From: a virus
Virus record (IMG/VR): IMGVR_UViG_3300025168_000032
Span: 62,001 to 126,000 of that record
Length of the DNA stretch: 64,000 nt
Direction: 5' to 3' (one strand)
Shown: positions 1-64,000 of the stretch, piece after piece
How positions within the stretch are numbered: the stretch's first letter is position 1
How the letters are laid out: the number at the start of each line of letters is the position of its first letter
Made by a program: the position numbers and the translations under genes
The notes under the pieces: model-generated
Told to the model about the DNA's origin: nothing
The model's input: only the letters and a program-made list of their open reading frames with translations
Databases searched by the model: none

Positions 1-18
1 GAAATCTGGAAGTGTTAA
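1..18 (+). other. Possible 3' end of an upstream gene
   Basis: Frame 1 reads E-I-W-K-C then a TAA stop at 16-18. The ending resembles the last residues of the GIY-YIG endonuclease at 17435 (YEIWKV), so this could be the tail of a second homing endonuclease whose body lies outside the window. Five codons are far too few to be sure. The rest of the leader to position 43 holds only the ribosome binding site GGGAGG for clpS. Confidence 0.2.
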
Positions 19-43
19 ACAGTCAATAAAACGGGAGGGCAGT

Positions 44-364
44 ATGCCGAAAAAAGGATTAGATAAAAAAGGTGACGTTGGTCTCATGGACAAACAAAAA
101 AGCAAAGTTGAGCCACCAAAAAAATATAAAGTTGTTCTTTATAATGATGATTACACCCCAATGGAGTTTGTAACAGCGCTATTAATTGAGATCTTTCATA
201 AAGACGCTGCAACTGCGAAAGCAATAACTGCTCATGTTCACAACAAACAACGCGGAATAGCTGGAATATATTCTAGGGAAATAGCAGAGACCAAGACCCA
301 CCAAGTTGTTTCTCTTGCTAAAGCACATGAACACCCCCTACTTGCTGCATTTGAGCCGGAGTGA
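44..364 (+). CDS. clpS: ClpS-like N-degron adaptor for ClpAP protease
   Basis: A 106-residue protein, the same length as Escherichia coli ClpS. ClpS delivers proteins with bulky hydrophobic N-terminal residues to the ClpAP protease in the cytoplasm. The core YNDDYTPMEFV and the later VHNKQRGIAG and YSREIAETK segments are typical of the family. N34, D35, D36, M40 and H66, which form the N-degron pocket in E. coli ClpS, all sit at the same numbered positions here, so the pocket looks functional. The first ~25 residues are a lysine-rich extension, as in cellular ClpS. The start is supported by GGGAGG at 34-39. The gene is followed after 27 bases by the ADP-ribosyltransferase-like gene, separated by a late-promoter motif. 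No ClpA/ClpP gene is seen, so it presumably acts on host Clp. Phage copies are uncommon; family assignment is secure, role inferred. Confidence 0.93.
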   Translation: MPKKGLDKKGDVGLMDKQKSKVEPPKKYKVVLYNDDYTPMEFVTALLIEIFHKDAATAKAITAHVHNKQRGIAGIYSREIAETKTHQVVSLAKAHEHPLLAAFEPE

Positions 365-372
365 CTATTTAG
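364..372 (+). promoter_or_regulatory. Late-promoter-like motif ACTATTTAG
   Basis: Member of the recurring ACTATTTAY family (one mismatch at the last base), 19 bases upstream of the ATG at 392 and followed by GAGGA as ribosome binding site. It overlaps the clpS stop codon. Weaker than the copies in the structural region. Confidence 0.45.
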
Positions 373-391
373 TATAGCTTGAGGACTATAC

Positions 392-1651
392 ATGAAAGTT
401 AAAATAAAAAGAAAGGCCGATGAGGGGTTAGACGAGATGTATTCGACTGCCGGTTCTTTTGGTCACTCACACGCAAACATAAGCCCAGAAGACGAACACT
501 GTGGCCACGTAGAAAGATCAAAACACCAAGGCTTACGAAATGTCACAGAGCAGCAAGGTATTTTAGGTAAGTATGTCTGGCCATCAGCCAACCCCATGTA
601 CGCAAATGATTTGGATATATTTGGCGAACCAGACACTGAGATAGAAAGAAAGCTTTACCTACAACTCCACAAACACTTTAATACAACAAGTCACTGGGTT
701 AAAGAAAATGAGCCCCCGCTTGACGAGGAGAGTATTAAAGCTTTGAAATCTATATTATCATCTGGTGCATATGCCGATGATTTTAAGAAATGTGGTAACC
801 CGGAAGCCACAATGTTGCGCGGTATGTATGTTCCTTTGGAGTGGGTAAAGAAGAATGCATCCGGGGCCCTTGAGGCAATGTCACCAGACACGGAAATTCT
901 TAATTATAACAAGCCCTTTCCAGTTAACTTTACATACAAATCACAAGGTAAATATGGTGGAGTTAGTTCTTGGACACCAACAGAGAGAATCGCAAAGACA
1001 TTTGCATCGACAGAGAATCCGGGTGGAGAGATATCTTGTATTGTATACGCCAAATGCAACAGTGGGTTGTTTATGAACACCCAGCCGTTTGCTAAGTATA
1101 AGGGTGGAGAATACAAAAAAGATAATGGAATCAAGAAACTGAACCCAGCCAGCGTTGAGTCAGAGTTTCTGCTTTTCGGAGAATGTCAGGTTGAAGCAAT
1201 TCAACTCCGAGGCCCGAGAATATCTCAAGATACAGAAATAACACTAGAAGATCTTGACAGGATCATCGGAGAGGAAATGCAACAAGCACTTTCTGAAAAG
1301 TGTTGGCCCGGATACGAAAGAAACCCGAAAGTCGCCAAAGGTGAAAGGGGTTCCTGTAGGAAGCAGACAAACGAACAAGAGTCTGAAGCATCCTTAGAAG
1401 AGAAGACTGATTATTCTAAAGAGAAGGACTCCGGTCTACACGGTTGGTTCTCTCGCCAAGGCGGTAAAGGAAAATCACAAGGGTGGGTTGATTGTAACAC
1501 TTGCCGAAAGGACAAAAAGACAGGTAAAAAAACTTGTAAGTCCTGTGGTAGAGAAGATGGTGAAAAAAGATCTAAGTATCCGTCATGCAGGCCTACGCCG
1601 GGAGCATGCGGAACAAAAGGTAAAGGTAAAAAATGGGGGAAGAAAAAATGA
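392..1651 (+). CDS. ADP-ribosyltransferase-like protein with Cys-rich C-terminal domain
   Basis: A 419-residue, two-part protein. Residues ~95-275 show the R-S-E pattern of mono-ADP-ribosyltransferases: R143 in LRGMYVP, a GGVSSWTPTERIAKTFA strand (~189-205) matching the STS motif, and an E-x-E pair (E256-S-E258) in ESEFLLFG. Such enzymes transfer ADP-ribose from NAD+ to target proteins; T4 packages one, Alt, in its capsid to modify host RNA polymerase. Residues ~282-303 form a short helix (TLEDLDRIIGEEM) resembling the N-termini of other proteins here. The tail (~304-419) is basic and Cys-rich, with CWPGYERNP, GLHGWFSR and paired CxxC motifs, resembling the family annotated DUF5872 in algal viruses and marine phages (from memory). 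The stop overlaps the next start (ATGA). Catalytic competence and target are unknown. Confidence 0.72.
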   Translation: MKVKIKRKADEGLDEMYSTAGSFGHSHANISPEDEHCGHVERSKHQGLRNVTEQQGILGKYVWPSANPMYANDLDIFGEPDTEIERKLYLQLHKHFNTTSHWVKENEPPLDEESIKALKSILSSGAYADDFKKCGNPEATMLRGMYVPLEWVKKNASGALEAMSPDTEILNYNKPFPVNFTYKSQGKYGGVSSWTPTERIAKTFASTENPGGEISCIVYAKCNSGLFMNTQPFAKYKGGEYKKDNGIKKLNPASVESEFLLFGECQVEAIQLRGPRISQDTEITLEDLDRIIGEEMQQALSEKCWPGYERNPKVAKGERGSCRKQTNEQESEASLEEKTDYSKEKDSGLHGWFSRQGGKGKSQGWVDCNTCRKDKKTGKKTCKSCGREDGEKRSKYPSCRPTPGACGTKGKGKKWGKKK

Positions 1652-2208
1652 ATCTTACAAGCGAAGAAGTAGCAAGAATTATAGAGCAAGAGATAAGCGC
1701 GGTCCTTTCCGAGAAGGATGATCGCTGTACTCGTATTGCTAAACGTAAATATGATGTGTGGCCTTCTGCCTACGCCTCTGGCGCCGTTGTTAGGTGCCGC
1801 AAGGGCGAAATCTGGAAAGATGTAAAGGAAGAGGTGACCGATGATGAGGAGGGCGAACTCGAAGATATTGAGGACGAGTTGAAGAATGCCTCGAAAATGC
1901 ATAAAGGCCAAGCCGATAGGATTGACAAGGTCCTAAAAGAAGACGAGCTTGATGAAGAAGAAAAGAAGGCTTGTAAACCTTCTAAGGGCAAACGTTTCGC
2001 AAAAAGGGTTGACGGTAAGTGTCGCTCATTCGGACAAAAAGGGCAAGCCAAAGGCGGGGGAGATAGAATCAGACCCGGCACAAAGAAGGGTGATGCCTAC
2101 TGTGCGAGATCCGCAAAAATTAAAAAATGTAAAAACCCACCTTGTGCCAATACCCTGTCCAGAAAGAAATGGAAGTGCCGTGGTTCTAAATCAGTAGCTG
2201 AGGAATAA
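1648..2208 (+). CDS. Conserved basic/acidic Cys-containing phage protein
   Basis: A 186-residue protein of unknown function. I chose the ATG at 1648 (overlapping the upstream stop as ATGA, with GGGGGA 9 bases before) over the in-frame ATG at 1633. It begins with the LTSEEVARIIEQEI helix that recurs in other proteins of this phage. Then follow YDVWPSAYASGAVVRC, a strongly acidic middle (~60-110), and a basic C-terminal half with KGDAYCARSAKIKKC and LSRKKWKCRG. These segments recur in small proteins of cyanophages, other marine phages and algal viruses (from memory); I do not recall the family name with certainty. Position between two other Cys-rich proteins suggests a shared role, perhaps as packaged virion proteins. 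Confidence 0.7.
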   Translation: MNLTSEEVARIIEQEISAVLSEKDDRCTRIAKRKYDVWPSAYASGAVVRCRKGEIWKDVKEEVTDDEEGELEDIEDELKNASKMHKGQADRIDKVLKEDELDEEEKKACKPSKGKRFAKRVDGKCRSFGQKGQAKGGGDRIRPGTKKGDAYCARSAKIKKCKNPPCANTLSRKKWKCRGSKSVAEE

Positions 2209-2211
2209 AAC

Positions 2212-2631
2212 ATGATAAGAGTTAAAATCATAAAAGCAATAAAAAAGATATTATGCCCGGAAGCAACCCAAGATCTTGAGTTGAATACTAAAAACAGAGA
2301 CGCAGCAATCAAAGCCGAGCACATACAGTACGGTCCTCTTAACGTTGACCAGCCCGGCAGCTACTGGAAAGAGATCGCGGATTATTGGAATACTGAAGAA
2401 GAAGCAGCAAAAAAGTCTCTTTGTGGCAACTGTGTCGCTTTCGACATCAGCCCAAGAATGGACAAGTGTATGCCCGGCCCTGTATCAGATGACGACGGTA
2501 GGCTGGGGTATTGTTGGATGCACCATTTCAAGTGCCATAGTGCTCGTGCTTGTAGAACGTGGGCGAAAGGCGGCCCAATCGCAAAAGACGAGATATCGCA
2601 TGAGTGGCAAGAGAAGAACAAAGGAAACTAA
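2212..2631 (+). CDS. Conserved Cys-rich phage protein, function unknown
   Basis: A 139-residue protein starting three bases after the previous stop. After a basic N-terminus it has AEHIQYGPLNVDQPG, then a cluster of cysteines: CGNC, a later single C, GYCWMHHFKC and ARACRTWAKGGPI. The seven-Cys arrangement could bind zinc or an iron-sulphur cluster. Proteins with this arrangement are known to me from marine phages only as hypothetical proteins. It is cotranscribed with the two genes before it and the aldolase-like gene after it. No function is claimed. Confidence 0.65.
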   Translation: MIRVKIIKAIKKILCPEATQDLELNTKNRDAAIKAEHIQYGPLNVDQPGSYWKEIADYWNTEEEAAKKSLCGNCVAFDISPRMDKCMPGPVSDDDGRLGYCWMHHFKCHSARACRTWAKGGPIAKDEISHEWQEKNKGN

Positions 2632-2633
2632 AA

Positions 2634-3236
2634 ATGCTAACGGCAATGGGCGATGTGATGAGAACAGCGTATGAGAAGGGCTGGATAACCACGAGAGATG
2701 GCAACATCTCTCTTTGTCGTCATGGGAAAGACACCATGTACATTACACCATCAGGTTGGCGCAAAACGATTATACACCCAGAACACATGTTAAAGGTGGC
2801 GTTCGACAACACTGACCACTATGTTCTTGGAGAAAACAACTCTAAACCTTCCGGTGAATTGGAGATGCATTTGATGCTACAGAGAAGTTACAAAGCTACA
2901 AGGGCGGTTGTACATCTTCACCCAACAAATATCATTGCAGCAATGTATGCCGGCTGGGATCTTCAAATACTAGCAGCAGAGTTTCCTGAAGTCAGCAGGT
3001 ATACGAGGGTGGGTCCCTCAGTTCCTGTTTTGCCTGTAACGAGTTCCGAATTGGCTTTTGCAACGTATGGTGCCATGACTAAGGACCGCAAAATTATCTA
3101 TGATATTGTTGGACAAGCCGCTCACGGTGTGTGCTCAGTGGGAAAAAACCCATGGGATGCTTTTGAGCATATCGAGAGATTGGAGCATATTTGCGAGATC
3201 GCTCTTAGAAGCGGTGTTACCCCAAAGAGCAAATAA
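2634..3236 (+). CDS. Class II aldolase/adducin-like protein
   Basis: A 200-residue protein of the class II aldolase/adducin family (fuculose-1-phosphate aldolase, ribulose-5-phosphate 4-epimerase type), which use zinc to cleave or epimerise sugar phosphates. The N-terminal TTRDGNIS and YITPSG loops bind substrate in relatives. The metal ligands can be placed: E75 in SGELEMH, H94 and H96 in VVHLHP, and H164 in AAHGV, matching the E/H/H/H set of FucA. I chose the ATG at 2634, ~10 bases after AAAGGA, rather than the ATG at 2604 that would overlap the previous gene. The tail LRSGVTPKSK is short. Substrate cannot be inferred; a role in host sugar or surface-polysaccharide metabolism is possible. 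Confidence 0.82.
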   Translation: MLTAMGDVMRTAYEKGWITTRDGNISLCRHGKDTMYITPSGWRKTIIHPEHMLKVAFDNTDHYVLGENNSKPSGELEMHLMLQRSYKATRAVVHLHPTNIIAAMYAGWDLQILAAEFPEVSRYTRVGPSVPVLPVTSSELAFATYGAMTKDRKIIYDIVGQAAHGVCSVGKNPWDAFEHIERLEHICEIALRSGVTPKSK

Positions 3237-3241
3237 GTTAT

Positions 3242-3269
3242 TTGACAAGTTTAACAAACGTGTTATATT
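3242..3269 (+). promoter_or_regulatory. Sigma70-type promoter TTGACA-16-TATATT
   Basis: TTGACA at 3242-3247 and TATATT at 3264-3269 with a 16-base spacer, 23 bases before the ATG at 3292. It starts the primase/SbcDC unit and belongs to the set of host-type promoters also seen at 58526, 59106, 59513 and 61804. Confidence 0.75.
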
Positions 3270-3291
3270 CCAAGAGTACATCGGAGGTACC

Positions 3292-3756
3292 ATGAATATT
3301 TTTGTTTTACATACAGATCCAAGTATTGCAGCCCAAATGCAATGTGATAAGCACGTTGTCAAAATGATCCTTGAGACAGCACAAATGCTTTGCACCATTG
3401 CACATGCTAATGACTTCACCGCCCCATACAAAGCCACACACAAAAAACATCCTTGTACGCTGTGGGCTGCTAAGTCCAAGCAAAATTGGGATTGGCTTGT
3501 TAAACATGGTATGGCACTATGCCACGAATACACTAAACGCTATGGCAAGATTCATAAATCACAGCAACATATTGAGTGGTGCGGCTCTCTTACCATCAAC
3601 CTTCCAAGCACAGGTCTGTTGCCCTTCGCGCAAGCAATGCCAGTAGAGTACAAAAATCCTTGTGCTGTGACTGCGTATCGTGCCTATTATCATGGCGAGA
3701 AGGCTCGCTTTGCAAAGTGGAAAACACAGCCACCAAATTGGTGGAGGCCCCAGTGA
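3292..3756 (+). CDS. Conserved phage protein, possible pyrimidine dimer glycosylase family
   Basis: A 154-residue protein with a strong ribosome binding site (CGGAGG at 3282-3287). It opens MNIFVLHTDP and continues with MQCDKHVVKMILETAQML, KATHKKHPCTLW, HEYTKRYGK and a C-terminal YRAYYHGEKARFAKW. This highly conserved set is widespread in T4-like and other phages; databases sometimes label it pyrimidine dimer DNA glycosylase, but I cannot see the T4 DenV active-site arrangement, so the label is tentative. The conserved His/Cys/Lys content suggests an enzyme. It is the first gene after the promoter at 3242, and its TGA stop overlaps the GTG start of the next gene. Confidence 0.7.
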   Translation: MNIFVLHTDPSIAAQMQCDKHVVKMILETAQMLCTIAHANDFTAPYKATHKKHPCTLWAAKSKQNWDWLVKHGMALCHEYTKRYGKIHKSQQHIEWCGSLTINLPSTGLLPFAQAMPVEYKNPCAVTAYRAYYHGEKARFAKWKTQPPNWWRPQ

Positions 3757-3938
3757 AAATTGGTGATCTGGTTAAAGGTAAATATTCAGGAAGAATAGGG
3801 ATTATAGTCTCAGATCCCATTAGGTTTATTAGAGAGAGCAAAATTATAAAATCGTTTGTAGCTGTACTATGGTCAGACGGTGATTATTCACAAAGCTACG
3901 AATCAGAATACTTGGAGGTAATAAATGAAAATCGGTGA
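3753..3938 (+). CDS. Small beta-barrel-like protein, tandem copy 1
   Basis: A 61-residue protein starting at GTG 3753, seven bases after GGAGG (3741-3745) and overlapping the previous stop as GTGA. It reads VKIGDLVKGKYSGRIGIIV, then AVLWSDGDY, and ends EYLEVINENR. The turn-and-strand pattern (GDLV...GIIV...AVLW...LEV) suggests a small SH3/KOW-like barrel. It is the first of three tandem paralogues; the end of this gene encodes the start of the next one. Function unknown. Confidence 0.65.
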   Translation: MKIGDLVKGKYSGRIGIIVSDPIRFIRESKIIKSFVAVLWSDGDYSQSYESEYLEVINENR

Positions 3939-4092
3939 TAGTGTTATAAGAAAGTGGAAACCTGCGTTAGGCGAAGGAAAGATAGTACATCTATTAGGTG
4001 AAACGATCGTTGTCAAATGGTTTTGTGATGATATGCCAAGACTAGAATTCGAAGAAAAGAAATACTTGAAGGTGATAAATGAAAGTCGGTGA
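3925..4092 (+). CDS. Small beta-barrel-like protein, tandem copy 2
   Basis: A 55-residue protein, MKIGDSVIRKWKPALGEGKI and then HLLGETIVVKWF, ending EKKYLKVINESR. It is a clear paralogue of its two neighbours: same MK(I/V)GD start, a middle strand with V-W/K-W, and the same L-x-V-I-N-E-x-R end. GGAGG at 3914-3918 is the ribosome binding site. The start lies inside the last codons of copy 1 in another frame, and its own last codons contain the start of copy 3. Function unknown. Confidence 0.6.
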   Translation: MKIGDSVIRKWKPALGEGKIVHLLGETIVVKWFCDDMPRLEFEEKKYLKVINESR

Positions 4093-4261
4093 TAGAGTTA
4101 GAATGTCCCCTATGTGGAAATACGATGAAGCATTTGGAACCATAAAGCAAATAAAAAAAACCGGGCATGTTGTGGTGGTGTGGGATGATATCAACGGACA
4201 ATGGTATTACACAACCACACAAGCAGAAAGACTGGAGGTGATAGATGGAAGAAAAGATTAA
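4079..4261 (+). CDS. Small beta-barrel-like protein, tandem copy 3
   Basis: A 60-residue protein, MKVGDRVRMSPMWKYDEAFG, then IKKTGHVVVVWDDINGQWYY and an end LEVIDGRKD. Third of the tandem paralogues, with the most KOW/SH3-like pattern (GDRV, GTIKQI, VVVVWDD). Its last codons overlap the primase start at 4245 by 17 bases, preceded by GGAGG inside the gene, so expression of copy 3 and primase is probably coupled. Function unknown; nucleic-acid or ribosome contact would be typical for such barrels but is inference. Confidence 0.65.
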   Translation: MKVGDRVRMSPMWKYDEAFGTIKQIKKTGHVVVVWDDINGQWYYTTTQAERLEVIDGRKD

Positions 4262-5183
4262 AATAATGTCTGAAATCTTAGGAAGCCCAAGGCAAAGTAA
4301 TTCCGAATTTTTATATCATTGCCCGTATTGTAATCATCATAAGAAGAAGATGTCCCTGAATTATAAGAAGGGCTTTTTCAAATGTTGGATTTGTGATCGC
4401 ACTGGTAAAAGTATTTATCGTATCGTCCGCAAGTTCGGAACCTACCAACAAAGACAGAAGTGGCTTGAGCTTGAAGGCAGACTCGACCTATCAGAGTTTG
4501 ACCAAATCTTCAATGAAATCAACAACATAGAAGAAGAGCAGGTGATCTCCTTACCAGAGGAATTCATTTCGCTCTGCAACAAGCATCTGCCTCGGTCTTC
4601 GAAGAAAGCTCTCGATTACCTCAAAAGCAGAGATATCGGTAAGAAAGAGATTCTGCGATGGAAGATTGGCTACTGTCCCGAGGGTCGTTACGGGGGTCGC
4701 ACTATCATACCTTCCTTCAATAACAAAGGGGACATAAATTATTTTATCGCCAGATCTTACGTCGGCCACAAATGGAGGTACCTCAACCCTCCGGCAGAAA
4801 GGGACATAATTTTCAACGAATTATATGTAGACTGGGATGAACCGATAGTCTTAGTAGAAGGGGTTTTTGATGCTATTTCGGCCGGGGAAAACGCCATCCC
4901 TGTGTTGGGCTCTACTCTCCGAGACAAAGCAAAGCTATTCCAAGCAATCGCTCTCAACGACACCCCGGTTTATCTAGCTTTTGATCAAGATGTTGAAAAA
5001 AAGACTGGACAAATCATTAAAAATATGCTATACTATGATATTGAGTTATACAAGATTGATACGAGTGGCTTTGAGGACATTGCCGAAATGCCGCCACGGA
5101 TTTTTGCATCTCGAAAGCAAATGGCACAAGCGATTGACCATGATGATTATTTTTTGATGGATGAGCTTAGGAGGATAATGTGA
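4245..5183 (+). CDS. 61: DNA primase, T4 gp61-like
   Basis: A 312-residue primase that would make RNA primers for lagging-strand synthesis with the gp41-type helicase (63291). The N-terminal zinc-ribbon has C26-P-Y-C29 and C47-W-I-C50. The TOPRIM catalytic fold follows: V-E-G-V-F-D-A at ~204-210 supplies the conserved glutamate and LAFDQD at ~244-249 the D-x-D pair. The length is close to T4 gp61 (342). The start overlaps the preceding small gene and the TGA overlaps the GTG of the Smr-like gene. A promoter-like element (5006-5034) lies inside its 3' end. Together with gp32, UvsX and gp41 in the last 5 kb it forms a T4-type replisome, apart from the polymerase. Confidence 0.88.
   Translation: MEEKIKIMSEILGSPRQSNSEFLYHCPYCNHHKKKMSLNYKKGFFKCWICDRTGKSIYRIVRKFGTYQQRQKWLELEGRLDLSEFDQIFNEINNIEEEQVISLPEEFISLCNKHLPRSSKKALDYLKSRDIGKKEILRWKIGYCPEGRYGGRTIIPSFNNKGDINYFIARSYVGHKWRYLNPPAERDIIFNELYVDWDEPIVLVEGVFDAISAGENAIPVLGSTLRDKAKLFQAIALNDTPVYLAFDQDVEKKTGQIIKNMLYYDIELYKIDTSGFEDIAEMPPRIFASRKQMAQAIDHDDYFLMDELRRIM
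5006..5034 (+). promoter_or_regulatory. Sigma70-type promoter TGGACA-17-TATACT inside primase
   Basis: TGGACA 5006-5011 and TATACT 5029-5034 with a 17-base spacer, inside the primase coding region and ~145 bases upstream of the Smr-like gene. It would give extra transcription of the Smr-like and SbcDC genes. Position inside a gene makes chance occurrence possible. Confidence 0.45.
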
Positions 5184-5392
5184 GAGAATTAGATTTACAT
5201 GGAGCGAATTATGAAGAAGTTGTCATCAAATGTCACCGGTTTATAAACGAGAACTGGGGCAAACGGATGACAATTGTAACAGGCAAGTCAGATGAGATGA
5301 AAAGACTTGTAGCGAAAATCATAGACACGTATAGGCTTGAATACCATATTGGTGGAGCATCAGGTACTGACGGTCGCATAACAATCCGATAG
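5180..5392 (+). CDS. Small Smr-domain-like protein
   Basis: A 70-residue protein starting at GTG 5180, overlapping the primase stop (GTGA) after AGGAGG (5169-5174). It reads RELDLHGANYEE near the start, with the DLHG motif (residues 5-8) of Smr domains, then IVTGKSDEMKRLV in place of the usual (T/H)GxG motif, and ends with GGASGTDGRITIR. Smr domains of MutS2 and related proteins nick or bind DNA or RNA. This would be a minimal Smr domain. The location between primase and the SbcDC nuclease fits a DNA-repair or recombination role, but that is inference. Confidence 0.65.
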   Translation: MRELDLHGANYEEVVIKCHRFINENWGKRMTIVTGKSDEMKRLVAKIIDTYRLEYHIGGASGTDGRITIR

Positions 5393-5400
5393 GAGGATAA

Positions 5401-8400
5401 ATGTTTAAAATTGCACATATGGCGGATATTCATATCCGGAACTTAAAATATCATGATGAATACAGGGCGGTCTTTGACAAAATGTATGAATCTCTACTCG
5501 AACAGCAAGTAGATTATATTACGGTCTGTGGCGATATCGCCCATACGAAGACCCAACTTAGCCCAGAGTATTTTCAACTCTGCACTGAATATTTGCTTGG
5601 TCTTGCTAATATAGCACCAACAATTGTTATTGCCGGCAACCATGATGGTAACCTTAAGAATGCAGACCGCCAAGATGCAATAACACCTATTGTTAACGCA
5701 CTTAAGCATCCGAACCTTCATTACTTAAAAGATTCTGGTGAGTTTAAACCAGCCGCTGGTATTATTTTCAACGTACTTTCGATTTTTGATCGAGATAATT
5801 GGGTCAAACCCTCAAGCTCAGATGATATCAACATCGCTTTATATCACGGTGCGATGGTTGGTAGTATGACTGGTGCGAATTGGGCGATGGACCACGGCGA
5901 CGATGACATAAGTATATTCCAAGATTTTGACTTTGCTATGCTTGGTGATATCCATCGGGAGCAAAAATTAGATCCTGAAGGGAGGGTTCGTTACTCTGGG
6001 AGTTTAGTGCAACAAAAGTTCAGCGAAAGTCCACTGAAAGGTTATTTGTTGTGGAACATAACCTCAAAAGACGACTTTGAGGTTAAAAAGGTACACCTAT
6101 CTAACCCAAGGCCTTTTATTACAATACGCCTAAATAAAGATGGGACTATTCCAAAAGAGGTACACGTTCCAAGAAATTGCCGCCTTCGTCTCGTCTCGTC
6201 TACCAACTTGCCGTCGGATAAACTCCGTAAAGCAAGAGCAATAGCAGAAGCAAATTGGAGACCTTTTTCTATTACTACATTAAATGGAAAAGAATCTTTT
6301 TCCTCAAACGATGGTACATATGCCAATGTAGTTCTTAAGGAAAACTTAAGAGATATTAGAGTTCAAGAAACATATATAAAAGACTATTTATCAGGGATGG
6401 AACTGGACAATTCGGTAATTGACAAAGTTCTAGATCACAATAAAAAGTACGATATTATAGCACAGAAAAACGAGGAGGTATCAAGAAATGTTGTTTGGAA
6501 AATCAAAGAAGTCGAGTGGGATAACTTGTTTAATTACGGAGAAAAAAATAAAATCAATTTTGAGAGACTCAACGGGCTTGTTGGTGTCTTCGGCCGTAAT
6601 TATTCCGGTAAGTCTAGTATTGTTGACAGCCTTTTATTCACGTTGTTTAATTCAACCTCGAAAGGCGAGCGAAAGAACGTACACATAATTAACCAAAACA
6701 AACAGAAAGCCAATGGCAAAATTCAAATTCAAATTGGGGAAAACACATACCAGATATGTCGTAATATAGAAAAATACACAAAACGACTAAAGGGTAAAGA
6801 AACGCAAGAGGCCAAGGTTGATTTGGACTTTTCTCTAATTTCCAGCAACGAGAGTTTGAACGGAACTACCCGAAATGAAACAGATGCCAATATCCGTAAG
6901 AGGTTTGGTACCATTGAAGATTTCCTCCTAACGTCAATGTCATCTCAACTTGACTCTCTCTCTTTTGTTAAAGAGGGCTCAACAAAGCGAAAAGAGATTC
7001 TTGCTAAGTTTCTTGATCTTGAGATTTTTGACAAAAAGTTTAAGATGGCCAAGAAAGATGCCGCAGAGATGCGTGGTGTCATGAAGAGAATGCAAGAGAA
7101 ACAATGGGACCGACAGATTGCCAAAAATCAAGAAATAATAAAAGAGATTGAAGAAGATCGACAAACCCAGAATAGTTTGTGTGATAAATTGTCAGAACAA
7201 TCCAACAATTTAAATGCTAGCTTTTTGGCGTTGACAAGCCAGATTGACAAAATCCCGGCAGAAATTATTGATATCAATAAAGTTAACCGCCTTATAATTC
7301 AAAAGAACAAGAACAAAGAGACTTTACTAGAAAATAATTTAGATATTTCTAGTAAAATAGAGCAAGCTAAAAAAGCAATAAAAAATTGCGAGACGATTAT
7401 CAAGAGCACAAACATAGAGGCTTTAAAGTATGCGAAAGCACAACAAGCAAGTATGGATTTGGAATTGAACAATGTTAAGGCTAAGGCCACCTCATTAACG
7501 AAAGAACGTAACAATTTGCAAAAGAAGATAAAGATGCTTCATAATCACAAATACGATCCGGACTGCGAATACTGCTCTGATAACAAATTTGTTAAAGATG
7601 CTAAAATTGCTGCAAAAAACCTTCCTGACCTTGAAGGGCGTATATCGCGCCTAGACACTGTGAGGGGCGATTTACTGAGCGAAATAGGCGATCTAGATAT
7701 ATCCTCGGTAGAAGATCAAATGGAGAAGTATAATGTTTTTATCTCCAAACATAGAGAGTCCAATAGGGTGGTCGAGACTCAAAGTCTGACCTTGGTTTCA
7801 AACAAAAATAAAATTAAATTGTTAATCAACGAAGTTTCAGCACTAGATGTAAAAGTTACAGAGTATGAAGATAATCGTGAGGCTATTGAAAATCTTGAAG
7901 CCCTGATAGAAGAAAAGCAGGGTCTAGTTGATTCTTTACAAAATAAAAAAGTTAGACTCAATAAGTGTAAGAAGAAACTTCAGGATCTCCTTGTAGAAGA
8001 GAGCGCTACCAAGCAGATACTCAAAACCCTGAAGGAAGGAAAGGCAGAGATGGAAGATGTGGAGAAGGACTGGACAGCATATGATTTGTTCATCCAGTGT
8101 ATGCACCCCAATGGTATTCCGTATGCAATTATCAAAAAGCGCCTTCCCCTCTTAAATGAGGAGATCAGTAAAATACTTGAAAATATTGTTGATTTCGAGG
8201 TGTTCTTTATTAACAGCGACAAGACATTGGACATTATGATTAAGCACCCGTCTTATGATCCTCGCCCCCTGTCTATGGGCTCCGGAGCAGAGAAAACTCT
8301 AGCCTCAATGGCTATAAGACTCGCACTGATATCTGTTACGAATTTGCCAAAGAGTGAACTATTTATTCTTGATGAACCAGCAACTGCTTTAGATCAAGAT

Positions 8401-8550
8401 CACATGGAAGGTTTTACAAATCTTTTAAGATTAATTAAAAATCAATTTAAGACTGTAATATTAATCTCGCATCTTGATTCTTTAAAAGACGTTGTTGATA
8501 CCACAATCGACATATCAAAGGTTGATGGTTACGCGAAAGTCAATACATAA
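5401..8550 (+). CDS. 47-46: Fused SbcD-SbcC (T4 gp47-gp46) recombination nuclease
   Basis: A 1049-residue single polypeptide joining the two subunits of the Mre11/Rad50 nuclease that T4 encodes separately. Residues 1-~365 are the Mre11/SbcD phosphoesterase: MADIH (7-11), GDIAH (~44), GNHDG (~79) and LGDIH motifs bind the metals. Residues ~366-1049 are the Rad50/SbcC ATPase: Walker A GRNYSGKSS (~395-404), long coiled coils, a zinc hook C722-E-Y-C725 at the coil tip, signature SMGSGAEKT (~957), Walker B LFILDEPATALD (~987-998) and an H-loop ILISHLD. No stop or frameshift lies between the halves. Ribosome binding site AGGAGG precedes the ATG. It would process DNA ends for UvsX-driven recombination and replication. 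Fusion of both subunits is unusual. Confidence 0.93.
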   Translation: MFKIAHMADIHIRNLKYHDEYRAVFDKMYESLLEQQVDYITVCGDIAHTKTQLSPEYFQLCTEYLLGLANIAPTIVIAGNHDGNLKNADRQDAITPIVNALKHPNLHYLKDSGEFKPAAGIIFNVLSIFDRDNWVKPSSSDDINIALYHGAMVGSMTGANWAMDHGDDDISIFQDFDFAMLGDIHREQKLDPEGRVRYSGSLVQQKFSESPLKGYLLWNITSKDDFEVKKVHLSNPRPFITIRLNKDGTIPKEVHVPRNCRLRLVSSTNLPSDKLRKARAIAEANWRPFSITTLNGKESFSSNDGTYANVVLKENLRDIRVQETYIKDYLSGMELDNSVIDKVLDHNKKYDIIAQKNEEVSRNVVWKIKEVEWDNLFNYGEKNKINFERLNGLVGVFGRNYSGKSSIVDSLLFTLFNSTSKGERKNVHIINQNKQKANGKIQIQIGENTYQICRNIEKYTKRLKGKETQEAKVDLDFSLISSNESLNGTTRNETDANIRKRFGTIEDFLLTSMSSQLDSLSFVKEGSTKRKEILAKFLDLEIFDKKFKMAKKDAAEMRGVMKRMQEKQWDRQIAKNQEIIKEIEEDRQTQNSLCDKLSEQSNNLNASFLALTSQIDKIPAEIIDINKVNRLIIQKNKNKETLLENNLDISSKIEQAKKAIKNCETIIKSTNIEALKYAKAQQASMDLELNNVKAKATSLTKERNNLQKKIKMLHNHKYDPDCEYCSDNKFVKDAKIAAKNLPDLEGRISRLDTVRGDLLSEIGDLDISSVEDQMEKYNVFISKHRESNRVVETQSLTLVSNKNKIKLLINEVSALDVKVTEYEDNREAIENLEALIEEKQGLVDSLQNKKVRLNKCKKKLQDLLVEESATKQILKTLKEGKAEMEDVEKDWTAYDLFIQCMHPNGIPYAIIKKRLPLLNEEISKILENIVDFEVFFINSDKTLDIMIKHPSYDPRPLSMGSGAEKTLASMAIRLALISVTNLPKSELFILDEPATALDQDHMEGFTNLLRLIKNQFKTVILISHLDSLKDVVDTTIDISKVDGYAKVNT

Positions 8551-8563
8551 AAGGAGAGTGCTG

Positions 8564-8980
8564 ATGAGGTTAACAAAAGAAATATTAACGCGAATTATTA
8601 AAGAAGAGCTAGAAGCTGTTCTCGATCAACAATCCCCGTTCGTTATCGAAGAGGGAAGATTCGAAGAAGATCCTAAATTTGCTGAAGATATGAAACTTCT
8701 TGGAAAAGACCTAGGGAGGCTTATACCAATGCTAAAAACTAGAGACCCGAAGGAGTCAGACAGGCTAAACCTACCCAGCTTGGGATTAGAGTTCAGAGGA
8801 GTTGCTGGTGGTGCAATGAGGCCTTGTGATTTTTCCAATCGGTTGCAAAGCATTTTTAATTCCTTTGGTATGATGCCCGGACAAGCACAGGCCGGTGTCA
8901 CGAATTGGCTTAAAAAATATCCGATGTGTGGAACTAATTTGCCACAATCTGAAGAAATACAAAGGGAGGTTAAGGAATAA
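8564..8980 (+). CDS. Unknown protein with recurrent N-terminal helix tag
   Basis: A 138-residue protein; ATG 8564 follows AAGGAG (8551-8556). It begins MRLTKEILTRIIKEELEAVL, the amphipathic helix that recurs at 1648, 18477 and elsewhere. The rest has an acidic stretch, then GLEFRGVAGGAMRPCDFSNR and a C-terminal segment with two cysteines (P-M-C-G-T). I do not recognise the family. It sits between the SbcDC nuclease and the holin-like gene, with a TAATG overlap with the latter, so it may belong to the late/lysis unit or be a virion protein. Confidence 0.6.
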   Translation: MRLTKEILTRIIKEELEAVLDQQSPFVIEEGRFEEDPKFAEDMKLLGKDLGRLIPMLKTRDPKESDRLNLPSLGLEFRGVAGGAMRPCDFSNRLQSIFNSFGMMPGQAQAGVTNWLKKYPMCGTNLPQSEEIQREVKE

Positions 8981-9297
8981 TGAGTGAACAAAATGATATT
9001 GAAAAAAAAGAATTATGCTGTGATGCAGATTGCTGCAAAGAAGATTGCCGCTGTAAAGAGGTCTGTTGTAATAAAGATTGCCAAGGCGACAATAAAGTCG
9101 AGAACAAATTGGGTTGGGCTGACAGGTTTATGGGAAAGTTTATGTCTCGTAAGCTTCTTGTGTTTTCAACAGCGACAGTATTACTATACCTTTCTGAGCT
9201 AGACGCTGAGACGTGGGGACTAATCGCAGTTATTTATGTCGGTGGCCAGTCGGTTATCGATGCAGTTAAGACATACAAGTATGGCGATAGGGCGTGA
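8980..9297 (+). CDS. Holin-like membrane protein with Cys-rich N-terminus
   Basis: A 105-residue protein. Residues 13-34 hold nine cysteines in a charged setting (CCDADCC, CRCKEVCC, C), followed from ~50 by a small membrane module: a basic patch FMSRK, a hydrophobic segment LLVFSTATVLLYL and a second one WGLIAVIYVGGQSVIDAV, ending KTYKYGDRA. The two-helix module with SRK and GGQSVIDAVK resembles putative phage holins. The Cys-rich head is unusual and could bind metal. It overlaps both neighbours (TAATG before, GTGA after) and precedes a spanin-like gene, which supports a lysis role. No endolysin is recognised nearby. Confidence 0.6.
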   Translation: MSEQNDIEKKELCCDADCCKEDCRCKEVCCNKDCQGDNKVENKLGWADRFMGKFMSRKLLVFSTATVLLYLSELDAETWGLIAVIYVGGQSVIDAVKTYKYGDRA

Positions 9298-9701
9298 TTT
9301 GGCTTACTCTTTTAAAGTATCTTAAGATTACAGCCGTCTTCTGTCGTCAACATTGGCGATGGCTTGTCGCTGTTGTGGCTTTTGTAATCGTTTATACACT
9401 TGGTAAGCAGAGCGCTAATGGCATAATGTTACAGGCCAACCTTGCAAGACAGCAGTATAAAAAAGAGAAAGAAGCGATTGAAAGAGCGCACGAGTTGGAA
9501 ATTAAAAAAAGAGAAGAAGCCGAAAGAAACTACAGCGAAGCAGTAAAGAAGATTGAAGAGAAATATGAAAAAGAAAAAGAGAGTATGACAAAAAGCAAGA
9601 AAGAACAAATTAAAAAATTAGTTAAAAAAGCAGAAAACGATCCAAACGAGATCGATAGAATTTTACAACAAGAATTAGGAATAACCATGGAGGGTAAATG
9701 A
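9294..9701 (+). CDS. i-spanin-like protein (one TM helix plus coiled coil)
   Basis: A 135-residue protein starting at GTG 9294, overlapping the previous stop. One transmembrane helix (WLVAVVAFVIVYTLG, ~23-37) is followed by a long, highly charged coiled coil rich in K and E (~50-120). This is the architecture of Rz-type inner-membrane spanins, which link inner and outer membranes at the end of lysis of Gram-negative hosts. The next two genes encode secreted proteins, one of which could be the outer partner. Assignment is by architecture and position only. Confidence 0.6.
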   Translation: MIWLTLLKYLKITAVFCRQHWRWLVAVVAFVIVYTLGKQSANGIMLQANLARQQYKKEKEAIERAHELEIKKREEAERNYSEAVKKIEEKYEKEKESMTKSKKEQIKKLVKKAENDPNEIDRILQQELGITMEGK

Positions 9702-10861
9702 AATATTTCTTATTAAGCATGTTCTTGATGAACTATGCTAATGCCGATGATATGAGTCAGTCCGAAACCTCATATATAGGCGCTACGATGCTTGAAGGCG
9801 AAGTGGATGTAACTTTTGACGAAGTGAATGCATTTGATGCAGACCAAAATCCAAATGCATACGCATACTTTTCCGGTAATACAATGTATATTGGAAACTC
9901 AGATGAAGCTGGAAACTCCATCAATGCAATCGTTGAATTCTTTTGGTTTCAGTCTTCCATCGATCGCGGTTCCGACTTTTATGTAGCGATTGTTAAGGCT
10001 CGCGGGATACCTGCACAAGACGATGAGCTTTGGGTTACCGATTGGAACGATTGGAGTTGGAGTTCTCCACCAGTACTCTCCGTTGAGGCCCTCACCGATT
10101 TAACCCGTGAAAATGGTGCATTCCGCTGGGATTGGTCAGTGCCTTTTGAGAACTATGGAATTGATGCCTATGGCCAAGTAACCTTTACCAACAGCTACGG
10201 GCTTGGCCTTGATGCTGAGGGTGCTGTAATGGCTCATGGTGAATATCCCATCACGGAAGATGGGAGCGTTAAAGCTGCTGGCAATGTACAAACCAAGGGA
10301 TTTTTAAGCTCAGATTACCGTGTCCAAACCCAATATGAAGTCACTCTTTATGAATGGGATGTATATGTTAATGGTCAGGCTGGAATGATGGCTTGGGATA
10401 CCTATCTCAACTTAGAAGCAAGATCTGAAGAGAGTGTGTATCACGAGTATTTCATGAGTATCCAAGTTGAAGAAGGTCAAACCTTTACCATAGACGAACT
10501 CAACATCTCATCCGCTTTTGATTCTTCTTGGTGGCCTTGGAGTGGCGCTCACGAGATTGGGGTTACTCTTTCAAACATTGAAATTTCAGCCCCATTCTAC
10601 GAAGCTGAAGAAGAAGAAACTTGGACAGAAGAGGAAACGTGGACGGAAGAAGAGCAAGAAGAGTGGGACCCACAAACAGATGAAGAAGAGGAGTCCTCTG
10701 AGGGTACTTACAGTGAAGAGGAGACCGAAGAGCTTTCGCAACTACCACAGCTTAGCCAAGAAGTGACAGATCCAGTAAAGGGTGGGTGCAGTGTCGCACC
10801 GACTCCGTATAGTTTCTTTTTAATCCCGCTTATGGGAATTATTGCAAGGAGAAGAAGATGA
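9698..10861 (+). CDS. Secreted protein with MYXO-CTERM-like C-terminal anchor
   Basis: A 387-residue exported protein. The start (MKYFLLSMFLMNYANA) is a signal peptide, with GGAGGG before the ATG. The body (~18-300) is rich in aromatic and acidic residues with repeating W/Y/D patterns, suggesting a beta-rich domain; I recognise no family. Residues ~300-355 are a Glu/Thr/Ser spacer with repeated TWTEEE. The end is a tripartite tail: GGCS (from ~362), a hydrophobic stretch and RRRR as the last residues. That layout matches C-terminal sorting signals such as MYXO-CTERM, which are cleaved and anchored by host membrane proteases. It shares the MKYFLL start with the next gene, which overlaps as ATGA. 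A role in surface display, superinfection exclusion or lysis is possible. Function unknown. Confidence 0.7.
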   Translation: MKYFLLSMFLMNYANADDMSQSETSYIGATMLEGEVDVTFDEVNAFDADQNPNAYAYFSGNTMYIGNSDEAGNSINAIVEFFWFQSSIDRGSDFYVAIVKARGIPAQDDELWVTDWNDWSWSSPPVLSVEALTDLTRENGAFRWDWSVPFENYGIDAYGQVTFTNSYGLGLDAEGAVMAHGEYPITEDGSVKAAGNVQTKGFLSSDYRVQTQYEVTLYEWDVYVNGQAGMMAWDTYLNLEARSEESVYHEYFMSIQVEEGQTFTIDELNISSAFDSSWWPWSGAHEIGVTLSNIEISAPFYEAEEEETWTEEETWTEEEQEEWDPQTDEEEESSEGTYSEEETEELSQLPQLSQEVTDPVKGGCSVAPTPYSFFLIPLMGIIARRRR

Positions 10862-11277
10862 AATATTTCTTATTAGGGTTTCTAATGACATGGTCTAATG
10901 CAGCCCACGCATTTGAGCAAAAACCAAAATTTACAAAATTAAACCAAGGCCAGAAGGCCCCATTCGAAGGTAGGCTATTTAACAATGCGGCTGTTTCAAA
11001 GTTGATTGTCGAAAACCGACTAATGGTAGAGCAGTGCGATATCCAAATAGAGTACCACGTTAGCAGAGCGGTAGAGAAGGAGAATTATAATTATAACCTT
11101 TTAACAGCCAAATGCGAGTCTGCTGACGAGCGTCTGACTGATTTGCTAACAATCAAACAAGATGAAATAGACAAGCTCAATGGACTTGTTAAGCCAAGCA
11201 AAAACTCTTGGTGGCTTGCAGGTGGATTTGTTGCAGGCGTTGGCACATCTATAGCAATTATGCATGCGGTGAAGTGA
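10858..11277 (+). CDS. Exported coiled-coil membrane protein, possible lysis partner
   Basis: A 139-residue protein with a signal peptide (MKYFLLGFLMTWSNAAHA), then GQKAPFEGRLFNNAAVSKLI, a charged helical region with two cysteines (~59 and ~84) and a C-terminal hydrophobic segment WWLAGGFVAGVGTSIAIMHAV. Proteins with the same GxxAPFxG start and WWxAGGFVxGVG end occur widely in phages near lysis genes (from memory) with no settled function. Overlap with the preceding secreted protein and the nearby holin- and spanin-like genes point to an envelope or lysis job. Confidence 0.6.
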   Translation: MKYFLLGFLMTWSNAAHAFEQKPKFTKLNQGQKAPFEGRLFNNAAVSKLIVENRLMVEQCDIQIEYHVSRAVEKENYNYNLLTAKCESADERLTDLLTIKQDEIDKLNGLVKPSKNSWWLAGGFVAGVGTSIAIMHAVK

Positions 11278-11283
11278 GGCTTT

Positions 11284-11661
11284 ATGAAAAACAAAGATCC
11301 CAATTACGCAATTAAGGTAGAAAAGGCAATTGCAGAAAAATATGGAGACGATGCAGTCCAAAGCCCAAAGGCCAACTGGACAAGCGAAAAAGAAAAAGAA
11401 TACCTTAAGCAATTAAAAACAGTTTACGATTCCACTAGTAACATAGACTACGGTGAGGAGCAAGTAAATGGAGTTTTTATATCCAAGAAACTACTTAAAA
11501 GAGAATCCAAGCGCTCTTGCCCGGTTTGTAATACATATTCATTTAAATCAAACGATGATCTCTATATGTCTAAATTTGAATGTTGTGAGAAGTGTTATAT
11601 ACAATGGGTTGAAGGACGCGAAGATAGATGGAAACAAGGATGGAGACCTAATAATGGCTGA
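11284..11661 (+). CDS. Conserved zinc-ribbon-type protein upstream of terminase
   Basis: A 125-residue protein starting MKNKDPNYAIKVEKAIAEKY. Its C-terminal half carries C-P-V-C and C-E-K-C pairs (plus an adjacent C), a likely zinc ribbon, followed by VEGREDRWKQGWRP. The family is conserved in marine T4-like phages as a hypothetical protein (from memory). The next gene starts inside its last codons. The zinc ribbon and location near terminase could mean DNA or assembly contacts, but nothing in the sequence proves this. Confidence 0.65.
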   Translation: MKNKDPNYAIKVEKAIAEKYGDDAVQSPKANWTSEKEKEYLKQLKTVYDSTSNIDYGEEQVNGVFISKKLLKRESKRSCPVCNTYSFKSNDDLYMSKFECCEKCYIQWVEGREDRWKQGWRPNNG

Positions 11662-12202
11662 ATCAAATATTTTAGAAATCGTTCAAGGGCTTGCACAGGC
11701 AGCCTCAAACGCTTATGACGGTGCCCATGACGAGCGTTTTGTTCGTGATGGTGAGTCTAAAAAGGTAGGACTCAAAAGAGAAGAAGGTTGTCCGATTATG
11801 GACCAGAGGGTAAACGATGGTTTCAGTATAAAATTTATGGGAAACCAAATTGCTATCCATTACCAGTCTGATATAAGGCTTAAAGAGATATACGGTGGAG
11901 ACTTTGAAAACGAGATGTCACGTATGATAGGCGAAGTAAAAAAGTTTTTACAGAAAGAGTACAAATCCATAACTGGAAACAATGTGACTCTTACTAAAGA
12001 AGGTGATGTTTCCGTTCTTGCTTCGTCTGTATCTAGAGTTCGCAGTTTCGTACAAGCATACCAATATTTCAACATCTCAGGAATCAAAGTAGATCCTGAT
12101 GCGGGCGGATCAGAGAATAGAAAAATCGAAGATTCGTGGCGTAAGTTTATGGATTTAGATAACAAGAACAAAAGACCACGAAATGATACAAGGAAAAAAT
12201 GA
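11654..12202 (+). CDS. Conserved protein directly upstream of large terminase
   Basis: A 182-residue protein. I chose ATG 11654, which overlaps the previous stop by 8 bases and gives MAESNILEIVQGLAQAASNA; longer in-frame starts would bury it in the upstream gene. Further segments are VGLKREEGCPIMDQRV, a strand-rich middle with MGNQIAIHYQSDI, helix-rich KKFLQKEYKSITG and SSVSRVRSFVQAYQYF, and a basic end. Its stop overlaps the terminase start. In T4 this place is held by the small terminase gp16, but I see no similarity to gp16, so that role is only a guess from position. Confidence 0.6.
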   Translation: MAESNILEIVQGLAQAASNAYDGAHDERFVRDGESKKVGLKREEGCPIMDQRVNDGFSIKFMGNQIAIHYQSDIRLKEIYGGDFENEMSRMIGEVKKFLQKEYKSITGNNVTLTKEGDVSVLASSVSRVRSFVQAYQYFNISGIKVDPDAGGSENRKIEDSWRKFMDLDNKNKRPRNDTRKK

Positions 12203-13785
12203 AACCATATCGTCTTTCCAAGCAAGACATTATAAAAGAGATCATCAAATCAGGTAAAGATTCTGCCTACTTTATTAACAACTATTGTCGTATTAGTCAC
12301 CCCATGAAGGGACTAATACAATTTAAGACATATCCGTATCAAGACGACTTGTTAGACGATTATAATGATTTTCGTTTTAACGTTATTTTAAAAGCAAGGC
12401 AGTTGGGGATCTCTACGATCACCGCTGCTTATTGCGTTTGGTTTATGCTTTTTCACAAAGAAAAGAATATTGTTGTGCTCGCTACTAAATTTAGCACAGC
12501 CTCGAACCTTGTTAAAAAAGTAAAAAGTATGATGAAGAACCTTCCGGATTGGATGAAGGTTTCTCGGATCTCCATTGACAACAGGACGTCCTTTGAGCTA
12601 TCTAACGGCTCCATTATCAAAGCGGTGCCAACATCAGAAGACGCAGGTCGTTCAGAGGCTCTGTCTCTGCTTGTCATCGACGAGGCTGCACATGTTGAAA
12701 AGATGACAGATATATGGACTTCTGTCTACTCTACGCTGGCGACAGGTGGTAGATGTATTGCCCTTTCCACCCCGAAGGGCACGGGAAACTGGTTTCACAA
12801 AACCTATGTTGGCGCTGTCGACGGCGAGAACGAGTTCAACCCTATCGATTTGATGTGGGACGTACACCCGGAGAGAGACCAAGCATGGTTTGAGAGAGAG
12901 ACCAAGAACATGTCCAAGAGACAAGTTGCACAGGAATTGTTGTGTAACTTTAATACTTCTGGTGACACTGTTATTCATCCGGACGATTTGACATGGCTCA
13001 GTAAATTACTGAAGGACCCAGAATATAGAACCGGGCACGATCGCAATCTTTGGCTTTGGGAGAAATATAATGAAAACAATACGTACTTGCTTGTTGCTGA
13101 TGTAGCAAGGGGTGACGGTGCAGATAATTCTGTTTTTCATATTATAAAATTAGAGACTATGGAGGTGATTGCTGAATACCAAGGAAAGCCAAGTTTGGAC
13201 ATGTACTCACAGATGTTGTTTTCTGCTGGTTCTGAATTTGGAAATTGCCTTTTGGTCGTAGAGAACAACGGTATTGGTATATCAATTTTGGAAAAACTAA
13301 TTAACTTGGGATATTCTAATTTGTATTATTCTGTTAAGTCAACACATGAGTTTGTTAGTCAAATTCAAGGCGAAAACATGAATAATGCAATCGCAGGATT
13401 TACAACGTCAACCAAGACAAGACCTTTAATTGTTGCTAAACTAGAGGAGTTCATACGAAACAAGTTGGTAAAGATTTATTCTAGTAGATCTTATCATGAA
13501 TTTAAAACTTTTATATGGGCTAACGGGAAACCACAATCTATGAGAAGCTACAACGATGACCTAGTTATGTCATTAGCAATTGCTTGTTGGGTTCGAGATA
13601 CGGCCCTGCAAGTTAATAAAAAAGAACAAGAATATAAAAAAGCAATGATGAACTCGATGTATATGAACACTACCAAACTAAATACAGCAATTAAAGGAAT
13701 GGACACTTTCTCTCAAACAACCCAAGACAAATACAGGGATGAAATTGAGCAAACAAAAGATTTTTTATGGATTTACAAAGGATAA
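12199..13785 (+). CDS. 17: Terminase large subunit, T4 gp17-like
   Basis: A 528-residue DNA-packaging motor and nuclease. The ATPase domain has the deviant Walker A KARQLGIS (65-72), where the usual GKT lysine is absent and an upstream K/R is thought to substitute, Walker B LLVIDEAAH (157-165) and a coupling-type STPKGTGN (190-197). The RNase H-like nuclease domain shows D301 in VADVARGDGAD, E355 in VVENNGIG and D453/D454 in YNDDLVMSLA. Length is slightly under T4 gp17 (610). ATGA overlap with the preceding gene; the portal follows six bases after the stop. It docks on the portal and cuts the concatemer. Confidence 0.95.
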   Translation: MKPYRLSKQDIIKEIIKSGKDSAYFINNYCRISHPMKGLIQFKTYPYQDDLLDDYNDFRFNVILKARQLGISTITAAYCVWFMLFHKEKNIVVLATKFSTASNLVKKVKSMMKNLPDWMKVSRISIDNRTSFELSNGSIIKAVPTSEDAGRSEALSLLVIDEAAHVEKMTDIWTSVYSTLATGGRCIALSTPKGTGNWFHKTYVGAVDGENEFNPIDLMWDVHPERDQAWFERETKNMSKRQVAQELLCNFNTSGDTVIHPDDLTWLSKLLKDPEYRTGHDRNLWLWEKYNENNTYLLVADVARGDGADNSVFHIIKLETMEVIAEYQGKPSLDMYSQMLFSAGSEFGNCLLVVENNGIGISILEKLINLGYSNLYYSVKSTHEFVSQIQGENMNNAIAGFTTSTKTRPLIVAKLEEFIRNKLVKIYSSRSYHEFKTFIWANGKPQSMRSYNDDLVMSLAIACWVRDTALQVNKKEQEYKKAMMNSMYMNTTKLNTAIKGMDTFSQTTQDKYRDEIEQTKDFLWIYKG

Positions 13786-13791
13786 TATAAT

Positions 13792-15699
13792 ATGGCTAAA
13801 AAATATGGAAGAAAAGGGAATAACCCCTATAATGAAACGAACAAGCTGTTCAAGTCACTTACAAGACTGTTTTCTGGACCAATAGTCAATCGCAGAACTC
13901 AGACGGGTAGGGAGATTCGGAGAAGACATCTCGATATATATGCTAATCGATTTAAGTCAGCCTCCGGTAAACAATTTAAAAAGACTGAATACAACCCCAT
14001 GAACGTTATGGCGGTCAATATGATTTCCAACAGAAACCGATCTGAGCGTTATGTCGACTTTGATCAAATGGAATACGAACCTATCATTGCTTCGGCATTA
14101 GATATTTACGCAGACGAGATGACGACCCACTCAAGTTTGAACCCAATGTTGCAAATCAAGTGTGCAAATGATGAAATCAAGTCAGTTCTTGAATCCTTGT
14201 ATTTTAATGTTCTTAACATCAACCACAATTTATTTGGTTGGTCTCGAACTATGTGTAAATACGGTGACCTCTTTCTTTATTTAGATATGGATGAAGACGC
14301 TGGGATTAGAAACTGTATTGGGCTGCCCCCTCAAGAAGTCGAAAGACTTGAGGGGGAAGACGAAAGTAATCCGAATTACGTTCAATACCAATGGAACTCT
14401 GCTGGTCTCACGCTTGAGAATTGGCAGGTTGCTCACTTTAGAGTGTTAGGGAACGATAAAAACGTTCCTTATGGAACCTCTGTGCTTGAGCCGGCTCGTC
14501 GTATTTGGAGACAACTCACCCTTCTTGAGGACGCAATGATGGCCTATCGTATCGTCAGGTCACCAGAAAGGAGAGTATTTAAAATTGATGTTGGCAATAT
14601 AGCCCCTCAAGATGTAGAGCAGTATATGCAGAAAGTCATGACCCAGATGAAGCGTCACCAAGTTGTCGATCCTAGTACTGGTCGTGTTGATCTTCGCTAC
14701 AACCCACTATCAATAGAAGAGGATTATTTTATTCCTGTTCGCGGTGGATCTGCGTCTGAGATCACTAATTTGCCCGGTGGACAATTCACGGGAACAGTAG
14801 AAGATGTTAAATATCTCAAAGACAAGCTTTTTGCTGCGATTAAAATTCCGCAAGCTTACCTTACAATGGGTGAGGGTGCCATGGAGGATAAGACGACCCT
14901 TGCACAGAAAGATATTCGCTTTTCAAGAACCATTCAACGTCTACAGCGTGTTATTATATCGGAGCTTGAAAAGATTGGTATTATACATCTATTCACTCTT
15001 GGGTTCAGGGGGGATGACCTTCTTTCATTCTCTCTTCATCTCAACAACCCTTCTAAGATTGCTGAACTGCAAGAGCTTGAGCACTGGAAAAGCAAGTTTG
15101 AAGCTGCGAGCGCAGCAACAGAAGGTTATTTTTCTAAACGTTGGGTGGCAGAGCACATGCTTGGTATATCAGAAGATGAATTCATCAGAAATCAAAGAGA
15201 GATGTTTCATGATATGAAATTCGCAACACAACTTCAAGGCGGAGAAGGACAAGGAGAAGGTGGTGGTCTGGGTGGAGACCTAGGTGGTGATCTTGGTGGT
15301 GACCTTGGTGGAGATGACCTTGGTGGTGACCTTGACTTGGGCGGCGAAGGAGACGCAGAACCAGCCGGTGGCGATGAAGAAGACGATGTTTTATTAGCAG
15401 AGCCACCAGCCAAGAGAGATGACGGCTCTCAATATAAACGAGGCAAGTATAAAAGACACCAGATGAATTATAATAAAGGCGGCAGAAAGAAGAATTTCAA
15501 AAACCAAGCCACCGGAGAATACGGCAACACAGCAAGGACTGCTTTGCCCATGGGCTCTACAGAGCTTAGACAATTATCAAAAGGTATTACGGAATCACAC
15601 AAAGTTGAAGAAAACAAACTATTTAATACAAAGTATGAAATTGATAAACTTTTAGAAGGCCTTATAAAAACGGAGAAAAAAGATCATGAAGCACAATAA
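13792..15699 (+). CDS. 20: Portal protein, T4 gp20-like
   Basis: A 635-residue portal that forms the dodecameric head entrance, docks the terminase and nucleates the prohead. Typical stretches include YEPIIASALDIYADEMT, APQDVEQYMQKVM, and TVEDVKYLKDKLFAAIKIP followed by LTMGEG. It is longer than T4 gp20 (524) because of a C-terminal extension (~480-635) that starts with a Gly-Gly-Asp-Leu repeat, becomes acidic and then basic. Similar flexible extensions occur in marine T4-like portals. The start follows a weak leader with ATAATATA. The next gene overlaps its end by 14 bases. Confidence 0.93.
   Translation: MAKKYGRKGNNPYNETNKLFKSLTRLFSGPIVNRRTQTGREIRRRHLDIYANRFKSASGKQFKKTEYNPMNVMAVNMISNRNRSERYVDFDQMEYEPIIASALDIYADEMTTHSSLNPMLQIKCANDEIKSVLESLYFNVLNINHNLFGWSRTMCKYGDLFLYLDMDEDAGIRNCIGLPPQEVERLEGEDESNPNYVQYQWNSAGLTLENWQVAHFRVLGNDKNVPYGTSVLEPARRIWRQLTLLEDAMMAYRIVRSPERRVFKIDVGNIAPQDVEQYMQKVMTQMKRHQVVDPSTGRVDLRYNPLSIEEDYFIPVRGGSASEITNLPGGQFTGTVEDVKYLKDKLFAAIKIPQAYLTMGEGAMEDKTTLAQKDIRFSRTIQRLQRVIISELEKIGIIHLFTLGFRGDDLLSFSLHLNNPSKIAELQELEHWKSKFEAASAATEGYFSKRWVAEHMLGISEDEFIRNQREMFHDMKFATQLQGGEGQGEGGGLGGDLGGDLGGDLGGDDLGGDLDLGGEGDAEPAGGDEEDDVLLAEPPAKRDDGSQYKRGKYKRHQMNYNKGGRKKNFKNQATGEYGNTARTALPMGSTELRQLSKGITESHKVEENKLFNTKYEIDKLLEGLIKTEKKDHEAQ
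15271..15333 (+). repeat. GGDL-coding tandem repeat in portal
   Basis: Five tandem units of 12 bases (one extended to 15) coding for Gly-Gly-Asp-Leu at portal residues ~494-514. Third-base differences between units show selection for the peptide. Such repeats can change in number by slippage. Confidence 0.85.
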
Positions 15700-16507
15700 G
15701 AAAAGAAATACCGCTTTTCTTTATGAATGTCTTGTTAAAGAACTCACAAAAGCAATTGTTCGCAAGGACAAACAAAAGCGGCAAAACATTATTAAGATTA
15801 TAAAGGAGAGTTTTAAAAAAGACTCTGTCCTTAAGCAAGATTTGGATATTTACCGATCAATTCTTGAGGGTAAAAAAGTAAGCAAAGAATTCGCGATACG
15901 ACTTCTTGCTGAAACGAAGAAAGATTTCGAAAACATTGATAGAAAAATGGTCTTCAACCAGCAAACTGTATTAATTAAAGAGATTAACGAGACACTGTCG
16001 CCAACAGCATTTGCTAATTTTATCTCAAACTACAAAGATATGGCATCAATTGGGGCATATCTAAACTCCAAACTTAAAGCGAAGAATCGTATTCTTGTTG
16101 AAGGCCGCTTGATTCAATCGATGTCAACGGAGAAAAGCGAAAAACGCGATCTTTCTCATGTCGACAACCTCACATACAAGACATTTACTAATAAATTTAA
16201 TAAAACTTATGGCAATAGCCTAAGAAGAGAGCAGAAAGATCTTTTAATGAATTATATTATTTCATTCTCTGATAACGGCTTGGGTCTTAAATCGTTCTTA
16301 AACGAGGAAATTTCGCGTCTTAAGATTAACCTACACGAATGTACCAAAACGCAAAAAATAGCAAAAAATGAGGCGTTTTTAGCCAAAACAAAGCAAGTTT
16401 TGAATAAACTTGAGAATTTTAAAAACACTCCAATTACAGAAGAAGTAGTTAAGGATGTATTTTTAATTCAGAATCTTGTTGCGGAGGTATCAAACAATGC
16501 CAGTTAA
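15686..16507 (+). CDS. Unknown helical protein downstream of portal
   Basis: A 273-residue Lys-rich, predominantly helical protein starting MKHNKKRNTAFLYECLVKEL, with GGAG 10 bases before the ATG. It contains KMVFNQQTVLIKEINETLSP, LKAKNRILVEGRLIQSM and a C-terminal coiled region. I do not recognise a named family, though similarly placed proteins occur after the portal in marine T4-like phages (from memory). Position between portal and protease, where T4 carries gp67/gp68 prohead core genes, makes a prohead core or assembly role plausible but unproven. Confidence 0.6.
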   Translation: MKHNKKRNTAFLYECLVKELTKAIVRKDKQKRQNIIKIIKESFKKDSVLKQDLDIYRSILEGKKVSKEFAIRLLAETKKDFENIDRKMVFNQQTVLIKEINETLSPTAFANFISNYKDMASIGAYLNSKLKAKNRILVEGRLIQSMSTEKSEKRDLSHVDNLTYKTFTNKFNKTYGNSLRREQKDLLMNYIISFSDNGLGLKSFLNEEISRLKINLHECTKTQKIAKNEAFLAKTKQVLNKLENFKNTPITEEVVKDVFLIQNLVAEVSNNAS

Positions 16508-17075
16508 GGTAAATATAAACTCTGATGATGTTAATATTAAAGTGAAAGAAACGATTAAAATTAATATACAAAATAGCAACAAACAAATGCTTGAATTTCA
16601 ATTGATGATGAGGGAAGCGTTAAATGGAGATCTTATGATCTTTGACCACTCTGACATCGATATCGTTGTTATGACTGAAAAGAAAAAAGTTGTGGCCTTT
16701 GCTAAAGACCTAATGACAGAAATCGTATATGGCGCAGAGAGTCGCTTATTTGACCACCTAAAAAAGACAGGGATTATCGCTTACGATTCTATACAAGGTG
16801 GAAACGTTTATGGTTCCCTTGAGGCGAAGATTCATGAGGCTAAAAAAGCTGACGGTATTAAAGCCACTTTATACGAAATAAGTCAATGGATTGATAGCGA
16901 AAGACCATACATGAAATCGTCCAAAGGCCATGATGATATGATGGACGATTTCGTTCTAGACCCGAATGACGAAAGGTCAACAGAGTTTGGCGAAGTGCCA
17001 CACGAAGAAGAGAAGGGCTCCATTAAGCAGCATGGCTTGTTTGCCCCTTACATGTACGGCAGATACATATATTAG
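16497..17075 (+). CDS. Unknown conserved protein in head-gene operon
   Basis: A 192-residue protein from ATG 16497, nine bases after GGAGG and overlapping the previous gene by 11 bases. It begins MPVKVNINSDDVNIKVKET, followed by a strand-rich domain with DLMIFDHSDIDIVVMTEKKK and a helical half with QGGNVYGSLEAKI, and ends with an acidic stretch and FAPYMYGRYIY. No signal peptide or membrane segment. The family is not recognised; the surrounding genes make it a candidate prohead or virion component. Confidence 0.55.
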   Translation: MPVKVNINSDDVNIKVKETIKINIQNSNKQMLEFQLMMREALNGDLMIFDHSDIDIVVMTEKKKVVAFAKDLMTEIVYGAESRLFDHLKKTGIIAYDSIQGGNVYGSLEAKIHEAKKADGIKATLYEISQWIDSERPYMKSSKGHDDMMDDFVLDPNDERSTEFGEVPHEEEKGSIKQHGLFAPYMYGRYIY

Positions 17076-17083
17076 GAGACTAA

Positions 17084-17389
17084 GTGGACTTAATCTATTT
17101 TATTCTTGCTGCATACGGTATGACATTTATGTTGGTATACGGCAAGATATTTGAAGACATTCGACCCAAGAAAGATTACACAAAAAAGTGGAATACTTTG
17201 TGGCATTGCCCTTTATGTGTTTCTTTCCATGTGGGGTGGTTGTTAGTACTCTTGTCGCCGTACACGAGTCTTTGGAATTATGAAATTACTTTTGCTAATA
17301 TGTTCTTAATGGGTTGCTTGTCGGCAGGCACAAGCTATTTCCTATCTATGGTAGTTAAAGACGATGGAATACAAATAAAAAAGACTTGA
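17084..17389 (+). CDS. Small membrane protein, intact copy
   Basis: A 101-residue membrane protein starting at GTG 17084 after AGGAG (17074-17078). It has an N-terminal hydrophobic helix (LIYFILAAYGMTFMLVYG), a C-P-L-C pair at the start of the second segment, hydrophobic stretches VGWLLVLL and ANMFLMGCLSAGTSYFLSMV, and ends KDDGIQIKKT. The C-terminal half is strikingly similar to the truncated copy at 18202-18384 on the other side of the homing endonuclease. Related small membrane proteins occur in marine phages without assigned function. Confidence 0.65.
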   Translation: MDLIYFILAAYGMTFMLVYGKIFEDIRPKKDYTKKWNTLWHCPLCVSFHVGWLLVLLSPYTSLWNYEITFANMFLMGCLSAGTSYFLSMVVKDDGIQIKKT

Positions 17390-17407
17390 GTAAAAACCCA
17401 ACCAAAG

Positions 17408-17416
17408 ACTATTTAC
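17408..17416 (+). promoter_or_regulatory. Late-promoter motif ACTATTTAC before homing endonuclease
   Basis: Exact match to the ACTATTTAY late motif, 18 bases before the ATG at 17435. It may be a genuine promoter brought with, or captured by, the endonuclease gene. Confidence 0.55.
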
Positions 17417-17434
17417 TATTGTGAGGGTTTGAGA

Positions 17435-18202
17435 ATGAAGTCTGGTATTTATATTATTAAAAATTTGCTAAATGGTAAAGTTTATGTAGGAAGTGCTGTT
17501 TCCATCAAGAAGCGGTGGACAAGGCACAAACACCAACTCAACAAAAACAAACACCACTCAGAGCATTTACAGAGATCTTGGAACAAGTATGGAAAAGATA
17601 ACTTTTCTTTTGAAGTGCTACAAGTGGTAGCAAATAAGAAAGATTTAATTTTTGAAGAGCAAAGGCATATAGATAGGCTCAAATCATATGATAGAAAATT
17701 TGGATACAACATTAGTCCCACAGCAGGCTCTTCGTTGGGAGTAAAACACACGGATGAAATGAAAAGAAAGGTCTCAATGGCCAACAAGGGCAAAAAGATT
17801 TCCTCAGAAACAAGGAGAAAGATGTCTTTATCAAAAATGGGAGAAAGAAATCCCATGCATAAGTATGTTTACTCAAAAGAACAAAAGAAGAAAATGTCCG
17901 AAAGGAATTCTGGGAAAGGAAATCCATTTTATGGCAAGAGGCATTCTGCTGAAACAAGAAAGAAAATATCTGAAACACCCAGAAAAAAATATAAACCAAA
18001 AACAAAACAACATATCGATAAAATAACAGAAGCCAGTATCGAAACAAGAAGAAACAAGTCTAAACTAAATGAAGAGGCTGTCATCGAGATAAGAAGACTG
18101 AGAGAGGAAGAGAAAATGAAAATAAAAGATATAGCACAAAAATTTAACCTTCAAACGGGCCACGTTGGTAAAATATGCCGTTATGAAATTTGGAAAGTTT
18201 AG
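17435..18202 (+). CDS. GIY-YIG homing endonuclease
   Basis: A 255-residue endonuclease of the GIY-YIG type. The catalytic domain opens with KSGIYIIKNLLNGKVYVGSA and a following R in KKRWTRHK; the conserved glutamate is in IFEEQRHID (~74-78). Several NUMOD3-type DNA-binding segments follow (KHTDEMKRKVSMANKGKK, SETRRKMSLSKMGERNP, GNPFYGKRHSAETRKK), then a C-terminal helix-turn-helix (NEEAVIEIRRL through HVGKICRYEIWKV). I chose ATG 17435, seven bases after GTGAGGG, over the in-frame TTG at 17429. It is a selfish element inserted between an intact small membrane gene and a truncated paralogue of it, and is likely active since the frame is intact. Confidence 0.9.
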   Translation: MKSGIYIIKNLLNGKVYVGSAVSIKKRWTRHKHQLNKNKHHSEHLQRSWNKYGKDNFSFEVLQVVANKKDLIFEEQRHIDRLKSYDRKFGYNISPTAGSSLGVKHTDEMKRKVSMANKGKKISSETRRKMSLSKMGERNPMHKYVYSKEQKKKMSERNSGKGNPFYGKRHSAETRKKISETPRKKYKPKTKQHIDKITEASIETRRNKSKLNEEAVIEIRRLREEEKMKIKDIAQKFNLQTGHVGKICRYEIWKV

Positions 18203-18384
18203 GTTTTTGGGTTGGGTGTTTCTTATTTTTGATAAATGGTTTCACTGAACTATTTACTTTCGAGTATTCAATCGCAAATATGTTTATATGCGGATGCATC
18301 TCAGCCGGAACCTCCTACTTTCTATCAATGACTGTAAAAGATGAAGGCATAAATATTAACCATATAGGAGTTGGTCATGACTAA
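18202..18384 (+). pseudogene. 3' fragment of a paralogue of the membrane gene at 17084
   Basis: The reading frame from 18202 gives GFWVGCFLFLINGFTELF, then ANMFICGCISAGTSYFLSM and VKDEGININ. It aligns with the C-terminal half of the 17084-17389 protein (ANMFLMGCLSAGTSYFLSM, VKDDGIQI). No ATG start lies in front of the homology; only a TTG (18190) inside the endonuclease gene. The N-terminal half, including the first helix, is missing. I read it as the remnant of a second copy cut by arrival of the endonuclease. Confidence 0.75.
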
Positions 18385-18430
18385 GAAATGGATGCTTCAA
18401 CCAGTAAGACGTTGCTGTAGCGGAAGCTGA
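18377..18430 (+). CDS. Possible 17-residue peptide
   Basis: ATG 18377 follows AGGAG (18366-18370) and reads MTKKWMLQPVRRCCSGS before a stop just ahead of a terminator. It overlaps the end of the truncated membrane gene. The good ribosome binding site is suggestive, but the peptide is very short and may be a remnant or chance. Confidence 0.25.
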   Translation: MTKKWMLQPVRRCCSGS

Positions 18431-18433
18431 CTC

Positions 18434-18457
18434 GTGGGGGTAGCGCCCCCACTTTTT
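18434..18457 (+). terminator. Rho-independent terminator
   Basis: GTGGGGG (18434-18440), five-base loop TAGCG, CCCCCAC (18446-18452), then TTTTT. It ends the unit that includes the endonuclease and separates it from the 18477 gene. Confidence 0.9.
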
Positions 18458-18476
18458 ACTTTTAAGGAACCCCAAA

Positions 18477-18848
18477 ATGAAACTAACAGCAAAATTATTG
18501 AGAGAAATGATTAAAAAAGAATTAAAAGAGGCATATCAACAAGGCCTTTTCGGTGGCGAAACCAAGGTACAGCCAGTATCTCCCTCCCCCGAGAGTCCCC
18601 CGGTAGTCGTAGAACCTTGGCAAAAGCTTGAGAATCTAGCAAGAATGACAAATAAAGAGTTTATGGATTTGAACCTTGGCTTGAAAATGGTTCGCAAACT
18701 TTATAAACTTCACCCGAACTGGAATATCGGTGATGATGTGCCAAAAATAACACAAATTATTCCAATGCACGGTGGTACAATTGAAGTCGTATTTTCAGAT
18801 GGAAAGCAAGAGGTGTTGAGCCCACAAACCTATTATCGTGGCAATTAG
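18477..18848 (+). CDS. Unknown protein with recurrent N-terminal helix tag
   Basis: A 123-residue protein just after the terminator, with AAGGAAC before the ATG. It opens MKLTAKLLREMIKKELKEAY, the same kind of amphipathic helix as at 1648 and 8564, followed by a Pro/Ser-rich linker (~33-45) and a small domain with NLARMTNKEFMDLN, IIPMHGGTIEVVFSDGK and an end LSPQTYYRGN. Function unknown. It lies directly before the prohead protease gene, so a prohead core or packaged protein is a reasonable guess. Confidence 0.6.
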   Translation: MKLTAKLLREMIKKELKEAYQQGLFGGETKVQPVSPSPESPPVVVEPWQKLENLARMTNKEFMDLNLGLKMVRKLYKLHPNWNIGDDVPKITQIIPMHGGTIEVVFSDGKQEVLSPQTYYRGN

Positions 18849-18857
18849 GAGAATACT

Positions 18858-19481
18858 ATGGCTAAAAAACTTTTAACAGAATTTTACGAACTTTGCAAAG
18901 ATGGTATATGCCAAGATCTTTTAACTGAGCGAGAAAAGAGAGAAGTGTCCAATGGTACCGTTTATCTATCAGGGAGAATGCAAACCTGTGAAATGAAAAA
19001 CGGTAATGGGAGAATTTATCCTTGCGATGTTCTTAGAAAAGAAGTGCAAAATTATCAAAATGTTATTAAAGACAACAGGGCCTTGGGAGAATTAGACCAC
19101 CCAGATGATTCCATAATCAACCTCAGAAACGTATCCCACGTTATAACAGACATGTGGTGGGAAGGAAAAGATGTAATGGGTAAGATAAAGATCCTTGATA
19201 CACCATCTGGTAATATTCTAAAAGGACTTGTCGAGTCTGGTATAAAGCTTGGTATATCAAGTCGGGGCCTCGGCTCTGTAAAGGAAAGCCGTGAAGGCAC
19301 CATTGTTCAAGAAGATTTTGAACTAATTTGTTTCGACATTGTATCCGAACCTTCAACACCTGACGCTTATATGTATCCTAAAAACCAACAAAGTGAGTCA
19401 CCAAAGATGTACGAAAGCAAAATAAAGCGGAAGAGTGATCTAATTATTGATGATTTGTTTAACAAAATTTTGAGAGACTAA
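18858..19481 (+). CDS. 21: Prohead protease, T4 gp21-like
   Basis: A 207-residue serine protease that matures the prohead by cutting scaffold, capsid N-terminus and core proteins. The family core is clear: GRMQTCEMKNGNGRIYP, the catalytic His in GELDHP (H81), the nucleophile in LGISSRGLGSV (S134 or S135) and FDIVSEPSTPDA (~159-170). Length matches T4 gp21 (212). AGGAG precedes the ATG. Its own helix-rich C-terminus may be removed by self-cleavage as in T4. The stop is directly followed by the next ATG. Confidence 0.92.
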   Translation: MAKKLLTEFYELCKDGICQDLLTEREKREVSNGTVYLSGRMQTCEMKNGNGRIYPCDVLRKEVQNYQNVIKDNRALGELDHPDDSIINLRNVSHVITDMWWEGKDVMGKIKILDTPSGNILKGLVESGIKLGISSRGLGSVKESREGTIVQEDFELICFDIVSEPSTPDAYMYPKNQQSESPKMYESKIKRKSDLIIDDLFNKILRD

Positions 19482-19909
19482 TGAATAAAAACGAAATTAA
19501 AAAAATACTAAAGCCTTTAATCAAAGAATGCATAAAAGAAGTTGTATTCGAAGAAAAGGGAGCCTTATCACATATAATAAGTGAAGTTGTTGACGGCTTA
19601 CATTTAACTAAAAAACAAGTGGTAACAGAATCACTGCCGGAAAAGAACCTACAGCCGGAATACACTTCACGGAAGAAAGTCAATCACGCTCTCAAAGAGC
19701 ATAAGAAGAAACTTTTAGACGCAATTGGCGCTGAAGCATACGGTGGAATCAACATTTTTGAAGGTACAACTCCTGCGCCTTCTCCTGCTGGAAATGGTAA
19801 TCAGGGGGCATTATCTGGTTTAGACCCAAAAGATCCGGGGGTTGATATATCAAATATATTTGGAAACAAATCTTCTACAATATTTAACAAAATGATGGGA
19901 AAGAAATAA
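19481..19909 (+). CDS. Unknown prohead-region protein
   Basis: A 142-residue protein starting right after the protease. The N-terminus (MNKNEIKKILKPLIKECIKE, then VVFEEKG) loosely resembles the helix tag of other proteins here. The middle has KKVNHALKEHKKKLLDAIGAEAYGG, then a Pro/Gly/Ala-rich linker and a C-terminal IFGNKSSTIFNKMMGKK. No known family. Its position between the protease and bS21 genes suggests an assembly or packaged protein. Confidence 0.55.
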   Translation: MNKNEIKKILKPLIKECIKEVVFEEKGALSHIISEVVDGLHLTKKQVVTESLPEKNLQPEYTSRKKVNHALKEHKKKLLDAIGAEAYGGINIFEGTTPAPSPAGNGNQGALSGLDPKDPGVDISNIFGNKSSTIFNKMMGKK

Positions 19910-20115
19910 TGGCTACAAATCTAGTCGTCTATCCAAGGCGAAATGAAAATATAGAACGAGTTATCAAGCGATTTAGCAAGAAAATAAAAAAACTTGGTAT
20001 TCTCGACGATTACAGAGATAAGCAAAGTTACATGAAGCCCTCTGAAAAAAGAAGGAGAGCCAAAAAGCGCTCCGACAGAAGACGAGCAAAAGAACTCGCA
20101 AAACAAAAAAGATAA
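19909..20115 (+). CDS. rpsU: Ribosomal protein bS21 homologue
   Basis: A 68-residue, highly basic protein. RRNENIERVIKRFSKKIKKL, then GILDDYRDKQSYMKPSEKRR and a KKRSDRRRAKELAKQKR tail align with bacterial bS21, which binds the 30S platform near the Shine-Dalgarno helix and affects initiation. bS21 is one of the ribosomal proteins most often carried by phages (established observation). The gene overlaps the previous stop by one base and is the last of the head unit before the fibre promoter. It could replace host bS21 and favour phage mRNAs. Confidence 0.85.
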   Translation: MATNLVVYPRRNENIERVIKRFSKKIKKLGILDDYRDKQSYMKPSEKRRRAKKRSDRRRAKELAKQKR

Positions 20116-20123
20116 CTATTTAT
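20115..20123 (+). promoter_or_regulatory. Late-promoter motif ACTATTTAT before fibre genes
   Basis: Exact match to ACTATTTAY, right after the bS21 stop and 34 bases before the ATG at 20158; GGAG follows at 20143-20146. Starts the fibre unit 20158-26393. Confidence 0.65.
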
Positions 20124-20157
20124 ATAAGAATTTCAAAAGAATTGGAGAAAATGATCA

Positions 20158-20601
20158 ATGTCATCAAATTTTAAATACACAAGCGGGCTAAGAAATGTTG
20201 GGTCCTATCAAATTTCAGGCCACCCTTTTATGAGTGGCTCAACCATCGGAGCAAACAAATGCCAACTAATTGAGTTCCCATATGTTTGTAGATCAATAAC
20301 AGTAATCAATACTGGTGCGACTAACGATATGAGAATACATTTTCAAAGTGGATCTGGGACAACGGCAATTACCGTTCCCGGTGCTACTGGTGAGCAAACT
20401 ATTGATTCTGCCTGTGATGTTTTTGCAACATTTCACTTCGTAACTGTTCCAAAAGGTGATGGTTCTGTTACACTAGATGTAAAATCAAAGAACGTGTACC
20501 TTTCATCCGTTGATGGTTCGACATATGAAATTTTCGCTGAATTAACATCAATCCCGGTAGGGTCAATGTATCATTTGACTGGATCTGGGGTAACGGAGTA
20601 A
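20158..20601 (+). CDS. Structural protein at head of fibre operon
   Basis: A 147-residue strand-rich protein: NVGSYQISGHPFMSG, IEFPYVCRSITVINTG, and a series of beta strands ending VGSMYHLTGSGVTE. Proteins with the SYQ(I/V)SG and IEFPxVxxxITV pattern occur as virion proteins in marine myoviruses (from memory). It is not obviously a long fibre; a small adaptor or decoration role is possible. Located between the late promoter and the giant repeat fibre. Confidence 0.6.
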   Translation: MSSNFKYTSGLRNVGSYQISGHPFMSGSTIGANKCQLIEFPYVCRSITVINTGATNDMRIHFQSGSGTTAITVPGATGEQTIDSACDVFATFHFVTVPKGDGSVTLDVKSKNVYLSSVDGSTYEIFAELTSIPVGSMYHLTGSGVTE

Positions 20602-20605
20602 GACT

Positions 20606-23600
20606 ATGGGAAATTTTAAAGCATCACCATCGGCATTAGGCGCTAGCGCAACAGTTACCAATATTACTGTTGACGGAGACGTAACATTAGATGACGGTGG
20701 ATCAATAAAAGAAGCCGGAGGTGTTGCTGCAATCACAGTCGATGGCTCTGGTCACGTTACTAAGCTAGGCCAATCGACCTCAACAAGCGGCTATTTCCTT
20801 AAATGGGATGGCTCAAAGAGCGTCTGGGCTAGTGTTTCATCTGGTGGTGGAGCCGACACGGGCACTGCCAACACCTTTACAGAAGGACAGGTAGTCTCTA
20901 AAGATACAGATGGAGAACTTATTGCCCTCAAGCTTGTGAATCAGAGTGACGCTAATAACACTACTGGTATTGTCTCTATACAATTTGATCTTGAAGACAC
21001 TGGTGGAACCGCTGTTGACGCTGCTAAAATAGCCGTAAAGAAAGAAGCGGCATTTACAGCAACAGCAGGAACGCAAGATTCCAATATGGTGTTTTCAACC
21101 TCCCTTAACGGGACCTTGACGGAGCAAATGACATTAGATAGTGCTGGTACTCTCACATGTGATGCTGGTGTAACAGTTGGATCAACAGTTATAACTGATG
21201 ATTCGATTGTGATGACTCCTTCTTCTGGCGATACAGCAACAATTGCTGCCGGGGCGAATGGAACACTCACAGTGACAACTGTCGATGCAGGTGGAACCGC
21301 TGCGAATGTTGGTTTTGTTGTAGATGGGGCTTTTGATATTGATGCTGCGGGAGCGGTAACAATAGACGGCTCAGCAATTACAATTGGTGGCGACTCTGAT
21401 GTCGCACTCGACATTGATTCTTCAACTCTTGATATTGATGCTTCTGGGTTGGTCACCATTGATTCTGTTGGTTTGTCTATTGACTCGGCAGGGATCGCAG
21501 CAAACATAACATCTACAACAGACGGCGCCGCTGAGGACTTTACTATTTCTTTAGCAGGTGCCACAGACTCAAGCCTGATCCTATCCTCAACTGGTACAGG
21601 TGCAGACGCTTTACAGATTAGCACTTCTGCTGGTGGAATTGATATTACAGCAACGGGGAATGCAGCAGGAGAGGATATTGATATATCTTCAGCAGCTTCA
21701 ATTAACCTTACAGCTACAGAGGATGCCGCGAACGCAATTTATTTAAGAGCAAATGGCGGCTCATCCGAAACAATTAATATTCATTCCGATCAAGGAACGG
21801 GCGAAGGAGAAAGTGCTTCAATCGTGGTTCAGTCTGATGATGGTGGTATCGCAATTGTTGGTAATGACGCCAAGGATGTATCCATCGATGGTGGTCAACT
21901 TCTTCTTACAAGTGCCCACAATGTCACTAATTCAATTTATTTAAGAGCGAACGCTGGTACTGACGAAACAATCGTAATTCATTCAGATCAGGGAACTGGT
22001 GAAGGTAATGCAAATGCCTCAGTTGAGTTAGTATCAGATGTGGGTGGTATTTGCCTTACAGCCACTGGGTTGACGGGTGTAATGACTGACGGAAATTCCG
22101 ATGCAGCCATTCAGATGCATGCTGCTGCTGGTGGTGTTGGTATCAGATCAACCGCAAACTTAGAAGGGGCTATTCAGATCGAAGCTGATGGTGGAGCTAA
22201 TGAAACGATTTCAATCCACTCAGATCAGGGAACTGGTGTAAACGCAAAGGCTGGATCGACAGACGCATCAATCAATCTAATTTCTGATGCTGGTGGTATA
22301 GGTCTTTATTCTGGAATCAACGCTGACAACGCTATTGCCCTTGAAGCTAATGGTGGTGCGAATGAGACAATTCAAATTCGCTCCAATCAGGGAACCGGTG
22401 TTGCAACCGCAGATATTGCCAATGTCGTAAATGCCTCAATCGCGCTAGTATCTGACGTTGGTGGGGTTGGCTTGGGCTCTGCTTTTAATGGCGATAACGC
22501 TATAAGACTTGAAGCAGATGGCGGAGTTAACGAAACAATCGTAATTCACTCTAACCAAGGAACTGGTGAAGATCACCAAAACTCCTCTATCTTATTAGTT
22601 TCTGATGTCGGCGGTGTTGGTATCACGGCAACTGGCCTTACTGGCGTAATGACTGATACCAACTCTGACGCAGCAGTTCAATTGACAGCATTGGCTGGTG
22701 GTATCGGTCTCCGAACTACATCAAATCTTGCTGGTGCTATCCAGATTGAAGCTGACGGTGGAGCTAACGAAACGATTATTATTAAAGCAGATCAAAGTAC
22801 AGTTGATGGCGCAGCGGCTGCTGGTGCTATACAACTTCTCTCAGACGTTGGAGGGATAGGTCTTTCATGGAATGATTCCAAAGATCTCTGGGCCGAGGGC
22901 GGTAGAGCAATTGTAGTTGCAAACGAAGATGCAGCAGATTGTATTTTGTTACACGCAGATGCTGGGACCTCGCAAACAATTAGAATGCTTAACGATGCTG
23001 GCACAAACGCTGCTGCCATTGGTATAACGTCTACCGCTGGTGGAATTACTCTTGCCTCTGGGGCTGATACTACTGTTAACGGGATTACCGTATCTGCATC
23101 TCAAACAACCAAAAAAGCAATGGTGTTGACAGCAGACAGTGTGACTACTGGTAAAGGATTAGAAATCAGCACAGATGCTTTGACAACTGGCAAGTCGGTT
23201 GAAGTTAAAAGTTCGAGCAATAACCTTGACGGTGCAAAACTTTTAGATATTGAAGCAGATAGCACTTCAACAGACGATTACACCATGGTAAGAATCAAAA
23301 AGTCAACTTCTAACGCTTCTGACTCAAATGCAATCATTGGTTTGGATGTTGATTTTAACGCAACGGCTGGTACTGCCGCTCGCGCAGTTAAAATTGATTC
23401 AGAACAAACAACAGGAGTTGTAGTCGAATTAAATGCAGACGGAGTTACCACTGGTAAGGCTTTGGAGCTTAGCGCAGATGCTCTAACAAGCGGTACCGCT
23501 TTAGACATTACTTGTACTGGTACTGCTTTAGATGATGGAACACTTGTCAGCGTAAATGCCAGTGGAAACACAGGTAGCGATGTGAATAATCTTGTTCATA

Positions 23601-24103
23601 TTAAAAACGACCATGCTAGCTCGACTGGTACTGTTCCGCTTCTAGTTCACCAAGATTCAACTGGTGACATTATTAAAGCACTATATGGTGCTAACGGGGC
23701 TGGATGGTCACTAAAAATGAAAGAAGTGTCTATAACACTAGCCACTGACGCTACTACTACAGATTCAAGCGGCTTTTTCCCAGCAAATGCTATTCCTTTA
23801 GCAATATCAATTTTGGTTACTACTCAAATTGATAGTAACAAACATATTATTAAAATTGGAACAAGTACTTTCCCCGGCCTCGTCGGTAACACTGGCGGTT
23901 CGGATTTGGGAGATAATGTTTTAGAGCAGCAAAACGACGTTCTTACATTTGCGGTTCACGGGTCAAACGACAACTTTAGTGGGGCTGCTGGAATCGGCAC
24001 CGCACAACATCTTCGTTTAACTTTAAATGGCACCCCCAGTGCTGGGGTAGTCAGGGCAACATTGTGGTATTGGCAGCTATTTGTTGACACGACACACGAC
24101 TAA
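20606..24103 (+). CDS. Large repetitive tail-fibre/adhesin protein
   Basis: A 1165-residue, Ala/Gly/Thr/Asp-rich protein of beta-helix type. A conserved core of about seven units, each with A-(N/D)-G-G-x-(N/S)-E-T-I-x-I-x-S-(D/N)-Q-G-T-G followed by S-x-x-L-(V/I)-S-D-V-G-G-(I/V)-G-L, runs through residues ~375-800. A second repeat type with TTGKxLE(I/L)S and DALTTGK lies at ~835-960. The C-terminus (~1040-1165) is a distinct globular-looking domain. The pattern fits a long trimeric fibre for host binding. The repeats are divergent in DNA, so it is an old expansion. ATG 20606 follows the previous stop by four bases. Confidence 0.8.
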   Translation: MGNFKASPSALGASATVTNITVDGDVTLDDGGSIKEAGGVAAITVDGSGHVTKLGQSTSTSGYFLKWDGSKSVWASVSSGGGADTGTANTFTEGQVVSKDTDGELIALKLVNQSDANNTTGIVSIQFDLEDTGGTAVDAAKIAVKKEAAFTATAGTQDSNMVFSTSLNGTLTEQMTLDSAGTLTCDAGVTVGSTVITDDSIVMTPSSGDTATIAAGANGTLTVTTVDAGGTAANVGFVVDGAFDIDAAGAVTIDGSAITIGGDSDVALDIDSSTLDIDASGLVTIDSVGLSIDSAGIAANITSTTDGAAEDFTISLAGATDSSLILSSTGTGADALQISTSAGGIDITATGNAAGEDIDISSAASINLTATEDAANAIYLRANGGSSETINIHSDQGTGEGESASIVVQSDDGGIAIVGNDAKDVSIDGGQLLLTSAHNVTNSIYLRANAGTDETIVIHSDQGTGEGNANASVELVSDVGGICLTATGLTGVMTDGNSDAAIQMHAAAGGVGIRSTANLEGAIQIEADGGANETISIHSDQGTGVNAKAGSTDASINLISDAGGIGLYSGINADNAIALEANGGANETIQIRSNQGTGVATADIANVVNASIALVSDVGGVGLGSAFNGDNAIRLEADGGVNETIVIHSNQGTGEDHQNSSILLVSDVGGVGITATGLTGVMTDTNSDAAVQLTALAGGIGLRTTSNLAGAIQIEADGGANETIIIKADQSTVDGAAAAGAIQLLSDVGGIGLSWNDSKDLWAEGGRAIVVANEDAADCILLHADAGTSQTIRMLNDAGTNAAAIGITSTAGGITLASGADTTVNGITVSASQTTKKAMVLTADSVTTGKGLEISTDALTTGKSVEVKSSSNNLDGAKLLDIEADSTSTDDYTMVRIKKSTSNASDSNAIIGLDVDFNATAGTAARAVKIDSEQTTGVVVELNADGVTTGKALELSADALTSGTALDITCTGTALDDGTLVSVNASGNTGSDVNNLVHIKNDHASSTGTVPLLVHQDSTGDIIKALYGANGAGWSLKMKEVSITLATDATTTDSSGFFPANAIPLAISILVTTQIDSNKHIIKIGTSTFPGLVGNTGGSDLGDNVLEQQNDVLTFAVHGSNDNFSGAAGIGTAQHLRLTLNGTPSAGVVRATLWYWQLFVDTTHD

Positions 24104-24118
24104 TAATAGGATTTAATA

Positions 24119-24727
24119 ATGGCAGAATTTGGATGGGCATATTTATCAGGAGCAGTGACAGGTCAAGGACCTAGAGAGTCAATACAGTATCTCAAGACTG
24201 AAAATGGCGAGCTTAGTGGTAGTAATACTTTTACTTTTGCGACTGGCTCTAATACCTTGTTTGTTTCTGGGTCTGTTATAGTAAGTGGTACAATATCCGC
24301 ACATACCCTTGATGTGATCCAAACAACGAAAGTTGAAATTTCATCTAGTGGTGGTACGAACTTTGGTGATGACGCTACAGACACTCATGTCTTCACAGGG
24401 TCAGTATCGATTGTATCTGGTGGTCTTAGGCAACATTATTACAAACTTACCGGAGCAACCCATACAGTTGCGGCTTATGATTCGATTATAGGTGTCAGTT
24501 CTAGTGCATACGTAGCGATACAATTACCATCGGCTGCTGCTGCTGGTTTTGGGCGGGTACTGATTATTAAAGACGAGTGGAGTTCGACTAGATCTAGCGC
24601 CAACGAAATAGCAGTATCAGCATCTGGTGGAGAAACAATAGACCATACTGCTACTTACTGTATAAGTGGAGATAGTGCCGCGTTAACTCTTTATAGTGAC
24701 GGCACGTCAAAGTGGTTCATCTATTAG
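24119..24727 (+). CDS. Short fibre protein with shared C-terminal module
   Basis: A 202-residue protein starting MAEFGWAYLSGAVTGQGPRE, with Ser/Gly/Thr-rich strands (FVSGSVIVSGTISAHTLDVI). The C-terminal ~90 residues (YDSIIGVSSSAYVAIQLPSA, KDEWSS, IAVSASGGETIDH, WFIY) match the ends of the fibres at 24741, 26466 and 28443, indicating a common small domain. Probably one of several tail-fibre or adhesin chains. Confidence 0.65.
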   Translation: MAEFGWAYLSGAVTGQGPRESIQYLKTENGELSGSNTFTFATGSNTLFVSGSVIVSGTISAHTLDVIQTTKVEISSSGGTNFGDDATDTHVFTGSVSIVSGGLRQHYYKLTGATHTVAAYDSIIGVSSSAYVAIQLPSAAAAGFGRVLIIKDEWSSTRSSANEIAVSASGGETIDHTATYCISGDSAALTLYSDGTSKWFIY

Positions 24728-24740
24728 GGAGGCTTCATGA

Positions 24741-26393
24741 ATGGGTTACAATGTCTTAAGCGGAAGTGTCTCGTCAACCAGTGTAATATCTAGTGGATCT
24801 TTCATTGGAGATGGAGCAGGCCTTGAAAATGTAAAGCAGTTTGAGCTTTTTAATGAAGCGGTAGCTTTAATTCCATTCTACAAAACACACGAAGGCGACT
24901 ATGCCTTAGATTCAAATAGTGGTTTTAATTTCCAAAATGGTGCCTTAGCTGTTCCTGCTCTGACTTCTTCATCTGGGATAAAATTATCTAATCCTATTTC
25001 TGGTACCCTTGCTGGTGTTGGAAGTTTTTTGGGTATAGACAGCAGTGGTAATATGGTGATAACCTCATCTGCTGCCGGTGCGGGCCCCGTCAACTCTCTA
25101 CAATTCAACACCGGTGGAGGGGAAATCAGTGGGTCCTCTGTTGTAACACTGGTTGGGACAGAGCTAAGGATAACTGGCTCGATTGCTATAACTGGATCAA
25201 TCTATCCGTCTGGTTCTGCTATTTATGATTTAGGGTCACCGACTCGAAGATGGAACGAACTGTATCTTGGGACTGGGTCTGTGCATCTGGGGCCCAATTG
25301 CAAGATCGAAACTAGTGAAGCTTCAGGCACGATCATTGTTAACAAGCCTTTTTCTATCGAGGGGGGTTTAATCCTCTCTTCTAGTTCATATATAAACTGG
25401 GGGATTACGACTGGTAGTAGTGGTTATGGGTTTAGGGACAACTCAGGGGCTTTACAATTCAAAAATAATGGAGGTTCATGGGGGAACGTTTCAGACGTTG
25501 GAATTGGGTCTAGCAACGCGATACAGTTCCACTCAGGCTCCGGTGTCCTTAGTGGCTCTGACAACCTTACGTTTGACGGTTCTACATTAAATTTATCAGG
25601 AACTATGACAATAACTGGCTCCATTTACCCATCTGGCTCTGCTATTTATTCTCTTGGTTCGCCAACAAATCGGTGGGATTCCATCCATGTAGGGACAGGG
25701 TCTGTGCATCTGGGGGAGCACTGTACTATATCTACTTCGGAACCGGTGGGTGGACACCACTCTATAACACTTAATAAGTGGACAGAAATATCCGGTAGCG
25801 GTAGTAGTGGGGAAGGACTAACTGTGACGGGCTCGTTGTTACCGGGTGCCGATAGTCTGTACGATTTAGGTTCCCCAACTAAACAATGGAGATCACTCTA
25901 TGTATCAAGTAGCACTGTTTATTTTGGTGGAGAGGCACTAAGTGTTGCAGAAGGAAGTTTAAAGTTCGGCTCTGGTAGCGCTACAAAGGGCTTCCATATC
26001 GGGCATATGCATCTGCTTGATCGTGGGATCGTGATGGACCCCAACAGAATATTTCAAATGAAAGCTTTCCAAATGCAGTTTCATGGTGGTGTGGCTTATA
26101 AACGAAAAGTTGTTTCTTGGGATTATCAAGTTCTAAAAACAGATTATATGATAGGAGTGCAGAGCGATACCTTAACAGCTTCAGTTAAGTTGACTTTACC
26201 AGATGCTACTGCTTGTATAGCCGGTCAAACATTTATTTTTAAGGATGAGGGTGGAAATTGTCACACCCACAATATTGTAATAAGTGCGTCGAATGGTGAC
26301 CAAATTGATGGAAACGGAATTATTACATTAGAAAGTCCGTATTCGTCAGTTAATATCTACACAAATGGAGATAATAAGTACTTCATATATTGA
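24741..26393 (+). CDS. Tail fibre with LGSPTxxW repeats
   Basis: A 550-residue fibre. Two near-copies of ITGSIYPSGSAIY(D/S)LGSP followed by T-x-R-W and GTGSVHLG (~145 and ~285) and a third more divergent copy (~375) form the shaft. The C-terminal domain ends with LTLPDATACIAGQTFIFKDE, NIVISASNGDQIDGNG and NKYFIY and is shared with neighbouring fibres. ATG 24741 is eight bases after GGAGG; an out-of-frame ATG lies four bases earlier. Followed by a late-promoter motif. Confidence 0.75.
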   Translation: MGYNVLSGSVSSTSVISSGSFIGDGAGLENVKQFELFNEAVALIPFYKTHEGDYALDSNSGFNFQNGALAVPALTSSSGIKLSNPISGTLAGVGSFLGIDSSGNMVITSSAAGAGPVNSLQFNTGGGEISGSSVVTLVGTELRITGSIAITGSIYPSGSAIYDLGSPTRRWNELYLGTGSVHLGPNCKIETSEASGTIIVNKPFSIEGGLILSSSSYINWGITTGSSGYGFRDNSGALQFKNNGGSWGNVSDVGIGSSNAIQFHSGSGVLSGSDNLTFDGSTLNLSGTMTITGSIYPSGSAIYSLGSPTNRWDSIHVGTGSVHLGEHCTISTSEPVGGHHSITLNKWTEISGSGSSGEGLTVTGSLLPGADSLYDLGSPTKQWRSLYVSSSTVYFGGEALSVAEGSLKFGSGSATKGFHIGHMHLLDRGIVMDPNRIFQMKAFQMQFHGGVAYKRKVVSWDYQVLKTDYMIGVQSDTLTASVKLTLPDATACIAGQTFIFKDEGGNCHTHNIVISASNGDQIDGNGIITLESPYSSVNIYTNGDNKYFIY

Positions 26394-26411
26394 TCGATTA
26401 GATCTTTTCTA

Positions 26412-26420
26412 TCTATTTAT
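26412..26420 (+). promoter_or_regulatory. Late-promoter motif TCTATTTAT before 26466 fibre
   Basis: One mismatch to ACTATTTAY at the first base, 45 bases before the ATG at 26466. A GC-rich hairpin (GGGTGCC-TGCG-GGCTCCC, 26425-26442) follows it and could end or protect the transcript. Confidence 0.5.
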
Positions 26421-26465
26421 AAACGGGTGCCTGCGGGCTCCCAGTCTATATTGGAGGAATAAAAT

Positions 26466-28322
26466 ATGGCTTATAAATTTCAATTAGGTGCAATGATTGC
26501 ATCTGGTTCATTCAAAGCAGAGGATGGTATCGTCGGAACTGACGTCGATGATGCGACCGCTGCTAATGTTGTAGCTCAAATCGATGCGGGTGAAATCCCA
26601 ATCGCTAAGTTAGCTGCTACTACAATTTCTGGAAAAGCTCTTGGTACAGCCCTTGATGCTCTTTCCGTTGATGACTCTTCTATCGAATTCAGCGCTGGTT
26701 CTGCATTCAATGGATCTGCTGCATCTGCTATTCGTATTAAAGCGTCTGGTATCACCAATGCTATGTTGTCTGGTTCTATCGCTAACGGAAAGCTTTCTAA
26801 CTCTACAATTTCTGGTAAGGCTCTTGGTGCAAACCTTGATGCTCTTAATGTTGCTAGCAACAAAGGTCTTGCTATGAGCGCTTATACTGGTGCTGCTGCT
26901 GTTTCAGATCTTCAGGTTGTTCTTGACGGCGCTGGTGGTCTTGAATTTAATGGCGGATCTGGTATTCGTCTTGAAGCTGCTGTTGCTGGTGCTGGTTTAA
27001 CTCACAGTGCTGGTGTTCTTGCTGTTGTTGGTGCCGCTAATGGTGGTATCGATGTTCAAGCTAACGATGTTAAGCTTGATTTTGGCGGATTGACTGGTGC
27101 TGATGTTGCTGTTGCTAGCGACTCTTTTGCTTTCTGGGATAATGATGCAACTGCCGTTAGAAAAGAATCTATGGCTGATTACGCTGCCGCTATCGCTGGT
27201 GCTGGTATTGCTGCTTCTGCTGGTGTTCTTGCTGTTGGAGTTGACGCTTCATCAATCGAAATCAATTCTGATGCTCTTAGAGTAAAAGCTGCTGGTATTA
27301 CCAACGCTATGCTTTCTGGTTCTATTGCTGATAGCAAAATGTTGAAAATCTCAACTGCTAACAAGGTTGATCTTGCTGCTCTTGATATGGACGGCGGAAC
27401 TGATATCGGTGCTGCTCTTGTAGACGCTGACTTGTTCATCGTTGACGATGGCGCAGACGGAACAAACAGAAAATCTGCTATGTCTCGTGTTGCAACTTAT
27501 GCAAAGAGTAAATTCAGTGCTGCTACCACTGGTGGTAAAGCTGAAGGTTCTATCGCTTATAACGATGGTGCTTATACCTTCACTCAAATGAGTGTTGCTG
27601 AATTAAGAGCGCATCTTAGTATTGCTGATAGTAACTCAATGGATATGAGTTATTCTGGCGGTCAGATTTCTGCTGCTCTTCGTTTAGGATCTGCTGGTGC
27701 TCTTGAAGTTGATGGCGATGGTCTTGATCTTAAGTCTACTATCTCTGGTAACAGAACTTTTTCTGGTGACTTAATTGTTAGTGGTGACTTGACTGTTAAC
27801 GGAACCAACACTATTCTTAACACTAGTACTCTTGAAGTAGAAGATTTGAATATTAAGGTTGCCAAAGGCGCTGCTAACTCTGCTGCTGCTGATGGTGCTG
27901 GTATGACAATTGAGATGGGAGCTGATGATGTGACCTTTTCTTGGAACCATGCTGGTGACCAAATGCAAATTAAAAAAGGTGCATCATTCTCTAATATCAA
28001 AGCTAACAAATTCATCGGTGATCTTGAAGGTGCTGTTGCACAGGCTATCACAGCGCATGGAGATGCAGATAGAACTTTAGTAGTTGGTTTCAACTACGGT
28101 AATGCTGATACTACTGCTCTTCGTACTTGGACTCTTCCAGCTTCTCCGGAGCTTGGGCAAGTTGTTCATGTTAAGGCGCCTGCTGCTGTTCATGCTGATG
28201 GTATTAAGATTCTGAAAGCTGGCTCTCAAACAGTTGATGGTGTTGATTTTATTACTCTTGAATCACCATTTGCTGCTGTTAACCTTATGTACGTAGCTAA
28301 CAATCTTTGGAGAGTATACTAA
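26466..28322 (+). CDS. Ala-rich fibre with capsid-like codon bias
   Basis: A 618-residue fibre starting MAYKFQLGAMIASGSFKAED, the same first residues as the 28443 fibre. The middle has repeated (I/S)SGKALG-x-x-LDAL and GITNAMLSGSIA units (~50-130, ~275-300) and VAGAGLTHSAGVLAV. The C-terminus (LPASPELGQVVHVKAPA, QTVDGVDFITLESPFAAVNL, WRVY) is the shared terminal module. Synonymous codons are unusually uniform (GCT, GGT, CTT) as in the capsid gene at 35788, unlike neighbouring fibres, suggesting very high expression. It has its own promoter motif and a strong terminator. Confidence 0.78.
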   Translation: MAYKFQLGAMIASGSFKAEDGIVGTDVDDATAANVVAQIDAGEIPIAKLAATTISGKALGTALDALSVDDSSIEFSAGSAFNGSAASAIRIKASGITNAMLSGSIANGKLSNSTISGKALGANLDALNVASNKGLAMSAYTGAAAVSDLQVVLDGAGGLEFNGGSGIRLEAAVAGAGLTHSAGVLAVVGAANGGIDVQANDVKLDFGGLTGADVAVASDSFAFWDNDATAVRKESMADYAAAIAGAGIAASAGVLAVGVDASSIEINSDALRVKAAGITNAMLSGSIADSKMLKISTANKVDLAALDMDGGTDIGAALVDADLFIVDDGADGTNRKSAMSRVATYAKSKFSAATTGGKAEGSIAYNDGAYTFTQMSVAELRAHLSIADSNSMDMSYSGGQISAALRLGSAGALEVDGDGLDLKSTISGNRTFSGDLIVSGDLTVNGTNTILNTSTLEVEDLNIKVAKGAANSAAADGAGMTIEMGADDVTFSWNHAGDQMQIKKGASFSNIKANKFIGDLEGAVAQAITAHGDADRTLVVGFNYGNADTTALRTWTLPASPELGQVVHVKAPAAVHADGIKILKAGSQTVDGVDFITLESPFAAVNLMYVANNLWRVY

Positions 28323-28364
28323 TCCCAACCTTGGTTGCGATATAGTTATTTTCTAATAATATTT

Positions 28365-28401
28365 GGTGGGCCCCTGTCGTTGGGGGCTCGCCTTTTTTTT
28401 T
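28365..28401 (+). terminator. Rho-independent terminator
   Basis: GGTGGGCCCC (28365-28374) pairs with GGGGCTCGCC (28383-28392) with two wobble pairs, followed by nine T. Ends the 26466 fibre transcript. Confidence 0.9.
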
Positions 28402-28442
28402 AAAATAAATGCTTTTTTAATTTTTATAGGAGGACAAATTAA

Positions 28443-29927
28443 ATGGCTTATAAATTTCAATTAGGGGATGCTCGCTTGAGTGGTTCCCTTATACAGGAGG
28501 GGTCGATCCAGTCATCTGGGGGGATCACACCTCTGAATGCTGATGGGGCTGCTCTTGGTAGTGCTACAAAAGAATGGGCAGATTTATATCTTGCCGATGG
28601 TGGACGGATTTTGTTTGGTAATGAACAAGATACTTGGATCACACAAACAGGCGGTGGCTTTAGAATCGAAGGTGGTTCTGAAACTAGCGGGCAACCTGTA
28701 TTATCTTTGGTAAACAGAGGTGATTTTGGTTCAGGGCCGGGTCTTAACCTTGTTATTGATAATGGTGCTGGTGAAAGTGATGGAGACATCATGGGGTTTC
28801 TTAACTTCTACGGTGACGATTCATCTGATGCACAAGTACAGTATGCTAGACTTGAAGTTCAATCTGTTGATGTTTCAAATGGAACAGAAGATGGAGCCTT
28901 CTTTTTTAATGCAATCGTTGGTGGTAGCGGAAATACCACTTTGTTAGACATCAATAGCACTATTTCTGGTGGTGTTGCTGTTGCAAACGATCTTGAAGTT
29001 GGGGATGACCTCTTCTTGAAGTCTGATGATTCTGCTATTCATTTCGGCGCAGATAGCGAGATCCGTATGGATCATCGACCTGATGCTGGTATTCGTATTG
29101 AACAGACAGGAACTGGCACTGCTTTGCCTTCTTTTTCTTTGGTAAATCGTGGTAACAACGCCAATGGCCCGATCATAAATATTGTTCAGGTCCAAGGGGA
29201 CGGCGAAGCTAGCGATAATGATGTTCTCGGGGCTTTACAGTTTTTTGGTCAGAATGTTAAGGCTGGTACTGATGAGCAGGTCAAATATGGAAAGATAGAG
29301 GTTCTCTCCAAGGATGTAACTGATGGTACTGAAGATGGGGGGATACGTTTTACTGCCTTTGTTGCAGGATCTGAAACCCAGATTATGGATATCAATGATA
29401 GCCTTGCTGGTGGTGTTCATGTTGCAAATGGCTTAAACATACAGGGTCATAATGGTTCTTCTGATGGTCTACGCTTAGGAGGAACTTTGGTTTCTGCTAC
29501 TGCTGCTGAATTTAATCTTCTTGACGGGGGAACCGCTGTTGGTTCTTCAATTGCGTTGGCAGATTCTGACGGTATTATTGTTGATGATGGTGGAGTAATG
29601 AAGAAAATTCCTGCTTCTGATATCAAAACGTTTCTTGCTGACAACAGCATGAACGTGGCTCTTAAAGATGATGGCAACACCCTTGTTAACGGTATCAATT
29701 ATTTTGCAGATCTTGACGGAAATGAAGCGGCAAATCTTCCAGCGTCTCCTGACGTTGGCGATACTGTTTATGTTAAGGCTCCAAACAACTGCTCTTCTTC
29801 TAGCACACTGACAATAAACAAGCAGGGGTCTCATACAATCGATGGTTTAACCTCGATTATTCTTGAATCTCCAAATGCTGCTGTTATGTTGGTATATGTT
29901 ACTACAAACACATGGAAAGTATTCTAG
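28443..29927 (+). CDS. Tail fibre, MAYKFQLG family
   Basis: A 494-residue fibre starting MAYKFQLGDARLSGSLIQEG. Two copies of a ~150-residue module (SLVNRG, then D-(I/V)-(M/L)-G-x-L-x-F-(Y/F)-G, then Y-(A/G)-(R/K)-(L/I)-E-V) occupy ~75-190 and ~215-325; a related module is in the 31569 fibre. The C-terminal domain (LPASPDVGDTVYVKAPN, HTIDGLTSIILESPNAAVML, WKVF) matches that of 26466. GGAGG precedes the ATG. No clear late motif in front; it may depend on read-through or an unrecognised promoter. Confidence 0.75.
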   Translation: MAYKFQLGDARLSGSLIQEGSIQSSGGITPLNADGAALGSATKEWADLYLADGGRILFGNEQDTWITQTGGGFRIEGGSETSGQPVLSLVNRGDFGSGPGLNLVIDNGAGESDGDIMGFLNFYGDDSSDAQVQYARLEVQSVDVSNGTEDGAFFFNAIVGGSGNTTLLDINSTISGGVAVANDLEVGDDLFLKSDDSAIHFGADSEIRMDHRPDAGIRIEQTGTGTALPSFSLVNRGNNANGPIINIVQVQGDGEASDNDVLGALQFFGQNVKAGTDEQVKYGKIEVLSKDVTDGTEDGGIRFTAFVAGSETQIMDINDSLAGGVHVANGLNIQGHNGSSDGLRLGGTLVSATAAEFNLLDGGTAVGSSIALADSDGIIVDDGGVMKKIPASDIKTFLADNSMNVALKDDGNTLVNGINYFADLDGNEAANLPASPDVGDTVYVKAPNNCSSSSTLTINKQGSHTIDGLTSIILESPNAAVMLVYVTTNTWKVF

Positions 29928-29957
29928 TCACAAAATAGTTTACATATATGTATTTGT

Positions 29958-29989
29958 GGCGGGTTCCCTTTTGGGTTCCCGCCCTTTTT
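29958..29989 (+). terminator. Rho-independent terminator
   Basis: GGCGGG (29958-29963) pairs with CCCGCC (29978-29983); the loop itself can form a small GGGTT/CCC stem. A TTTTT tract follows at 29985-29989. Confidence 0.85.
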
Positions 29990-29999
29990 CGTTTTGAAA

Positions 30000-30008
30000 T
30001 CTACTTAT
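30000..30008 (+). promoter_or_regulatory. Weak late-promoter-like TCTACTTAT
   Basis: Two mismatches to ACTATTTAY but placed like the others, 22 bases before the ATG at 30031 and directly after a terminator. Confidence 0.3.
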
Positions 30009-30030
30009 GTACAAAAGAAGAGGATTCTAA

Positions 30031-31485
30031 ATGTCATATAATATTCTTAATAAAAACGTCAATTTCCAAGGAGACACGTCTGGTAGCATAGAAAACATGG
30101 TCGACACCCACAGTAGCCAATCAATAACTGGTAGTAAAGACTTTCTTTCGTTATCCGCATCAGTTGGTAGAGTTGCCAACGATTTAACAGTATTGGGAAA
30201 TGTCAGTGCCTCTGTCAACATATCGGCTTCTTTCTTTTACGGAGATGGTAGCACTCTTGATAATGTCGGTAATATTAGTTTTGACGGCTCTACAGCAAAT
30301 GGCGTGTTAACATTTAAAGATGCAGATGAAGCAACGGTCGAATCCAACTTGACATTCGATGGTTCCACGCTAGATTTTAAAGGTAGTTCTATTTCTGGTT
30401 CTGGTAATATATCAGGTTCAGCATTTTATGGAGCAGGAACAGGGCTTTCTAGTGTTCCCGGAAGCGCAGTGGGCCTAGCTAGCGGCGGTGGTCTTGCTGA
30501 CTCTAGTGGCTTGACTCTATCAACTTCGGGAGTCACAGCCCAAAATTCACCGGGCGGATCTTCTAAAGTCTGGATTGATGAGAGCGGTGTCAAATATGCT
30601 ACTATTACTAACATACTGTCTAATAACGCTGCTGTTACTGCTTATGGAACTCAGGGTGCTAGCAAAGTGTTGATAGGAGCAGGGGGAACAGAAATAGCAG
30701 GAGCAGGAAATTTAAATTTCTTTGGAGGAAACTCTTTAGCAATCACTGGTGCCCTGTCGGCCTCGACAAACCTTCAAATTGGAGGCACAGTTCGCCTAGA
30801 TGGTGTTGCGGCTGCTTCTCCTGCCATAGGGGCTGATTCTGTTTACTTTTTAGACGCAGACGACTCTATCACTAAAAAGGTAACGTTCGCCAATTTTGCA
30901 GCCGCTATGGCCGGTGACGGACTTAATGGCACAGGTGGGGATTTTGACATTAATGTGTCCGGAGCGCTCAAAATCGCTTCAGACAAGCTTGGTATATCCG
31001 GTTCCTTTGCAGGTATTGGGTTGTCTTATAGTGGGTCTGTTGACGCTGTTGGTGGTGTTGCTCTAGATCTTAGTGAATTGACTGACGCCAACATGACATT
31101 GGCTAATGACCATATCACATTTTTGAAAAATTCTGATAGCACCACCAAAAGAGAGCAATGGGCAGATGTAGTTAGTAACATGGCAGGCACAGGCCTAACA
31201 GCAACCAACGGAACTCTTTCTGTATCCGGTGAAGCAATAACAGCTACAACCGTTTCTGCTTCTTCAACATTGCAAGCAGGATCAATTGAAACATCCGGCT
31301 CCTTACTTGCACATGGGTCGATATCTGGGATGGTTTTAAGCAATAACACAATTATTTCTAACGTATTAACTGTTCCTGCTAATAACAATTCTATTTTATA
31401 TGGACCGATAACAGTAAGCGCCAATGGTAGTTTTACCATAGCAGATACAGCGAAGGTAAAAATAAAAGATTTTGATGATGTGTAA
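30031..31485 (+). CDS. Tail fibre/adhesin
   Basis: A 484-residue fibre starting MSYNILNKNVNFQGDTSGSI. Ser/Gly/Ala-rich strands with ISASFFYGDGSTLDNV and ISGSAFYGAGTGLSSV units (early), then a core with KKVTFANFAAAMAGDGLNG and KREQWADVVSNMAGTGL, similar to the MADYAAAIAGAG segment of the 26466 fibre. The end VLTVPANNNSILYGPITVSA and then FTIADTAKVKIK is a common phage fibre terminus. Independent unit between a terminator and the next late motif. Confidence 0.72.
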   Translation: MSYNILNKNVNFQGDTSGSIENMVDTHSSQSITGSKDFLSLSASVGRVANDLTVLGNVSASVNISASFFYGDGSTLDNVGNISFDGSTANGVLTFKDADEATVESNLTFDGSTLDFKGSSISGSGNISGSAFYGAGTGLSSVPGSAVGLASGGGLADSSGLTLSTSGVTAQNSPGGSSKVWIDESGVKYATITNILSNNAAVTAYGTQGASKVLIGAGGTEIAGAGNLNFFGGNSLAITGALSASTNLQIGGTVRLDGVAAASPAIGADSVYFLDADDSITKKVTFANFAAAMAGDGLNGTGGDFDINVSGALKIASDKLGISGSFAGIGLSYSGSVDAVGGVALDLSELTDANMTLANDHITFLKNSDSTTKREQWADVVSNMAGTGLTATNGTLSVSGEAITATTVSASSTLQAGSIETSGSLLAHGSISGMVLSNNTIISNVLTVPANNNSILYGPITVSANGSFTIADTAKVKIKDFDDV

Positions 31486-31520
31486 ATTTATAAAATTATA
31501 ATCCATAATAAAACAAAAAG

Positions 31521-31529
31521 ACTATTTAT
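31521..31529 (+). promoter_or_regulatory. Late-promoter motif ACTATTTAT before 31569 fibre
   Basis: Exact ACTATTTAY match in the intergenic gap, 39 bases before ATG 31569, with AAAGGAAAAG as ribosome binding site. Confidence 0.65.
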
Positions 31530-31568
31530 CTGTAGTTAACAGCAACAAATTAAAGGAAAAGAAAACAT

Positions 31569-34469
31569 ATGAGTAACTTATACGTAAACAATATTAGTCC
31601 AGCAACAGGAAATACTGTAACGGTTTCTGGCTCGCAGGGCTTGATAGTCTCTGGTTCAGCCATAATAACAGGTGACTTAACCGTTACTGGTACTTTTGAT
31701 GCCAATGTATTAGATTTCAAGGTCACAGCAAACACAATGACTTTTGGAGATGCCGCATCAGACACTCTGACGTTTAACGCAGCAACAGCATCAGTTGCTA
31801 ATGGTTTAAATTTTGATTCCAACACATTAGTAATAGATTCCGCGAATAACCGAATAGGTATTGGCGCACAACACCCAGCAACGAAACTTCATGTCTCTGG
31901 TAATGTTACAGTCGAAGGAGCAGAAGGCGGAGCAGCTACAATATTACTAAAAGCGGATCAAAGCGACGACGCAGGGGATGATTGGACGGTTGTTGCAAAT
32001 GCTGACCATACTTTTACAATTGGAAACGATATTGCATCTGCTGGTTCTTCTGTCGCTCATGTGACTATAACTCCCAACAGTACTGTTACAAATTCGGTAA
32101 CTGCTTTGGCTGGTAAATTGAAAGTTGGCGGAAATGTAATTCAAGCATCTGACGGTGGCGCTACAATGACACTCGACACTAATGATAATGTTACATTTGC
32201 TGGTGGTATTATTGGGACAACTTTTTCTGGTTCTAGCACACTACATTCAGTAGGTGCTGCAACATTCGGCTCAACTATCGCATCTACAGGATCGATTACA
32301 GCAGGTGGTGGAGTTCTTTCAACAACTATTTCTGGTTCTGGTGCGTTAAACATTGTTGGAGCAGCCAACTTCGGTCCCGGAAATGCCACAGTAATTGCAG
32401 CAGACGGGGGTTTAACAATTGATCATTTCGATGCCAACTGGACCAATGCTGGTAATACTGTAGCAAACCTTGGTACTGTGACCACAGTAGATATTAATGG
32501 AGGCTCTGTTGACGGAGCTACTATCGGTGCTGCTGCCCAGTCAACAATTAAAGCCACAACTTTTTCTGGTTCTAGCACATTACATTCAGTAGGTGCTGCA
32601 ACATTCGGTTCTACCATTGCATCTACAGGATCTGTTACTGCTGGTGGTTTGCTGACTACGACTTTTTCTGGTTCTAGCACATTACAATCAGTTGGGGCCG
32701 CTGTATTTGGTGGCGCTCTAAACGTTAGTGGCGCTGTAACAGTTGGTGTTAATGATGTAGGTTCTGATGTCAGGATATTCAGTGCCACTAATAACGAAGG
32801 TGTACTTTATGATGCTTCTGAGGACGAGCTAGCTTTGTTGTTAACAACCAAGCTGAAATTTCATGATGTTGGTGGAGGGGAAGAAATCTTTGCTTCTTCG
32901 AACGGACACTTGGAAGTCAATTCTGGTACAACTCTGGATATGACTGCGCCCACTATTGATATCAATGCATCAACCGCTGTTACTATTGACGGACCAGCGG
33001 TAACTATTGCTGATAGTGCCGAAGGCAAACCAGTATTGACTTTGAAAACTACTCACACAACTGAAGGTTCATCTGGAGAATTACAATTCTTAAAAGATGC
33101 TGCCGATACGGAGGACGGCGAAGTCCTCGGTCAGATCACATTCTACGGAGAAGACGAAGGAAACAACAATACAATGTTTGCCAAAATTGTGGCTCAAATT
33201 TCTGAATCTGATGAGACCGATGAGGCTGGGAAATTATCATTCTTTGTTGCTGAGAGTGATGGAACTAACACAGCCCTTACAGCAGGGCTAGTACTGGAAG
33301 GTGAGCATGCTACTGACGGAGAAATTGATGTAACAATCGCTGCTGGGGCGAGTTCGACCACAACGGTCGCTGGGAGTATTCAAGTTACTACCGGCATTGA
33401 GCTTGGGCATGCTAGTGACACAACCATCACTCGTACAGGGTCTGGTGCTATTGCTGTTGAAGGTACAGCAGTTCTACTCGCTGGTGCTCAGACAGCAATT
33501 ACAACTGACTTTAATGCTGGAAGGAAAGTTGGTAGAGATGCCCACAATTTAATTGATTTTTCAACAGACGACAAGGTTACATTTAGAGTGGCCAATGTTG
33601 ACGAGATCGCACTAGAGGCAAATGAGTTTTCCCCAACTACCAATGACGGAATCGCTTTGGGTTCCAGCTCTAAAGGCTGGTCCGATTTGTTTCTTGCCGA
33701 TGCAGGAACCATTCAATTCGGTAATGATCAAGATATTACCCTGACGCATATACCTGATTCAGGGCTGGTTCTTGCGTCTACAGGATCTACATTTCCGTTG
33801 CTTCAGCTTAAGAATACTACTAATGATACAAACGGAGCTAGACTTCGGTTTGTCAAAGATAAAGGAGCAGCCGGTGCAGATAATGATGAGATTGGGATTA
33901 TTGAGTTTTATGGCGATGACGATAACCAAGATCAAGTTCTTTTTGCTGCAATTCAGGCTAGAGTCGCAGATGCGAGTAACTCCGAAGAAGGCGGCCAAAT
34001 AAGATTAGGGGTCGCAGCACATGACGGCGAACTTAATTACGGCTTAACCTTAACTGACGGTGATTCTGAAGACGAAATTGATGTAGAAATCGGAAAGAAA
34101 TCTGGCTCTATGACCACTATCAAGGGTAGTCTGACTGTGACATCAACAACTGTATATACTCCGCTTAGTACTCACAACTTTACAGGTAATGATACAGGCG
34201 CAGCTATACCAATAACAGCTACATATGTAAGAATAGATGCTGCTGGATCTAGCCGAACCGGTATGAGATTCGGTGGAGCCGGCACAGCAGGGCAATTTTT
34301 AATTGTTGAAAACGCTGGTGGAGAGAATGTGACTTTTCACGCAACAGGTGGTACCGCTTTAACAGCAACAAACACTGATAATGATACAATCATGCCGGGC
34401 GAAATAGTAACTTTTGTTAGTAATGGAAGCGCTTGGTTCTTGACTGGTGGAGATTTACAGGCTGGATAA
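31569..34469 (+). CDS. Large tail fibre with repeated shaft modules
   Basis: A 966-residue fibre starting MSNLYVNNISPATGNTVTVS. The shaft has repeats of TTFSGSSTL(H/Q)SVGAA(T/V)FG and STIASTGS(I/V)TAGG (~217-380), near-identical even in DNA. A later region (~470-680) has paired ITFYGEDEG and (~770-850) IIEFYGDDDN modules like those in the 28443 fibre. The C-terminal domain (YVRIDAAGSSRTGMRFGGAG, IMPGEIVTFVSNGSAWFLTG) differs from that of the other fibres and may carry the receptor-binding or capping part. Confidence 0.75.
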   Translation: MSNLYVNNISPATGNTVTVSGSQGLIVSGSAIITGDLTVTGTFDANVLDFKVTANTMTFGDAASDTLTFNAATASVANGLNFDSNTLVIDSANNRIGIGAQHPATKLHVSGNVTVEGAEGGAATILLKADQSDDAGDDWTVVANADHTFTIGNDIASAGSSVAHVTITPNSTVTNSVTALAGKLKVGGNVIQASDGGATMTLDTNDNVTFAGGIIGTTFSGSSTLHSVGAATFGSTIASTGSITAGGGVLSTTISGSGALNIVGAANFGPGNATVIAADGGLTIDHFDANWTNAGNTVANLGTVTTVDINGGSVDGATIGAAAQSTIKATTFSGSSTLHSVGAATFGSTIASTGSVTAGGLLTTTFSGSSTLQSVGAAVFGGALNVSGAVTVGVNDVGSDVRIFSATNNEGVLYDASEDELALLLTTKLKFHDVGGGEEIFASSNGHLEVNSGTTLDMTAPTIDINASTAVTIDGPAVTIADSAEGKPVLTLKTTHTTEGSSGELQFLKDAADTEDGEVLGQITFYGEDEGNNNTMFAKIVAQISESDETDEAGKLSFFVAESDGTNTALTAGLVLEGEHATDGEIDVTIAAGASSTTTVAGSIQVTTGIELGHASDTTITRTGSGAIAVEGTAVLLAGAQTAITTDFNAGRKVGRDAHNLIDFSTDDKVTFRVANVDEIALEANEFSPTTNDGIALGSSSKGWSDLFLADAGTIQFGNDQDITLTHIPDSGLVLASTGSTFPLLQLKNTTNDTNGARLRFVKDKGAAGADNDEIGIIEFYGDDDNQDQVLFAAIQARVADASNSEEGGQIRLGVAAHDGELNYGLTLTDGDSEDEIDVEIGKKSGSMTTIKGSLTVTSTTVYTPLSTHNFTGNDTGAAIPITATYVRIDAAGSSRTGMRFGGAGTAGQFLIVENAGGENVTFHATGGTALTATNTDNDTIMPGEIVTFVSNGSAWFLTGGDLQAG
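32218..32710 (+). repeat. Direct DNA repeats in fibre shaft
   Basis: Two ~92-base copies (32218-32309 and 32557-32648) are nearly identical, including the stretch TTTTTCTGGTTCTAGCACA; a third, shorter copy lies at 32659-32710. High DNA identity shows a recent duplication and allows recombination between copies. Confidence 0.8.
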
Positions 34470-34511
34470 TATCCCTGTAGGCCATAAACTCGTCCTTTTC
34501 TTGTTATTAAC

Positions 34512-34520
34512 ACTATTTAC
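34512..34520 (+). promoter_or_regulatory. Late-promoter motif ACTATTTAC before scaffold-capsid unit
   Basis: Exact ACTATTTAC followed by ATTTGAT, 32 bases before ATG 34553 and after the last fibre gene. Expected to drive scaffold and major capsid. Confidence 0.7.
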
Positions 34521-34552
34521 ATTTGATAATAGTATTATTAGGAGAAAACTTA

Positions 34553-35764
34553 ATGTCTTCAATGTTAGAACAAGCGATAGTTGATGCCGCAGCGCTTAGA
34601 GAAGCGGCCCTCAAAAATGCCGAACAATCAATAATTGATAAATATGCCCCTGAAATCAAAGCAGCCGTTGATTCACTTCTGGAAAATGACCAGAGAAGCT
34701 TCAACCTAGGTGACGTTGTTAGGCATGAGGGTAGGTTTGCTAGAGTTACAACTGAAAGTGATAATGGCAAAATAGGAATTGCACTTGTGGGCGAAGATAA
34801 AACACATCTGGTCATGGAATCAGAGCTTGAAGAGTCAAGCGAAGTTGATATCCTACAAGAGGAAGAGGGTGCCCTTGGCGGTGGAGTCGAAGCTGCTGTC
34901 CCAAGCCCATACCAAGCACCGTCAGCCTATGCTGATTTGAGTCCTGATCAATCTGTAGATGTAAATATGACTTTCGAGTTTGATCCTGCCATGTTTAGCG
35001 TGGACCTCGAAGATTTAGAAGATTCTGAGACCCAAAAAGAGACGGGTGACATCCTTGGTGGAGAGGCAGATGCTGCTCCCTTGGGTGACGAAGAAGACCT
35101 CTTAGGAGACCTTGGCGATTTAGGGGGTGATCTATCTGCCGAAGGCCCAGAGGAAGACGAGCTTGCACTTCAAGAAATCATGAATATATTGAATGAGATT
35201 GGTGATGATCAAGTTTTAGAAGAAGAGCTTGTTGTTGATATGGCCGGAGAACACAAAAACGGCACGTTCGAAACGAGCGAAGCTACTTTAGGCTATAACA
35301 AAGAAATGGAATTAGCCAGAATGGAAGCAGACTCACACAAAGAAGAGAACGAGCTTTTGCAAAAAAGATTAGAAGAACTCGACGAATCTCTTAATAAGTC
35401 TCAGAACCAAACAAAAGAATTTAAAAACATTATTGAAAAGATGGAAGAGGTTCTAAGTGAAACTCTCCTATCAAATGCTAAATTGCTTTATAGCAATCAA
35501 ACATTAGGCGATGCCTCCTTGAATGAGCGACAAAAACGAAAGATTGTTGAAGCCATCGCTACGGCAAGTACACCAGATGACGCAAAGACTATGCAAGAGA
35601 CTCTTAGGGCGACAGTGGGTTCCACGAAAAGAAGTGGACCAAAATCACTGAGCGAGTCAGTGCAGCGTAGATCTAATTTATCAGGCATACTGCCACGAAA
35701 AAAGAAACCAAGCCAAGAACTTTCATTTGCAGAGCGAATGAGAAAATTGGCTGGTATTAAATAG
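34553..35764 (+). CDS. 22: Prohead scaffold/core protein, T4 gp22-like by position
   Basis: A 403-residue protein directly upstream of the capsid gene. I chose ATG 34553 (AGGAG at 34540-34544) over 34523. The N-terminus is helical, then comes a small domain (FNLGDVVRHEGRFARVTTES), a long acidic region with GDLGDLGGDLSAEG (~190), a coiled coil (~260-330) and a basic C-terminus (ILPRKKKPS, FAERMRKLAGIK). Acidic, coiled-coil proteins with a basic end next to the capsid gene are typical of T4-like scaffolds, which fill the prohead and are cut up by the gp21 protease. The assignment rests on architecture and position. Confidence 0.75.
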   Translation: MSSMLEQAIVDAAALREAALKNAEQSIIDKYAPEIKAAVDSLLENDQRSFNLGDVVRHEGRFARVTTESDNGKIGIALVGEDKTHLVMESELEESSEVDILQEEEGALGGGVEAAVPSPYQAPSAYADLSPDQSVDVNMTFEFDPAMFSVDLEDLEDSETQKETGDILGGEADAAPLGDEEDLLGDLGDLGGDLSAEGPEEDELALQEIMNILNEIGDDQVLEEELVVDMAGEHKNGTFETSEATLGYNKEMELARMEADSHKEENELLQKRLEELDESLNKSQNQTKEFKNIIEKMEEVLSETLLSNAKLLYSNQTLGDASLNERQKRKIVEAIATASTPDDAKTMQETLRATVGSTKRSGPKSLSESVQRRSNLSGILPRKKKPSQELSFAERMRKLAGIK

Positions 35765-35787
35765 AACATACTGTAGGAGGTATTAAA

Positions 35788-37602
35788 ATGTCTATTGTTC
35801 AGAAATTAACTGAAGGCATCATAAACCGTGACATGAAAGCAGAAGGGCAAGCTCTTTTGAATAAATGGCAACAAACTGGTTTACTTGAAGGCCTTAAAAC
35901 AGAGCGCTCTCAGCATAATATGGCTAGATTGCTCGAAAACCAAGCTAAAGAACTTCTTCGTGAAGCTTCTTCAATGGGTGCTGGTGACGTCGAAGGTTTC
36001 GCCGCTGTCGCATTCCCAATTGTTCGTCGTGTATTCGCCGGACTTATCGCTAATGAGCTTGTTAGCGTTCAACCAATGAGTCTACCTAGTGGACTTATTT
36101 TCTTCCTTGATTTTGCTTTTGGTGATGAAGAAGGCGGCTCTGCTGTCTCTGGTGATCGTCTTGGTAATACTCAAGGTGGTACCGCTTCCATTTACGGTAC
36201 TGATGCTCTTGCTAGTGCAGTTGTTGACGGTGTTAATATTGTCGATGCCACAACCAAGGCCGACCAATCAGGCCCTCGTGGAATGACTGGTTATGCTTAT
36301 TCTTCTCCAAGTGGAAGTAATAATGCCGCATTGACTGATGGTGCTGGTGGCATGGATATGAAAGCAGCTTTTGTTCTTGATGGTTCCGTATCTGAAGCTA
36401 ATAAAAAACTTATTCAGTACGATCCAGATCTTCTTTCTATCACAGATAGTAGCCAAGGTATTGTTGTTATTGATATTGAAGAAGAAGAAATTAGTGCTAA
36501 AGTTAGCGAAGGCGACCCTGATTTTGATAACCTTTCTGGTTTTGTTTTGATCGCTGCTTCTGCTCAATCCTATTCTGACGCTCTCGGTTCTACACCTACT
36601 CAAATTCGTCGTTTGACTTCTTTAGCTTCTGCTGCTGATGCTGCGACCACTTTGAAAGCTGTTCGTCTTGTCTTTATTGCTGCAACTGTAACTGCTGCCG
36701 ATTTGGCCAGTACTACCGCAGTTATTGCAAACAGATTGATTTTCCCTGTGAAAGATCAAATTGATCCAGCCACTGCTGTTGGTGGAGTTGTTGGTGATCT
36801 TTATGAACTTGAAAAGAATGCTAACATTCCAGAGATCGACATCAAGGTCGATTCAATCGCGATCACCGCTCAAACCAAGAAGCTTAAAGCTAAATGGACT
36901 CCTGAGCTTGGTCAAGATTTGAATGCTTATCACAACCTTGATGCTGAAGTTGAATTGACTTCTATTCTTTCTGAGCAAATCGCTCTTGAAATTGACCGTG
37001 AGATCCTTGCTGATCTTGTAAACGGTGCAACTGCTGGTAGATTCTACTGGTCTCGTTCACCCGGTCTTTTCGTTAACCGCCAAACTGGTGCTGAGCAAGG
37101 TGCTAGCTCTGCTGCTCCTGACTTCACCGGAACTGTTAGCGAATGGTATGAAACTCTTATTGAAACCATCAATGATGTTTCTGCTCAAATTCACAGAAAG
37201 ACACTTCGTGGTGGAGCTAACTTTGTAGTTTGTTCTCCTGAAGTTGCTAACATTCTTGAGTTTACTGCTGGATTCCGTGCTAACGTTACTGCTGACGCTG
37301 ATAAAGGCGACATCGGTGCTGTTAAGACTGGTTCTTTGAGCCGTAAATTCGACGTTATGGTTGATCCTTACTTCCCCCGTAATGTTGTTCTTGTCGGTCG
37401 TCGTGGTAACTCTTTCCTTGAAAGCGGTTATGTATATGCACCTTATGTGCCTCTACAAACCACACCTACCATCTTCGGTGTAGAGGACTTCGTTCCTCGT
37501 AAAGGAGTAATGACTCGTTACGCTAAGAAAATGGTTCGTCCTGATATGTACGGTATTGTTATCGTTCGTGGTCTCCTTGGTGAAGCTGGTGCAACTAGCT
37601 AA
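35788..37602 (+). CDS. 23: Major capsid protein, T4 gp23-like
   Basis: A 604-residue capsid protein of the HK97 fold. The N-terminal region has TERSQHNMARLLENQAKELL and AFPIVRRVFAGLIANELVSV followed by QPMSLPSGLIFFLDF, diagnostic for T4 gp23. C-terminal matches include ELGQDLNAYHNLDAEVELTS, HRKTLRGGANFVV, and FGVEDFVPRKGVMTRYAKKM. In T4 the first ~65 residues are removed by gp21. It is ~80 residues longer than T4 gp23; the extra sequence lies in the ~110-340 region, probably surface-exposed. Codon use is strongly biased (GCT, GGT, CTT), as expected for the most abundant virion protein. Strong ribosome binding site GGAGG and a strong terminator downstream. Confidence 0.96.
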   Translation: MSIVQKLTEGIINRDMKAEGQALLNKWQQTGLLEGLKTERSQHNMARLLENQAKELLREASSMGAGDVEGFAAVAFPIVRRVFAGLIANELVSVQPMSLPSGLIFFLDFAFGDEEGGSAVSGDRLGNTQGGTASIYGTDALASAVVDGVNIVDATTKADQSGPRGMTGYAYSSPSGSNNAALTDGAGGMDMKAAFVLDGSVSEANKKLIQYDPDLLSITDSSQGIVVIDIEEEEISAKVSEGDPDFDNLSGFVLIAASAQSYSDALGSTPTQIRRLTSLASAADAATTLKAVRLVFIAATVTAADLASTTAVIANRLIFPVKDQIDPATAVGGVVGDLYELEKNANIPEIDIKVDSIAITAQTKKLKAKWTPELGQDLNAYHNLDAEVELTSILSEQIALEIDREILADLVNGATAGRFYWSRSPGLFVNRQTGAEQGASSAAPDFTGTVSEWYETLIETINDVSAQIHRKTLRGGANFVVCSPEVANILEFTAGFRANVTADADKGDIGAVKTGSLSRKFDVMVDPYFPRNVVLVGRRGNSFLESGYVYAPYVPLQTTPTIFGVEDFVPRKGVMTRYAKKMVRPDMYGIVIVRGLLGEAGATS

Positions 37603-37630
37603 ATCATAGAAACCTTATAGGTTAAACTAG

Positions 37631-37667
37631 ACCCCCCTTCCTTTGTTGGTCGGGGGGTTTATTTTTT
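37631..37667 (+). terminator. Rho-independent terminator after capsid gene
   Basis: ACCCCCC (37631-37637) pairs with GGGGGGT (37652-37658), then TTATTTTTT. It closes the scaffold-capsid unit just before the next late motif. Confidence 0.9.
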
Positions 37668-37671
37668 GTAA

Positions 37672-37680
37672 ACTATTTAC
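37672..37680 (+). promoter_or_regulatory. Late-promoter motif ACTATTTAC before 37793
   Basis: Exact match with CTGTGA downstream. The leader to ATG 37793 is long (112 bases) and contains TATCGGGCAGGC and TTATCGCTG; an inverted pair TTTATC/GATAAA-like element near 37738-37760 could form a hairpin. Confidence 0.6.
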
Positions 37681-37792
37681 CTGTGAATGAGAATATCGTT
37701 CATCCATTGTTATCGGGCAGGCTTGACTTGCCTCCTATTATCGCTGAAATAAACCGATAAAGGAACATGATTATAAAAGGAGGGTTTTTAAC

Positions 37793-38572
37793 ATGGGAAC
37801 AAAAAGAATAGGTCTCGCTAGAATCGAGGCCCTAATTGAAAATTTAAAAAGAGATTTGAATCTCGGAGATGGGGCAAAATTGAATGGAATTTCAATTGAC
37901 CAAGACGTGCCTTTTGAATTACAAGGGCTGGCACACCCATGGACTCTAAATTTTGGAGGAGACCAAATCGCAGGTCTAGCCACAGCACCTACGACAGCAA
38001 ACGTATTGACTGAGCCAATCGTAGCTTTAAAATGTTCTAGGGTTCTAGAAAATATAGCTTCGGCAACTGATGTTCCGTCAGCCGCCATCGCTGCTAAAGT
38101 ATTTGGTGGAACCGGTGTTTTGGGAGTTGATGTCGCAATTGGAACCACCGGTACTCCCGGACAGACACCAATGGTTGATCAAAGAATTTCTAGACTAACT
38201 GGTAATGTTTCCGGAACTGTTGTGATGACAAATGCCGCTGATATGGCCGCTGAAGACACCGAGACTTTGATATTATTCACAGGAAATACATTCGCTTCAA
38301 GCGGTATTTTAAAGTTGGGCCTTCATGATGATCGAGCACTCGATGCAGAATCATGTGAGGTTTTTGTTACTGCTGACGGAACTGACGCTATGAGCCGTGT
38401 TACCGTGGCCGATGATGACGACACCCTGATCATTCTTACTGATACTGGTGACTGTACAATTCTCGCAGGTTCTTACTTGTACTTCCATTCTCACCATGCT
38501 ACTGATGTAACAGCGGTTAAAGGCTGTATTCGCACAACTGGTGGAACTATTGCTGTGACTTTCGCTGCTTAA
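37793..38572 (+). CDS. Probable high-copy head or virion protein
   Basis: A 259-residue protein in its own transcription unit, with AGGAGGG before the ATG. It starts MGTKRIGLARIEALIENLKR, then GDGAKLNGISIDQDVPFEL; the rest is Ala/Gly/Thr/Asp-rich and strand-like. Proteins with the GxKR(V/I)GLARxxALIENLKR start lie after the capsid gene in several marine T4-like phages (from memory). Separate promoter and terminator imply high, independent expression, as for a head decoration protein. Function unproven. Confidence 0.65.
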   Translation: MGTKRIGLARIEALIENLKRDLNLGDGAKLNGISIDQDVPFELQGLAHPWTLNFGGDQIAGLATAPTTANVLTEPIVALKCSRVLENIASATDVPSAAIAAKVFGGTGVLGVDVAIGTTGTPGQTPMVDQRISRLTGNVSGTVVMTNAADMAAEDTETLILFTGNTFASSGILKLGLHDDRALDAESCEVFVTADGTDAMSRVTVADDDDTLIILTDTGDCTILAGSYLYFHSHHATDVTAVKGCIRTTGGTIAVTFAA

Positions 38573-38597
38573 GAATAGTTAAGGTATTATATTTAAG

Positions 38598-38626
38598 CCC
38601 CCTTTCTTCGGATTGGGGGTTTTTTA
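38598..38626 (+). terminator. Rho-independent terminator
   Basis: CCCCC (38598-38602) pairs with GGGGG (38615-38619), followed by TTTTTTT. Ends the 37793 transcript. Confidence 0.8.
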
Positions 38627-38709
38627 TTTGAAAATCCAAGATCCCAAAATTTATTTCCGGGCCAATTTTCAGATTTTAAACTAATTATACCGAACCATAG
38701 GAGTTAAAA

Positions 38710-39159
38710 ATGGGAAACAGAAGAAGAAAGATGGTAAAAAGAAAATTTCAAGCATTGCCATGGAATAGGTACAACAGAACACGTAACACAGAAGAACTAC
38801 CAGAGCAAAAGGTCAACAAGATCGTTGAAGATAATTCTGTCATGCTGGAGAAGATGAACAACGTCTCAAGTATTTGTGACAATCTTTTACAAACCTTTTA
38901 TACAATGGCGGAAAACGACGAGATCGATTTTGAAGAAGAGGTTGAAGTCCACGTGCCAATGATTAAGGCAACACAGTTAGCTCCACAAACCAAGACCGCC
39001 CAACTAGCACCAGAGGTCAAAGAAAAGACAGTAAAATTACCCAACTTTAAGAGAATGACAAAGAAAAAGTTGATTGAATTTGCAAAAGCCAATGGCGTCA
39101 AAGTCTCTACTTTTATGAACAAGGCAAACATTATCAAAGCCATTGAAGCCAAACAATAG
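38710..39159 (+). CDS. Basic protein with C-terminal SAP/Rho-N-like domain
   Basis: A 149-residue protein. The N-terminus is strongly basic (MGNRRRKMVKRKFQALPWNR), the middle acidic and then Pro/Thr/Lys-rich with repeated (T/A)QLAP, and the last ~40 residues (LPNFKRMTKKKLIEFAKANG, VKVSTFMNKANIIKAIEAK) look like a helix-extended-loop-helix of the SAP/HeH or Rho N-terminal type that contacts nucleic acid. GGAG precedes the ATG. The upstream gap of 137 bases holds the terminator and no clear late motif. Function unknown. Confidence 0.65.
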   Translation: MGNRRRKMVKRKFQALPWNRYNRTRNTEELPEQKVNKIVEDNSVMLEKMNNVSSICDNLLQTFYTMAENDEIDFEEEVEVHVPMIKATQLAPQTKTAQLAPEVKEKTVKLPNFKRMTKKKLIEFAKANGVKVSTFMNKANIIKAIEAKQ

Positions 39160-39166
39160 ATATAAG

Positions 39167-39175
39167 ACTATTTAC
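39167..39175 (+). promoter_or_regulatory. Late-promoter motif ACTATTTAC before neck genes
   Basis: Exact ACTATTTAC followed by ATTGAT, 20 bases before ATG 39196. Confidence 0.7.
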
Positions 39176-39195
39176 ATTGATTGGAGGTTTCATGA

Positions 39196-40467
39196 ATGTC
39201 TTTACCAACCTTAACACCGACTTCAACAACTAGCGCTATTGTTTTACCAGAAACGGCTTCGTTTAACGGCTCAACTGCGGCTAACTCACACGTTTCTGAT
39301 GCTTGTCCCATAGGATATTACACAGCTAGCGTCAATTTTGTCTCTGGGGCAGTTGCCCAAGTAGCTTACACTTATAAGAAACTTGGCGGAGATGTCTTAG
39401 ACATTGAGTTGACCTCTGGTAGCGTTTTCGCGAACTACGAAGAGGCTGTCTTAGAATATTCTTATATTGTAAACCTACACCAGTCAAAAAATATACTAGG
39501 GTCTTCTCTTGGGTCTACCACTGGTTCTTTTAATCACAAAGGCGAAAGAACAGACAGTGGTACTAAAAATATCGAATTAAAATATCCTAAGTTTAGTTTT
39601 GAAACAGCATTTAGGGTATCAGATGCGTTTTCCACAGAGGCTACAGTCGGCGGGAACACACCAATTTACTCTGCTTCTTTCGATTCGGTGACCAACCAGC
39701 AAGAGTATGACTTACAGAGCATTGTGTCTGCCATCGATACAGGCGATTCTAACTCACCATTCTACGGAGAAGTGGGAAATAAACGAGTTTTTATACGTCA
39801 AGTATACTACGTGTCCCCTCGACAGATGTGGCGATTTTTCGGCTATTATGGCGGCCTAAACGTTACTGGTGATATGAGCACATATGGACAGTATGCTGAC
39901 GATTCCTCGTTTCAAGTTATCCCAGCATGGCAGAACAAAATACAGGCCATGCAATACGAAGATCACCTGTATACCAGAACCAGTCATTACTCATACGAGA
40001 TTGTCGATAATACTTTATTATTATATCCGGCTCCCACTTCGCAGTCACCAGACAAATTTTTCTTTAGGTTCTCTGTATCGCAGGACCCTTGGACGGATGA
40101 TAAAGATATAGGCCAAGACGGTATCAATAATATGAACACCTTGCCATTCGAAAATATTGCTTATGAAAATATCAATTCGATCGGGAAACAGTGGATTCGA
40201 CGATTCTCTTTGGCACTATCTAAGGAAACTCTTGGGCAAATTAGAGGCAAATTCGGTGGAGCGATCCCAATACCGGGAGACAATATCACCTTAAACGCTT
40301 CAGACTTGTTGTCACAAGCCCAAACAGAGCAAGAAAAACTTAGAGAAGAACTTAAGACACAGCTTGATGAAGTCACATATCCTAAGCTTATTGCTAGTGA
40401 TAAGGAAGTATCTGACAATTCTAAAGCTATCTTGTCAGAAGTTCCACTAAAGATATTTGTAGGTTAA
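39196..40467 (+). CDS. 13: Neck protein, T4 gp13-like
   Basis: A 423-residue protein, ATG 39196 eight bases after GGAGG. The C-terminal half carries the neck-protein pattern: NSIGKQWIRRFSLALSKETL, LGQIRGKFGGAIPIPGDN, NASDLLSQAQTEQEKLREEL, like T4 gp13 (309 residues). The N-terminal ~110 residues (TASVNFVSGAVAQVAYTYKK) are extra relative to T4. It would join the portal to the tail with the next protein. First gene of the neck unit. Confidence 0.75.
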   Translation: MSLPTLTPTSTTSAIVLPETASFNGSTAANSHVSDACPIGYYTASVNFVSGAVAQVAYTYKKLGGDVLDIELTSGSVFANYEEAVLEYSYIVNLHQSKNILGSSLGSTTGSFNHKGERTDSGTKNIELKYPKFSFETAFRVSDAFSTEATVGGNTPIYSASFDSVTNQQEYDLQSIVSAIDTGDSNSPFYGEVGNKRVFIRQVYYVSPRQMWRFFGYYGGLNVTGDMSTYGQYADDSSFQVIPAWQNKIQAMQYEDHLYTRTSHYSYEIVDNTLLLYPAPTSQSPDKFFFRFSVSQDPWTDDKDIGQDGINNMNTLPFENIAYENINSIGKQWIRRFSLALSKETLGQIRGKFGGAIPIPGDNITLNASDLLSQAQTEQEKLREELKTQLDEVTYPKLIASDKEVSDNSKAILSEVPLKIFVG

Positions 40468-40471
40468 TTGA

Positions 40472-40963
40472 ATGTCAGATAACAAATGGAAAAAACCAGA
40501 TCAACCACCCCCACCACTCTTTCTTGGTAAAAAAGAGAAGGACCTTGTTAAACAAATCAACGACGAAATCATCGAAAGAGTCGTTGGGCAACAAGTTCTT
40601 TATTTCGCCATTGATATAGACCACACGAACTATCATCCGCTGTATGGAGAGGCGATTGAGAAGACTTTTTTGCCACCGATAAGGGTTCATGCCCTCATCG
40701 AGTACCAAGGCATAGAAAGTACCTATATGGCCGGTATTGGAGTTGACAAACTGACCAAAATAAATGTCAAATTTCACAAAAGACGCTTGACCGAAGATCA
40801 AGACTTGTTTGTTAGGGAAGGGGACTTTGTTAGATACGGAGAAATCTTTTACGAAATTGTAAAACTTAATGAACCTAAGCTCCTCTTCGGGCAGCCCGAA
40901 TCTAGGTTCGAGATACAAGCAGATTGCATAAGAGCAAGGGATGGGTTATTTAATGCCGATTAA
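40472..40963 (+). CDS. 14: Neck protein, T4 gp14-like
   Basis: A 163-residue protein: PPPPLFLGKKEKDLVKQIND, then FAIDIDHTNYHPLYGEAIEK, FLPPIRVHALIEYQG, and FVREGDFVRYGEIFYEIVKL. This pattern is typical of marine T4-like neck proteins annotated gp14; it is shorter than T4 gp14 (256). It lies four bases after the gp13-like gene and overlaps the next one. It would act with gp13 in sealing the filled head and joining the tail. Confidence 0.7.
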   Translation: MSDNKWKKPDQPPPPLFLGKKEKDLVKQINDEIIERVVGQQVLYFAIDIDHTNYHPLYGEAIEKTFLPPIRVHALIEYQGIESTYMAGIGVDKLTKINVKFHKRRLTEDQDLFVREGDFVRYGEIFYEIVKLNEPKLLFGQPESRFEIQADCIRARDGLFNAD

Positions 40964-41786
40964 ACATGAACCATTTGAACCATCGTCTATAGAATCTATA
41001 GATACAGCGATGTTTAAATATATTGATGAAGAATTGAACCTTCACGCCAACACCAACAATGGCTATAATAAAGCTAAGGTTCTTTGGTTAGGCGCGGAAA
41101 GAGCATTTCAAATCAAAAACAATAAAGAACTAAGAGACTCTGCTGGTAAATTGATACTACCTCTTATAGTGGTAAGCAGGGATTCAATCTCTAAAGATCC
41201 TGCTTTTAAAGGCGCCTTTCAAGCTAACGTGTTTGAACACCCAGATTACAAAGGTGGAGCCATAACTGTCTCAAGAAGGATCAAACAAGATAAAACAAGA
41301 AACTTTGTTAACACAAAAAGAAACAGAGGGTCAAAGAATGGAGACGAGACAGGCAGAGTTACAAGTTCTAACATTGTTTACCAAGAGATTGTCATGCCTG
41401 CACCGGTTTATGTAGCTGTGATGTATACTATTACCCTTAGAACCGAATACCAGCAGCAAATGAACTCACTTGCTCAGCCTTTTATGACAAAAACCGGCAA
41501 TATCAACAGTTTTATGCTTAAAAACGACAATTATCGCTATGAAGCCTTCATACAACCGGATTTTAGTGAAAGTAAAAATTTGGATAACCTAGGGGAGGAA
41601 GAAAGGATGTTCGAGACAAAGGTCCAGATTAGAGTACAAGGATATCTGGTCGGAGAGGGAGACAACAGAGAAAAGCCAAAGGTAACAATCAGAGAAAACC
41701 GAACAAAAGTGAGAATTTCTAGAGAAAGAGTTATTATTGGAGACAAAATTCCTTGGAAGGATAAAGACAGCGATTACAGAGATTAG
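40953..41786 (+). CDS. 15: Tail completion/sheath stabiliser, gp15-like by position
   Basis: A 277-residue protein; ATG 40953 (MPIKHEPFEPSSIESIDTAM) overlaps the gp14-like end by 11 bases and has AAGGGATGGG 12 bases upstream; an alternative ATG is at 40941. Segments AKVLWLGAERAFQIKNNKEL, LPLIVVSRDSISKDP, APVYVAVMYTITLRTEYQQQ and MNSLAQPFMTKTGN are typical of proteins lying between neck and sheath genes in this phage group. T4 gp15 (272 residues) caps the tail. Similarity is by pattern and position, so moderate certainty. Confidence 0.6.
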   Translation: MPIKHEPFEPSSIESIDTAMFKYIDEELNLHANTNNGYNKAKVLWLGAERAFQIKNNKELRDSAGKLILPLIVVSRDSISKDPAFKGAFQANVFEHPDYKGGAITVSRRIKQDKTRNFVNTKRNRGSKNGDETGRVTSSNIVYQEIVMPAPVYVAVMYTITLRTEYQQQMNSLAQPFMTKTGNINSFMLKNDNYRYEAFIQPDFSESKNLDNLGEEERMFETKVQIRVQGYLVGEGDNREKPKVTIRENRTKVRISRERVIIGDKIPWKDKDSDYRD

Positions 41787-41806
41787 TGTCATTAGCGTTA
41801 TAAGAT

Positions 41807-41815
41807 ACTATTTAC
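41807..41815 (+). promoter_or_regulatory. Late-promoter motif ACTATTTAC before sheath gene
   Basis: Exact ACTATTTAC with TTTGA next, 30 bases before ATG 41846. Confidence 0.7.
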
Positions 41816-41845
41816 TTTGAGAAAGATTATAAGGAGATTTTTTTA

Positions 41846-44800
41846 ATGCCTAGAAAATTTGATTTTGTATCGCCCGGTATTTCTATTGAAGAGATTGATG
41901 AGAGTATTATTGAGGCGCCAGTAACTGATGACGGTTTATTAATTATTGGAAGAGCAAAGGCTGGACCAGCCATGCAACCCACCAAGATTAAAAGTTTAAG
42001 AGACTTTGTTGCTGTTTTCGGCGACCCGATTAGTGGTAAAGGAACCGCTAACAATGATGTTTGGAGAGATGGGAATAACCAATCTCCGACATACGGAGCT
42101 TATGCAGCCCAAGCGTGGCTAGCATCAGAAACCTCACCAGTTACCTTTATAAGGCTGCTTGGTCAAGATGCAGATAACCAAGCCAGCGGATATATTAAGG
42201 CTGGTTGGAATCTGGATGGTGCCAATTTAACTGCCGATACCGGTACACATGCAACAAACGTTACCGCATACGGGTTATTTATTATGCCCTCAGCATCAGC
42301 CACAGTAAACGTAACTGGAACATTGGCTGCTGTTATTTATGCAACTGGTGCTGCTGTTACTCTTAGTGGTACAATGGCTGGCGGTCTAAAAAACACCATC
42401 AATTCCTCTGCCACTACATCCTCCGCTGGATGTATGATCGAGTCTATTTCAACAGGTGGCAAAGGAAACACCTTTACGCTTGAAATTAGAGATTCATACA
42501 CCGAGTCTAGCGTTGTTGAGAAGCACGTATTTCATCTTGATCCTGATCAAAAAGATAATTATATTAGAAATGTATTGAACACTAACCCTCTTAAGACTTT
42601 TGCTACGAACTACGGCTCTGCGAATGCAAAGAAGTACTTTTTAGGTGAAACTTATGAAGAGGCAGTTCAGGCATTAGTTTCTGGCTCTACTGCTGGGGCT
42701 CAATACGGTGTAATCCTTCCATTGGTTAGTGGTTCTTCTAACATGGTAACACACCAAGAAGCAGCCACACCAGCCAAGTCTGGTTGGATTATTAACCGAG
42801 ACCCAACACCACAATTGAATTCATCAGCTTTCGATGCCTCTCAATTAAAGAAGCTTTTCCGCGTGGTTTCTCTCCATGATGGAGAATGGTTCCAAGCGAA
42901 TTATTATGTTACTATCGAAGATCTTAAGCTCGGTACTGTTACCAATCCCAATTCCTCTTTCACTCTTAGTGTTAGAAAGACTGGGCAAAATGGAGAACTT
43001 GTAGAGCAATTTTCAAATTGTAACTTAGACGAATCTTCTGATAGTTTTGTCGGAAAGAAAATTGGAGATATGAGTCAAACTTGGAATACTACCAACATGG
43101 TATTTGATATTTCTGGTGATTACATGAACCAATCTGACTATATTAGAATTGAAATGGGTGATGACTGGAAGTCTGGAATCGATGATTCATACATGCTTCC
43201 ATGGGGCTTCTTTGGGCCAGTTAGACCTAAAGGGTTTACTATGTTAGAAGGCTCCACCGGAGTACAGGCTCTTCCTGCTGCCGGAGTAGATCCAGTAGAT
43301 GCTGGTGTTGTTGCTACGGCACAAGTTACATATACTGGTGACCACGTCGATGATGGCGGAAAATTAATATTTAATCACCCTGACGGCTTCGCATACGAAG
43401 TTAGAGCGGCCGCTACTGCTAACTCTACTGCGTGGACATTAACATCAGGAGTCTACGTCTGGACTGTAGATACACAAGATAGTTCCGGAACTGGTAATAA
43501 TCATACAAAGTATGCAGATAAAGTTGCTGAAGCTCTTAATTTAATGGAAGGCTATACTGCCGCAGATAGTGGGGGTGTTGTAACAATTATTGCTGTTGGG
43601 CCCGGGGCTCATTATACATTTACAATGAGTGAGAGTGGTGACGATTCGACCCATCAGGCACTTGGATCTGTAACTGCTGGTACAGACACATCAAACTTGG
43701 CCCATGTATATGTTAAAGGTAATAACAACGTTATTCATTCTGGTGGTGATGCAGCACAATTTGCAAAGATGCCAACCATAATGTCAGCATCGATTCACTT
43801 CCCAAGGCTAAAGCTTACTGAAGAAAGCACCAATAAGGCGTCAGCAAATTATAAAAACACTGACATGTTTGGTGTAAGGCACAAATTTGCTTCTAAGAAT
43901 GAAAAGGGTGTTGCACCTAAGAGAGATTATCTTGATCTTACAAGATTTCAAGGTGGCTCTATGGACGTCCACACAACAGCAAATGCTACAGAATATAGTT
44001 TTGTATTCTCAATGGACGAAATAGCTAGAGACGCAAACGGTCTATACTATTGGGCTTCTGGCTCTCACACAATCGCTATTGGCACTCAAACACGAGCAGT
44101 CACAGCAGGGTCCGGATCTCAACAACTAATCGATGACAAGGTTCGTCAATTTGCTGTACCAATGTTTGGTGGATTTGACGGAGTTGATATCACGAAAGCT
44201 GATCCATTCTCAAGCGCTGTTGCCCTTGCATCTAAAGCAGAATCAACATCTTATGCTTATAATAGTGTATCAAGAGCAATTGATATGTGTAACACCGCAG
44301 AATCAGTTAAATATGATGTGATCTCAATACCGGGCTTAACTAACGAAAGCTTGACTAACGATCTAATCAGAATGGTTGAAGAACGCGCTGATGCTTTGGC
44401 GATCATCGATCTTGATGATGGTTATCTTGAGACATATGAGAACAATGGAACAAGAACTGGTGGTACTCTCGCTTCAGTTAAATCTAATTCTGACAGTAGA
44501 GATTATAATACAAGTTATGCTGCTACATACTTCCCAAGAGTAAGAATGAGAGATTCTCTTTCTGGAAATGGCGATATGGTTATCGCTCCTGCTTCTGTAG
44601 CCGCGATTGGAGCCTTGGCATTCTCAGACTCAGATACTGGTGCTCCATGGTTCGCCCCTGCTGGATTTAACAGAGGTGGACTGTCACAACTTGGTGGACC
44701 TCAAGGTCCAAAAGTTATTGGAGCTTTTAAGCAGCTTTCAAAATCTAACCGAGACGAACTTTACCAAAGAAACATTAACCCTGTTGCTCGATTCCCTGCA

Positions 44801-45169
44801 ATCGGTGAGACCGTTATTTTCGGTCAAAAAACTCTTCAACAAACCAAATCTGCACTTGATAGAATTAACGTTCGCAGATTGATGATCTTCCTTAAGAAGA
44901 GAGTCGGAAGAGTAGCTGAAACTGTATTGTTTGACCAAAATGTTCAAGCAACATGGTCACGCTTCAAAGCTGGTGCTGACTTGATCCTTAGAGACGCTCA
45001 GTCCAGATTGGGAATTACAGAATATCAGCTTGTTTTGGATGAAACAACCACAACAGCAGATTTGGTTGATCAAAACATTTTGTATGCTAAAGTGTTTATC
45101 AAGCCTGCTAGGGCAATCGAATTCATCGCTATCGACTTTATTGTAACGAGAAGCGGAATTGAATTTTAG
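41846..45169 (+). CDS. 18: Tail sheath protein, T4 gp18-like, enlarged
   Basis: A 1107-residue contractile sheath protein. The N-terminus (FDFVSPGISIEEIDESIIEA) and C-terminal core (ATYFPRVRMRD, QTKSALDRINVRRLMIFLKK, TWSRFKAGADLILRDAQSRL, FIAIDFIVTRSGIEF) are clear family signatures. T4 gp18 has 659 residues; the ~450 extra are in the middle (~110-760), rich in Thr/Ser/Gly with strand-like segments (e.g. VTYTGDHVDDGGKLIFNHPD), likely domains on the outer surface of the sheath. AAGGAG precedes the ATG. It polymerises round the tube and contracts on infection. Confidence 0.93.
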   Translation: MPRKFDFVSPGISIEEIDESIIEAPVTDDGLLIIGRAKAGPAMQPTKIKSLRDFVAVFGDPISGKGTANNDVWRDGNNQSPTYGAYAAQAWLASETSPVTFIRLLGQDADNQASGYIKAGWNLDGANLTADTGTHATNVTAYGLFIMPSASATVNVTGTLAAVIYATGAAVTLSGTMAGGLKNTINSSATTSSAGCMIESISTGGKGNTFTLEIRDSYTESSVVEKHVFHLDPDQKDNYIRNVLNTNPLKTFATNYGSANAKKYFLGETYEEAVQALVSGSTAGAQYGVILPLVSGSSNMVTHQEAATPAKSGWIINRDPTPQLNSSAFDASQLKKLFRVVSLHDGEWFQANYYVTIEDLKLGTVTNPNSSFTLSVRKTGQNGELVEQFSNCNLDESSDSFVGKKIGDMSQTWNTTNMVFDISGDYMNQSDYIRIEMGDDWKSGIDDSYMLPWGFFGPVRPKGFTMLEGSTGVQALPAAGVDPVDAGVVATAQVTYTGDHVDDGGKLIFNHPDGFAYEVRAAATANSTAWTLTSGVYVWTVDTQDSSGTGNNHTKYADKVAEALNLMEGYTAADSGGVVTIIAVGPGAHYTFTMSESGDDSTHQALGSVTAGTDTSNLAHVYVKGNNNVIHSGGDAAQFAKMPTIMSASIHFPRLKLTEESTNKASANYKNTDMFGVRHKFASKNEKGVAPKRDYLDLTRFQGGSMDVHTTANATEYSFVFSMDEIARDANGLYYWASGSHTIAIGTQTRAVTAGSGSQQLIDDKVRQFAVPMFGGFDGVDITKADPFSSAVALASKAESTSYAYNSVSRAIDMCNTAESVKYDVISIPGLTNESLTNDLIRMVEERADALAIIDLDDGYLETYENNGTRTGGTLASVKSNSDSRDYNTSYAATYFPRVRMRDSLSGNGDMVIAPASVAAIGALAFSDSDTGAPWFAPAGFNRGGLSQLGGPQGPKVIGAFKQLSKSNRDELYQRNINPVARFPAIGETVIFGQKTLQQTKSALDRINVRRLMIFLKKRVGRVAETVLFDQNVQATWSRFKAGADLILRDAQSRLGITEYQLVLDETTTTADLVDQNILYAKVFIKPARAIEFIAIDFIVTRSGIEF

Positions 45170-45212
45170 TAACAGCCAACTAATTATATAAGATTTATAG
45201 GAGTATTATAAA

Positions 45213-45779
45213 ATGGCATTTTGGAGTAGCGCAGACGTAGAACCAAAGAGAAATTATAGATGGAAGGTCATCTTAGATGGTTTCGGTGGAAACAACATTC
45301 TTTGGTGGGCGAAGACCGTAACGGTTCCATCATATGATGTTTCCGAAGTCGAACACAATTTTTTTGATAATAAATATTATTATCCCGGACGTGTAAGTTG
45401 GTCAGAGGTCACTTTGACTCTTGTTGATCCTATCTCACCGGATGCTGTTCAGTTGACAAACAAATTGTTAATTGATTCAGGTTATAATATCCCTATGAAT
45501 GGCAATGGCGCGAGTGCAAATCAAAAGGCTACGATATCTAAGGCTAAAGCCACTAATGCTGGTTTTAAAAGTATGTCAATTCATGTTGTAAACGCGGACG
45601 GTCAGGATATAGAAGTTTGGTATCTCAGGAACCCGTTTCTTAAATCAGCTAAATATGGCGATTTGGATTACTCAAGTGACGATCTTAGAACTGTAGAAAT
45701 GGCAATCCGTTATGATTGGGCAGAGTGCGAAATAGGCGGAGCCAGTGGGACCCCAGAAAGACAGTTCAAACGGGTATAG
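45213..45779 (+). CDS. 19: Tail tube protein, T4 gp19-like
   Basis: A 188-residue tube protein: MAFWSSADVEPKRNYRWKVI, NILWWAKTVTVPSYDVSEVE, YYPGRVSWSEVTLTLVDP, and LRTVEMAIRYDWAECE. It follows the sheath gene as in T4 (gp19, 163 residues) and has AGGAG upstream. Hexamers stack to form the inner tube through which DNA passes. It is paralogous to the next gene. Confidence 0.88.
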   Translation: MAFWSSADVEPKRNYRWKVILDGFGGNNILWWAKTVTVPSYDVSEVEHNFFDNKYYYPGRVSWSEVTLTLVDPISPDAVQLTNKLLIDSGYNIPMNGNGASANQKATISKAKATNAGFKSMSIHVVNADGQDIEVWYLRNPFLKSAKYGDLDYSSDDLRTVEMAIRYDWAECEIGGASGTPERQFKRV

Positions 45780-45795
45780 ATTAATAGGAGTTTAA

Positions 45796-46272
45796 ATGAC
45801 CTTTTGGAGTGCTTCCGATTTAGAACCAACACGAAAACATCGCTTCCTCGTTGAACTTGGCGGTGTCGTCTTGTGGTGGGCAAAATCAGTTACCAAACCA
45901 AGCTTTGATATCTCCACGAACAGATACACTGCTATTAATCACTCAATTGAGTATCCGGGAATACTTACTTGGAATGATGTAACTCTCACGATTGTTGATG
46001 TTGGCAAAAAAACTAAAGAATTGTATGATAAACTCGAAGATATGGGGTATAGTGCCCCCGGCTCGACAACAGGCGGATTTGGCGGAATCAAAAAAGGCGA
46101 TAAAAGCGATTTAAAGATTTATCAAATGGATGCTAGCGGAAAAACTATTGAAGAGTGGATTTTAAACAATGTTACAATAAAGACTGTTAATTTTGGAGAT
46201 CTCAGCTACAGTGATGATGAACTGGTTGAGATGTCAATGACTATTGCCTATGATTGGGCAGAATTTAAATAA
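45796..46272 (+). CDS. Second gp19-family tube protein
   Basis: A 158-residue paralogue of the preceding protein: MTFWSASDLEPTRKHRFLVE, VVLWWAKSVTKPSFDIS, IEYPGILTWNDVTLTIVD, VEMSMTIAYDWAEFK. It lacks the longer C-terminal tail and has a Gly-rich loop (GSTTGGFGGIKKGD). In T4 the tube initiator gp54 is a distant gp19 relative; this copy may be a tube initiator or terminal ring rather than the main tube. Which of the two is the major tube cannot be settled from sequence alone. Confidence 0.8.
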   Translation: MTFWSASDLEPTRKHRFLVELGGVVLWWAKSVTKPSFDISTNRYTAINHSIEYPGILTWNDVTLTIVDVGKKTKELYDKLEDMGYSAPGSTTGGFGGIKKGDKSDLKIYQMDASGKTIEEWILNNVTIKTVNFGDLSYSDDELVEMSMTIAYDWAEFK

Positions 46273-46289
46273 TTTAAAAGAGGTGAAAA

Positions 46290-47141
46290 TTGTCAAGAAA
46301 TAATATGGATAGAACTGGGGCGCCACCTGCCGATGCCCCAATAATGCAACAGGCAGAAAGTGGCTTCAACCCTTTGAGCTTTGTAGCTCCAACGGAAATG
46401 GTTGATTTACCATCAAAAGGAAAGGGATACCCTGCAAACCATCCACTGCACAATAAAGAAACAGTGGAAATCAAGTTTATGACCGCTAAGGAAGAAGACA
46501 TTTTAGCGTCCCAGAGTTTGATCAAAAAGGGTATTGTTATCGAGCGATTTATTGAAAGTATTTTGCTTGATAAGAATATTAAGCCGAAAGATGTGCTTAC
46601 TGGTGATCGAAACGCTGTTATCATCGCCGCTCGTATCTCTGGATACGGCTCTGATTACGAGACAAAGGTAAATTGCCCCTCTTGTCAGAAAAGCAGCAAG
46701 TTTGAATTTGACTTAAACGATCAAAAAATACATCAAACGGAGGTTAGCGAAGATCTAAATCTGACCCATGCTGAAGATGGATTATTTCAAACCTTAATGC
46801 CCTTTTCAAAGTTTAAAATTAAATTTAAACTCCTTAAAGGAGAAGACGAAATGTATCTTGCTAAACTTATGAATAATAAGAGAAAAGGCAAACTACAAGA
46901 ATCCGTTCTCACTGATCAAATGAAACGACTGATCGTTGAGATTGAAGGTCACTCAGACCGCAACATCGTTAACAAGTATGTTGACAATATGCCAACATTA
47001 GACTCAAGGCACTTGAGAGTTTGTTATAAACTCGCCAACCCTGATGTCAAGGTTGCGAATCAGTTCACATGTCCTTCGTGTGGTTTCGAAGAAGGAATGG
47101 AGGTTCCGTTTGGCGCGGATTTTTTTTGGCCTGACCGATAA
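46290..47141 (+). CDS. 26: T4_baseplate-family protein, gp26-like
   Basis: A 283-residue protein starting at TTG 46290 (AGAGGTG at 46279-46285); ATG 46305 is an alternative without a good ribosome binding site. It carries the baseplate family signature EMVDLPSKGKGYP, VEIKFMTAKEEDILAS, TGDRNAVIIAARISGYGSDY, and two C-P-S-C pairs (~133 and ~270) likely to bind zinc. In T4 the relative gp26 helps assemble the baseplate hub. It overlaps the next small gene. Confidence 0.75.
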   Translation: MSRNNMDRTGAPPADAPIMQQAESGFNPLSFVAPTEMVDLPSKGKGYPANHPLHNKETVEIKFMTAKEEDILASQSLIKKGIVIERFIESILLDKNIKPKDVLTGDRNAVIIAARISGYGSDYETKVNCPSCQKSSKFEFDLNDQKIHQTEVSEDLNLTHAEDGLFQTLMPFSKFKIKFKLLKGEDEMYLAKLMNNKRKGKLQESVLTDQMKRLIVEIEGHSDRNIVNKYVDNMPTLDSRHLRVCYKLANPDVKVANQFTCPSCGFEEGMEVPFGADFFWPDR

Positions 47142-47313
47142 ATACCAAAAATCCGTTTACGAACAATTCTTTATTTTAAAGCACTTCGGTGGCTGGTCAT
47201 TCATTGAGATGTATAACCTCCCGATTGGACTAAGAAACTGGTTCACAGAAAGACTACAGAAGCACTTTAAGGAAGAAAAGGAACAGATGGACAAATCAAT
47301 GAAGAAAAGATAA
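47110..47313 (+). CDS. Small baseplate chaperone-like protein (gp51 position)
   Basis: A 67-residue protein. I chose TTG 47110, six bases after GGAGG (47099-47103), giving (M)ARIFFGLTDKYQKSVYEQF and then HFGGWSFIEMYNLPIGLRNW. It overlaps the preceding gene by 32 bases. Proteins with YEQFFxLKxHGGWSFxExYNLPI(G/A)LR-type sequence follow gp26-like genes and are thought to be baseplate hub assembly helpers (gp51-like). The Lys-rich end is followed by a terminator. Confidence 0.65.
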   Translation: MARIFFGLTDKYQKSVYEQFFILKHFGGWSFIEMYNLPIGLRNWFTERLQKHFKEEKEQMDKSMKKR

Positions 47314-47316
47314 GAG

Positions 47317-47341
47317 TGCCCTCGAATGAGGGCATTTTTTT
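47317..47341 (+). terminator. Rho-independent terminator
   Basis: TGCCCTC (47317-47323), loop GAAT, GAGGGCA (47328-47334), then seven T. Ends the sheath-tube-gp26 unit. Confidence 0.92.
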
Positions 47342-47347
47342 ATTTAA

Positions 47348-47356
47348 ACTATTTAT
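47348..47356 (+). promoter_or_regulatory. Late-promoter motif ACTATTTAT before tape measure
   Basis: Exact ACTATTTAY followed by GTTTGAT, 21 bases before ATG 47378 and just after the terminator. Confidence 0.7.
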
Positions 47357-47377
47357 GTTTGATAGAGGGATTATATA

Positions 47378-49921
47378 ATGGCAATATCTGCTGCGGAACT
47401 GCTAAAAGCAATAGAAGAATTAAAAATAAACGACCCCAGTGGTTATAAAAAGCTCCAAAAAGCTTTTGGGGGTGATTCGTCAAATGTATTAAATACGGCA
47501 GGCCTTGACTCCAAACAGACCCAGCAAATGATAAAAGATGCTATGGCGTTGGCTGACCAAGAAGAGAGATTAGCAAGACTTTATAACGATTCAGCAGCCG
47601 CGAGAAAAGCAGCCCATGATAAATATATGACCTATAGCAAATTAGAAGAAGAAGCTTACCAAGATAACGAGGGAAATATCAAGCGAATCTCAGAACAATT
47701 GGGAATGAGCGCAGACGCAGCAAGCAAACTTGGGGGCGAACAAAAGAAAGCGGCTACGATAAGAGCCCTTGCAGCCGAAAGAGGTATTGAGATTACAGAG
47801 CAAGAGCTTGATAGAATGAAAGCCCTGTCAGATCAATACAGGACCCTTGGGCCACTACACGAGAAAGGACTGGCAGCAGGTAAAAAGCACTTTGGTGCCC
47901 TTGGAAGAATGATGGGAGTATCCACAAACGGATATGCAAATTCCATTTTTGGAAAAATGGCAGAAATAGGGGCGATCGCTTCTACTCCGAAAGGAATGCA
48001 GGGTCTGGTTGAAGCATTTAGAGCAACGATTAATGTCGCAAACGCAGCCGCTGCCATATTCTCCAAAATGATTTCCAATACGACGCTGTTTTTTACTGAA
48101 ATAGATAATGCTGCATCAAGCTTGGCAGCGTACACAGGTAACGGAGATCGAGCAACAGAAAGCATAGGTAGACTTTCCGCTGCAAACAGGATAAACGGAA
48201 TCTCAACAGCCCAAGTGGGAAAAGCCATCCAAGGCTTGACTGATAACTTTGGCGGCTTCATGACGATGGGTGCGAAGACCAAAGACGTCATGATTCAATC
48301 AGCCGCCCAGTTGGCTAAAATAGGTGTTTCTGCACAAGATTCAGGACAGTTGATGAGCTTTTTCGCAAAAGGTATGGGCCACTCTGCTGAAAAGTCAGCC
48401 CAGTTAACTAAGAACGTTGCCATGATGGGAAAACAAATGGGAATAAATGCTAGTAAGTTTGCCAAGGGCCTTAACGCCTCTTTACAAACCCTAGCAGTTT
48501 ACGGAGACAAATCAGTTGAAGTTTTTTCTGGTTTAGCCGCTGCTGCTGCCACTGCTAGTGTTGAAGTCGGAAGCCTGCTGGCATTGGCTAATAAGTTCGA
48601 TACGTTTGAAGGTTCTGCTAAGACTGTTGGTAAATTGAATGCCATTATGGGAACCCGGTTAAACGCAACAGATATGATGATGGGGGAAGAAGACGAAAGA
48701 ATAGAGACTTTGATCCAGACCGTTCAATCAACGGGGATAGATTTCAAAGATATGAACAAGTTTCAGAAAAAAGCAATCGCGAATGCAGCCGGAATAACAG
48801 ACATGAATGAGGCAATGAGAATTTTCGGGATGAACATGGGTCAGTACAAAAACTTCTCCAAAGCGCAATCTTTAGCCCAAGAACAACAAGAAGAATTAAA
48901 TAAAAGAATGCAGGACGCTACTCCTACTTTGTTGAAGATAAAGATGATGTTTGCCGAACTAGTAATTGCTATTGATCCACTTGTCGATAAAATATCAGAA
49001 GGAGTAACAGCAGTTCATAAGTTTATTACTGAAAACAAAGTATTGGTCCTAAACACAGTAAAATTTATCGGGGTTTTTGCTGGGCTATTCTTGGCATTTA
49101 AAACTTTCACGTTTTTGGCTGGTATTCTATCCGCTGGGGCACTACCAGCACTGGCAGCAGGGATGTTGGGATTAGCACCAGCAAGTGCAGCCGCAGCCGG
49201 TGGAATCACAACTGTAGCAACCGGTGTTGCGGGCGCTATGGGTATTTTAGCGACTGGTATTGCTGCTGCTGGTGCCGGGATGATGGCTGCTCTACCTGCT
49301 ACTGGTTTGTTTGTACTTGTAATGGGAGCATTGGGCTTAGCGTCTTTGGCGGTTGGTATGGGTATTGCGCTAGCAGCAGGGAGCATAGCGGCGCTTGTTG
49401 GCGTGTTGATATACGCGGTAACGTCTGGTGCAATTGGGTCGATTTTAGAGGGTATGGTTGCCCTACAAACAACTGCTATGGTCTTGGGTGTATTTGGGAG
49501 TCTAGCTGCTCTTGGAATCGGAGCCATGGCTTTGGCTATGGGCGGCTTGGCACTAGCGATGTATGCCTTGCCCTTAGAGAGACTTTCTTCTTTGGCTATA
49601 TTCGCCAAAGGAATGGCAGAAATGGAAAACAACAATGTTGAGTCGTCATTCAAGGCAGCAACCACCTTTGTGGCAGACTTAAACACAAACAGCGAAAACA
49701 TAAAACCAATGCTACAGAACATAGCACTAATGACAACAGGCGTTTCAGCAGAATCTGGCGCGATGGGTCTTTTAGGTGCTGCCATAATTAGTGTCGGGAA
49801 AGCGGTTGGGGATATTGCAAAAAAAGACCAGAAAGAAATGCTGATAAAGCTAGACGGTGAGGCGACTACCAAACTCATGCGTGGAGAGGCTGTAAAAGTA
49901 GCAGTAGGAACTGGTTATTAA
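47378..49921 (+). CDS. Tail tape-measure protein
   Basis: An 847-residue protein. The N-terminal half is helical with repeated coiled-coil segments (e.g. LADQEERLARLYNDSAAARK). Residues ~555-740 form a run of hydrophobic Ala/Gly-rich helices (GILSAGALPALAAGMLGLAP, AALVGVLIYAVTSGAIG), the usual membrane-spanning portion of tape measures that helps DNA enter the cell. The C-terminus is again polar. Position among tail genes after tube and gp26-like genes fits. T4 gp29 is 590 residues; the size implies a longer tail if it is the sole ruler. Confidence 0.82.
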   Translation: MAISAAELLKAIEELKINDPSGYKKLQKAFGGDSSNVLNTAGLDSKQTQQMIKDAMALADQEERLARLYNDSAAARKAAHDKYMTYSKLEEEAYQDNEGNIKRISEQLGMSADAASKLGGEQKKAATIRALAAERGIEITEQELDRMKALSDQYRTLGPLHEKGLAAGKKHFGALGRMMGVSTNGYANSIFGKMAEIGAIASTPKGMQGLVEAFRATINVANAAAAIFSKMISNTTLFFTEIDNAASSLAAYTGNGDRATESIGRLSAANRINGISTAQVGKAIQGLTDNFGGFMTMGAKTKDVMIQSAAQLAKIGVSAQDSGQLMSFFAKGMGHSAEKSAQLTKNVAMMGKQMGINASKFAKGLNASLQTLAVYGDKSVEVFSGLAAAAATASVEVGSLLALANKFDTFEGSAKTVGKLNAIMGTRLNATDMMMGEEDERIETLIQTVQSTGIDFKDMNKFQKKAIANAAGITDMNEAMRIFGMNMGQYKNFSKAQSLAQEQQEELNKRMQDATPTLLKIKMMFAELVIAIDPLVDKISEGVTAVHKFITENKVLVLNTVKFIGVFAGLFLAFKTFTFLAGILSAGALPALAAGMLGLAPASAAAAGGITTVATGVAGAMGILATGIAAAGAGMMAALPATGLFVLVMGALGLASLAVGMGIALAAGSIAALVGVLIYAVTSGAIGSILEGMVALQTTAMVLGVFGSLAALGIGAMALAMGGLALAMYALPLERLSSLAIFAKGMAEMENNNVESSFKAATTFVADLNTNSENIKPMLQNIALMTTGVSAESGAMGLLGAAIISVGKAVGDIAKKDQKEMLIKLDGEATTKLMRGEAVKVAVGTGY

Positions 49922-49935
49922 AAAGAGGATAGAGA

Positions 49936-50499
49936 ATGTCATACGGTGATTTTTTAAATAGTAAGAGCCAAAAATTAAAAATAGAAAGTGCTATAACGGA
50001 TATTGAAGTGCATTTTAAGGCATTCTTAAATGATCTTTCCCAAACATTTCAATCGAATTGGCAGACCGAAGATGTGTACGGTCGTAATGACCCCATCGCT
50101 ACATTCGCCTCTACAAAGAGAACTATAAGTTTATCTTGGGATGTACCGTCCAAAGACGCCAGTGAGGCTAAAGATAACCTTGAGAATTGTAACAAGTTAA
50201 TTGCGATGGCTTATCCGGCCTATACTCCTTCTGGGGTAACAGGTATAGGAATTATTGCTAAAAACCCACTAGTTAAAGTAAAATTTGGTAACCTTGTTTG
50301 TGATTCGGACGGTGACCCTTTACTTGGGTGGATGGATTCTATAAATTGGAAACCTGCGTTGGATATGGGGATGTTTAATCCATCAGCAGGGAAATTCTAT
50401 CCAAAAGTTATTTCGCTTTCATTTAACCTCAATGTGCTGCATCAAGAATCCCTTGGACAAGAGAAGAAGGCCACCAGAAAGTTCCCATTTAAAATTTAG
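49936..50499 (+). CDS. Baseplate/tube-associated structural protein
   Basis: A 187-residue protein: NWQTEDVYGRNDPIATFAST, KRTISLSWDVPSKDASEAKD, NLENCNKLIAMAYPAYTPSG, LVKVKFGNLVCDSDGDPLLG, FYPKVISLSFNLNVLHQESL. The pattern of YGRxDPI, a strand-rich core and NLNVLH(Q/E) occurs in baseplate proteins of marine myoviruses placed between tape measure and gp53 (from memory). It may connect tube and baseplate, in the manner of gp48/gp54, but the family is uncertain. AGAGGA precedes the ATG. Confidence 0.6.
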   Translation: MSYGDFLNSKSQKLKIESAITDIEVHFKAFLNDLSQTFQSNWQTEDVYGRNDPIATFASTKRTISLSWDVPSKDASEAKDNLENCNKLIAMAYPAYTPSGVTGIGIIAKNPLVKVKFGNLVCDSDGDPLLGWMDSINWKPALDMGMFNPSAGKFYPKVISLSFNLNVLHQESLGQEKKATRKFPFKI

Positions 50500-50508
50500 G
50501 AGATAATG

Positions 50509-50841
50509 ATGTCAAGGTATATAAGTAGAATGACAGCAATTAATGATTATGAGCAATATGACGATATACTCGATGAGCGAGGCGTTAAGAATATAGAACA
50601 ATATAGAACTCCCGTGTTGAAGTATTTCGATGATGACAACGTGAGAGAAGTTGATTATATAAACTATGTCTGGAAGGGTGGCGATACGTTTTGGAGATTA
50701 GCTAAAAAATACCTAAATAGCCCTAAAAATTGGTGGGTTATAGCATCTTTTAATAGAAAACCAACGGAGGCTCATGTCGAGGCCGGAGAGGTGATAAAAA
50801 TTCCTCTTTCTCTTGCACAAGCACTACAGGTGATTGAATAA
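50509..50841 (+). CDS. 53: Baseplate wedge protein with LysM-like motif, gp53-like
   Basis: A 110-residue protein; of two adjacent ATGs I prefer 50509 (TAGGAG seven bases upstream). Its second half, VWKGGDTFWRLAKKYLNSPK followed by NWWVIASFNRKP and EVIKIPLSL, is a LysM-like fold as in T4 gp53, a wedge component of the baseplate (196 residues in T4). It overlaps the next ATG by one base (TAATG). Known family role: links wedge parts. Confidence 0.75.
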   Translation: MSRYISRMTAINDYEQYDDILDERGVKNIEQYRTPVLKYFDDDNVREVDYINYVWKGGDTFWRLAKKYLNSPKNWWVIASFNRKPTEAHVEAGEVIKIPLSLAQALQVIE

Positions 50842-53800
50842 TGGCTTCCGAAGTATATAAACATTGGCAAAAAATCTACAAAGAAGGCACCGACACTCAG
50901 GTCACTTCTTATAAAACACTGCATGGCTCAAGACTAGATTCTCTTGACGATCTTCCCCCTGATGTCTATGCATACGCATTAAAGAAATACACAGAATCAA
51001 AAAACTGGGGTTGGTTTTCCACAAAAGCAACTGAAATGCCGCCAATGAGCGATGACGACTACAAGTGGTCTATAAAACAAGCATTCAACACTAACAATAA
51101 AGATGTAAAAGCCTCCGAGTGGCATGAGATTTTAAGATATCAGTGGTTTAGGTTTAAGTCTATAGGACTTACTAAATATTCACAAATGCACCTTAACTGG
51201 TTTCTGTTGTGGTTTAAATATCCACACGAAACAGTCTCCATAGGAAACGTTGGTGGAGGATTGGCCAACAGTGCAACGAAAATAAAAAATAAAGCACTAC
51301 AGGCTAAATATCTGGATCTCATTATCTCGAAAAAAGAAACTGGTATTACCAAGTTCATTGGTAAGTTGTCCCCAAAACAATTTTCGAAAGATGTGAAAAC
51401 TAAAGTAGAGTCATTATTGCAATCTCCCGTTGATATCGTAGCACCAGCGTTAATTGTCGGCCCCAAGTCTGACTACACCATCAGTGCTGTTAAGGTAGCT
51501 GGAACGATAGAGACAGTAAAAGGAAACGCTTTTCACTTAACGACAATAGATACGAAACATGATAGTGATAAGGCGTCATGGTTTGAAAAAACCTCGAAGG
51601 CAGCGGTTGAGGGGTTCGCTTCAGGGGTTTTTGGAATAACTCTAAATTTAGAAAACCTTGTTGACCGATATCAGGATGCTAAAAACCCAAATGACATTAC
51701 TAACAGAAAGTGGGTTAGTAGCCCCGCTGGATTTTCAGCAAAATATCGCGGTGTTGATGCAAAATTTGAAGCAGCCATAACAAAGGGCCTAGAAGCAATG
51801 CCGGGGCTTTCAAAGTTTTTTGTAAAGGGGCAAGAAGGAACAGGAAAAACCACAGAACACATATACAAGTGGAAATTGGAAGCTGGATTGAAGGGCGTAA
51901 ATGACTTAAGGGATCTGCCTGAAAAAAAGGGTATTTCAAAAGAATTGTTTGATGCTATTGAGGCAGAGCTTAATGGGCAATACTTGAAATTTATGGATAA
52001 ATTAGATTGGACGACATTCCTGAATAAAGAAAAACTGGCTAAAGGAGAGCAACTAGATTATTCTGGTGATACCCAGATGCAGAAATATGGAAATGCCGCA
52101 GATCAAGCCGCTGATGTTATTGCAAAATTATATGCGTCAGCACGACAAAGAGTCTTATTAGAGGAGTTTATATCAGATTTAGGTAAAGATTCCACCGCAG
52201 CAGAAAAAGCAGCCAAAGCAAAAGACCCAAATGCCTCTTTGACAGCAGAGCAGATAAGTGCCCTTGGGGCGGCTTCGATGACGGACGCTCAAGCGGCTTC
52301 AGACAAAAGACTCGCAGATGGAATCGCATCCGCCTCAAAAGCAAGTAACAGAGTTAACGAGATGCCCCCCGAAGCAGATAAGTTAACTGAAGACGAAATA
52401 AACGAGAAAAGAAAGTATGTTAAACAATGTGCTTTAATCTTAAACTTCTCTGATTTGAAAATGAAATATGAAGAAAAGAGACTTGACGACCGTAAGGCAA
52501 AACGAGGAGCGCACAAAACTGCTTGGTTTGACAATAGGTTCATTATGGTTGACACTAACAAATTACGTAGAAGGGATATCTTGAATCAATTATTTGTTCC
52601 AAAGATGGAAGATATTGAGCCGTTTATGAAATTGACACCTGATTTAGTTTCCGCTCTTACTCCGAAGATAAGGTTGTTTAAAATTTGGAATGAGGGATGT
52701 GACCTTCATCAGCAAGAAATAGCTTTTCCTAACTTCGAAGACCCAAGCAGAATAAGCGCTCTCCGTAACCTAAAAGCTGGAATTGATCGGGGGAATGGTA
52801 GTGGTATAAAAAGTTTGAATTGGACTTATGAAGGAACAAACCCAGCGGAAGCAAGATCTGCAATAGGTATGGAATTGACATTATTTTTTCAAAGTTTCGA
52901 AGAAATAATAAAAAAACGCGACAACGGCTCGTCGGAATATAGATATGTTGATTTACTGCTTCATCCGGAGAGCACCAAAACAAAATCTAAAAAAGATCAA
53001 GGATCTTTCAACCCCTACGCACAACAGAACTCTGAAAATTACAGAGTAAGAGTAGATGTAGGCTGGCAGAACATAACAGGTAAAGTAAGAGAACTCTTTA
53101 ACAGGAGAGGTGATTTAGGAATAACGGCTGATAATGTTAACGATGCAATCAACAGAATAAACAAAAGCTTTTATTTAACATTGGTTGACCACGAGATGGA
53201 CATAAAAGAGAATGGAAATATCGAAATAAAAGCCAGTTATCGCGCCTATACTGAAACTGCACTACAAGATAAACATATAGATGCTCTAGCGTCTCCAATG
53301 ATAATTGGACACAGGGCCCAATTCGGAACAGAACTACAAAAACTAATTAACGATGGCGATTGTAGCGTCGACCAATATAAAGAACTAAGAGCAACATATG
53401 CTGCCATCGATGACGAATTTAGAATCGCCGCTTATCGCTCAATTATGAAAAGAATGATGATGAGAGGGCATGTTCATTTTTGCAAAATGAATAGAGATCA
53501 AATAGGTGGTGGTTTTAAATTAAAAGGCGGAAAAGTCTTTGAAGGTGCTCCAAAGCTGGAATGGCCCAACAACAAGGGTACATACGGAGACGCTAAACTT
53601 AAAGACCACACCAGTGGCAAATCGAAAACACCACCTCCGAAAAAAGAGGCCGCAGAAAAAGTAGAAAGTGCTGAAAAGGTCAAAAAGGCTGCTGACGCTG
53701 CAAAAAAGACGCTAACAAAACCAGAAGAGAAAGATCTGAAGTCTACAAGGACATTCGAACAATTACCATCTTTAAAAGACGCGGAAGACACAGTGAGCTT

Positions 53801-55439
53801 TTTCTTCTTAGGAGATCTGATTCACACAGTATTGGACGCGATGCACTATCCTAAAAATAGAGTTACTGACAAAATAGATCCAAAAGCATTTGAAAACTTT
53901 GATTCTAAAAGTAACCAAGAAGTAGGTAAAAGAATATGTCATTTAAAAAATATAAACATTCTTTTACCAAGTTTCGATTACATAGAAAAAAAACCAAAAG
54001 CACGAAGTGCTGTAATTCCTATGAATGTTGCCGAGATCCCTGTCGCTGTTGATTACTTTCTTGAATTCATGACACAGCAAGTAATCAAAGGAGAAAGAAA
54101 ATCATACCCTGTCATGGATATGATAAGAGACCTAACAAGAAACCTCGTAGTAGATATTCTTAGCGAAAAGTGCCATGACCTTAAAGACGTTAAAAAAACT
54201 GACTTCTCACACACTGCGTTTGTAGGTTCTGGTAATAACGGTGGAGACCCGCTAAGAGGATTAAGGAGTGGTAAAGATGGTATTATTTATACCGATAAAC
54301 ATTTCAAAAAAGGTGGTGGATTACCGATTAAGGCAGTAGAGTCCAATATGCATTCTAAAGATTTCCAGCAGTATCTTGTTTTATACCCCAAGCAAGGGAC
54401 CGACAAATACAACGGTTCAGGTAATCTAAAAGAAGATGCAAAAGCGGGAGTATATCATTACGAGATTGGAGCGAGAGCAGGTCTTCTAAAAAAGATAAAG
54501 TTCACCAAAACAGATATGGTATACTTGAGGGAATCTAGGTTTATCGAGCAAGGTAATGACGGTTTATTACAACTGGGAGCAGTATATCAAGCTAGCATTG
54601 ATATGATCGGTAACACGTTGTATTTTCCCGGAATGAATTTGTGGATAGAACCAACCTCTCTTGGGACAGGCCACGAAATGGACCCACGAAGACCCGGCTC
54701 GGCAGCAAACAAACTCGGATTTGGCGGTTACCATCAAATAATCAGAGTTTCTTGCGAAATCACTCCGGGCAAGTTTTCCACAAATGTTAAAGCATTATTT
54801 ACATATAGCGGTGATGGCGGCAAAGGTTATACCGGTAAAAAGAAGCCGGCTGTGAAACCAAAGGTTAAAGAGCCAGATAAGAGCGCTAAGAGTGGTGCTA
54901 GCAAGTTAGGCACAAAACCTAGCGGAGAAAAGCAAACAAGTGCAGAAAAAACGTATTGCAACGTATTTATAAACCACAGACAACAACAATTACAAGGGCT
55001 ATTTGCAGAGCAGTCAGCAGGCCTAAAAACAATTGGTTTGTCTGGACCTGCACCTACTGTTATTAATCTCGGGGGCGCAATAGGTGCCAGCACCGGGGTG
55101 GCGTCTGTATCTGAAACGGCCTCAAAGGCCGCTAAAGAAAAATTACCTAACGAGAATATGGAAAAGGACTCTAAGAAAGTAGATCCCGCAAAAGAATCTC
55201 CGTGGGGATGGGTTGCTGAGTCCGAAGAGCACGGTAGATGGGTCAAGATTGGTTGGAAATCGGGAGGTATGATATATGATGAGCAAGGGAACCCACTAGA
55301 GATAGTGAATCCGGCGCCACCATTTGCTGAAGCGTCCCGTCCTGATGCCTTTGATACGAGCGACGAAGAATCAGATAAAGATGCTATTAAGAGATTAGAG
55401 GAAGAAACTAAGGAACCAGAGTCATCTGACTTGGGCTGA
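50841..55439 (+). CDS. Giant baseplate/virion structural protein
   Basis: A 1532-residue protein, among the longest in the window. The N-terminal ~450 residues include ADQAADVIAKLYASARQRVL. An Ala/Lys-rich helical linker lies at ~450-520, then a domain with FDNRFIMVDTNKLRRRDILN and IGMELTLFFQSFEEIIKKRD; a second Lys/Ala linker (PPPKKEAAEKVESAEKVKKA, ~931-965) separates a C-terminal part where GNTLYFPGMNLWIEPTSLGT and YHQIIRVSCEITPGKFSTNV recall baseplate-hub or tail-spike-anchor proteins. The tail (~1330-1532) is low-complexity and acidic. No enzyme motif seen apart from a probable chance P-loop (GQEGTGKT). Placement after gp53-like indicates a baseplate component. Confidence 0.6.
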   Translation: MASEVYKHWQKIYKEGTDTQVTSYKTLHGSRLDSLDDLPPDVYAYALKKYTESKNWGWFSTKATEMPPMSDDDYKWSIKQAFNTNNKDVKASEWHEILRYQWFRFKSIGLTKYSQMHLNWFLLWFKYPHETVSIGNVGGGLANSATKIKNKALQAKYLDLIISKKETGITKFIGKLSPKQFSKDVKTKVESLLQSPVDIVAPALIVGPKSDYTISAVKVAGTIETVKGNAFHLTTIDTKHDSDKASWFEKTSKAAVEGFASGVFGITLNLENLVDRYQDAKNPNDITNRKWVSSPAGFSAKYRGVDAKFEAAITKGLEAMPGLSKFFVKGQEGTGKTTEHIYKWKLEAGLKGVNDLRDLPEKKGISKELFDAIEAELNGQYLKFMDKLDWTTFLNKEKLAKGEQLDYSGDTQMQKYGNAADQAADVIAKLYASARQRVLLEEFISDLGKDSTAAEKAAKAKDPNASLTAEQISALGAASMTDAQAASDKRLADGIASASKASNRVNEMPPEADKLTEDEINEKRKYVKQCALILNFSDLKMKYEEKRLDDRKAKRGAHKTAWFDNRFIMVDTNKLRRRDILNQLFVPKMEDIEPFMKLTPDLVSALTPKIRLFKIWNEGCDLHQQEIAFPNFEDPSRISALRNLKAGIDRGNGSGIKSLNWTYEGTNPAEARSAIGMELTLFFQSFEEIIKKRDNGSSEYRYVDLLLHPESTKTKSKKDQGSFNPYAQQNSENYRVRVDVGWQNITGKVRELFNRRGDLGITADNVNDAINRINKSFYLTLVDHEMDIKENGNIEIKASYRAYTETALQDKHIDALASPMIIGHRAQFGTELQKLINDGDCSVDQYKELRATYAAIDDEFRIAAYRSIMKRMMMRGHVHFCKMNRDQIGGGFKLKGGKVFEGAPKLEWPNNKGTYGDAKLKDHTSGKSKTPPPKKEAAEKVESAEKVKKAADAAKKTLTKPEEKDLKSTRTFEQLPSLKDAEDTVSFFFLGDLIHTVLDAMHYPKNRVTDKIDPKAFENFDSKSNQEVGKRICHLKNINILLPSFDYIEKKPKARSAVIPMNVAEIPVAVDYFLEFMTQQVIKGERKSYPVMDMIRDLTRNLVVDILSEKCHDLKDVKKTDFSHTAFVGSGNNGGDPLRGLRSGKDGIIYTDKHFKKGGGLPIKAVESNMHSKDFQQYLVLYPKQGTDKYNGSGNLKEDAKAGVYHYEIGARAGLLKKIKFTKTDMVYLRESRFIEQGNDGLLQLGAVYQASIDMIGNTLYFPGMNLWIEPTSLGTGHEMDPRRPGSAANKLGFGGYHQIIRVSCEITPGKFSTNVKALFTYSGDGGKGYTGKKKPAVKPKVKEPDKSAKSGASKLGTKPSGEKQTSAEKTYCNVFINHRQQQLQGLFAEQSAGLKTIGLSGPAPTVINLGGAIGASTGVASVSETASKAAKEKLPNENMEKDSKKVDPAKESPWGWVAESEEHGRWVKIGWKSGGMIYDEQGNPLEIVNPAPPFAEASRPDAFDTSDEESDKDAIKRLEEETKEPESSDLG

Positions 55440-55519
55440 CGTTTTCGCAGGAACCGGGTAGGGGTCTTTTTGACAACTGGAGTAGCGACGAATAGTTATG
55501 GTATGGAGGTACAATTTCA

Positions 55520-56746
55520 ATGGCTAGCAAATTTAAAGGAAGAAACTCAATAAAATCGAGTATAAAGTTATATTATGAAAGAAGCAACTTTCACCTTAAT
55601 GCATATAACGATTTTGAAATATCTAACAGTTTAAGAGATTTAACTTTTGGAGAATTCCAAATGTATGGCAGGGTTGATACAAATATGTTACCAGTCGTAC
55701 CTAAAGAGGATTTTTTAGTAAGCGTATCAGCACCACAGGCACAAGAGGAGGCAGTAAGGGTATTCGACTTTGTTTTTGAAGCCTTTCAGAATGTCCAAAG
55801 TGCTTTTAGAAACGCATGTTTGCTTAACAAAGTACCCCAAGACGATCCGTACTTATCGGTAATCAACGCTGTAAAGGGCTACGAAAGTCCAGTGGATTTG
55901 TATTCTCAATATATGGAAGACATGTTAAAGGTCTATGCAGAAACATATATTGTTGCCCAAAACCGAAGAGCAAATATTATTACAATTAATGACTACATGG
56001 GTGAACTTGTAAATTATTTGAAAGTTTTAACATCCACGCTTCCTCTTACATTCTCGTCTTGGCAAAAGACAAATAAATCATCGATTTTTACTTCTGGGCT
56101 AGCCATCAGCATCGCTGATCTAAGTATAGACAATGATGCTGTCAAAGATGTTAATTTTTTATCTAATCCGGCATTCCAATATTACCTAAATGTCTGTAAG
56201 CAAAACGGATTTAATGTATCTAAAAATTCTCCGTGGGTCATATTCGCTGATATAGATTCACAAGTTATGAAACAAAACCATTTGATCCAGAGGCTCATAA
56301 CATCCCCAGCTTCTTTATTTGCTAATAGATTTGATGATGCATATACATTAGATATACAATTATTAGAAGAGGTAATTACAAGAAACTATAATAAATTTGT
56401 ATTATTTTATCCTATAGAAAAAAAATATAGTACATGTAATAATAATAAATTAATATATAATATAATAAATAGAAATAATATTAATAGTATAACAGAATCT
56501 GTTAAGAAGTCAAGGATAATAAGTATTTATGCAAATATGAAAAATATTGAGGAAAATTACATATTTAGAAAAGCTGATCTCAATATTTTAATAAAAAATG
56601 CAAATAACTTTGCCACAAGATTTGACATCCAGAGAGCAATGGGATATATTAACGAAAGATTCCGGCAGACTTTTAAATCTAAGAACGGCGGGATCAACTC
56701 GATCATCAGATCAAATAAAAATTATGAAAATAGACGTGGAGGGTAG
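55520..56746 (+). CDS. Unknown, probably structural, protein with AT-rich 3' part
   Basis: A 408-residue protein, ATG 55520 ten bases after GGAGG. Opening ASKFKGRNSIKSSIKLYYER, then FGEFQMYGRVDTNMLPVVPK, NVQSAFRNACLLNKVP and SIFTSGLAISIADLSIDND; the C-terminal third is rich in Asn/Ile/Lys and its DNA (56390-56500) is extremely AT-rich. It is the last gene of probable structural type and is followed without gap by the polymerase. I do not recognise a family; similar proteins close tail clusters in marine myoviruses (from memory). The 80-base gap before it (55440-55519) holds TTGACA at 55470 but only a poor -10. Confidence 0.5.
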   Translation: MASKFKGRNSIKSSIKLYYERSNFHLNAYNDFEISNSLRDLTFGEFQMYGRVDTNMLPVVPKEDFLVSVSAPQAQEEAVRVFDFVFEAFQNVQSAFRNACLLNKVPQDDPYLSVINAVKGYESPVDLYSQYMEDMLKVYAETYIVAQNRRANIITINDYMGELVNYLKVLTSTLPLTFSSWQKTNKSSIFTSGLAISIADLSIDNDAVKDVNFLSNPAFQYYLNVCKQNGFNVSKNSPWVIFADIDSQVMKQNHLIQRLITSPASLFANRFDDAYTLDIQLLEEVITRNYNKFVLFYPIEKKYSTCNNNKLIYNIINRNNINSITESVKKSRIISIYANMKNIEENYIFRKADLNILIKNANNFATRFDIQRAMGYINERFRQTFKSKNGGINSIIRSNKNYENRRGG

Positions 56747-57937
56747 ATGAACTTTCAAATTCTTGATGATAAAGTAGAATGCTTCGGAGTATATAGCAAT
56801 GGAAAATTTACATATGATAGAATACCTGATAATGTCACAGGAACTTGGCAATGGGATAAGCGGTTTGGTAATCGCGATATTCGTTATGCTAGCATTTATT
56901 CTGGTGGTGAATCCATTTCTAAAGCGGCTCCAGAGCATCTCCGACCAAGATTCGAAAAAAGAGAATCCAAAATCCGATCCTTCATCAACTCAGCATTGAA
57001 TGCGAAGATAAAACTTAGTGAACTTTGTTTATTCGAGGTTATTCCAGAGCAGCATTTGATGCACTATTGTGAAATCAAAAATGAAATATGCGAATGGATC
57101 TTCGAAAATAACCAACAGCCTCAAAATCACGGCTTTATGGTTGATTTACACCAGATGGCTAATGATATATCACGTAACCCTATCTTAGTCGACCAAAATG
57201 CCCTCAGAAAGGCATCCAAAACTGACTTGAAGGCAAATGCGCTGCTTAATTCACTAGGTGGCAAAAACAAGCCTATTTGCTATGATGTTTGGGGATCTAA
57301 GACAGGTAGGCTGACCACCAAACAGGGATCTTTCCCAATAATGAACCTGAAAAAAGAAATTGCGAATTGTGTTGTTCCGAAGAACCATGTTTTCGTTCAA
57401 TTCGACCTTAACGGTGCCGAGATTCGCACCTTTATTTCTCTATCTACGGACACCCATCCCTCTGTAGATATACACACATGGAATATGGAGAATGTACTTG
57501 AGAACGTAACGGAGCGAAACAAGGCTAAGAAGAAGTTTCTCGCTTGGTTCTATAACCCACACTCTGATGTTGTCCAGTCGGAACATTATGATCGCAACCT
57601 TTTGTTAAATAAATATTACAATGGTAACATGGTTTCAACTCCTTTTGGCAGAGAAATAGAGGCTGACGACTTCCATGCTTTGAATTACCTGCTACAATCG
57701 TCATCGTCAGACAATTGCATGACTCAGTGTATTAAGATAAATAAGTTCCTGACTAACAATAAGTCCTTTGTTCATTCGGTTGTGCATGATTCAATTACAA
57801 TTGATCTGGATTTTGCAGATCGAAATCTTCTACCACAAATTCAAGAGTTGTTTGAAGATACGCAATTGGGGTGGTTTAAATCTTCTGTGCAAGTTGGCCA
57901 CAATCTTCGCGATTTAAGGGAGATATCATGGTCTTAA
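56747..57937 (+). CDS. Short family-A DNA polymerase (palm/fingers, no exonuclease)
   Basis: A 396-residue protein whose C-terminal ~220 residues carry family-A polymerase motifs. GSKTGRLTTKQGSFPIMNLK precedes motif A, FDLNGAEIR (D220, matching DYSQIELR). Motif B is RNKAKKKFLAWFY with R257, K261 and Y269 at the spacing of R754, K758 and Y766 of E. coli Pol I; the Pol I F762 position is L265. FGREIEADDFHALNYLLQSS matches the following GRRR/N-x-x-Q-G segment. Motif C is VHDS (H347-D348-S349) instead of VHDE. The N-terminal ~180 residues show no 3'-5' exonuclease motifs and are far too short for a usual family-A enzyme, so proofreading must be separate or absent. It overlaps the tubulin-like gene by 10 bases. 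Confidence 0.85.
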   Translation: MNFQILDDKVECFGVYSNGKFTYDRIPDNVTGTWQWDKRFGNRDIRYASIYSGGESISKAAPEHLRPRFEKRESKIRSFINSALNAKIKLSELCLFEVIPEQHLMHYCEIKNEICEWIFENNQQPQNHGFMVDLHQMANDISRNPILVDQNALRKASKTDLKANALLNSLGGKNKPICYDVWGSKTGRLTTKQGSFPIMNLKKEIANCVVPKNHVFVQFDLNGAEIRTFISLSTDTHPSVDIHTWNMENVLENVTERNKAKKKFLAWFYNPHSDVVQSEHYDRNLLLNKYYNGNMVSTPFGREIEADDFHALNYLLQSSSSDNCMTQCIKINKFLTNNKSFVHSVVHDSITIDLDFADRNLLPQIQELFEDTQLGWFKSSVQVGHNLRDLREISWS

Positions 57938-58740
57938 TAGGATTAGGAACAGCAGGAACTGGTATTGTCAACAGATTTTCCAGCATTCATAAAAAGATAT
58001 GCATAACCGAATCTGATTTTCCATCTAAGTGCATGAAGGAAGAGGATTTTGAAGAATGCTGTCCGAAGTTTAAAAAGAAACTGTCCTTTAAAGAGGACGA
58101 GTGTTGGTTTGTAGTTTGTGGCGGTAGTAAATGTTCGTCTGCGTCTCTTGCGCTTTTAGAGACCATTAAGCATAAAAAGATAAATATTATTTATATATGT
58201 CCGGACCCTAACTTGTCTGGCTCCACAATAATGAGAAGGCACAAAGTGGTGTACAATGTACTACAGGAATATACAAGATCTGGCCTTTTCAATACCATGT
58301 GTTTGATTTCAAATCGAGAAACATTAAAATCTATAGGTGACCAGTCAATAATGGATATGTATTCTAACCTTAACGCGATTATATCAAATACCATTGAAAC
58401 TATAGAATGGTTTAAATCAGAAGAGTCAGTTATGGGCTCACTACATGAAACAAAATCAATTTCAAAAATTTATACAGTTTCAATCGGAAACTTCAGCGAA
58501 GACGAAGAAAACTTACTATTTTTACTTGACAATACTACAGAGACGTGGTATATTTATAGTGTAAGCAAGGAAAACCTAGAAAAAAATAAAGATCTGATTC
58601 CAATTATAAGAAACCGAGTTATTGCTGACGAAGAAAAAAATATTAATTCTTCTTTTGCAATTTATTCATCTGAACATAAACAATCATATTTTTATTCAAT
58701 TAAATTCACACACTATATACAATCCATGGAGGCGAAATGA
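57928..58740 (+). CDS. Divergent tubulin/FtsZ-like protein (candidate)
   Basis: A 270-residue protein overlapping the polymerase end. The first strand and loop, MVLIGLGTAGTGIVNRF, match the nucleotide-binding start of FtsZ/TubZ (I-G-x-G-x-A-G-x-x-x-V-N). Residues ~60-80, FVVCGGSKCSSASLALLETI, sit where FtsZ has its GGGTGTG signature loop followed by a helix, then a strand INIIYICPDPNL like the usual P-F strand, a helix with RRHKVVYNVLQEY, a strand TMCLISNRETLKSI (FtsZ N-D-x-L region) and NLNAIISNTIETI. The signature loop is degenerate, so GTP hydrolysis is uncertain. I recall similar short proteins next to replication genes in cyanophages and other marine T4-like phages, labelled hypothetical. 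A promoter for the next gene lies inside it. Confidence 0.5.
   Translation: MVLIGLGTAGTGIVNRFSSIHKKICITESDFPSKCMKEEDFEECCPKFKKKLSFKEDECWFVVCGGSKCSSASLALLETIKHKKINIIYICPDPNLSGSTIMRRHKVVYNVLQEYTRSGLFNTMCLISNRETLKSIGDQSIMDMYSNLNAIISNTIETIEWFKSEESVMGSLHETKSISKIYTVSIGNFSEDEENLLFLLDNTTETWYIYSVSKENLEKNKDLIPIIRNRVIADEEKNINSSFAIYSSEHKQSYFYSIKFTHYIQSMEAK
58526..58554 (+). promoter_or_regulatory. Sigma70-type promoter TTGACA-17-TATATT
   Basis: TTGACA 58526-58531, 17-base spacer, TATATT 58549-58554, inside the 3' part of the tubulin-like gene and ~180 bases upstream of the 58737 gene. The full consensus -35 and near-consensus -10 make it a good candidate despite the coding location. Confidence 0.55.
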
Positions 58741-59117
58741 TAGAAAATGAGAGCGGTAACCCACTTTATAATAAATTTACCGAGCAACACTACCAAACAA
58801 TGCAAGAATTCGCGAATGATGTCGACCTTACATTTTTAGTTGAAATCGTAGAAGATGAAGGTCATTCTGCGTTGGGCTTGTTAGAAGAAATCGAACTTGA
58901 TTCACACGCTGATTATAAACGCGGATACAATTCATATCTTAAAATTTATGAGGATTCTGATGGCGGCACATGGGGAATTGAATACTCTGTGGATAATTGG
59001 GGTGAATATTTTGATGTTAGCAAGTTCCAAAAATATAAGCAAAAGACCAAAATAATTGAAAAAGAATATTGGAGCCCAATTAGTTCAAATAAATTAAAAA
59101 AGAATTTGACAAATTAA
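58737..59117 (+). CDS. Unknown acidic small protein
   Basis: A 126-residue acidic protein overlapping the previous stop (ATGA) after GGAGG. It reads LTFLVEIVEDEGHSALGLLE, then a Tyr/Gly-rich stretch YKRGYNSYLKIYEDSDGG and TWGIEYSVDNWGEYFD, and a Lys-rich end. No known family. Cotranscribed with the polymerase and tubulin-like genes and from the promoter at 58526. Confidence 0.55.
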   Translation: MIENESGNPLYNKFTEQHYQTMQEFANDVDLTFLVEIVEDEGHSALGLLEEIELDSHADYKRGYNSYLKIYEDSDGGTWGIEYSVDNWGEYFDVSKFQKYKQKTKIIEKEYWSPISSNKLKKNLTN

Positions 59118-59134
59118 CCTTAATAGGCTATATT
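59106..59134 (+). promoter_or_regulatory. Sigma70-type promoter TTGACA-17-TATATT
   Basis: TTGACA 59106-59111, 17-base spacer, TATATT 59129-59134, overlapping the end of the 58737 gene. The leader to ATG 59275 is ~135 bases long. The sequence AATAGGCTATATTA is shared with the promoter at 59513. Confidence 0.8.
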
Positions 59135-59184
59135 ACAAGAGAACAACAAAAAGAGATAAACTTTGTATTGCATTTGGTCTTTGA

Positions 59185-59193
59185 TGATATACT
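59185..59193 (+). promoter_or_regulatory. Possible extended -10 promoter TGATATACT
   Basis: TG-A-TATACT is an extended -10 element, ~80 bases before ATG 59275; a TTGCAT lies 14 bases upstream, too close for a standard -35. It may be a second start for the same gene. Confidence 0.3.
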
Positions 59194-59274
59194 TTAATCA
59201 CACAATATCACATTCTACCTTATCAAAAAAGCACAAATCTCGCACTCACTCATAAATAATACACTGGAGGTAAC

Positions 59275-59526
59275 ATGAGTACATTTACACAATACACCGG
59301 AACATTCGTAAAGCGTAACGGAAACCGTCGAACAATGAGTTTTATCAAGATCACTGATCTTCCAAAAACTATGGTAACCTCGACAAAGGATCGTTATCCA
59401 AAAAGTAATGGTGAAATTGAAGTTGTATATGATACGGAAAGAGATGGTTTCCGTACATTCAATCACGGTACTGTCGTAGGAACCGTTTCATCAAAACCTG
59501 TCAATCGTTCATTTGACAACCAATAA
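59275..59526 (+). CDS. Small conserved phage protein of unknown function
   Basis: An 83-residue protein with CTGGAGG before the ATG. It reads YTGTFVKRNGNRRTMSFIKI, then DLPKT, EVVYDTERDGFRTFNHGTVV. The GTFxKxxGxxRxMxFxK start and FRxFNxxTVxG end mark a family of small proteins common in marine T4-like phages, all strand-rich and without known function. It is flanked by two strong sigma70-type promoters, so it is probably expressed early and abundantly. Confidence 0.7.
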   Translation: MSTFTQYTGTFVKRNGNRRTMSFIKITDLPKTMVTSTKDRYPKSNGEIEVVYDTERDGFRTFNHGTVVGTVSSKPVNRSFDNQ

Positions 59527-59541
59527 CCAATAGGTTATATT
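59513..59541 (+). promoter_or_regulatory. Sigma70-type promoter TTGACA-17-TATATT before gp32 leader
   Basis: TTGACA 59513-59518, 17-base spacer, TATATT 59536-59541; the expected start site (~59548) coincides with the base of the long stem described next. Drives the ssDNA-binding protein gene. Confidence 0.82.
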
Positions 59542-59547
59542 AAAAGT

Positions 59548-59639
59548 GTTGAGTGTTTTGAATAGTGAAGAGGCCTGAATAGTAGAACTCCAAACTCTAA
59601 AAACACTCAACCACTGTGGCGGAGGGGATTCCCCCTCCG
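59548..59639 (+). ncRNA. Structured leader or small RNA before gp32 gene
   Basis: GTTGAGTGTTTT (59548-59559) is perfectly complementary to AAAACACTCAAC (59600-59611); three more pairs form below it across one bulged C (AGT 59545-59547 with ACT 59613-59615). The 40-base loop contains two copies of TGAATAGT. A second hairpin, CGGAGGGG/CCCCTCCG (59620-59639), follows, without a T-run. The coding start is at 59690. It may be an autoregulatory leader as in T4 gene 32 mRNA, which has a pseudoknot that gp32 binds, or a separate small RNA ending at the second hairpin. Structure is direct from sequence; function is inference. Confidence 0.5.
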
Positions 59640-59689
59640 ACCTTAGTCTTTATAGACAAAAAACTTAGCTAACAAAAGGAAAAAATATC

Positions 59690-60466
59690 ATGGCTTTAAA
59701 TATAGAACAAATGAGAGCAAAGCTCGAAGTGTCACGTAACGGTGGCAAAAAACAAGATAACACTAAATGGCGCCCTTCTGAGGGTGATCAAACTGTTCGC
59801 ATCATTCCTACTGATGATGGTGACCCTTTCAAGGAATTTCATTTCCATTATAATGTTGGAAGGAACCCCGGCATTCTTTGCCCCAAACGTAATCATGGGG
59901 AAGACTGTCCAATATGTGATTTCGCCTCAAAGTTGTGGCGACAAGGTGTCGAAGGTAACGACGATACCGCCAAAAGAGAAGCAAAGAAATTATTTGCTCG
60001 AAAGCGCTATTACTCACCGATTATTGTTAGAGGTGAGGAGAGCAAAGGCGTAAGGGTGTGGGCTTATGGCAAAATGGCTTATGAGACTCTACTTTCTTAC
60101 GTTTTAGATCCGGATTATGGTGACATTACTCATGCCGAAACAGGTACTGATGTTGTACTTAACTATGCCATACCCGGAACTCCGGGATCTTTTCCCAAGA
60201 CCACGCTTAAGCCCCGTCGACGGCCATCAGTGTTGTGTGATGAAGACGTAGCTGATTGTGACGAATTATTAAACTCTGTACCTGAGATGGAGACTCTCTT
60301 TCAACGACATTCTACCTCCGAAGTTCAATCGTTGTTGGACGAATACCTATCCTCCGATGAATCCTCCGAGTCTCTCTCAAGCGAAACGGGAAAATATAAT
60401 AAACAAAAAACTGTCGATGATGCATTAAAATCATTTATGAACAACGATACATCAATGGTTCGATAG
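59690..60466 (+). CDS. 32: Single-stranded DNA-binding protein, T4 gp32-like
   Basis: A 258-residue protein (T4 gp32: 301). N-terminal basic segment MALNIEQMRAKLE resembles the cooperative-binding region. The zinc site of the OB domain is visible: H51, C64, C73 and C76 with spacing close to T4 gp32 (H64, C77, C87, C90). Further matches are KWRPSEGDQTVRIIPT, KRYYSPIIVRGEES, and GTDVVLNY. The C-terminus has a Ser/Glu/Asp-rich tail for partner contacts and a basic end. AAAGGA precedes the ATG. It coats single strands during replication and recombination and is expected to work with UvsX, gp41 and the primase here. Confidence 0.9.
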   Translation: MALNIEQMRAKLEVSRNGGKKQDNTKWRPSEGDQTVRIIPTDDGDPFKEFHFHYNVGRNPGILCPKRNHGEDCPICDFASKLWRQGVEGNDDTAKREAKKLFARKRYYSPIIVRGEESKGVRVWAYGKMAYETLLSYVLDPDYGDITHAETGTDVVLNYAIPGTPGSFPKTTLKPRRRPSVLCDEDVADCDELLNSVPEMETLFQRHSTSEVQSLLDEYLSSDESSESLSSETGKYNKQKTVDDALKSFMNNDTSMVR

Positions 60467-60482
60467 TGTGGTTAAGTGTGAC

Positions 60483-60516
60483 GCCCCCAGCACTATAAAT
60501 ATGGGGGCATTTTTTT
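60483..60516 (+). terminator. Rho-independent terminator after gp32-like gene
   Basis: GCCCCCA (60483-60489) pairs with TGGGGGC (60502-60508), followed by A and eight T. The loop contains TATAAATA (60494-60501), identical to the T4 late promoter octamer. Confidence 0.9.
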
Positions 60517-60529
60517 TATTGGAGCAAAT

Positions 60530-60646
60530 ATGAATATATTATTATTAATTTTATTAATCGCTTGTGGTGATGAGGAAGACTCAGCGTCAGACACAGGTGA
60601 CGAAACAACAGAGACAGAGACTGAAGCCTATATTAGGTATCACTAA
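60530..60646 (+). CDS. Tiny acidic lipoprotein
   Basis: A 38-residue product. MNILLLILLIACGDEEDSAS: hydrophobic stretch and lipobox L-I-A-C with Cys at 12, then a very acidic remainder (Asp/Glu/Thr) ending AYIRYH. GGAG lies five bases before the ATG. Lipidation would leave a 27-residue acidic peptide on the membrane. Small phage lipoproteins such as T5 Llp block receptors and exclude superinfection (known); here that role is only possible. The ACGDEED-DTGD style resembles lipoproteins of Myxococcota-type bacteria. The gene lies between the terminator and uvsX. Confidence 0.65.
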   Translation: MNILLLILLIACGDEEDSASDTGDETTETETEAYIRYH

Positions 60647-60657
60647 AGGAGAAAACA

Positions 60658-61746
60658 ATGGGAAAGGTGATCGAAATGACTGAACACACAGGAAAAATTA
60701 ACGTTGGCGACTTAGCCAAGAAAATAAATAAGAAATTGGGCATCAAAGTTGCCCACGATTTGAATGAATCTAACCCAGTCTCTGTTAAAGATTGGATTCC
60801 AACTGGGTCTCGTTGGCTTGACTGTTCAATTAAGCCCGGAGAATACGCTGGTATCCCTGTCGGTAAAATCACAGAACTTGCTGGTTTATCTGGGGCTGGC
60901 AAGTCCTTTATGGCTGCTCAGATCGCAGGCAACGCTCAAAAGAAAGGTATGTTTGTCGTATATTTTGATGCAGAATCAGCGATAGATGAGGACTTTTTGG
61001 TGAAGGCTGGGTGCACCAAGGATCAATTGTTATATCAACAAGCAGTCTCAGTCGAAAAAACATTAGAAACGATGGAATATGTAATGGGCGAGTATAGTGA
61101 TGCAAGAGTTCTGTTTATTTGGGATTCTATTGCTGCAACCCCATCTGAAAAAGACCTTGAAGGAGATTATAACCCTCAATCTTCAATGGCTGTGAAGCCA
61201 AGAATTTTTTCCAAGGCATTTCCCAAACTTACGATCCCATTGGCGAATACTGAATCAACACTATTGTTGATTAATCAGTTAAAGACAAACATCTCTTCAC
61301 GACCAGCAGAGATGCTTATGGAGCCGTATATAGCTCCGGGTGGAAAAGCTATTGAGTACTTTTCCTCTTTGCGTATTTGGCTTACAAAGAGAAGAGCAAA
61401 AGCGTCATTTGCACTTGACGATGATGGCGTAAGAGTCGGGTCTCACGTCAAGGCCTTCATAAAGAAATCCAGAATGGGATCAGAAGGAAGGGTATGTGAG
61501 TTCAAGATAATGTGGGGAGGTCCAAAGGTTAGAATACAAGATGAAGAGTCTTGGCTAGACGTCCTTAAAGTTTCAAAACACCCCAATTTCACGCTCTCTG
61601 GGGCGTGGTACACAATGGTAGGGAAAGATGGAAAAGGTGTTAAATTTCAATCAAAACAGTGGCTTACTAAGCTAAAAGAAGAGAGTTTTAGGGAGACTGT
61701 TATTTCTTTAATGGATGAAGTTCTGATAGAGAAATATAAGTCGTAG
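60658..61746 (+). CDS. uvsX: UvsX-like RecA recombinase
   Basis: A 362-residue recombinase (T4 UvsX: 391). Walker A GLSGAGKS (~78-85), followed by VYFDAESAID; Walker B VLFIWDSIAA; DNA-binding L1/L2-type regions around ANTESTLLLINQLKTN and APGGKAIEYFSSLRIWLTK. C-terminal helices finish the domain. AAAGGAG precedes ATG 60658. It forms filaments on gp32-freed single strands and drives strand invasion; it would use ends made by the SbcDC fusion. A terminator follows. Confidence 0.93.
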   Translation: MGKVIEMTEHTGKINVGDLAKKINKKLGIKVAHDLNESNPVSVKDWIPTGSRWLDCSIKPGEYAGIPVGKITELAGLSGAGKSFMAAQIAGNAQKKGMFVVYFDAESAIDEDFLVKAGCTKDQLLYQQAVSVEKTLETMEYVMGEYSDARVLFIWDSIAATPSEKDLEGDYNPQSSMAVKPRIFSKAFPKLTIPLANTESTLLLINQLKTNISSRPAEMLMEPYIAPGGKAIEYFSSLRIWLTKRRAKASFALDDDGVRVGSHVKAFIKKSRMGSEGRVCEFKIMWGGPKVRIQDEESWLDVLKVSKHPNFTLSGAWYTMVGKDGKGVKFQSKQWLTKLKEESFRETVISLMDEVLIEKYKS

Positions 61747-61769
61747 TTTGTGTGTTTGATCATTGTGCT

Positions 61770-61801
61770 AACCCTCGGTTGAAATATACCGAGGGTTTTT
61801 T
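61770..61801 (+). terminator. Rho-independent terminator after uvsX
   Basis: AACCCTCGGT (61770-61779) pairs perfectly with ACCGAGGGTT (61788-61797), loop TGAAATAT, then a T-run. Confidence 0.93.
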
Positions 61802-61803
61802 AT

Positions 61804-61832
61804 TTGACAAACATATGTGTATGGGTTACATT
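61804..61832 (+). promoter_or_regulatory. Sigma70-type promoter TTGACA-17-TACATT
   Basis: TTGACA 61804-61809, 17-base spacer, TACATT 61827-61832; immediately after the uvsX terminator and 20 bases before ATG 61853. Confidence 0.78.
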
Positions 61833-61852
61833 ACTTAAACATCGGAGGAAAT

Positions 61853-62284
61853 ATGAGTTATAGAGATTCATCAAACCAATCAGGGGACATCAGCGAAATA
61901 ACAATTAAGCTTGATTTAATTAAGAAAGGATATGTGGTCTTAGAACCATCTTCTAGAGATTGTGTATATGACCTTGTTGTGGACATGGACGGAACCTTTG
62001 AGACAGTTCAGTGCAAAACAATGCAAAATAACAGCATAACAAAGATCGTAGATCGATCAAATGAGGTTGTGTGCGCTGGCGGCAAAACAAGAAACTCATT
62101 GGACTATGCCGAGCATGGTGTTAATTGGCTAGTTGGTTGCCGCAAGGAGACAGCCGAAACATATTATTACAAACTTAAAACGTATGCTGCGATTCCGGGA
62201 AAATCGTTTAGTGTTCTGAAGAATCCACAAGACGGCTTTCCAAGTCGTGTAGTGCCAAATAGACACGCAAGGGGGAATAAATAA
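61853..62284 (+). CDS. PD-(D/E)XK endonuclease-like protein
   Basis: A 143-residue protein, ATG 61853 after CGGAGG. The nuclease core is visible: E15 in SGDISEITIKLDLIKKGYVV, D40 in DCVYDLVVDMDG, and Q53-C-K55 in TFETVQCKTMQ, a QxK variant of the E-x-K motif found in some homing endonucleases and Holliday-junction resolvases of this fold. A third conserved area is YAEHGVNWLVGCRK. It has its own promoter between uvsX and RNase H and overlaps the RNase H ATG by one base. A recombination nuclease or resolvase is most likely; a former homing endonuclease is possible. Confidence 0.72.
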   Translation: MSYRDSSNQSGDISEITIKLDLIKKGYVVLEPSSRDCVYDLVVDMDGTFETVQCKTMQNNSITKIVDRSNEVVCAGGKTRNSLDYAEHGVNWLVGCRKETAETYYYKLKTYAAIPGKSFSVLKNPQDGFPSRVVPNRHARGNK

Positions 62285-63267
62285 TGTTAAAACTTGAAGT
62301 AAAAAGAAGTGACAAAAAGAGAGTATTAATAATTGATGCTCTCAACATGTTCTTAAGAAGCTACACGATCATTCCAAGTATGAACCCCAAGGGCCTTCCC
62401 AACGGAGGTACAGTTGGGTTTATAAAATCGTTGCAAAAACTTTGTCGTGACTTTCGTCCAAGTGAAGTCGTTATTTGTTGGGATGGACATGGCGGTTCGG
62501 AAAAAAAGAGACAACTTAATAAGGAATACAAACAAGGTAGACGACCTGTGCGTTTCAACCGCAGAATGATTGAACTCCCAGAAGAAGATGTTTACAAAAA
62601 CAGAAGAGATCAGCAACTAAGACTACATGAATATTTGAATGAGATGCCTGTTGTACAGTTGCAGCTTGATTATGTTGAAGCTGATGACATCATAGCGTAT
62701 GTTGACACAAGAAGCAAGTATAAAGGCTGGGATAAAATAATAGTATCCTCTGATAAAGACTTTTATCAACTATGTGAGGATGACCAAACATATATATGGA
62801 GACCCATTCAAAAAGAATTGATAAGTCAAAAACAACTAGTCTACAAGTTTGGAGTACACCCGGCTAACTTTGCACTGGTCAGGGCTATTGAAGGAGACTC
62901 ATCAGATAACCTCAAGGGCGTACCAAGAATAGGTATGAAAACTGTTGTTAAATATTTTCCTTTTGTCGATAAACCACAGAAGATCTCTTGTTCAGAAATA
63001 TTCACACACTGTCAAATGGAAAAAAACAAGAAATCTGTTCACAATAAGTTGCTAGAACACAAAGAACTTGTTAAGAATAACTATACTATTATGCAGTTAT
63101 ACGATCCAAATATTTCTCTACAAGGTAAGCAACAGATTGATTATACTTTATCTAATTATAAGCCCCTGTTTAGTAAGATAAACGTTAGTAAAATGCTTAT
63201 GGAAGATGGACAAGGATCGTTGAACTTGACTGACATGTGGGTTGCTTTTAGGAAAATTGTACAGTAG
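62284..63267 (+). CDS. rnh: 5'-3' exonuclease/RNase H, T4 Rnh-like (FEN family)
   Basis: A 327-residue protein (T4 RNase H: 305). Metal-binding motifs of the FEN family are present: D18 in LIIDALNMF, D in VICWDGHGGSEKKRQLNKEY, VEADDIIAYV, IVSSDKDFYQL, and the helix-hairpin-helix type segment EGDSSDNLKGVPRIGMKT. It would remove RNA primers from Okazaki fragments with gp32 and the polymerase. Transcribed from the promoter at 61804 with the nuclease before it; CGGAGG for the next gene follows. Confidence 0.9.
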   Translation: MLKLEVKRSDKKRVLIIDALNMFLRSYTIIPSMNPKGLPNGGTVGFIKSLQKLCRDFRPSEVVICWDGHGGSEKKRQLNKEYKQGRRPVRFNRRMIELPEEDVYKNRRDQQLRLHEYLNEMPVVQLQLDYVEADDIIAYVDTRSKYKGWDKIIVSSDKDFYQLCEDDQTYIWRPIQKELISQKQLVYKFGVHPANFALVRAIEGDSSDNLKGVPRIGMKTVVKYFPFVDKPQKISCSEIFTHCQMEKNKKSVHNKLLEHKELVKNNYTIMQLYDPNISLQGKQQIDYTLSNYKPLFSKINVSKMLMEDGQGSLNLTDMWVAFRKIVQ

Positions 63268-63290
63268 TTATAAAACATTCGGAGGATGAT

Positions 63291-64000
63291 ATGGAATTAA
63301 AACATGAAACTTTTCAAAGGTTTGGAAAGACATTTCAAGAGAACTTGTGCCACCTGATGCTTCAGGATAGGACATTTTGTGATCAGATATGCGAAGTACT
63401 CGACGTAGAATATTTACAGTACGAACACCTTAAAGTATTCGCGAATATGTTAATAGAGTACAGAGCCAAATATAGACAGCACCCAAGCTATGAGATTATG
63501 GCGACCAATATAACCTCTGGCTTAGGGTCATACACAGATGCACTACAGAAGCAAATAAGACAGTTTTATGCTAAAGTTATTAACTCTCACGAGATCGATG
63601 GATCTGATTTCATTAAAGAACATGCCATTGATTTTTGCCGTAAGCAGGTACTTAAAAAAGCGATGATTCAGTCTGTTAAGCTTCTTAAGTCGTCTTCATT
63701 CGAGGAAATTGCTACTGTTATTGAAGATGCAATGAAGCTTGGTACGAACGTTGATTTTGGACATGATTATCATATGGATATCGACGATCGCTTCAGACTT
63801 AAATCCAGAAACCCAGTGTCGACAGGGTGGAAGAGAGTTGACGAGGTTTGTCAGGGTGGTCTTGGTAAATCAGAGCTTGGTGTTGCCATAGCTCCAACTG
63901 GCGCTGGAAAGAGTATGCTTATGGTGCATCTTGGGGCAACGGCCCTAAAGGAGGGTAAAACTGTTGTCTATTACACTCTAGAATTGGCAGACACGGTAGT
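63291..64000 (+). CDS. 41: Replicative DNA helicase, T4 gp41-like (cut by window end)
   Basis: Open frame from ATG 63291 (GGAGGATG at 63281-63288) to the window end, 236 codons without a stop. The N-terminal helical part is DnaB-like; then SRNPVSTGWKRVDEVCQGGL followed by Walker A APTGAGKSM (residues ~203-211) and VVYYTLELAD, as in T4 gp41 and DnaB. The rest of the RecA-type ATPase lies outside. It unwinds the fork and recruits the primase at 4245. Confidence 0.88.
   Translation, partial: MELKHETFQRFGKTFQENLCHLMLQDRTFCDQICEVLDVEYLQYEHLKVFANMLIEYRAKYRQHPSYEIMATNITSGLGSYTDALQKQIRQFYAKVINSHEIDGSDFIKEHAIDFCRKQVLKKAMIQSVKLLKSSSFEEIATVIEDAMKLGTNVDFGHDYHMDIDDRFRLKSRNPVSTGWKRVDEVCQGGLGKSELGVAIAPTGAGKSMLMVHLGATALKEGKTVVYYTLELADTV

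What the first reader, a model, noticed from the sequence alone, without database searches (positions are those of the whole stretch)
57928..58740. Divergent tubulin/FtsZ-like protein beside the polymerase
The first loop (IGLGTAGTGIVNRF), a later CGGSKCSSAS loop followed by a helix, the strand-P-D-P order, and NRETLKSI...NLNAIISNTI follow the order of FtsZ/TubZ elements in a short 270-residue protein. Known phage tubulins (PhuZ, TubZ) come from jumbo or plasmid-like phages; a degenerate copy in a T4-like replication cluster would be noteworthy. The signature glycine loop is altered, so it may bind GTP weakly, bind another ligand, or be structural. The comparison is by eye.
Basis: partly seen in the sequence, partly recalled or inferred. 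Interest (0 to 1): 0.75.

Follow-up and report, generated by a model that had tools for sequence, protein, structure and literature searches.

The report
Stripped-down tubulin tied to phage polymerase
A large uncultivated, probably aquatic, virus of bacteria carries, directly after its DNA-copying enzyme, a shortened protein with the fold of tubulin and FtsZ that has lost the parts needed to burn GTP; many related viruses keep the pair together, which suggests a cell-skeleton protein reused in DNA replication.

Summary
ORF 57928-58740 (270 aa) belongs to a phage family of at least 136 distinct clusters, with no hit in Pfam (curated cut-offs), PHROGs or phage isolates. An AlphaFold2 model made with 35 relatives (pLDDT 92.7) matches FtsZ over both domains: the top 50 PDB hits are all FtsZ (E about 1e-11). 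Sequence supports true homology: the family profile aligns over nearly its full length with a canonical TubZ-like protein of sister phages (hhalign prob. 95.8%). The protein is degenerate. Loops T1, T5, T6 and helix H7 are present; the GGGTGTG (T4) signature, the T3 loop and the catalytic T7 motif with helix H8 are absent. Guanine-pocket residues N129 and N149 are kept in 81 of 91 representatives and were lost together on three branches. The decisive new fact is linkage: in every locus with enough flank the gene follows a compact family A DNA polymerase (77 of 133 pairs overlap) and precedes the gp32-type SSB (127 of 127 clusters). Best reading: a tubulin-superfamily pseudo-GTPase recruited as a replisome-associated scaffold or regulator. 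Homology and linkage are shown; the function is inferred.

The parts
57928..58740 (+). gene for the trimmed tubulin/FtsZ-fold protein (270 aa, stop included)
   Evidence: ORF; model and FtsZ match; hhalign to TubZ-like protein
57937..57966 (+). T1 loop and start of H1, residues 4-13 IGLGTAGTGI; G5, G7 and G10 are 95-100% conserved
58117..58146 (+). T4 position, residues 64-73 CGGSKCSSAS; replaces FtsZ GGGTGTG; G65 100% conserved
58198..58224 (+). T5 position, residues 91-99 CPDPNLSGS; P92 95%, D93 82%
58252..58281 (+). end of H5, residues 109-118 YNVLQEYTRS; Q113 and R117 invariant, family-specific
   Evidence: sample drawn largely without this motif
58312..58314 (+). T6 asparagine N129, guanine-pocket position
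58348..58419 (+). H7 core helix, residues 141-164, with pocket residues Y145 and N149
58420..58467 (+). loop 165-180 in place of T7 + H8; no NxDxxD motif, no helix predicted
58468..58710 (+). reduced C-terminal domain (strands 181-188, 205-213, 240-248, 254-261; helix 223-236)
56747..57937 (+). compact family A DNA polymerase, 396 aa; its end overlaps the trimmed tubulin gene by 10 nt
57916..57922 (+). AAGGGAG, likely ribosome binding site inside the polymerase gene
   Evidence: read from sequence
55520..56746 (+). conserved 408-aa protein of unknown function upstream of the polymerase
59275..59526 (+). 83-aa WYL_2/Sm-like protein, often next downstream (sub-threshold Pfam hit)
59690..60466 (+). 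gp32-type single-strand DNA-binding protein
60658..61746 (+). UvsX/RecA recombinase
61817..62284 (+). PD-(D/E)XK nuclease
62284..63267 (+). 5'-3' exonuclease
63291..64000 (+). DnaB-like replicative helicase, start of gene (runs off the window)

Best explanation
It is a degenerate member of the tubulin/FtsZ superfamily, nearest by profile to phage TubZ-like proteins. It has become an obligate partner gene of a compact family A DNA polymerase in a large group of uncultivated T4-like myoviruses. SHOWN by computation: the fold, the homology, the loss of the T3, T4-signature and T7/H8 elements, the retention of guanine-pocket residues in most members, and the invariant gene order polymerase - trimmed tubulin - SSB. 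INFERRED: it is made together with the polymerase and works at the replication fork or replication site as a small scaffold or regulatory subunit, through family-specific conserved positions (Q113, R117, S118, E39, Y41) rather than by GTP-driven treadmilling. INFERRED: most members bind a guanine nucleotide that stabilises or gates the protein; hydrolysis is weak or absent because the T7/H8 element that completes a neighbour's active site is gone. Confidence: tubulin-superfamily homology about 0.97; loss of canonical GTPase cycling about 0.75; nucleotide binding in most members about 0.6; replication-associated role about 0.6; direct binding to the polymerase about 0.35.
For: Fold: pLDDT 92.7, pTM 0.91; top 50 PDB matches all FtsZ, E 1e-11 to 3e-10, TM (by query) 0.62-0.70 over about 313 alignment columns; top six viral matches include a phage 'FtsZ' (E 7e-11), PhuZ of Noxifer and a phage tubulin. 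Sequence homology: hhalign of the 115-row family against a TubZ-like protein of sister phages, prob. 95.8%, E 7e-9, residues 2-250 against 34-349. The A1 profile hits that protein at T6-H7 with E 4e-7 to 5e-6 in 10 records, and the reverse searches hit trimmed genes. That partner passes the Pfam Tubulin and TubZ-like_C cut-offs. Pocket: N129 and N149 both kept in 81/91, never N149 lost alone; on a tree built without the pocket columns, N129 loss maps to three places and N149 is lost in each. Linkage: 75/75 and 75/75 polymerase loci with flank carry the gene (the two samples share some contigs); 77/133 non-redundant pairs overlap, order polymerase-tubulin-SSB 127/127, no exceptions either way. 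Selection: dN/dS about 0.13.
Against: No biochemical or localisation data exist. Gene linkage does not prove physical contact with the polymerase; SSB and UvsX are linked as well. Hhalign against a ten-sequence FtsZ alignment alone was weak (prob. 6%). Some members hit TrkA_N (an NAD-type Rossmann domain) as well as or better than Tubulin in Pfam, on the T1 motif only, and the best PDB profile hit was KtrA (E 0.0014). An acidic residue at 174 or 177 in 82/91 representatives leaves a remnant catalytic acid possible.
Confidence: 0.55

Rival explanations
1. It is a phage cytoskeletal filament protein in the manner of PhuZ/TubZ that centres or segregates phage DNA, polymerising without the usual T7/H8 contact.
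For: The closest profile relative is TubZ-like; T1, T6 and H7 are kept in most members; a DNA-positioning protein would fit a replication cluster.
Against: T7 motif and H8, which make the longitudinal contact and catalyse hydrolysis in FtsZ/TubZ, are absent; the C-terminal domain is short; nearby members of the lineage already carry a canonical tubulin for such a role.
Confidence: 0.17
2. It is a decoy that blocks host cell division by capping or co-assembling with host FtsZ: a subunit with a nucleotide-side face but no T7 face would poison one filament end.
For: FtsZ fold with exactly that half of the longitudinal interface kept; phages are known to inhibit FtsZ with small proteins (general knowledge).
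Against: A universal fixed position between polymerase and SSB (127/127) is unlike host-takeover genes, which are usually variable and sit in early regions; the pocket has been lost in several lineages while the gene stays.
Confidence: 0.13
3. It is a partner subunit of the phage's own canonical tubulin, giving a two-component filament.
For: All nine canonical-tubulin records of 130 kb or more also hold the trimmed gene, and the two are homologous.
Against: The window's own 185.6-kb record and a 184-kb relative have no detectable canonical tubulin yet keep the trimmed gene; the two genes lie far apart.
Confidence: 0.08
4. It is an ordinary NAD- or other dinucleotide-binding Rossmann protein with a GxGxxG loop, unrelated to tubulin.
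For: The T1 loop also fits TrkA_N.
Against: Those hits cover about 30 residues only; fold search gives FtsZ for both domains in all of the top 50; near full-length profile match to a TubZ-like protein including T6-H7.
Confidence: 0.02

Closest known systems
TubZ-like phage tubulin of sister phages (PF00091 + PF22453; L141:3974-5107)
   Same: Homologous over residues 2-250 of the trimmed protein (hhalign prob. 95.8%); same T1, T6 and H7 order; encoded in the same phage lineage
   Different: 377 aa, with glycine-rich T4 (GVSGGSGGG) and the DxxD block after H7; lies upstream of the terminase, not by the polymerase
FtsZ (bacterial and archaeal cell-division GTPase)
   Same: Two-domain fold; all 50 best PDB matches
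   Different: No GGGTGTG, no T3, no NxDxxD/H8; 9-14% identity; not a cell gene
PhuZ/TubZ of phiKZ-like jumbo phages
   Same: Phage-encoded tubulin fold; Noxifer PhuZ is the third viral fold match (E 5e-6); T1 alike
   Different: 327 aa; phiKZ PhuZ keeps a GGASGST-type T4 loop (sequence) and, from the literature, forms protofilaments and is believed to centre virions (abstract of PMC3678025); the window protein is shorter and sits in the replication operon
FtsZl1 family (Makarova and Koonin 2010, PMC2875224)
   Same: A divergent superfamily branch that has lost filament-related elements
   Different: FtsZl1 lacks recognisable T6-H7 and sits with vWA-domain genes in cells; here T6-H7 is the best-kept part and T3/T7/H8 are lost
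Tubulin_2 (PF13809) and Bacillus phage G tubulin-like protein
   Same: Superfamily members in prokaryotes or phages
   Different: Canonical or larger; not linked to a polymerase here; the trimmed family does not match Tubulin_2

Membership tests
Tubulin/FtsZ superfamily | Two-domain tubulin/FtsZ fold with core helix H7 | tested here: met
   Model pLDDT 92.7; top 50 PDB matches FtsZ; H7 at 141-164
Tubulin/FtsZ superfamily | Detectable sequence homology to a bona fide member | tested here: met
   hhalign prob. 95.8% to a protein that passes PF00091 and PF22453; profile hit at T6-H7, E down to 4e-7
Tubulin/FtsZ superfamily | Direct match to PF00091 above the curated cut-off | tested here: not met
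   No hit for the window protein; best member E 0.01
Tubulin/FtsZ GTPase | T4 signature GGGTGTG / [SAG]GGTG[SAT]G | tested here: not met
   CGGSKCSSAS in the window, G-S/A-G-K-V-S-G consensus in the family
Tubulin/FtsZ GTPase | T1 loop GxGxxGxN | tested here: met
   G5, G7, G10 at 97/100/95%; N12 51% (G in the window)
Tubulin/FtsZ GTPase | Guanine pocket: T6 Asn and H7 aromatic + Asn/Asp | tested here: met
   N129 89%, Y/F145 mostly, N149 92%; co-lost in the exceptions. The structural role of these positions is taken from knowledge of FtsZ and tubulin
Tubulin/FtsZ GTPase | T3 loop (gamma-phosphate contact) | tested here: not met
   Gap opposite FtsZ GAGANPEVG; only about 31 residues between strands S2 and S4
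Tubulin/FtsZ GTPase | T7 NxDxxD catalytic motif and H8 | tested here: not met
   No helix between H7 and S7; no conserved acid at the aligned positions; an acid at 174 or 177 in 82/91 is the only possible remnant
Tubulin/FtsZ GTPase | GTP hydrolysis | not testable with these tools
   needs purified protein
Tubulin/FtsZ GTPase | GTP-dependent filament formation | not testable with these tools
   needs purified protein
TubZ/PhuZ cytomotive filaments | Partner genes TubR/TubY or phage-nucleus genes nearby | tested here: not met
   None recognised by Pfam or PHROGs among the neighbours; the gene lies among polymerase, SSB, UvsX, exonuclease and helicase
Rossmann NAD-binding (TrkA_N) | Profile match over the whole domain and Rossmann-only fold | tested here: not met
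   Weak hits on the first ~30 residues only; fold is FtsZ

The most novel reading that the evidence does not exclude
A tubulin-fold protein that has given up its GTPase cycle and become an obligate replisome component: a polymerase-associated scaffold or guanine-nucleotide-gated regulator, co-translated with a minimal family A polymerase. That would be, as far as the literature searched here shows, the first replisome part made from the tubulin fold.
Probability: 0.35. Interest if true: 0.85.

Novelty: new variant of a known kind. Interest (0 to 1): 0.72.

Why it matters
Characterised tubulin and FtsZ relatives are known as filament-forming GTPases (PMC2875224, says so of the superfamily as of 2010). 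Here a whole phage lineage keeps a relative stripped of the filament and hydrolysis parts, always beside its DNA polymerase. This gives a clean test of whether the tubulin fold can serve outside the cytoskeleton, and it supplies over a hundred diverse sequences, including branches that lost the guanine pocket. It also names a core gene, with testable partners, in a large uncultivated phage group for which no isolate relative was found.

Tried and rejected
Direct searches of the window protein (and of two relatives) with Pfam, PHROGs, PDB sequences and phage isolates found nothing useful. The strict invariance of VYNVLQEY in the first 35 relatives was rejected as ascertainment bias: that string was the search pattern; a polymerase-based sample shows only Q113, R117 and near-invariant L112, Y115 and S118 there. 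Hhalign against FtsZ and phiKZ PhuZ alone was weak. NAD-type Rossmann protein rejected. Cellular origin: the genome scan with the family found none; the polymerase scan found one locus in a WOR-3 MAG (L140), where the phage piece carries runs of N on either side, so it looks like a scaffolding artefact and not host evidence. A single-sequence model of the canonical tubulin was of no use (pLDDT 47); that job would have been better spent on a pocket-lost member. A dependence on the canonical tubulin was considered and lowered because the window's own record lacks it. Literature searches found no description of this family; the library holds open-licence papers only.

Full report
THE OBSERVATION. 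The ORF at 57928-58740 is intact, 270 aa, on the + strand, with a good ribosome-binding site (AAGGGAG) lying inside the end of the preceding gene. The window is part of a 185,652-base virus record. Searches with the single sequence in Pfam, PHROGs, PDB sequences and 50,697 phage records find nothing. The protein is nevertheless conserved: 46 viral contigs were found at once, more in later scans, and dN/dS against the closest relatives is about 0.13.

WHAT IT IS. AlphaFold2 with 35 relatives gives a confident model (pLDDT 92.7, pTM 0.91). Against the PDB the 50 best matches are all FtsZ, E 1e-11 to 3e-10, alignments spanning both domains. In the viral library the best are a phage protein named FtsZ, another cell-division protein, and PhuZ of phage Noxifer. 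Sequence alone was at first ambiguous: scattered weak hits to Tubulin (best E 0.01) and to the NAD-type TrkA_N domain, mostly on the first glycine loop, and a weak hhalign to FtsZ. The link that settles homology came from sister phages. Searching their records with the Pfam Tubulin model revealed a second, canonical tubulin (377 or 340 aa) upstream of the terminase in some of them, which passes the Pfam Tubulin cut-off and, for the 377-aa type, TubZ-like_C. The trimmed family's profile aligns with the 377-aa type from residue 2 to 250 (prob. 95.8%, E 7e-9), and hits it at T6-H7 in ten records with E 4e-7 to 5e-6. The reverse searches also land on trimmed genes.

ANATOMY. Set against FtsZ and the canonical phage tubulin: strand S1 and loop T1 (G5, G7, G10) are kept; the stretch from S2 to S4 is short and has no T3 loop; T4 is G-S/A-G-K-V-S-G in the family and CGGSKCSSAS in the window, so the GGGTGTG signature is gone; T5 keeps P92-D93; T6 keeps N129 (89%); H7 keeps Y145 and N149 (92%). 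In FtsZ and tubulin the T6 and H7 positions hold the guanine base (established knowledge, not tested here). After H7 there is a 16-residue loop in place of T7 and H8, without NxDxxD. The C-terminal domain is reduced to four main strands and a helix. Conserved positions of the family's own are E39, Y41, E/D42, Q113, R117 and S118.

THE POCKET. In 91 non-redundant sequences N129 and N149 are both present in 81, both absent in 7, N129 alone absent in 3, N149 alone absent in none. On a tree made without these columns, loss of N129 maps to three places (L042/L043; L131; the L030-L044 clade) and N149 is lost in each of the three. This behaves like one functional unit that most members keep and some lineages have discarded. 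What stays constant everywhere is the fold-defining residues, T1 glycines, Q113 and R117, and the gene's place. So the common function probably does not require nucleotide cycling.

THE NEIGHBOURHOOD. The gene follows a 396-aa family A polymerase and precedes a WYL_2-like protein, gp32-type SSB, UvsX, 5'-3' exonuclease and DnaB-like helicase. To avoid bias I sampled by the polymerase, not by the tubulin: 75 of 78 new loci carry the gene and the other three contigs end within 300 bases of the polymerase. A second sample centred on a divergent polymerase gave 75 of 77, the other two ending at the polymerase (the two samples share some contigs). Over 136 non-redundant clusters the order polymerase-tubulin-SSB holds in 127 of 127 that show all three, the first two genes overlap in 77 of 133 (most often by 4 nt), and there is no polymerase with flank lacking the gene, nor the reverse. 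It was not found in 50,697 phage records.

HOW IT MOST LIKELY WORKS. Shown by computation: fold, homology, missing elements, pocket pattern, linkage. Inferred: a non-cycling tubulin-fold protein made together with the polymerase and acting at the replication site as scaffold or regulator, with a guanine nucleotide bound in most members. The alternatives (DNA-positioning filament, FtsZ decoy, partner of the canonical tubulin) are each possible; the last is weakened because the window's own 185.6-kb record lacks a detectable canonical tubulin, the decoy by the fixed core position, the filament by the missing T7/H8.

WHAT IS KNOWN. Known phage tubulins (PhuZ, TubZ) are filament-forming GTPases (PMC3678025 abstract; PMC7824862 passages). 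FtsZl1 in cells is another diverged family but lost a different part, T6-H7 (PMC2875224). Papers on uncultivated Far-T4 phages and on virioplankton family A polymerases contain neither 'FtsZ' nor 'tubulin'. I found no description of this family. It is a new, degenerate family of a known superfamily, and its tie to a polymerase is the unusual part.

LIMITS. No multimer prediction, no model coordinates for surface analysis, no host assignment, and no experiment. E-values of hhalign are for a single comparison. 'Loss' assumes that the canonical state is ancestral.

Noticed in passing
L141:3974-5107 (-), L142:7191-8213 (-), and loci L147-L306: A canonical TubZ-like tubulin, in two subtypes (377 and 340 aa), is encoded just upstream of the terminase; over 260 contigs encode relatives, and all nine of the records of 130 kb or more tested also hold the trimmed tubulin, so these phages have two tubulin-fold proteins.
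   Followed up: partly
window 9698-10861: At the place where sister phages carry the canonical tubulin, the window has a 387-aa ORF with a signal-peptide-like start, an acidic repeat and a C-terminal hydrophobic-plus-arginine tail; no Pfam hit.
   Followed up: partly
window 56747-57937: The polymerase is only 396 aa, with a partial Pfam family A match (best stretch residues 305-355) and HDS/HDN in place of the usual HDE of motif C; no 3'-5' exonuclease domain was recognised. Over 550 viral contigs carry relatives.
   Followed up: partly
window 41846-45169: The tail sheath protein is 1107 aa; only its C-terminal third matches known sheaths well, so it has a large N-terminal or inserted region.
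   Followed up: no
window 45213-45779 and 45796-46272: Two adjacent, similar-looking small proteins (FWSxxDxEP start), possibly duplicated tail tube proteins.
   Followed up: no
L140 (CP070664.1, 2244040-2261227): A piece of this phage lineage sits in the 'chromosome' of a WOR-3 MAG with runs of N on either side, probably a scaffolding artefact.
   Followed up: partly
window 55520-56746: A fast-evolving 408-aa protein without known family precedes the polymerase in nearly all loci that extend far enough.
   Followed up: no
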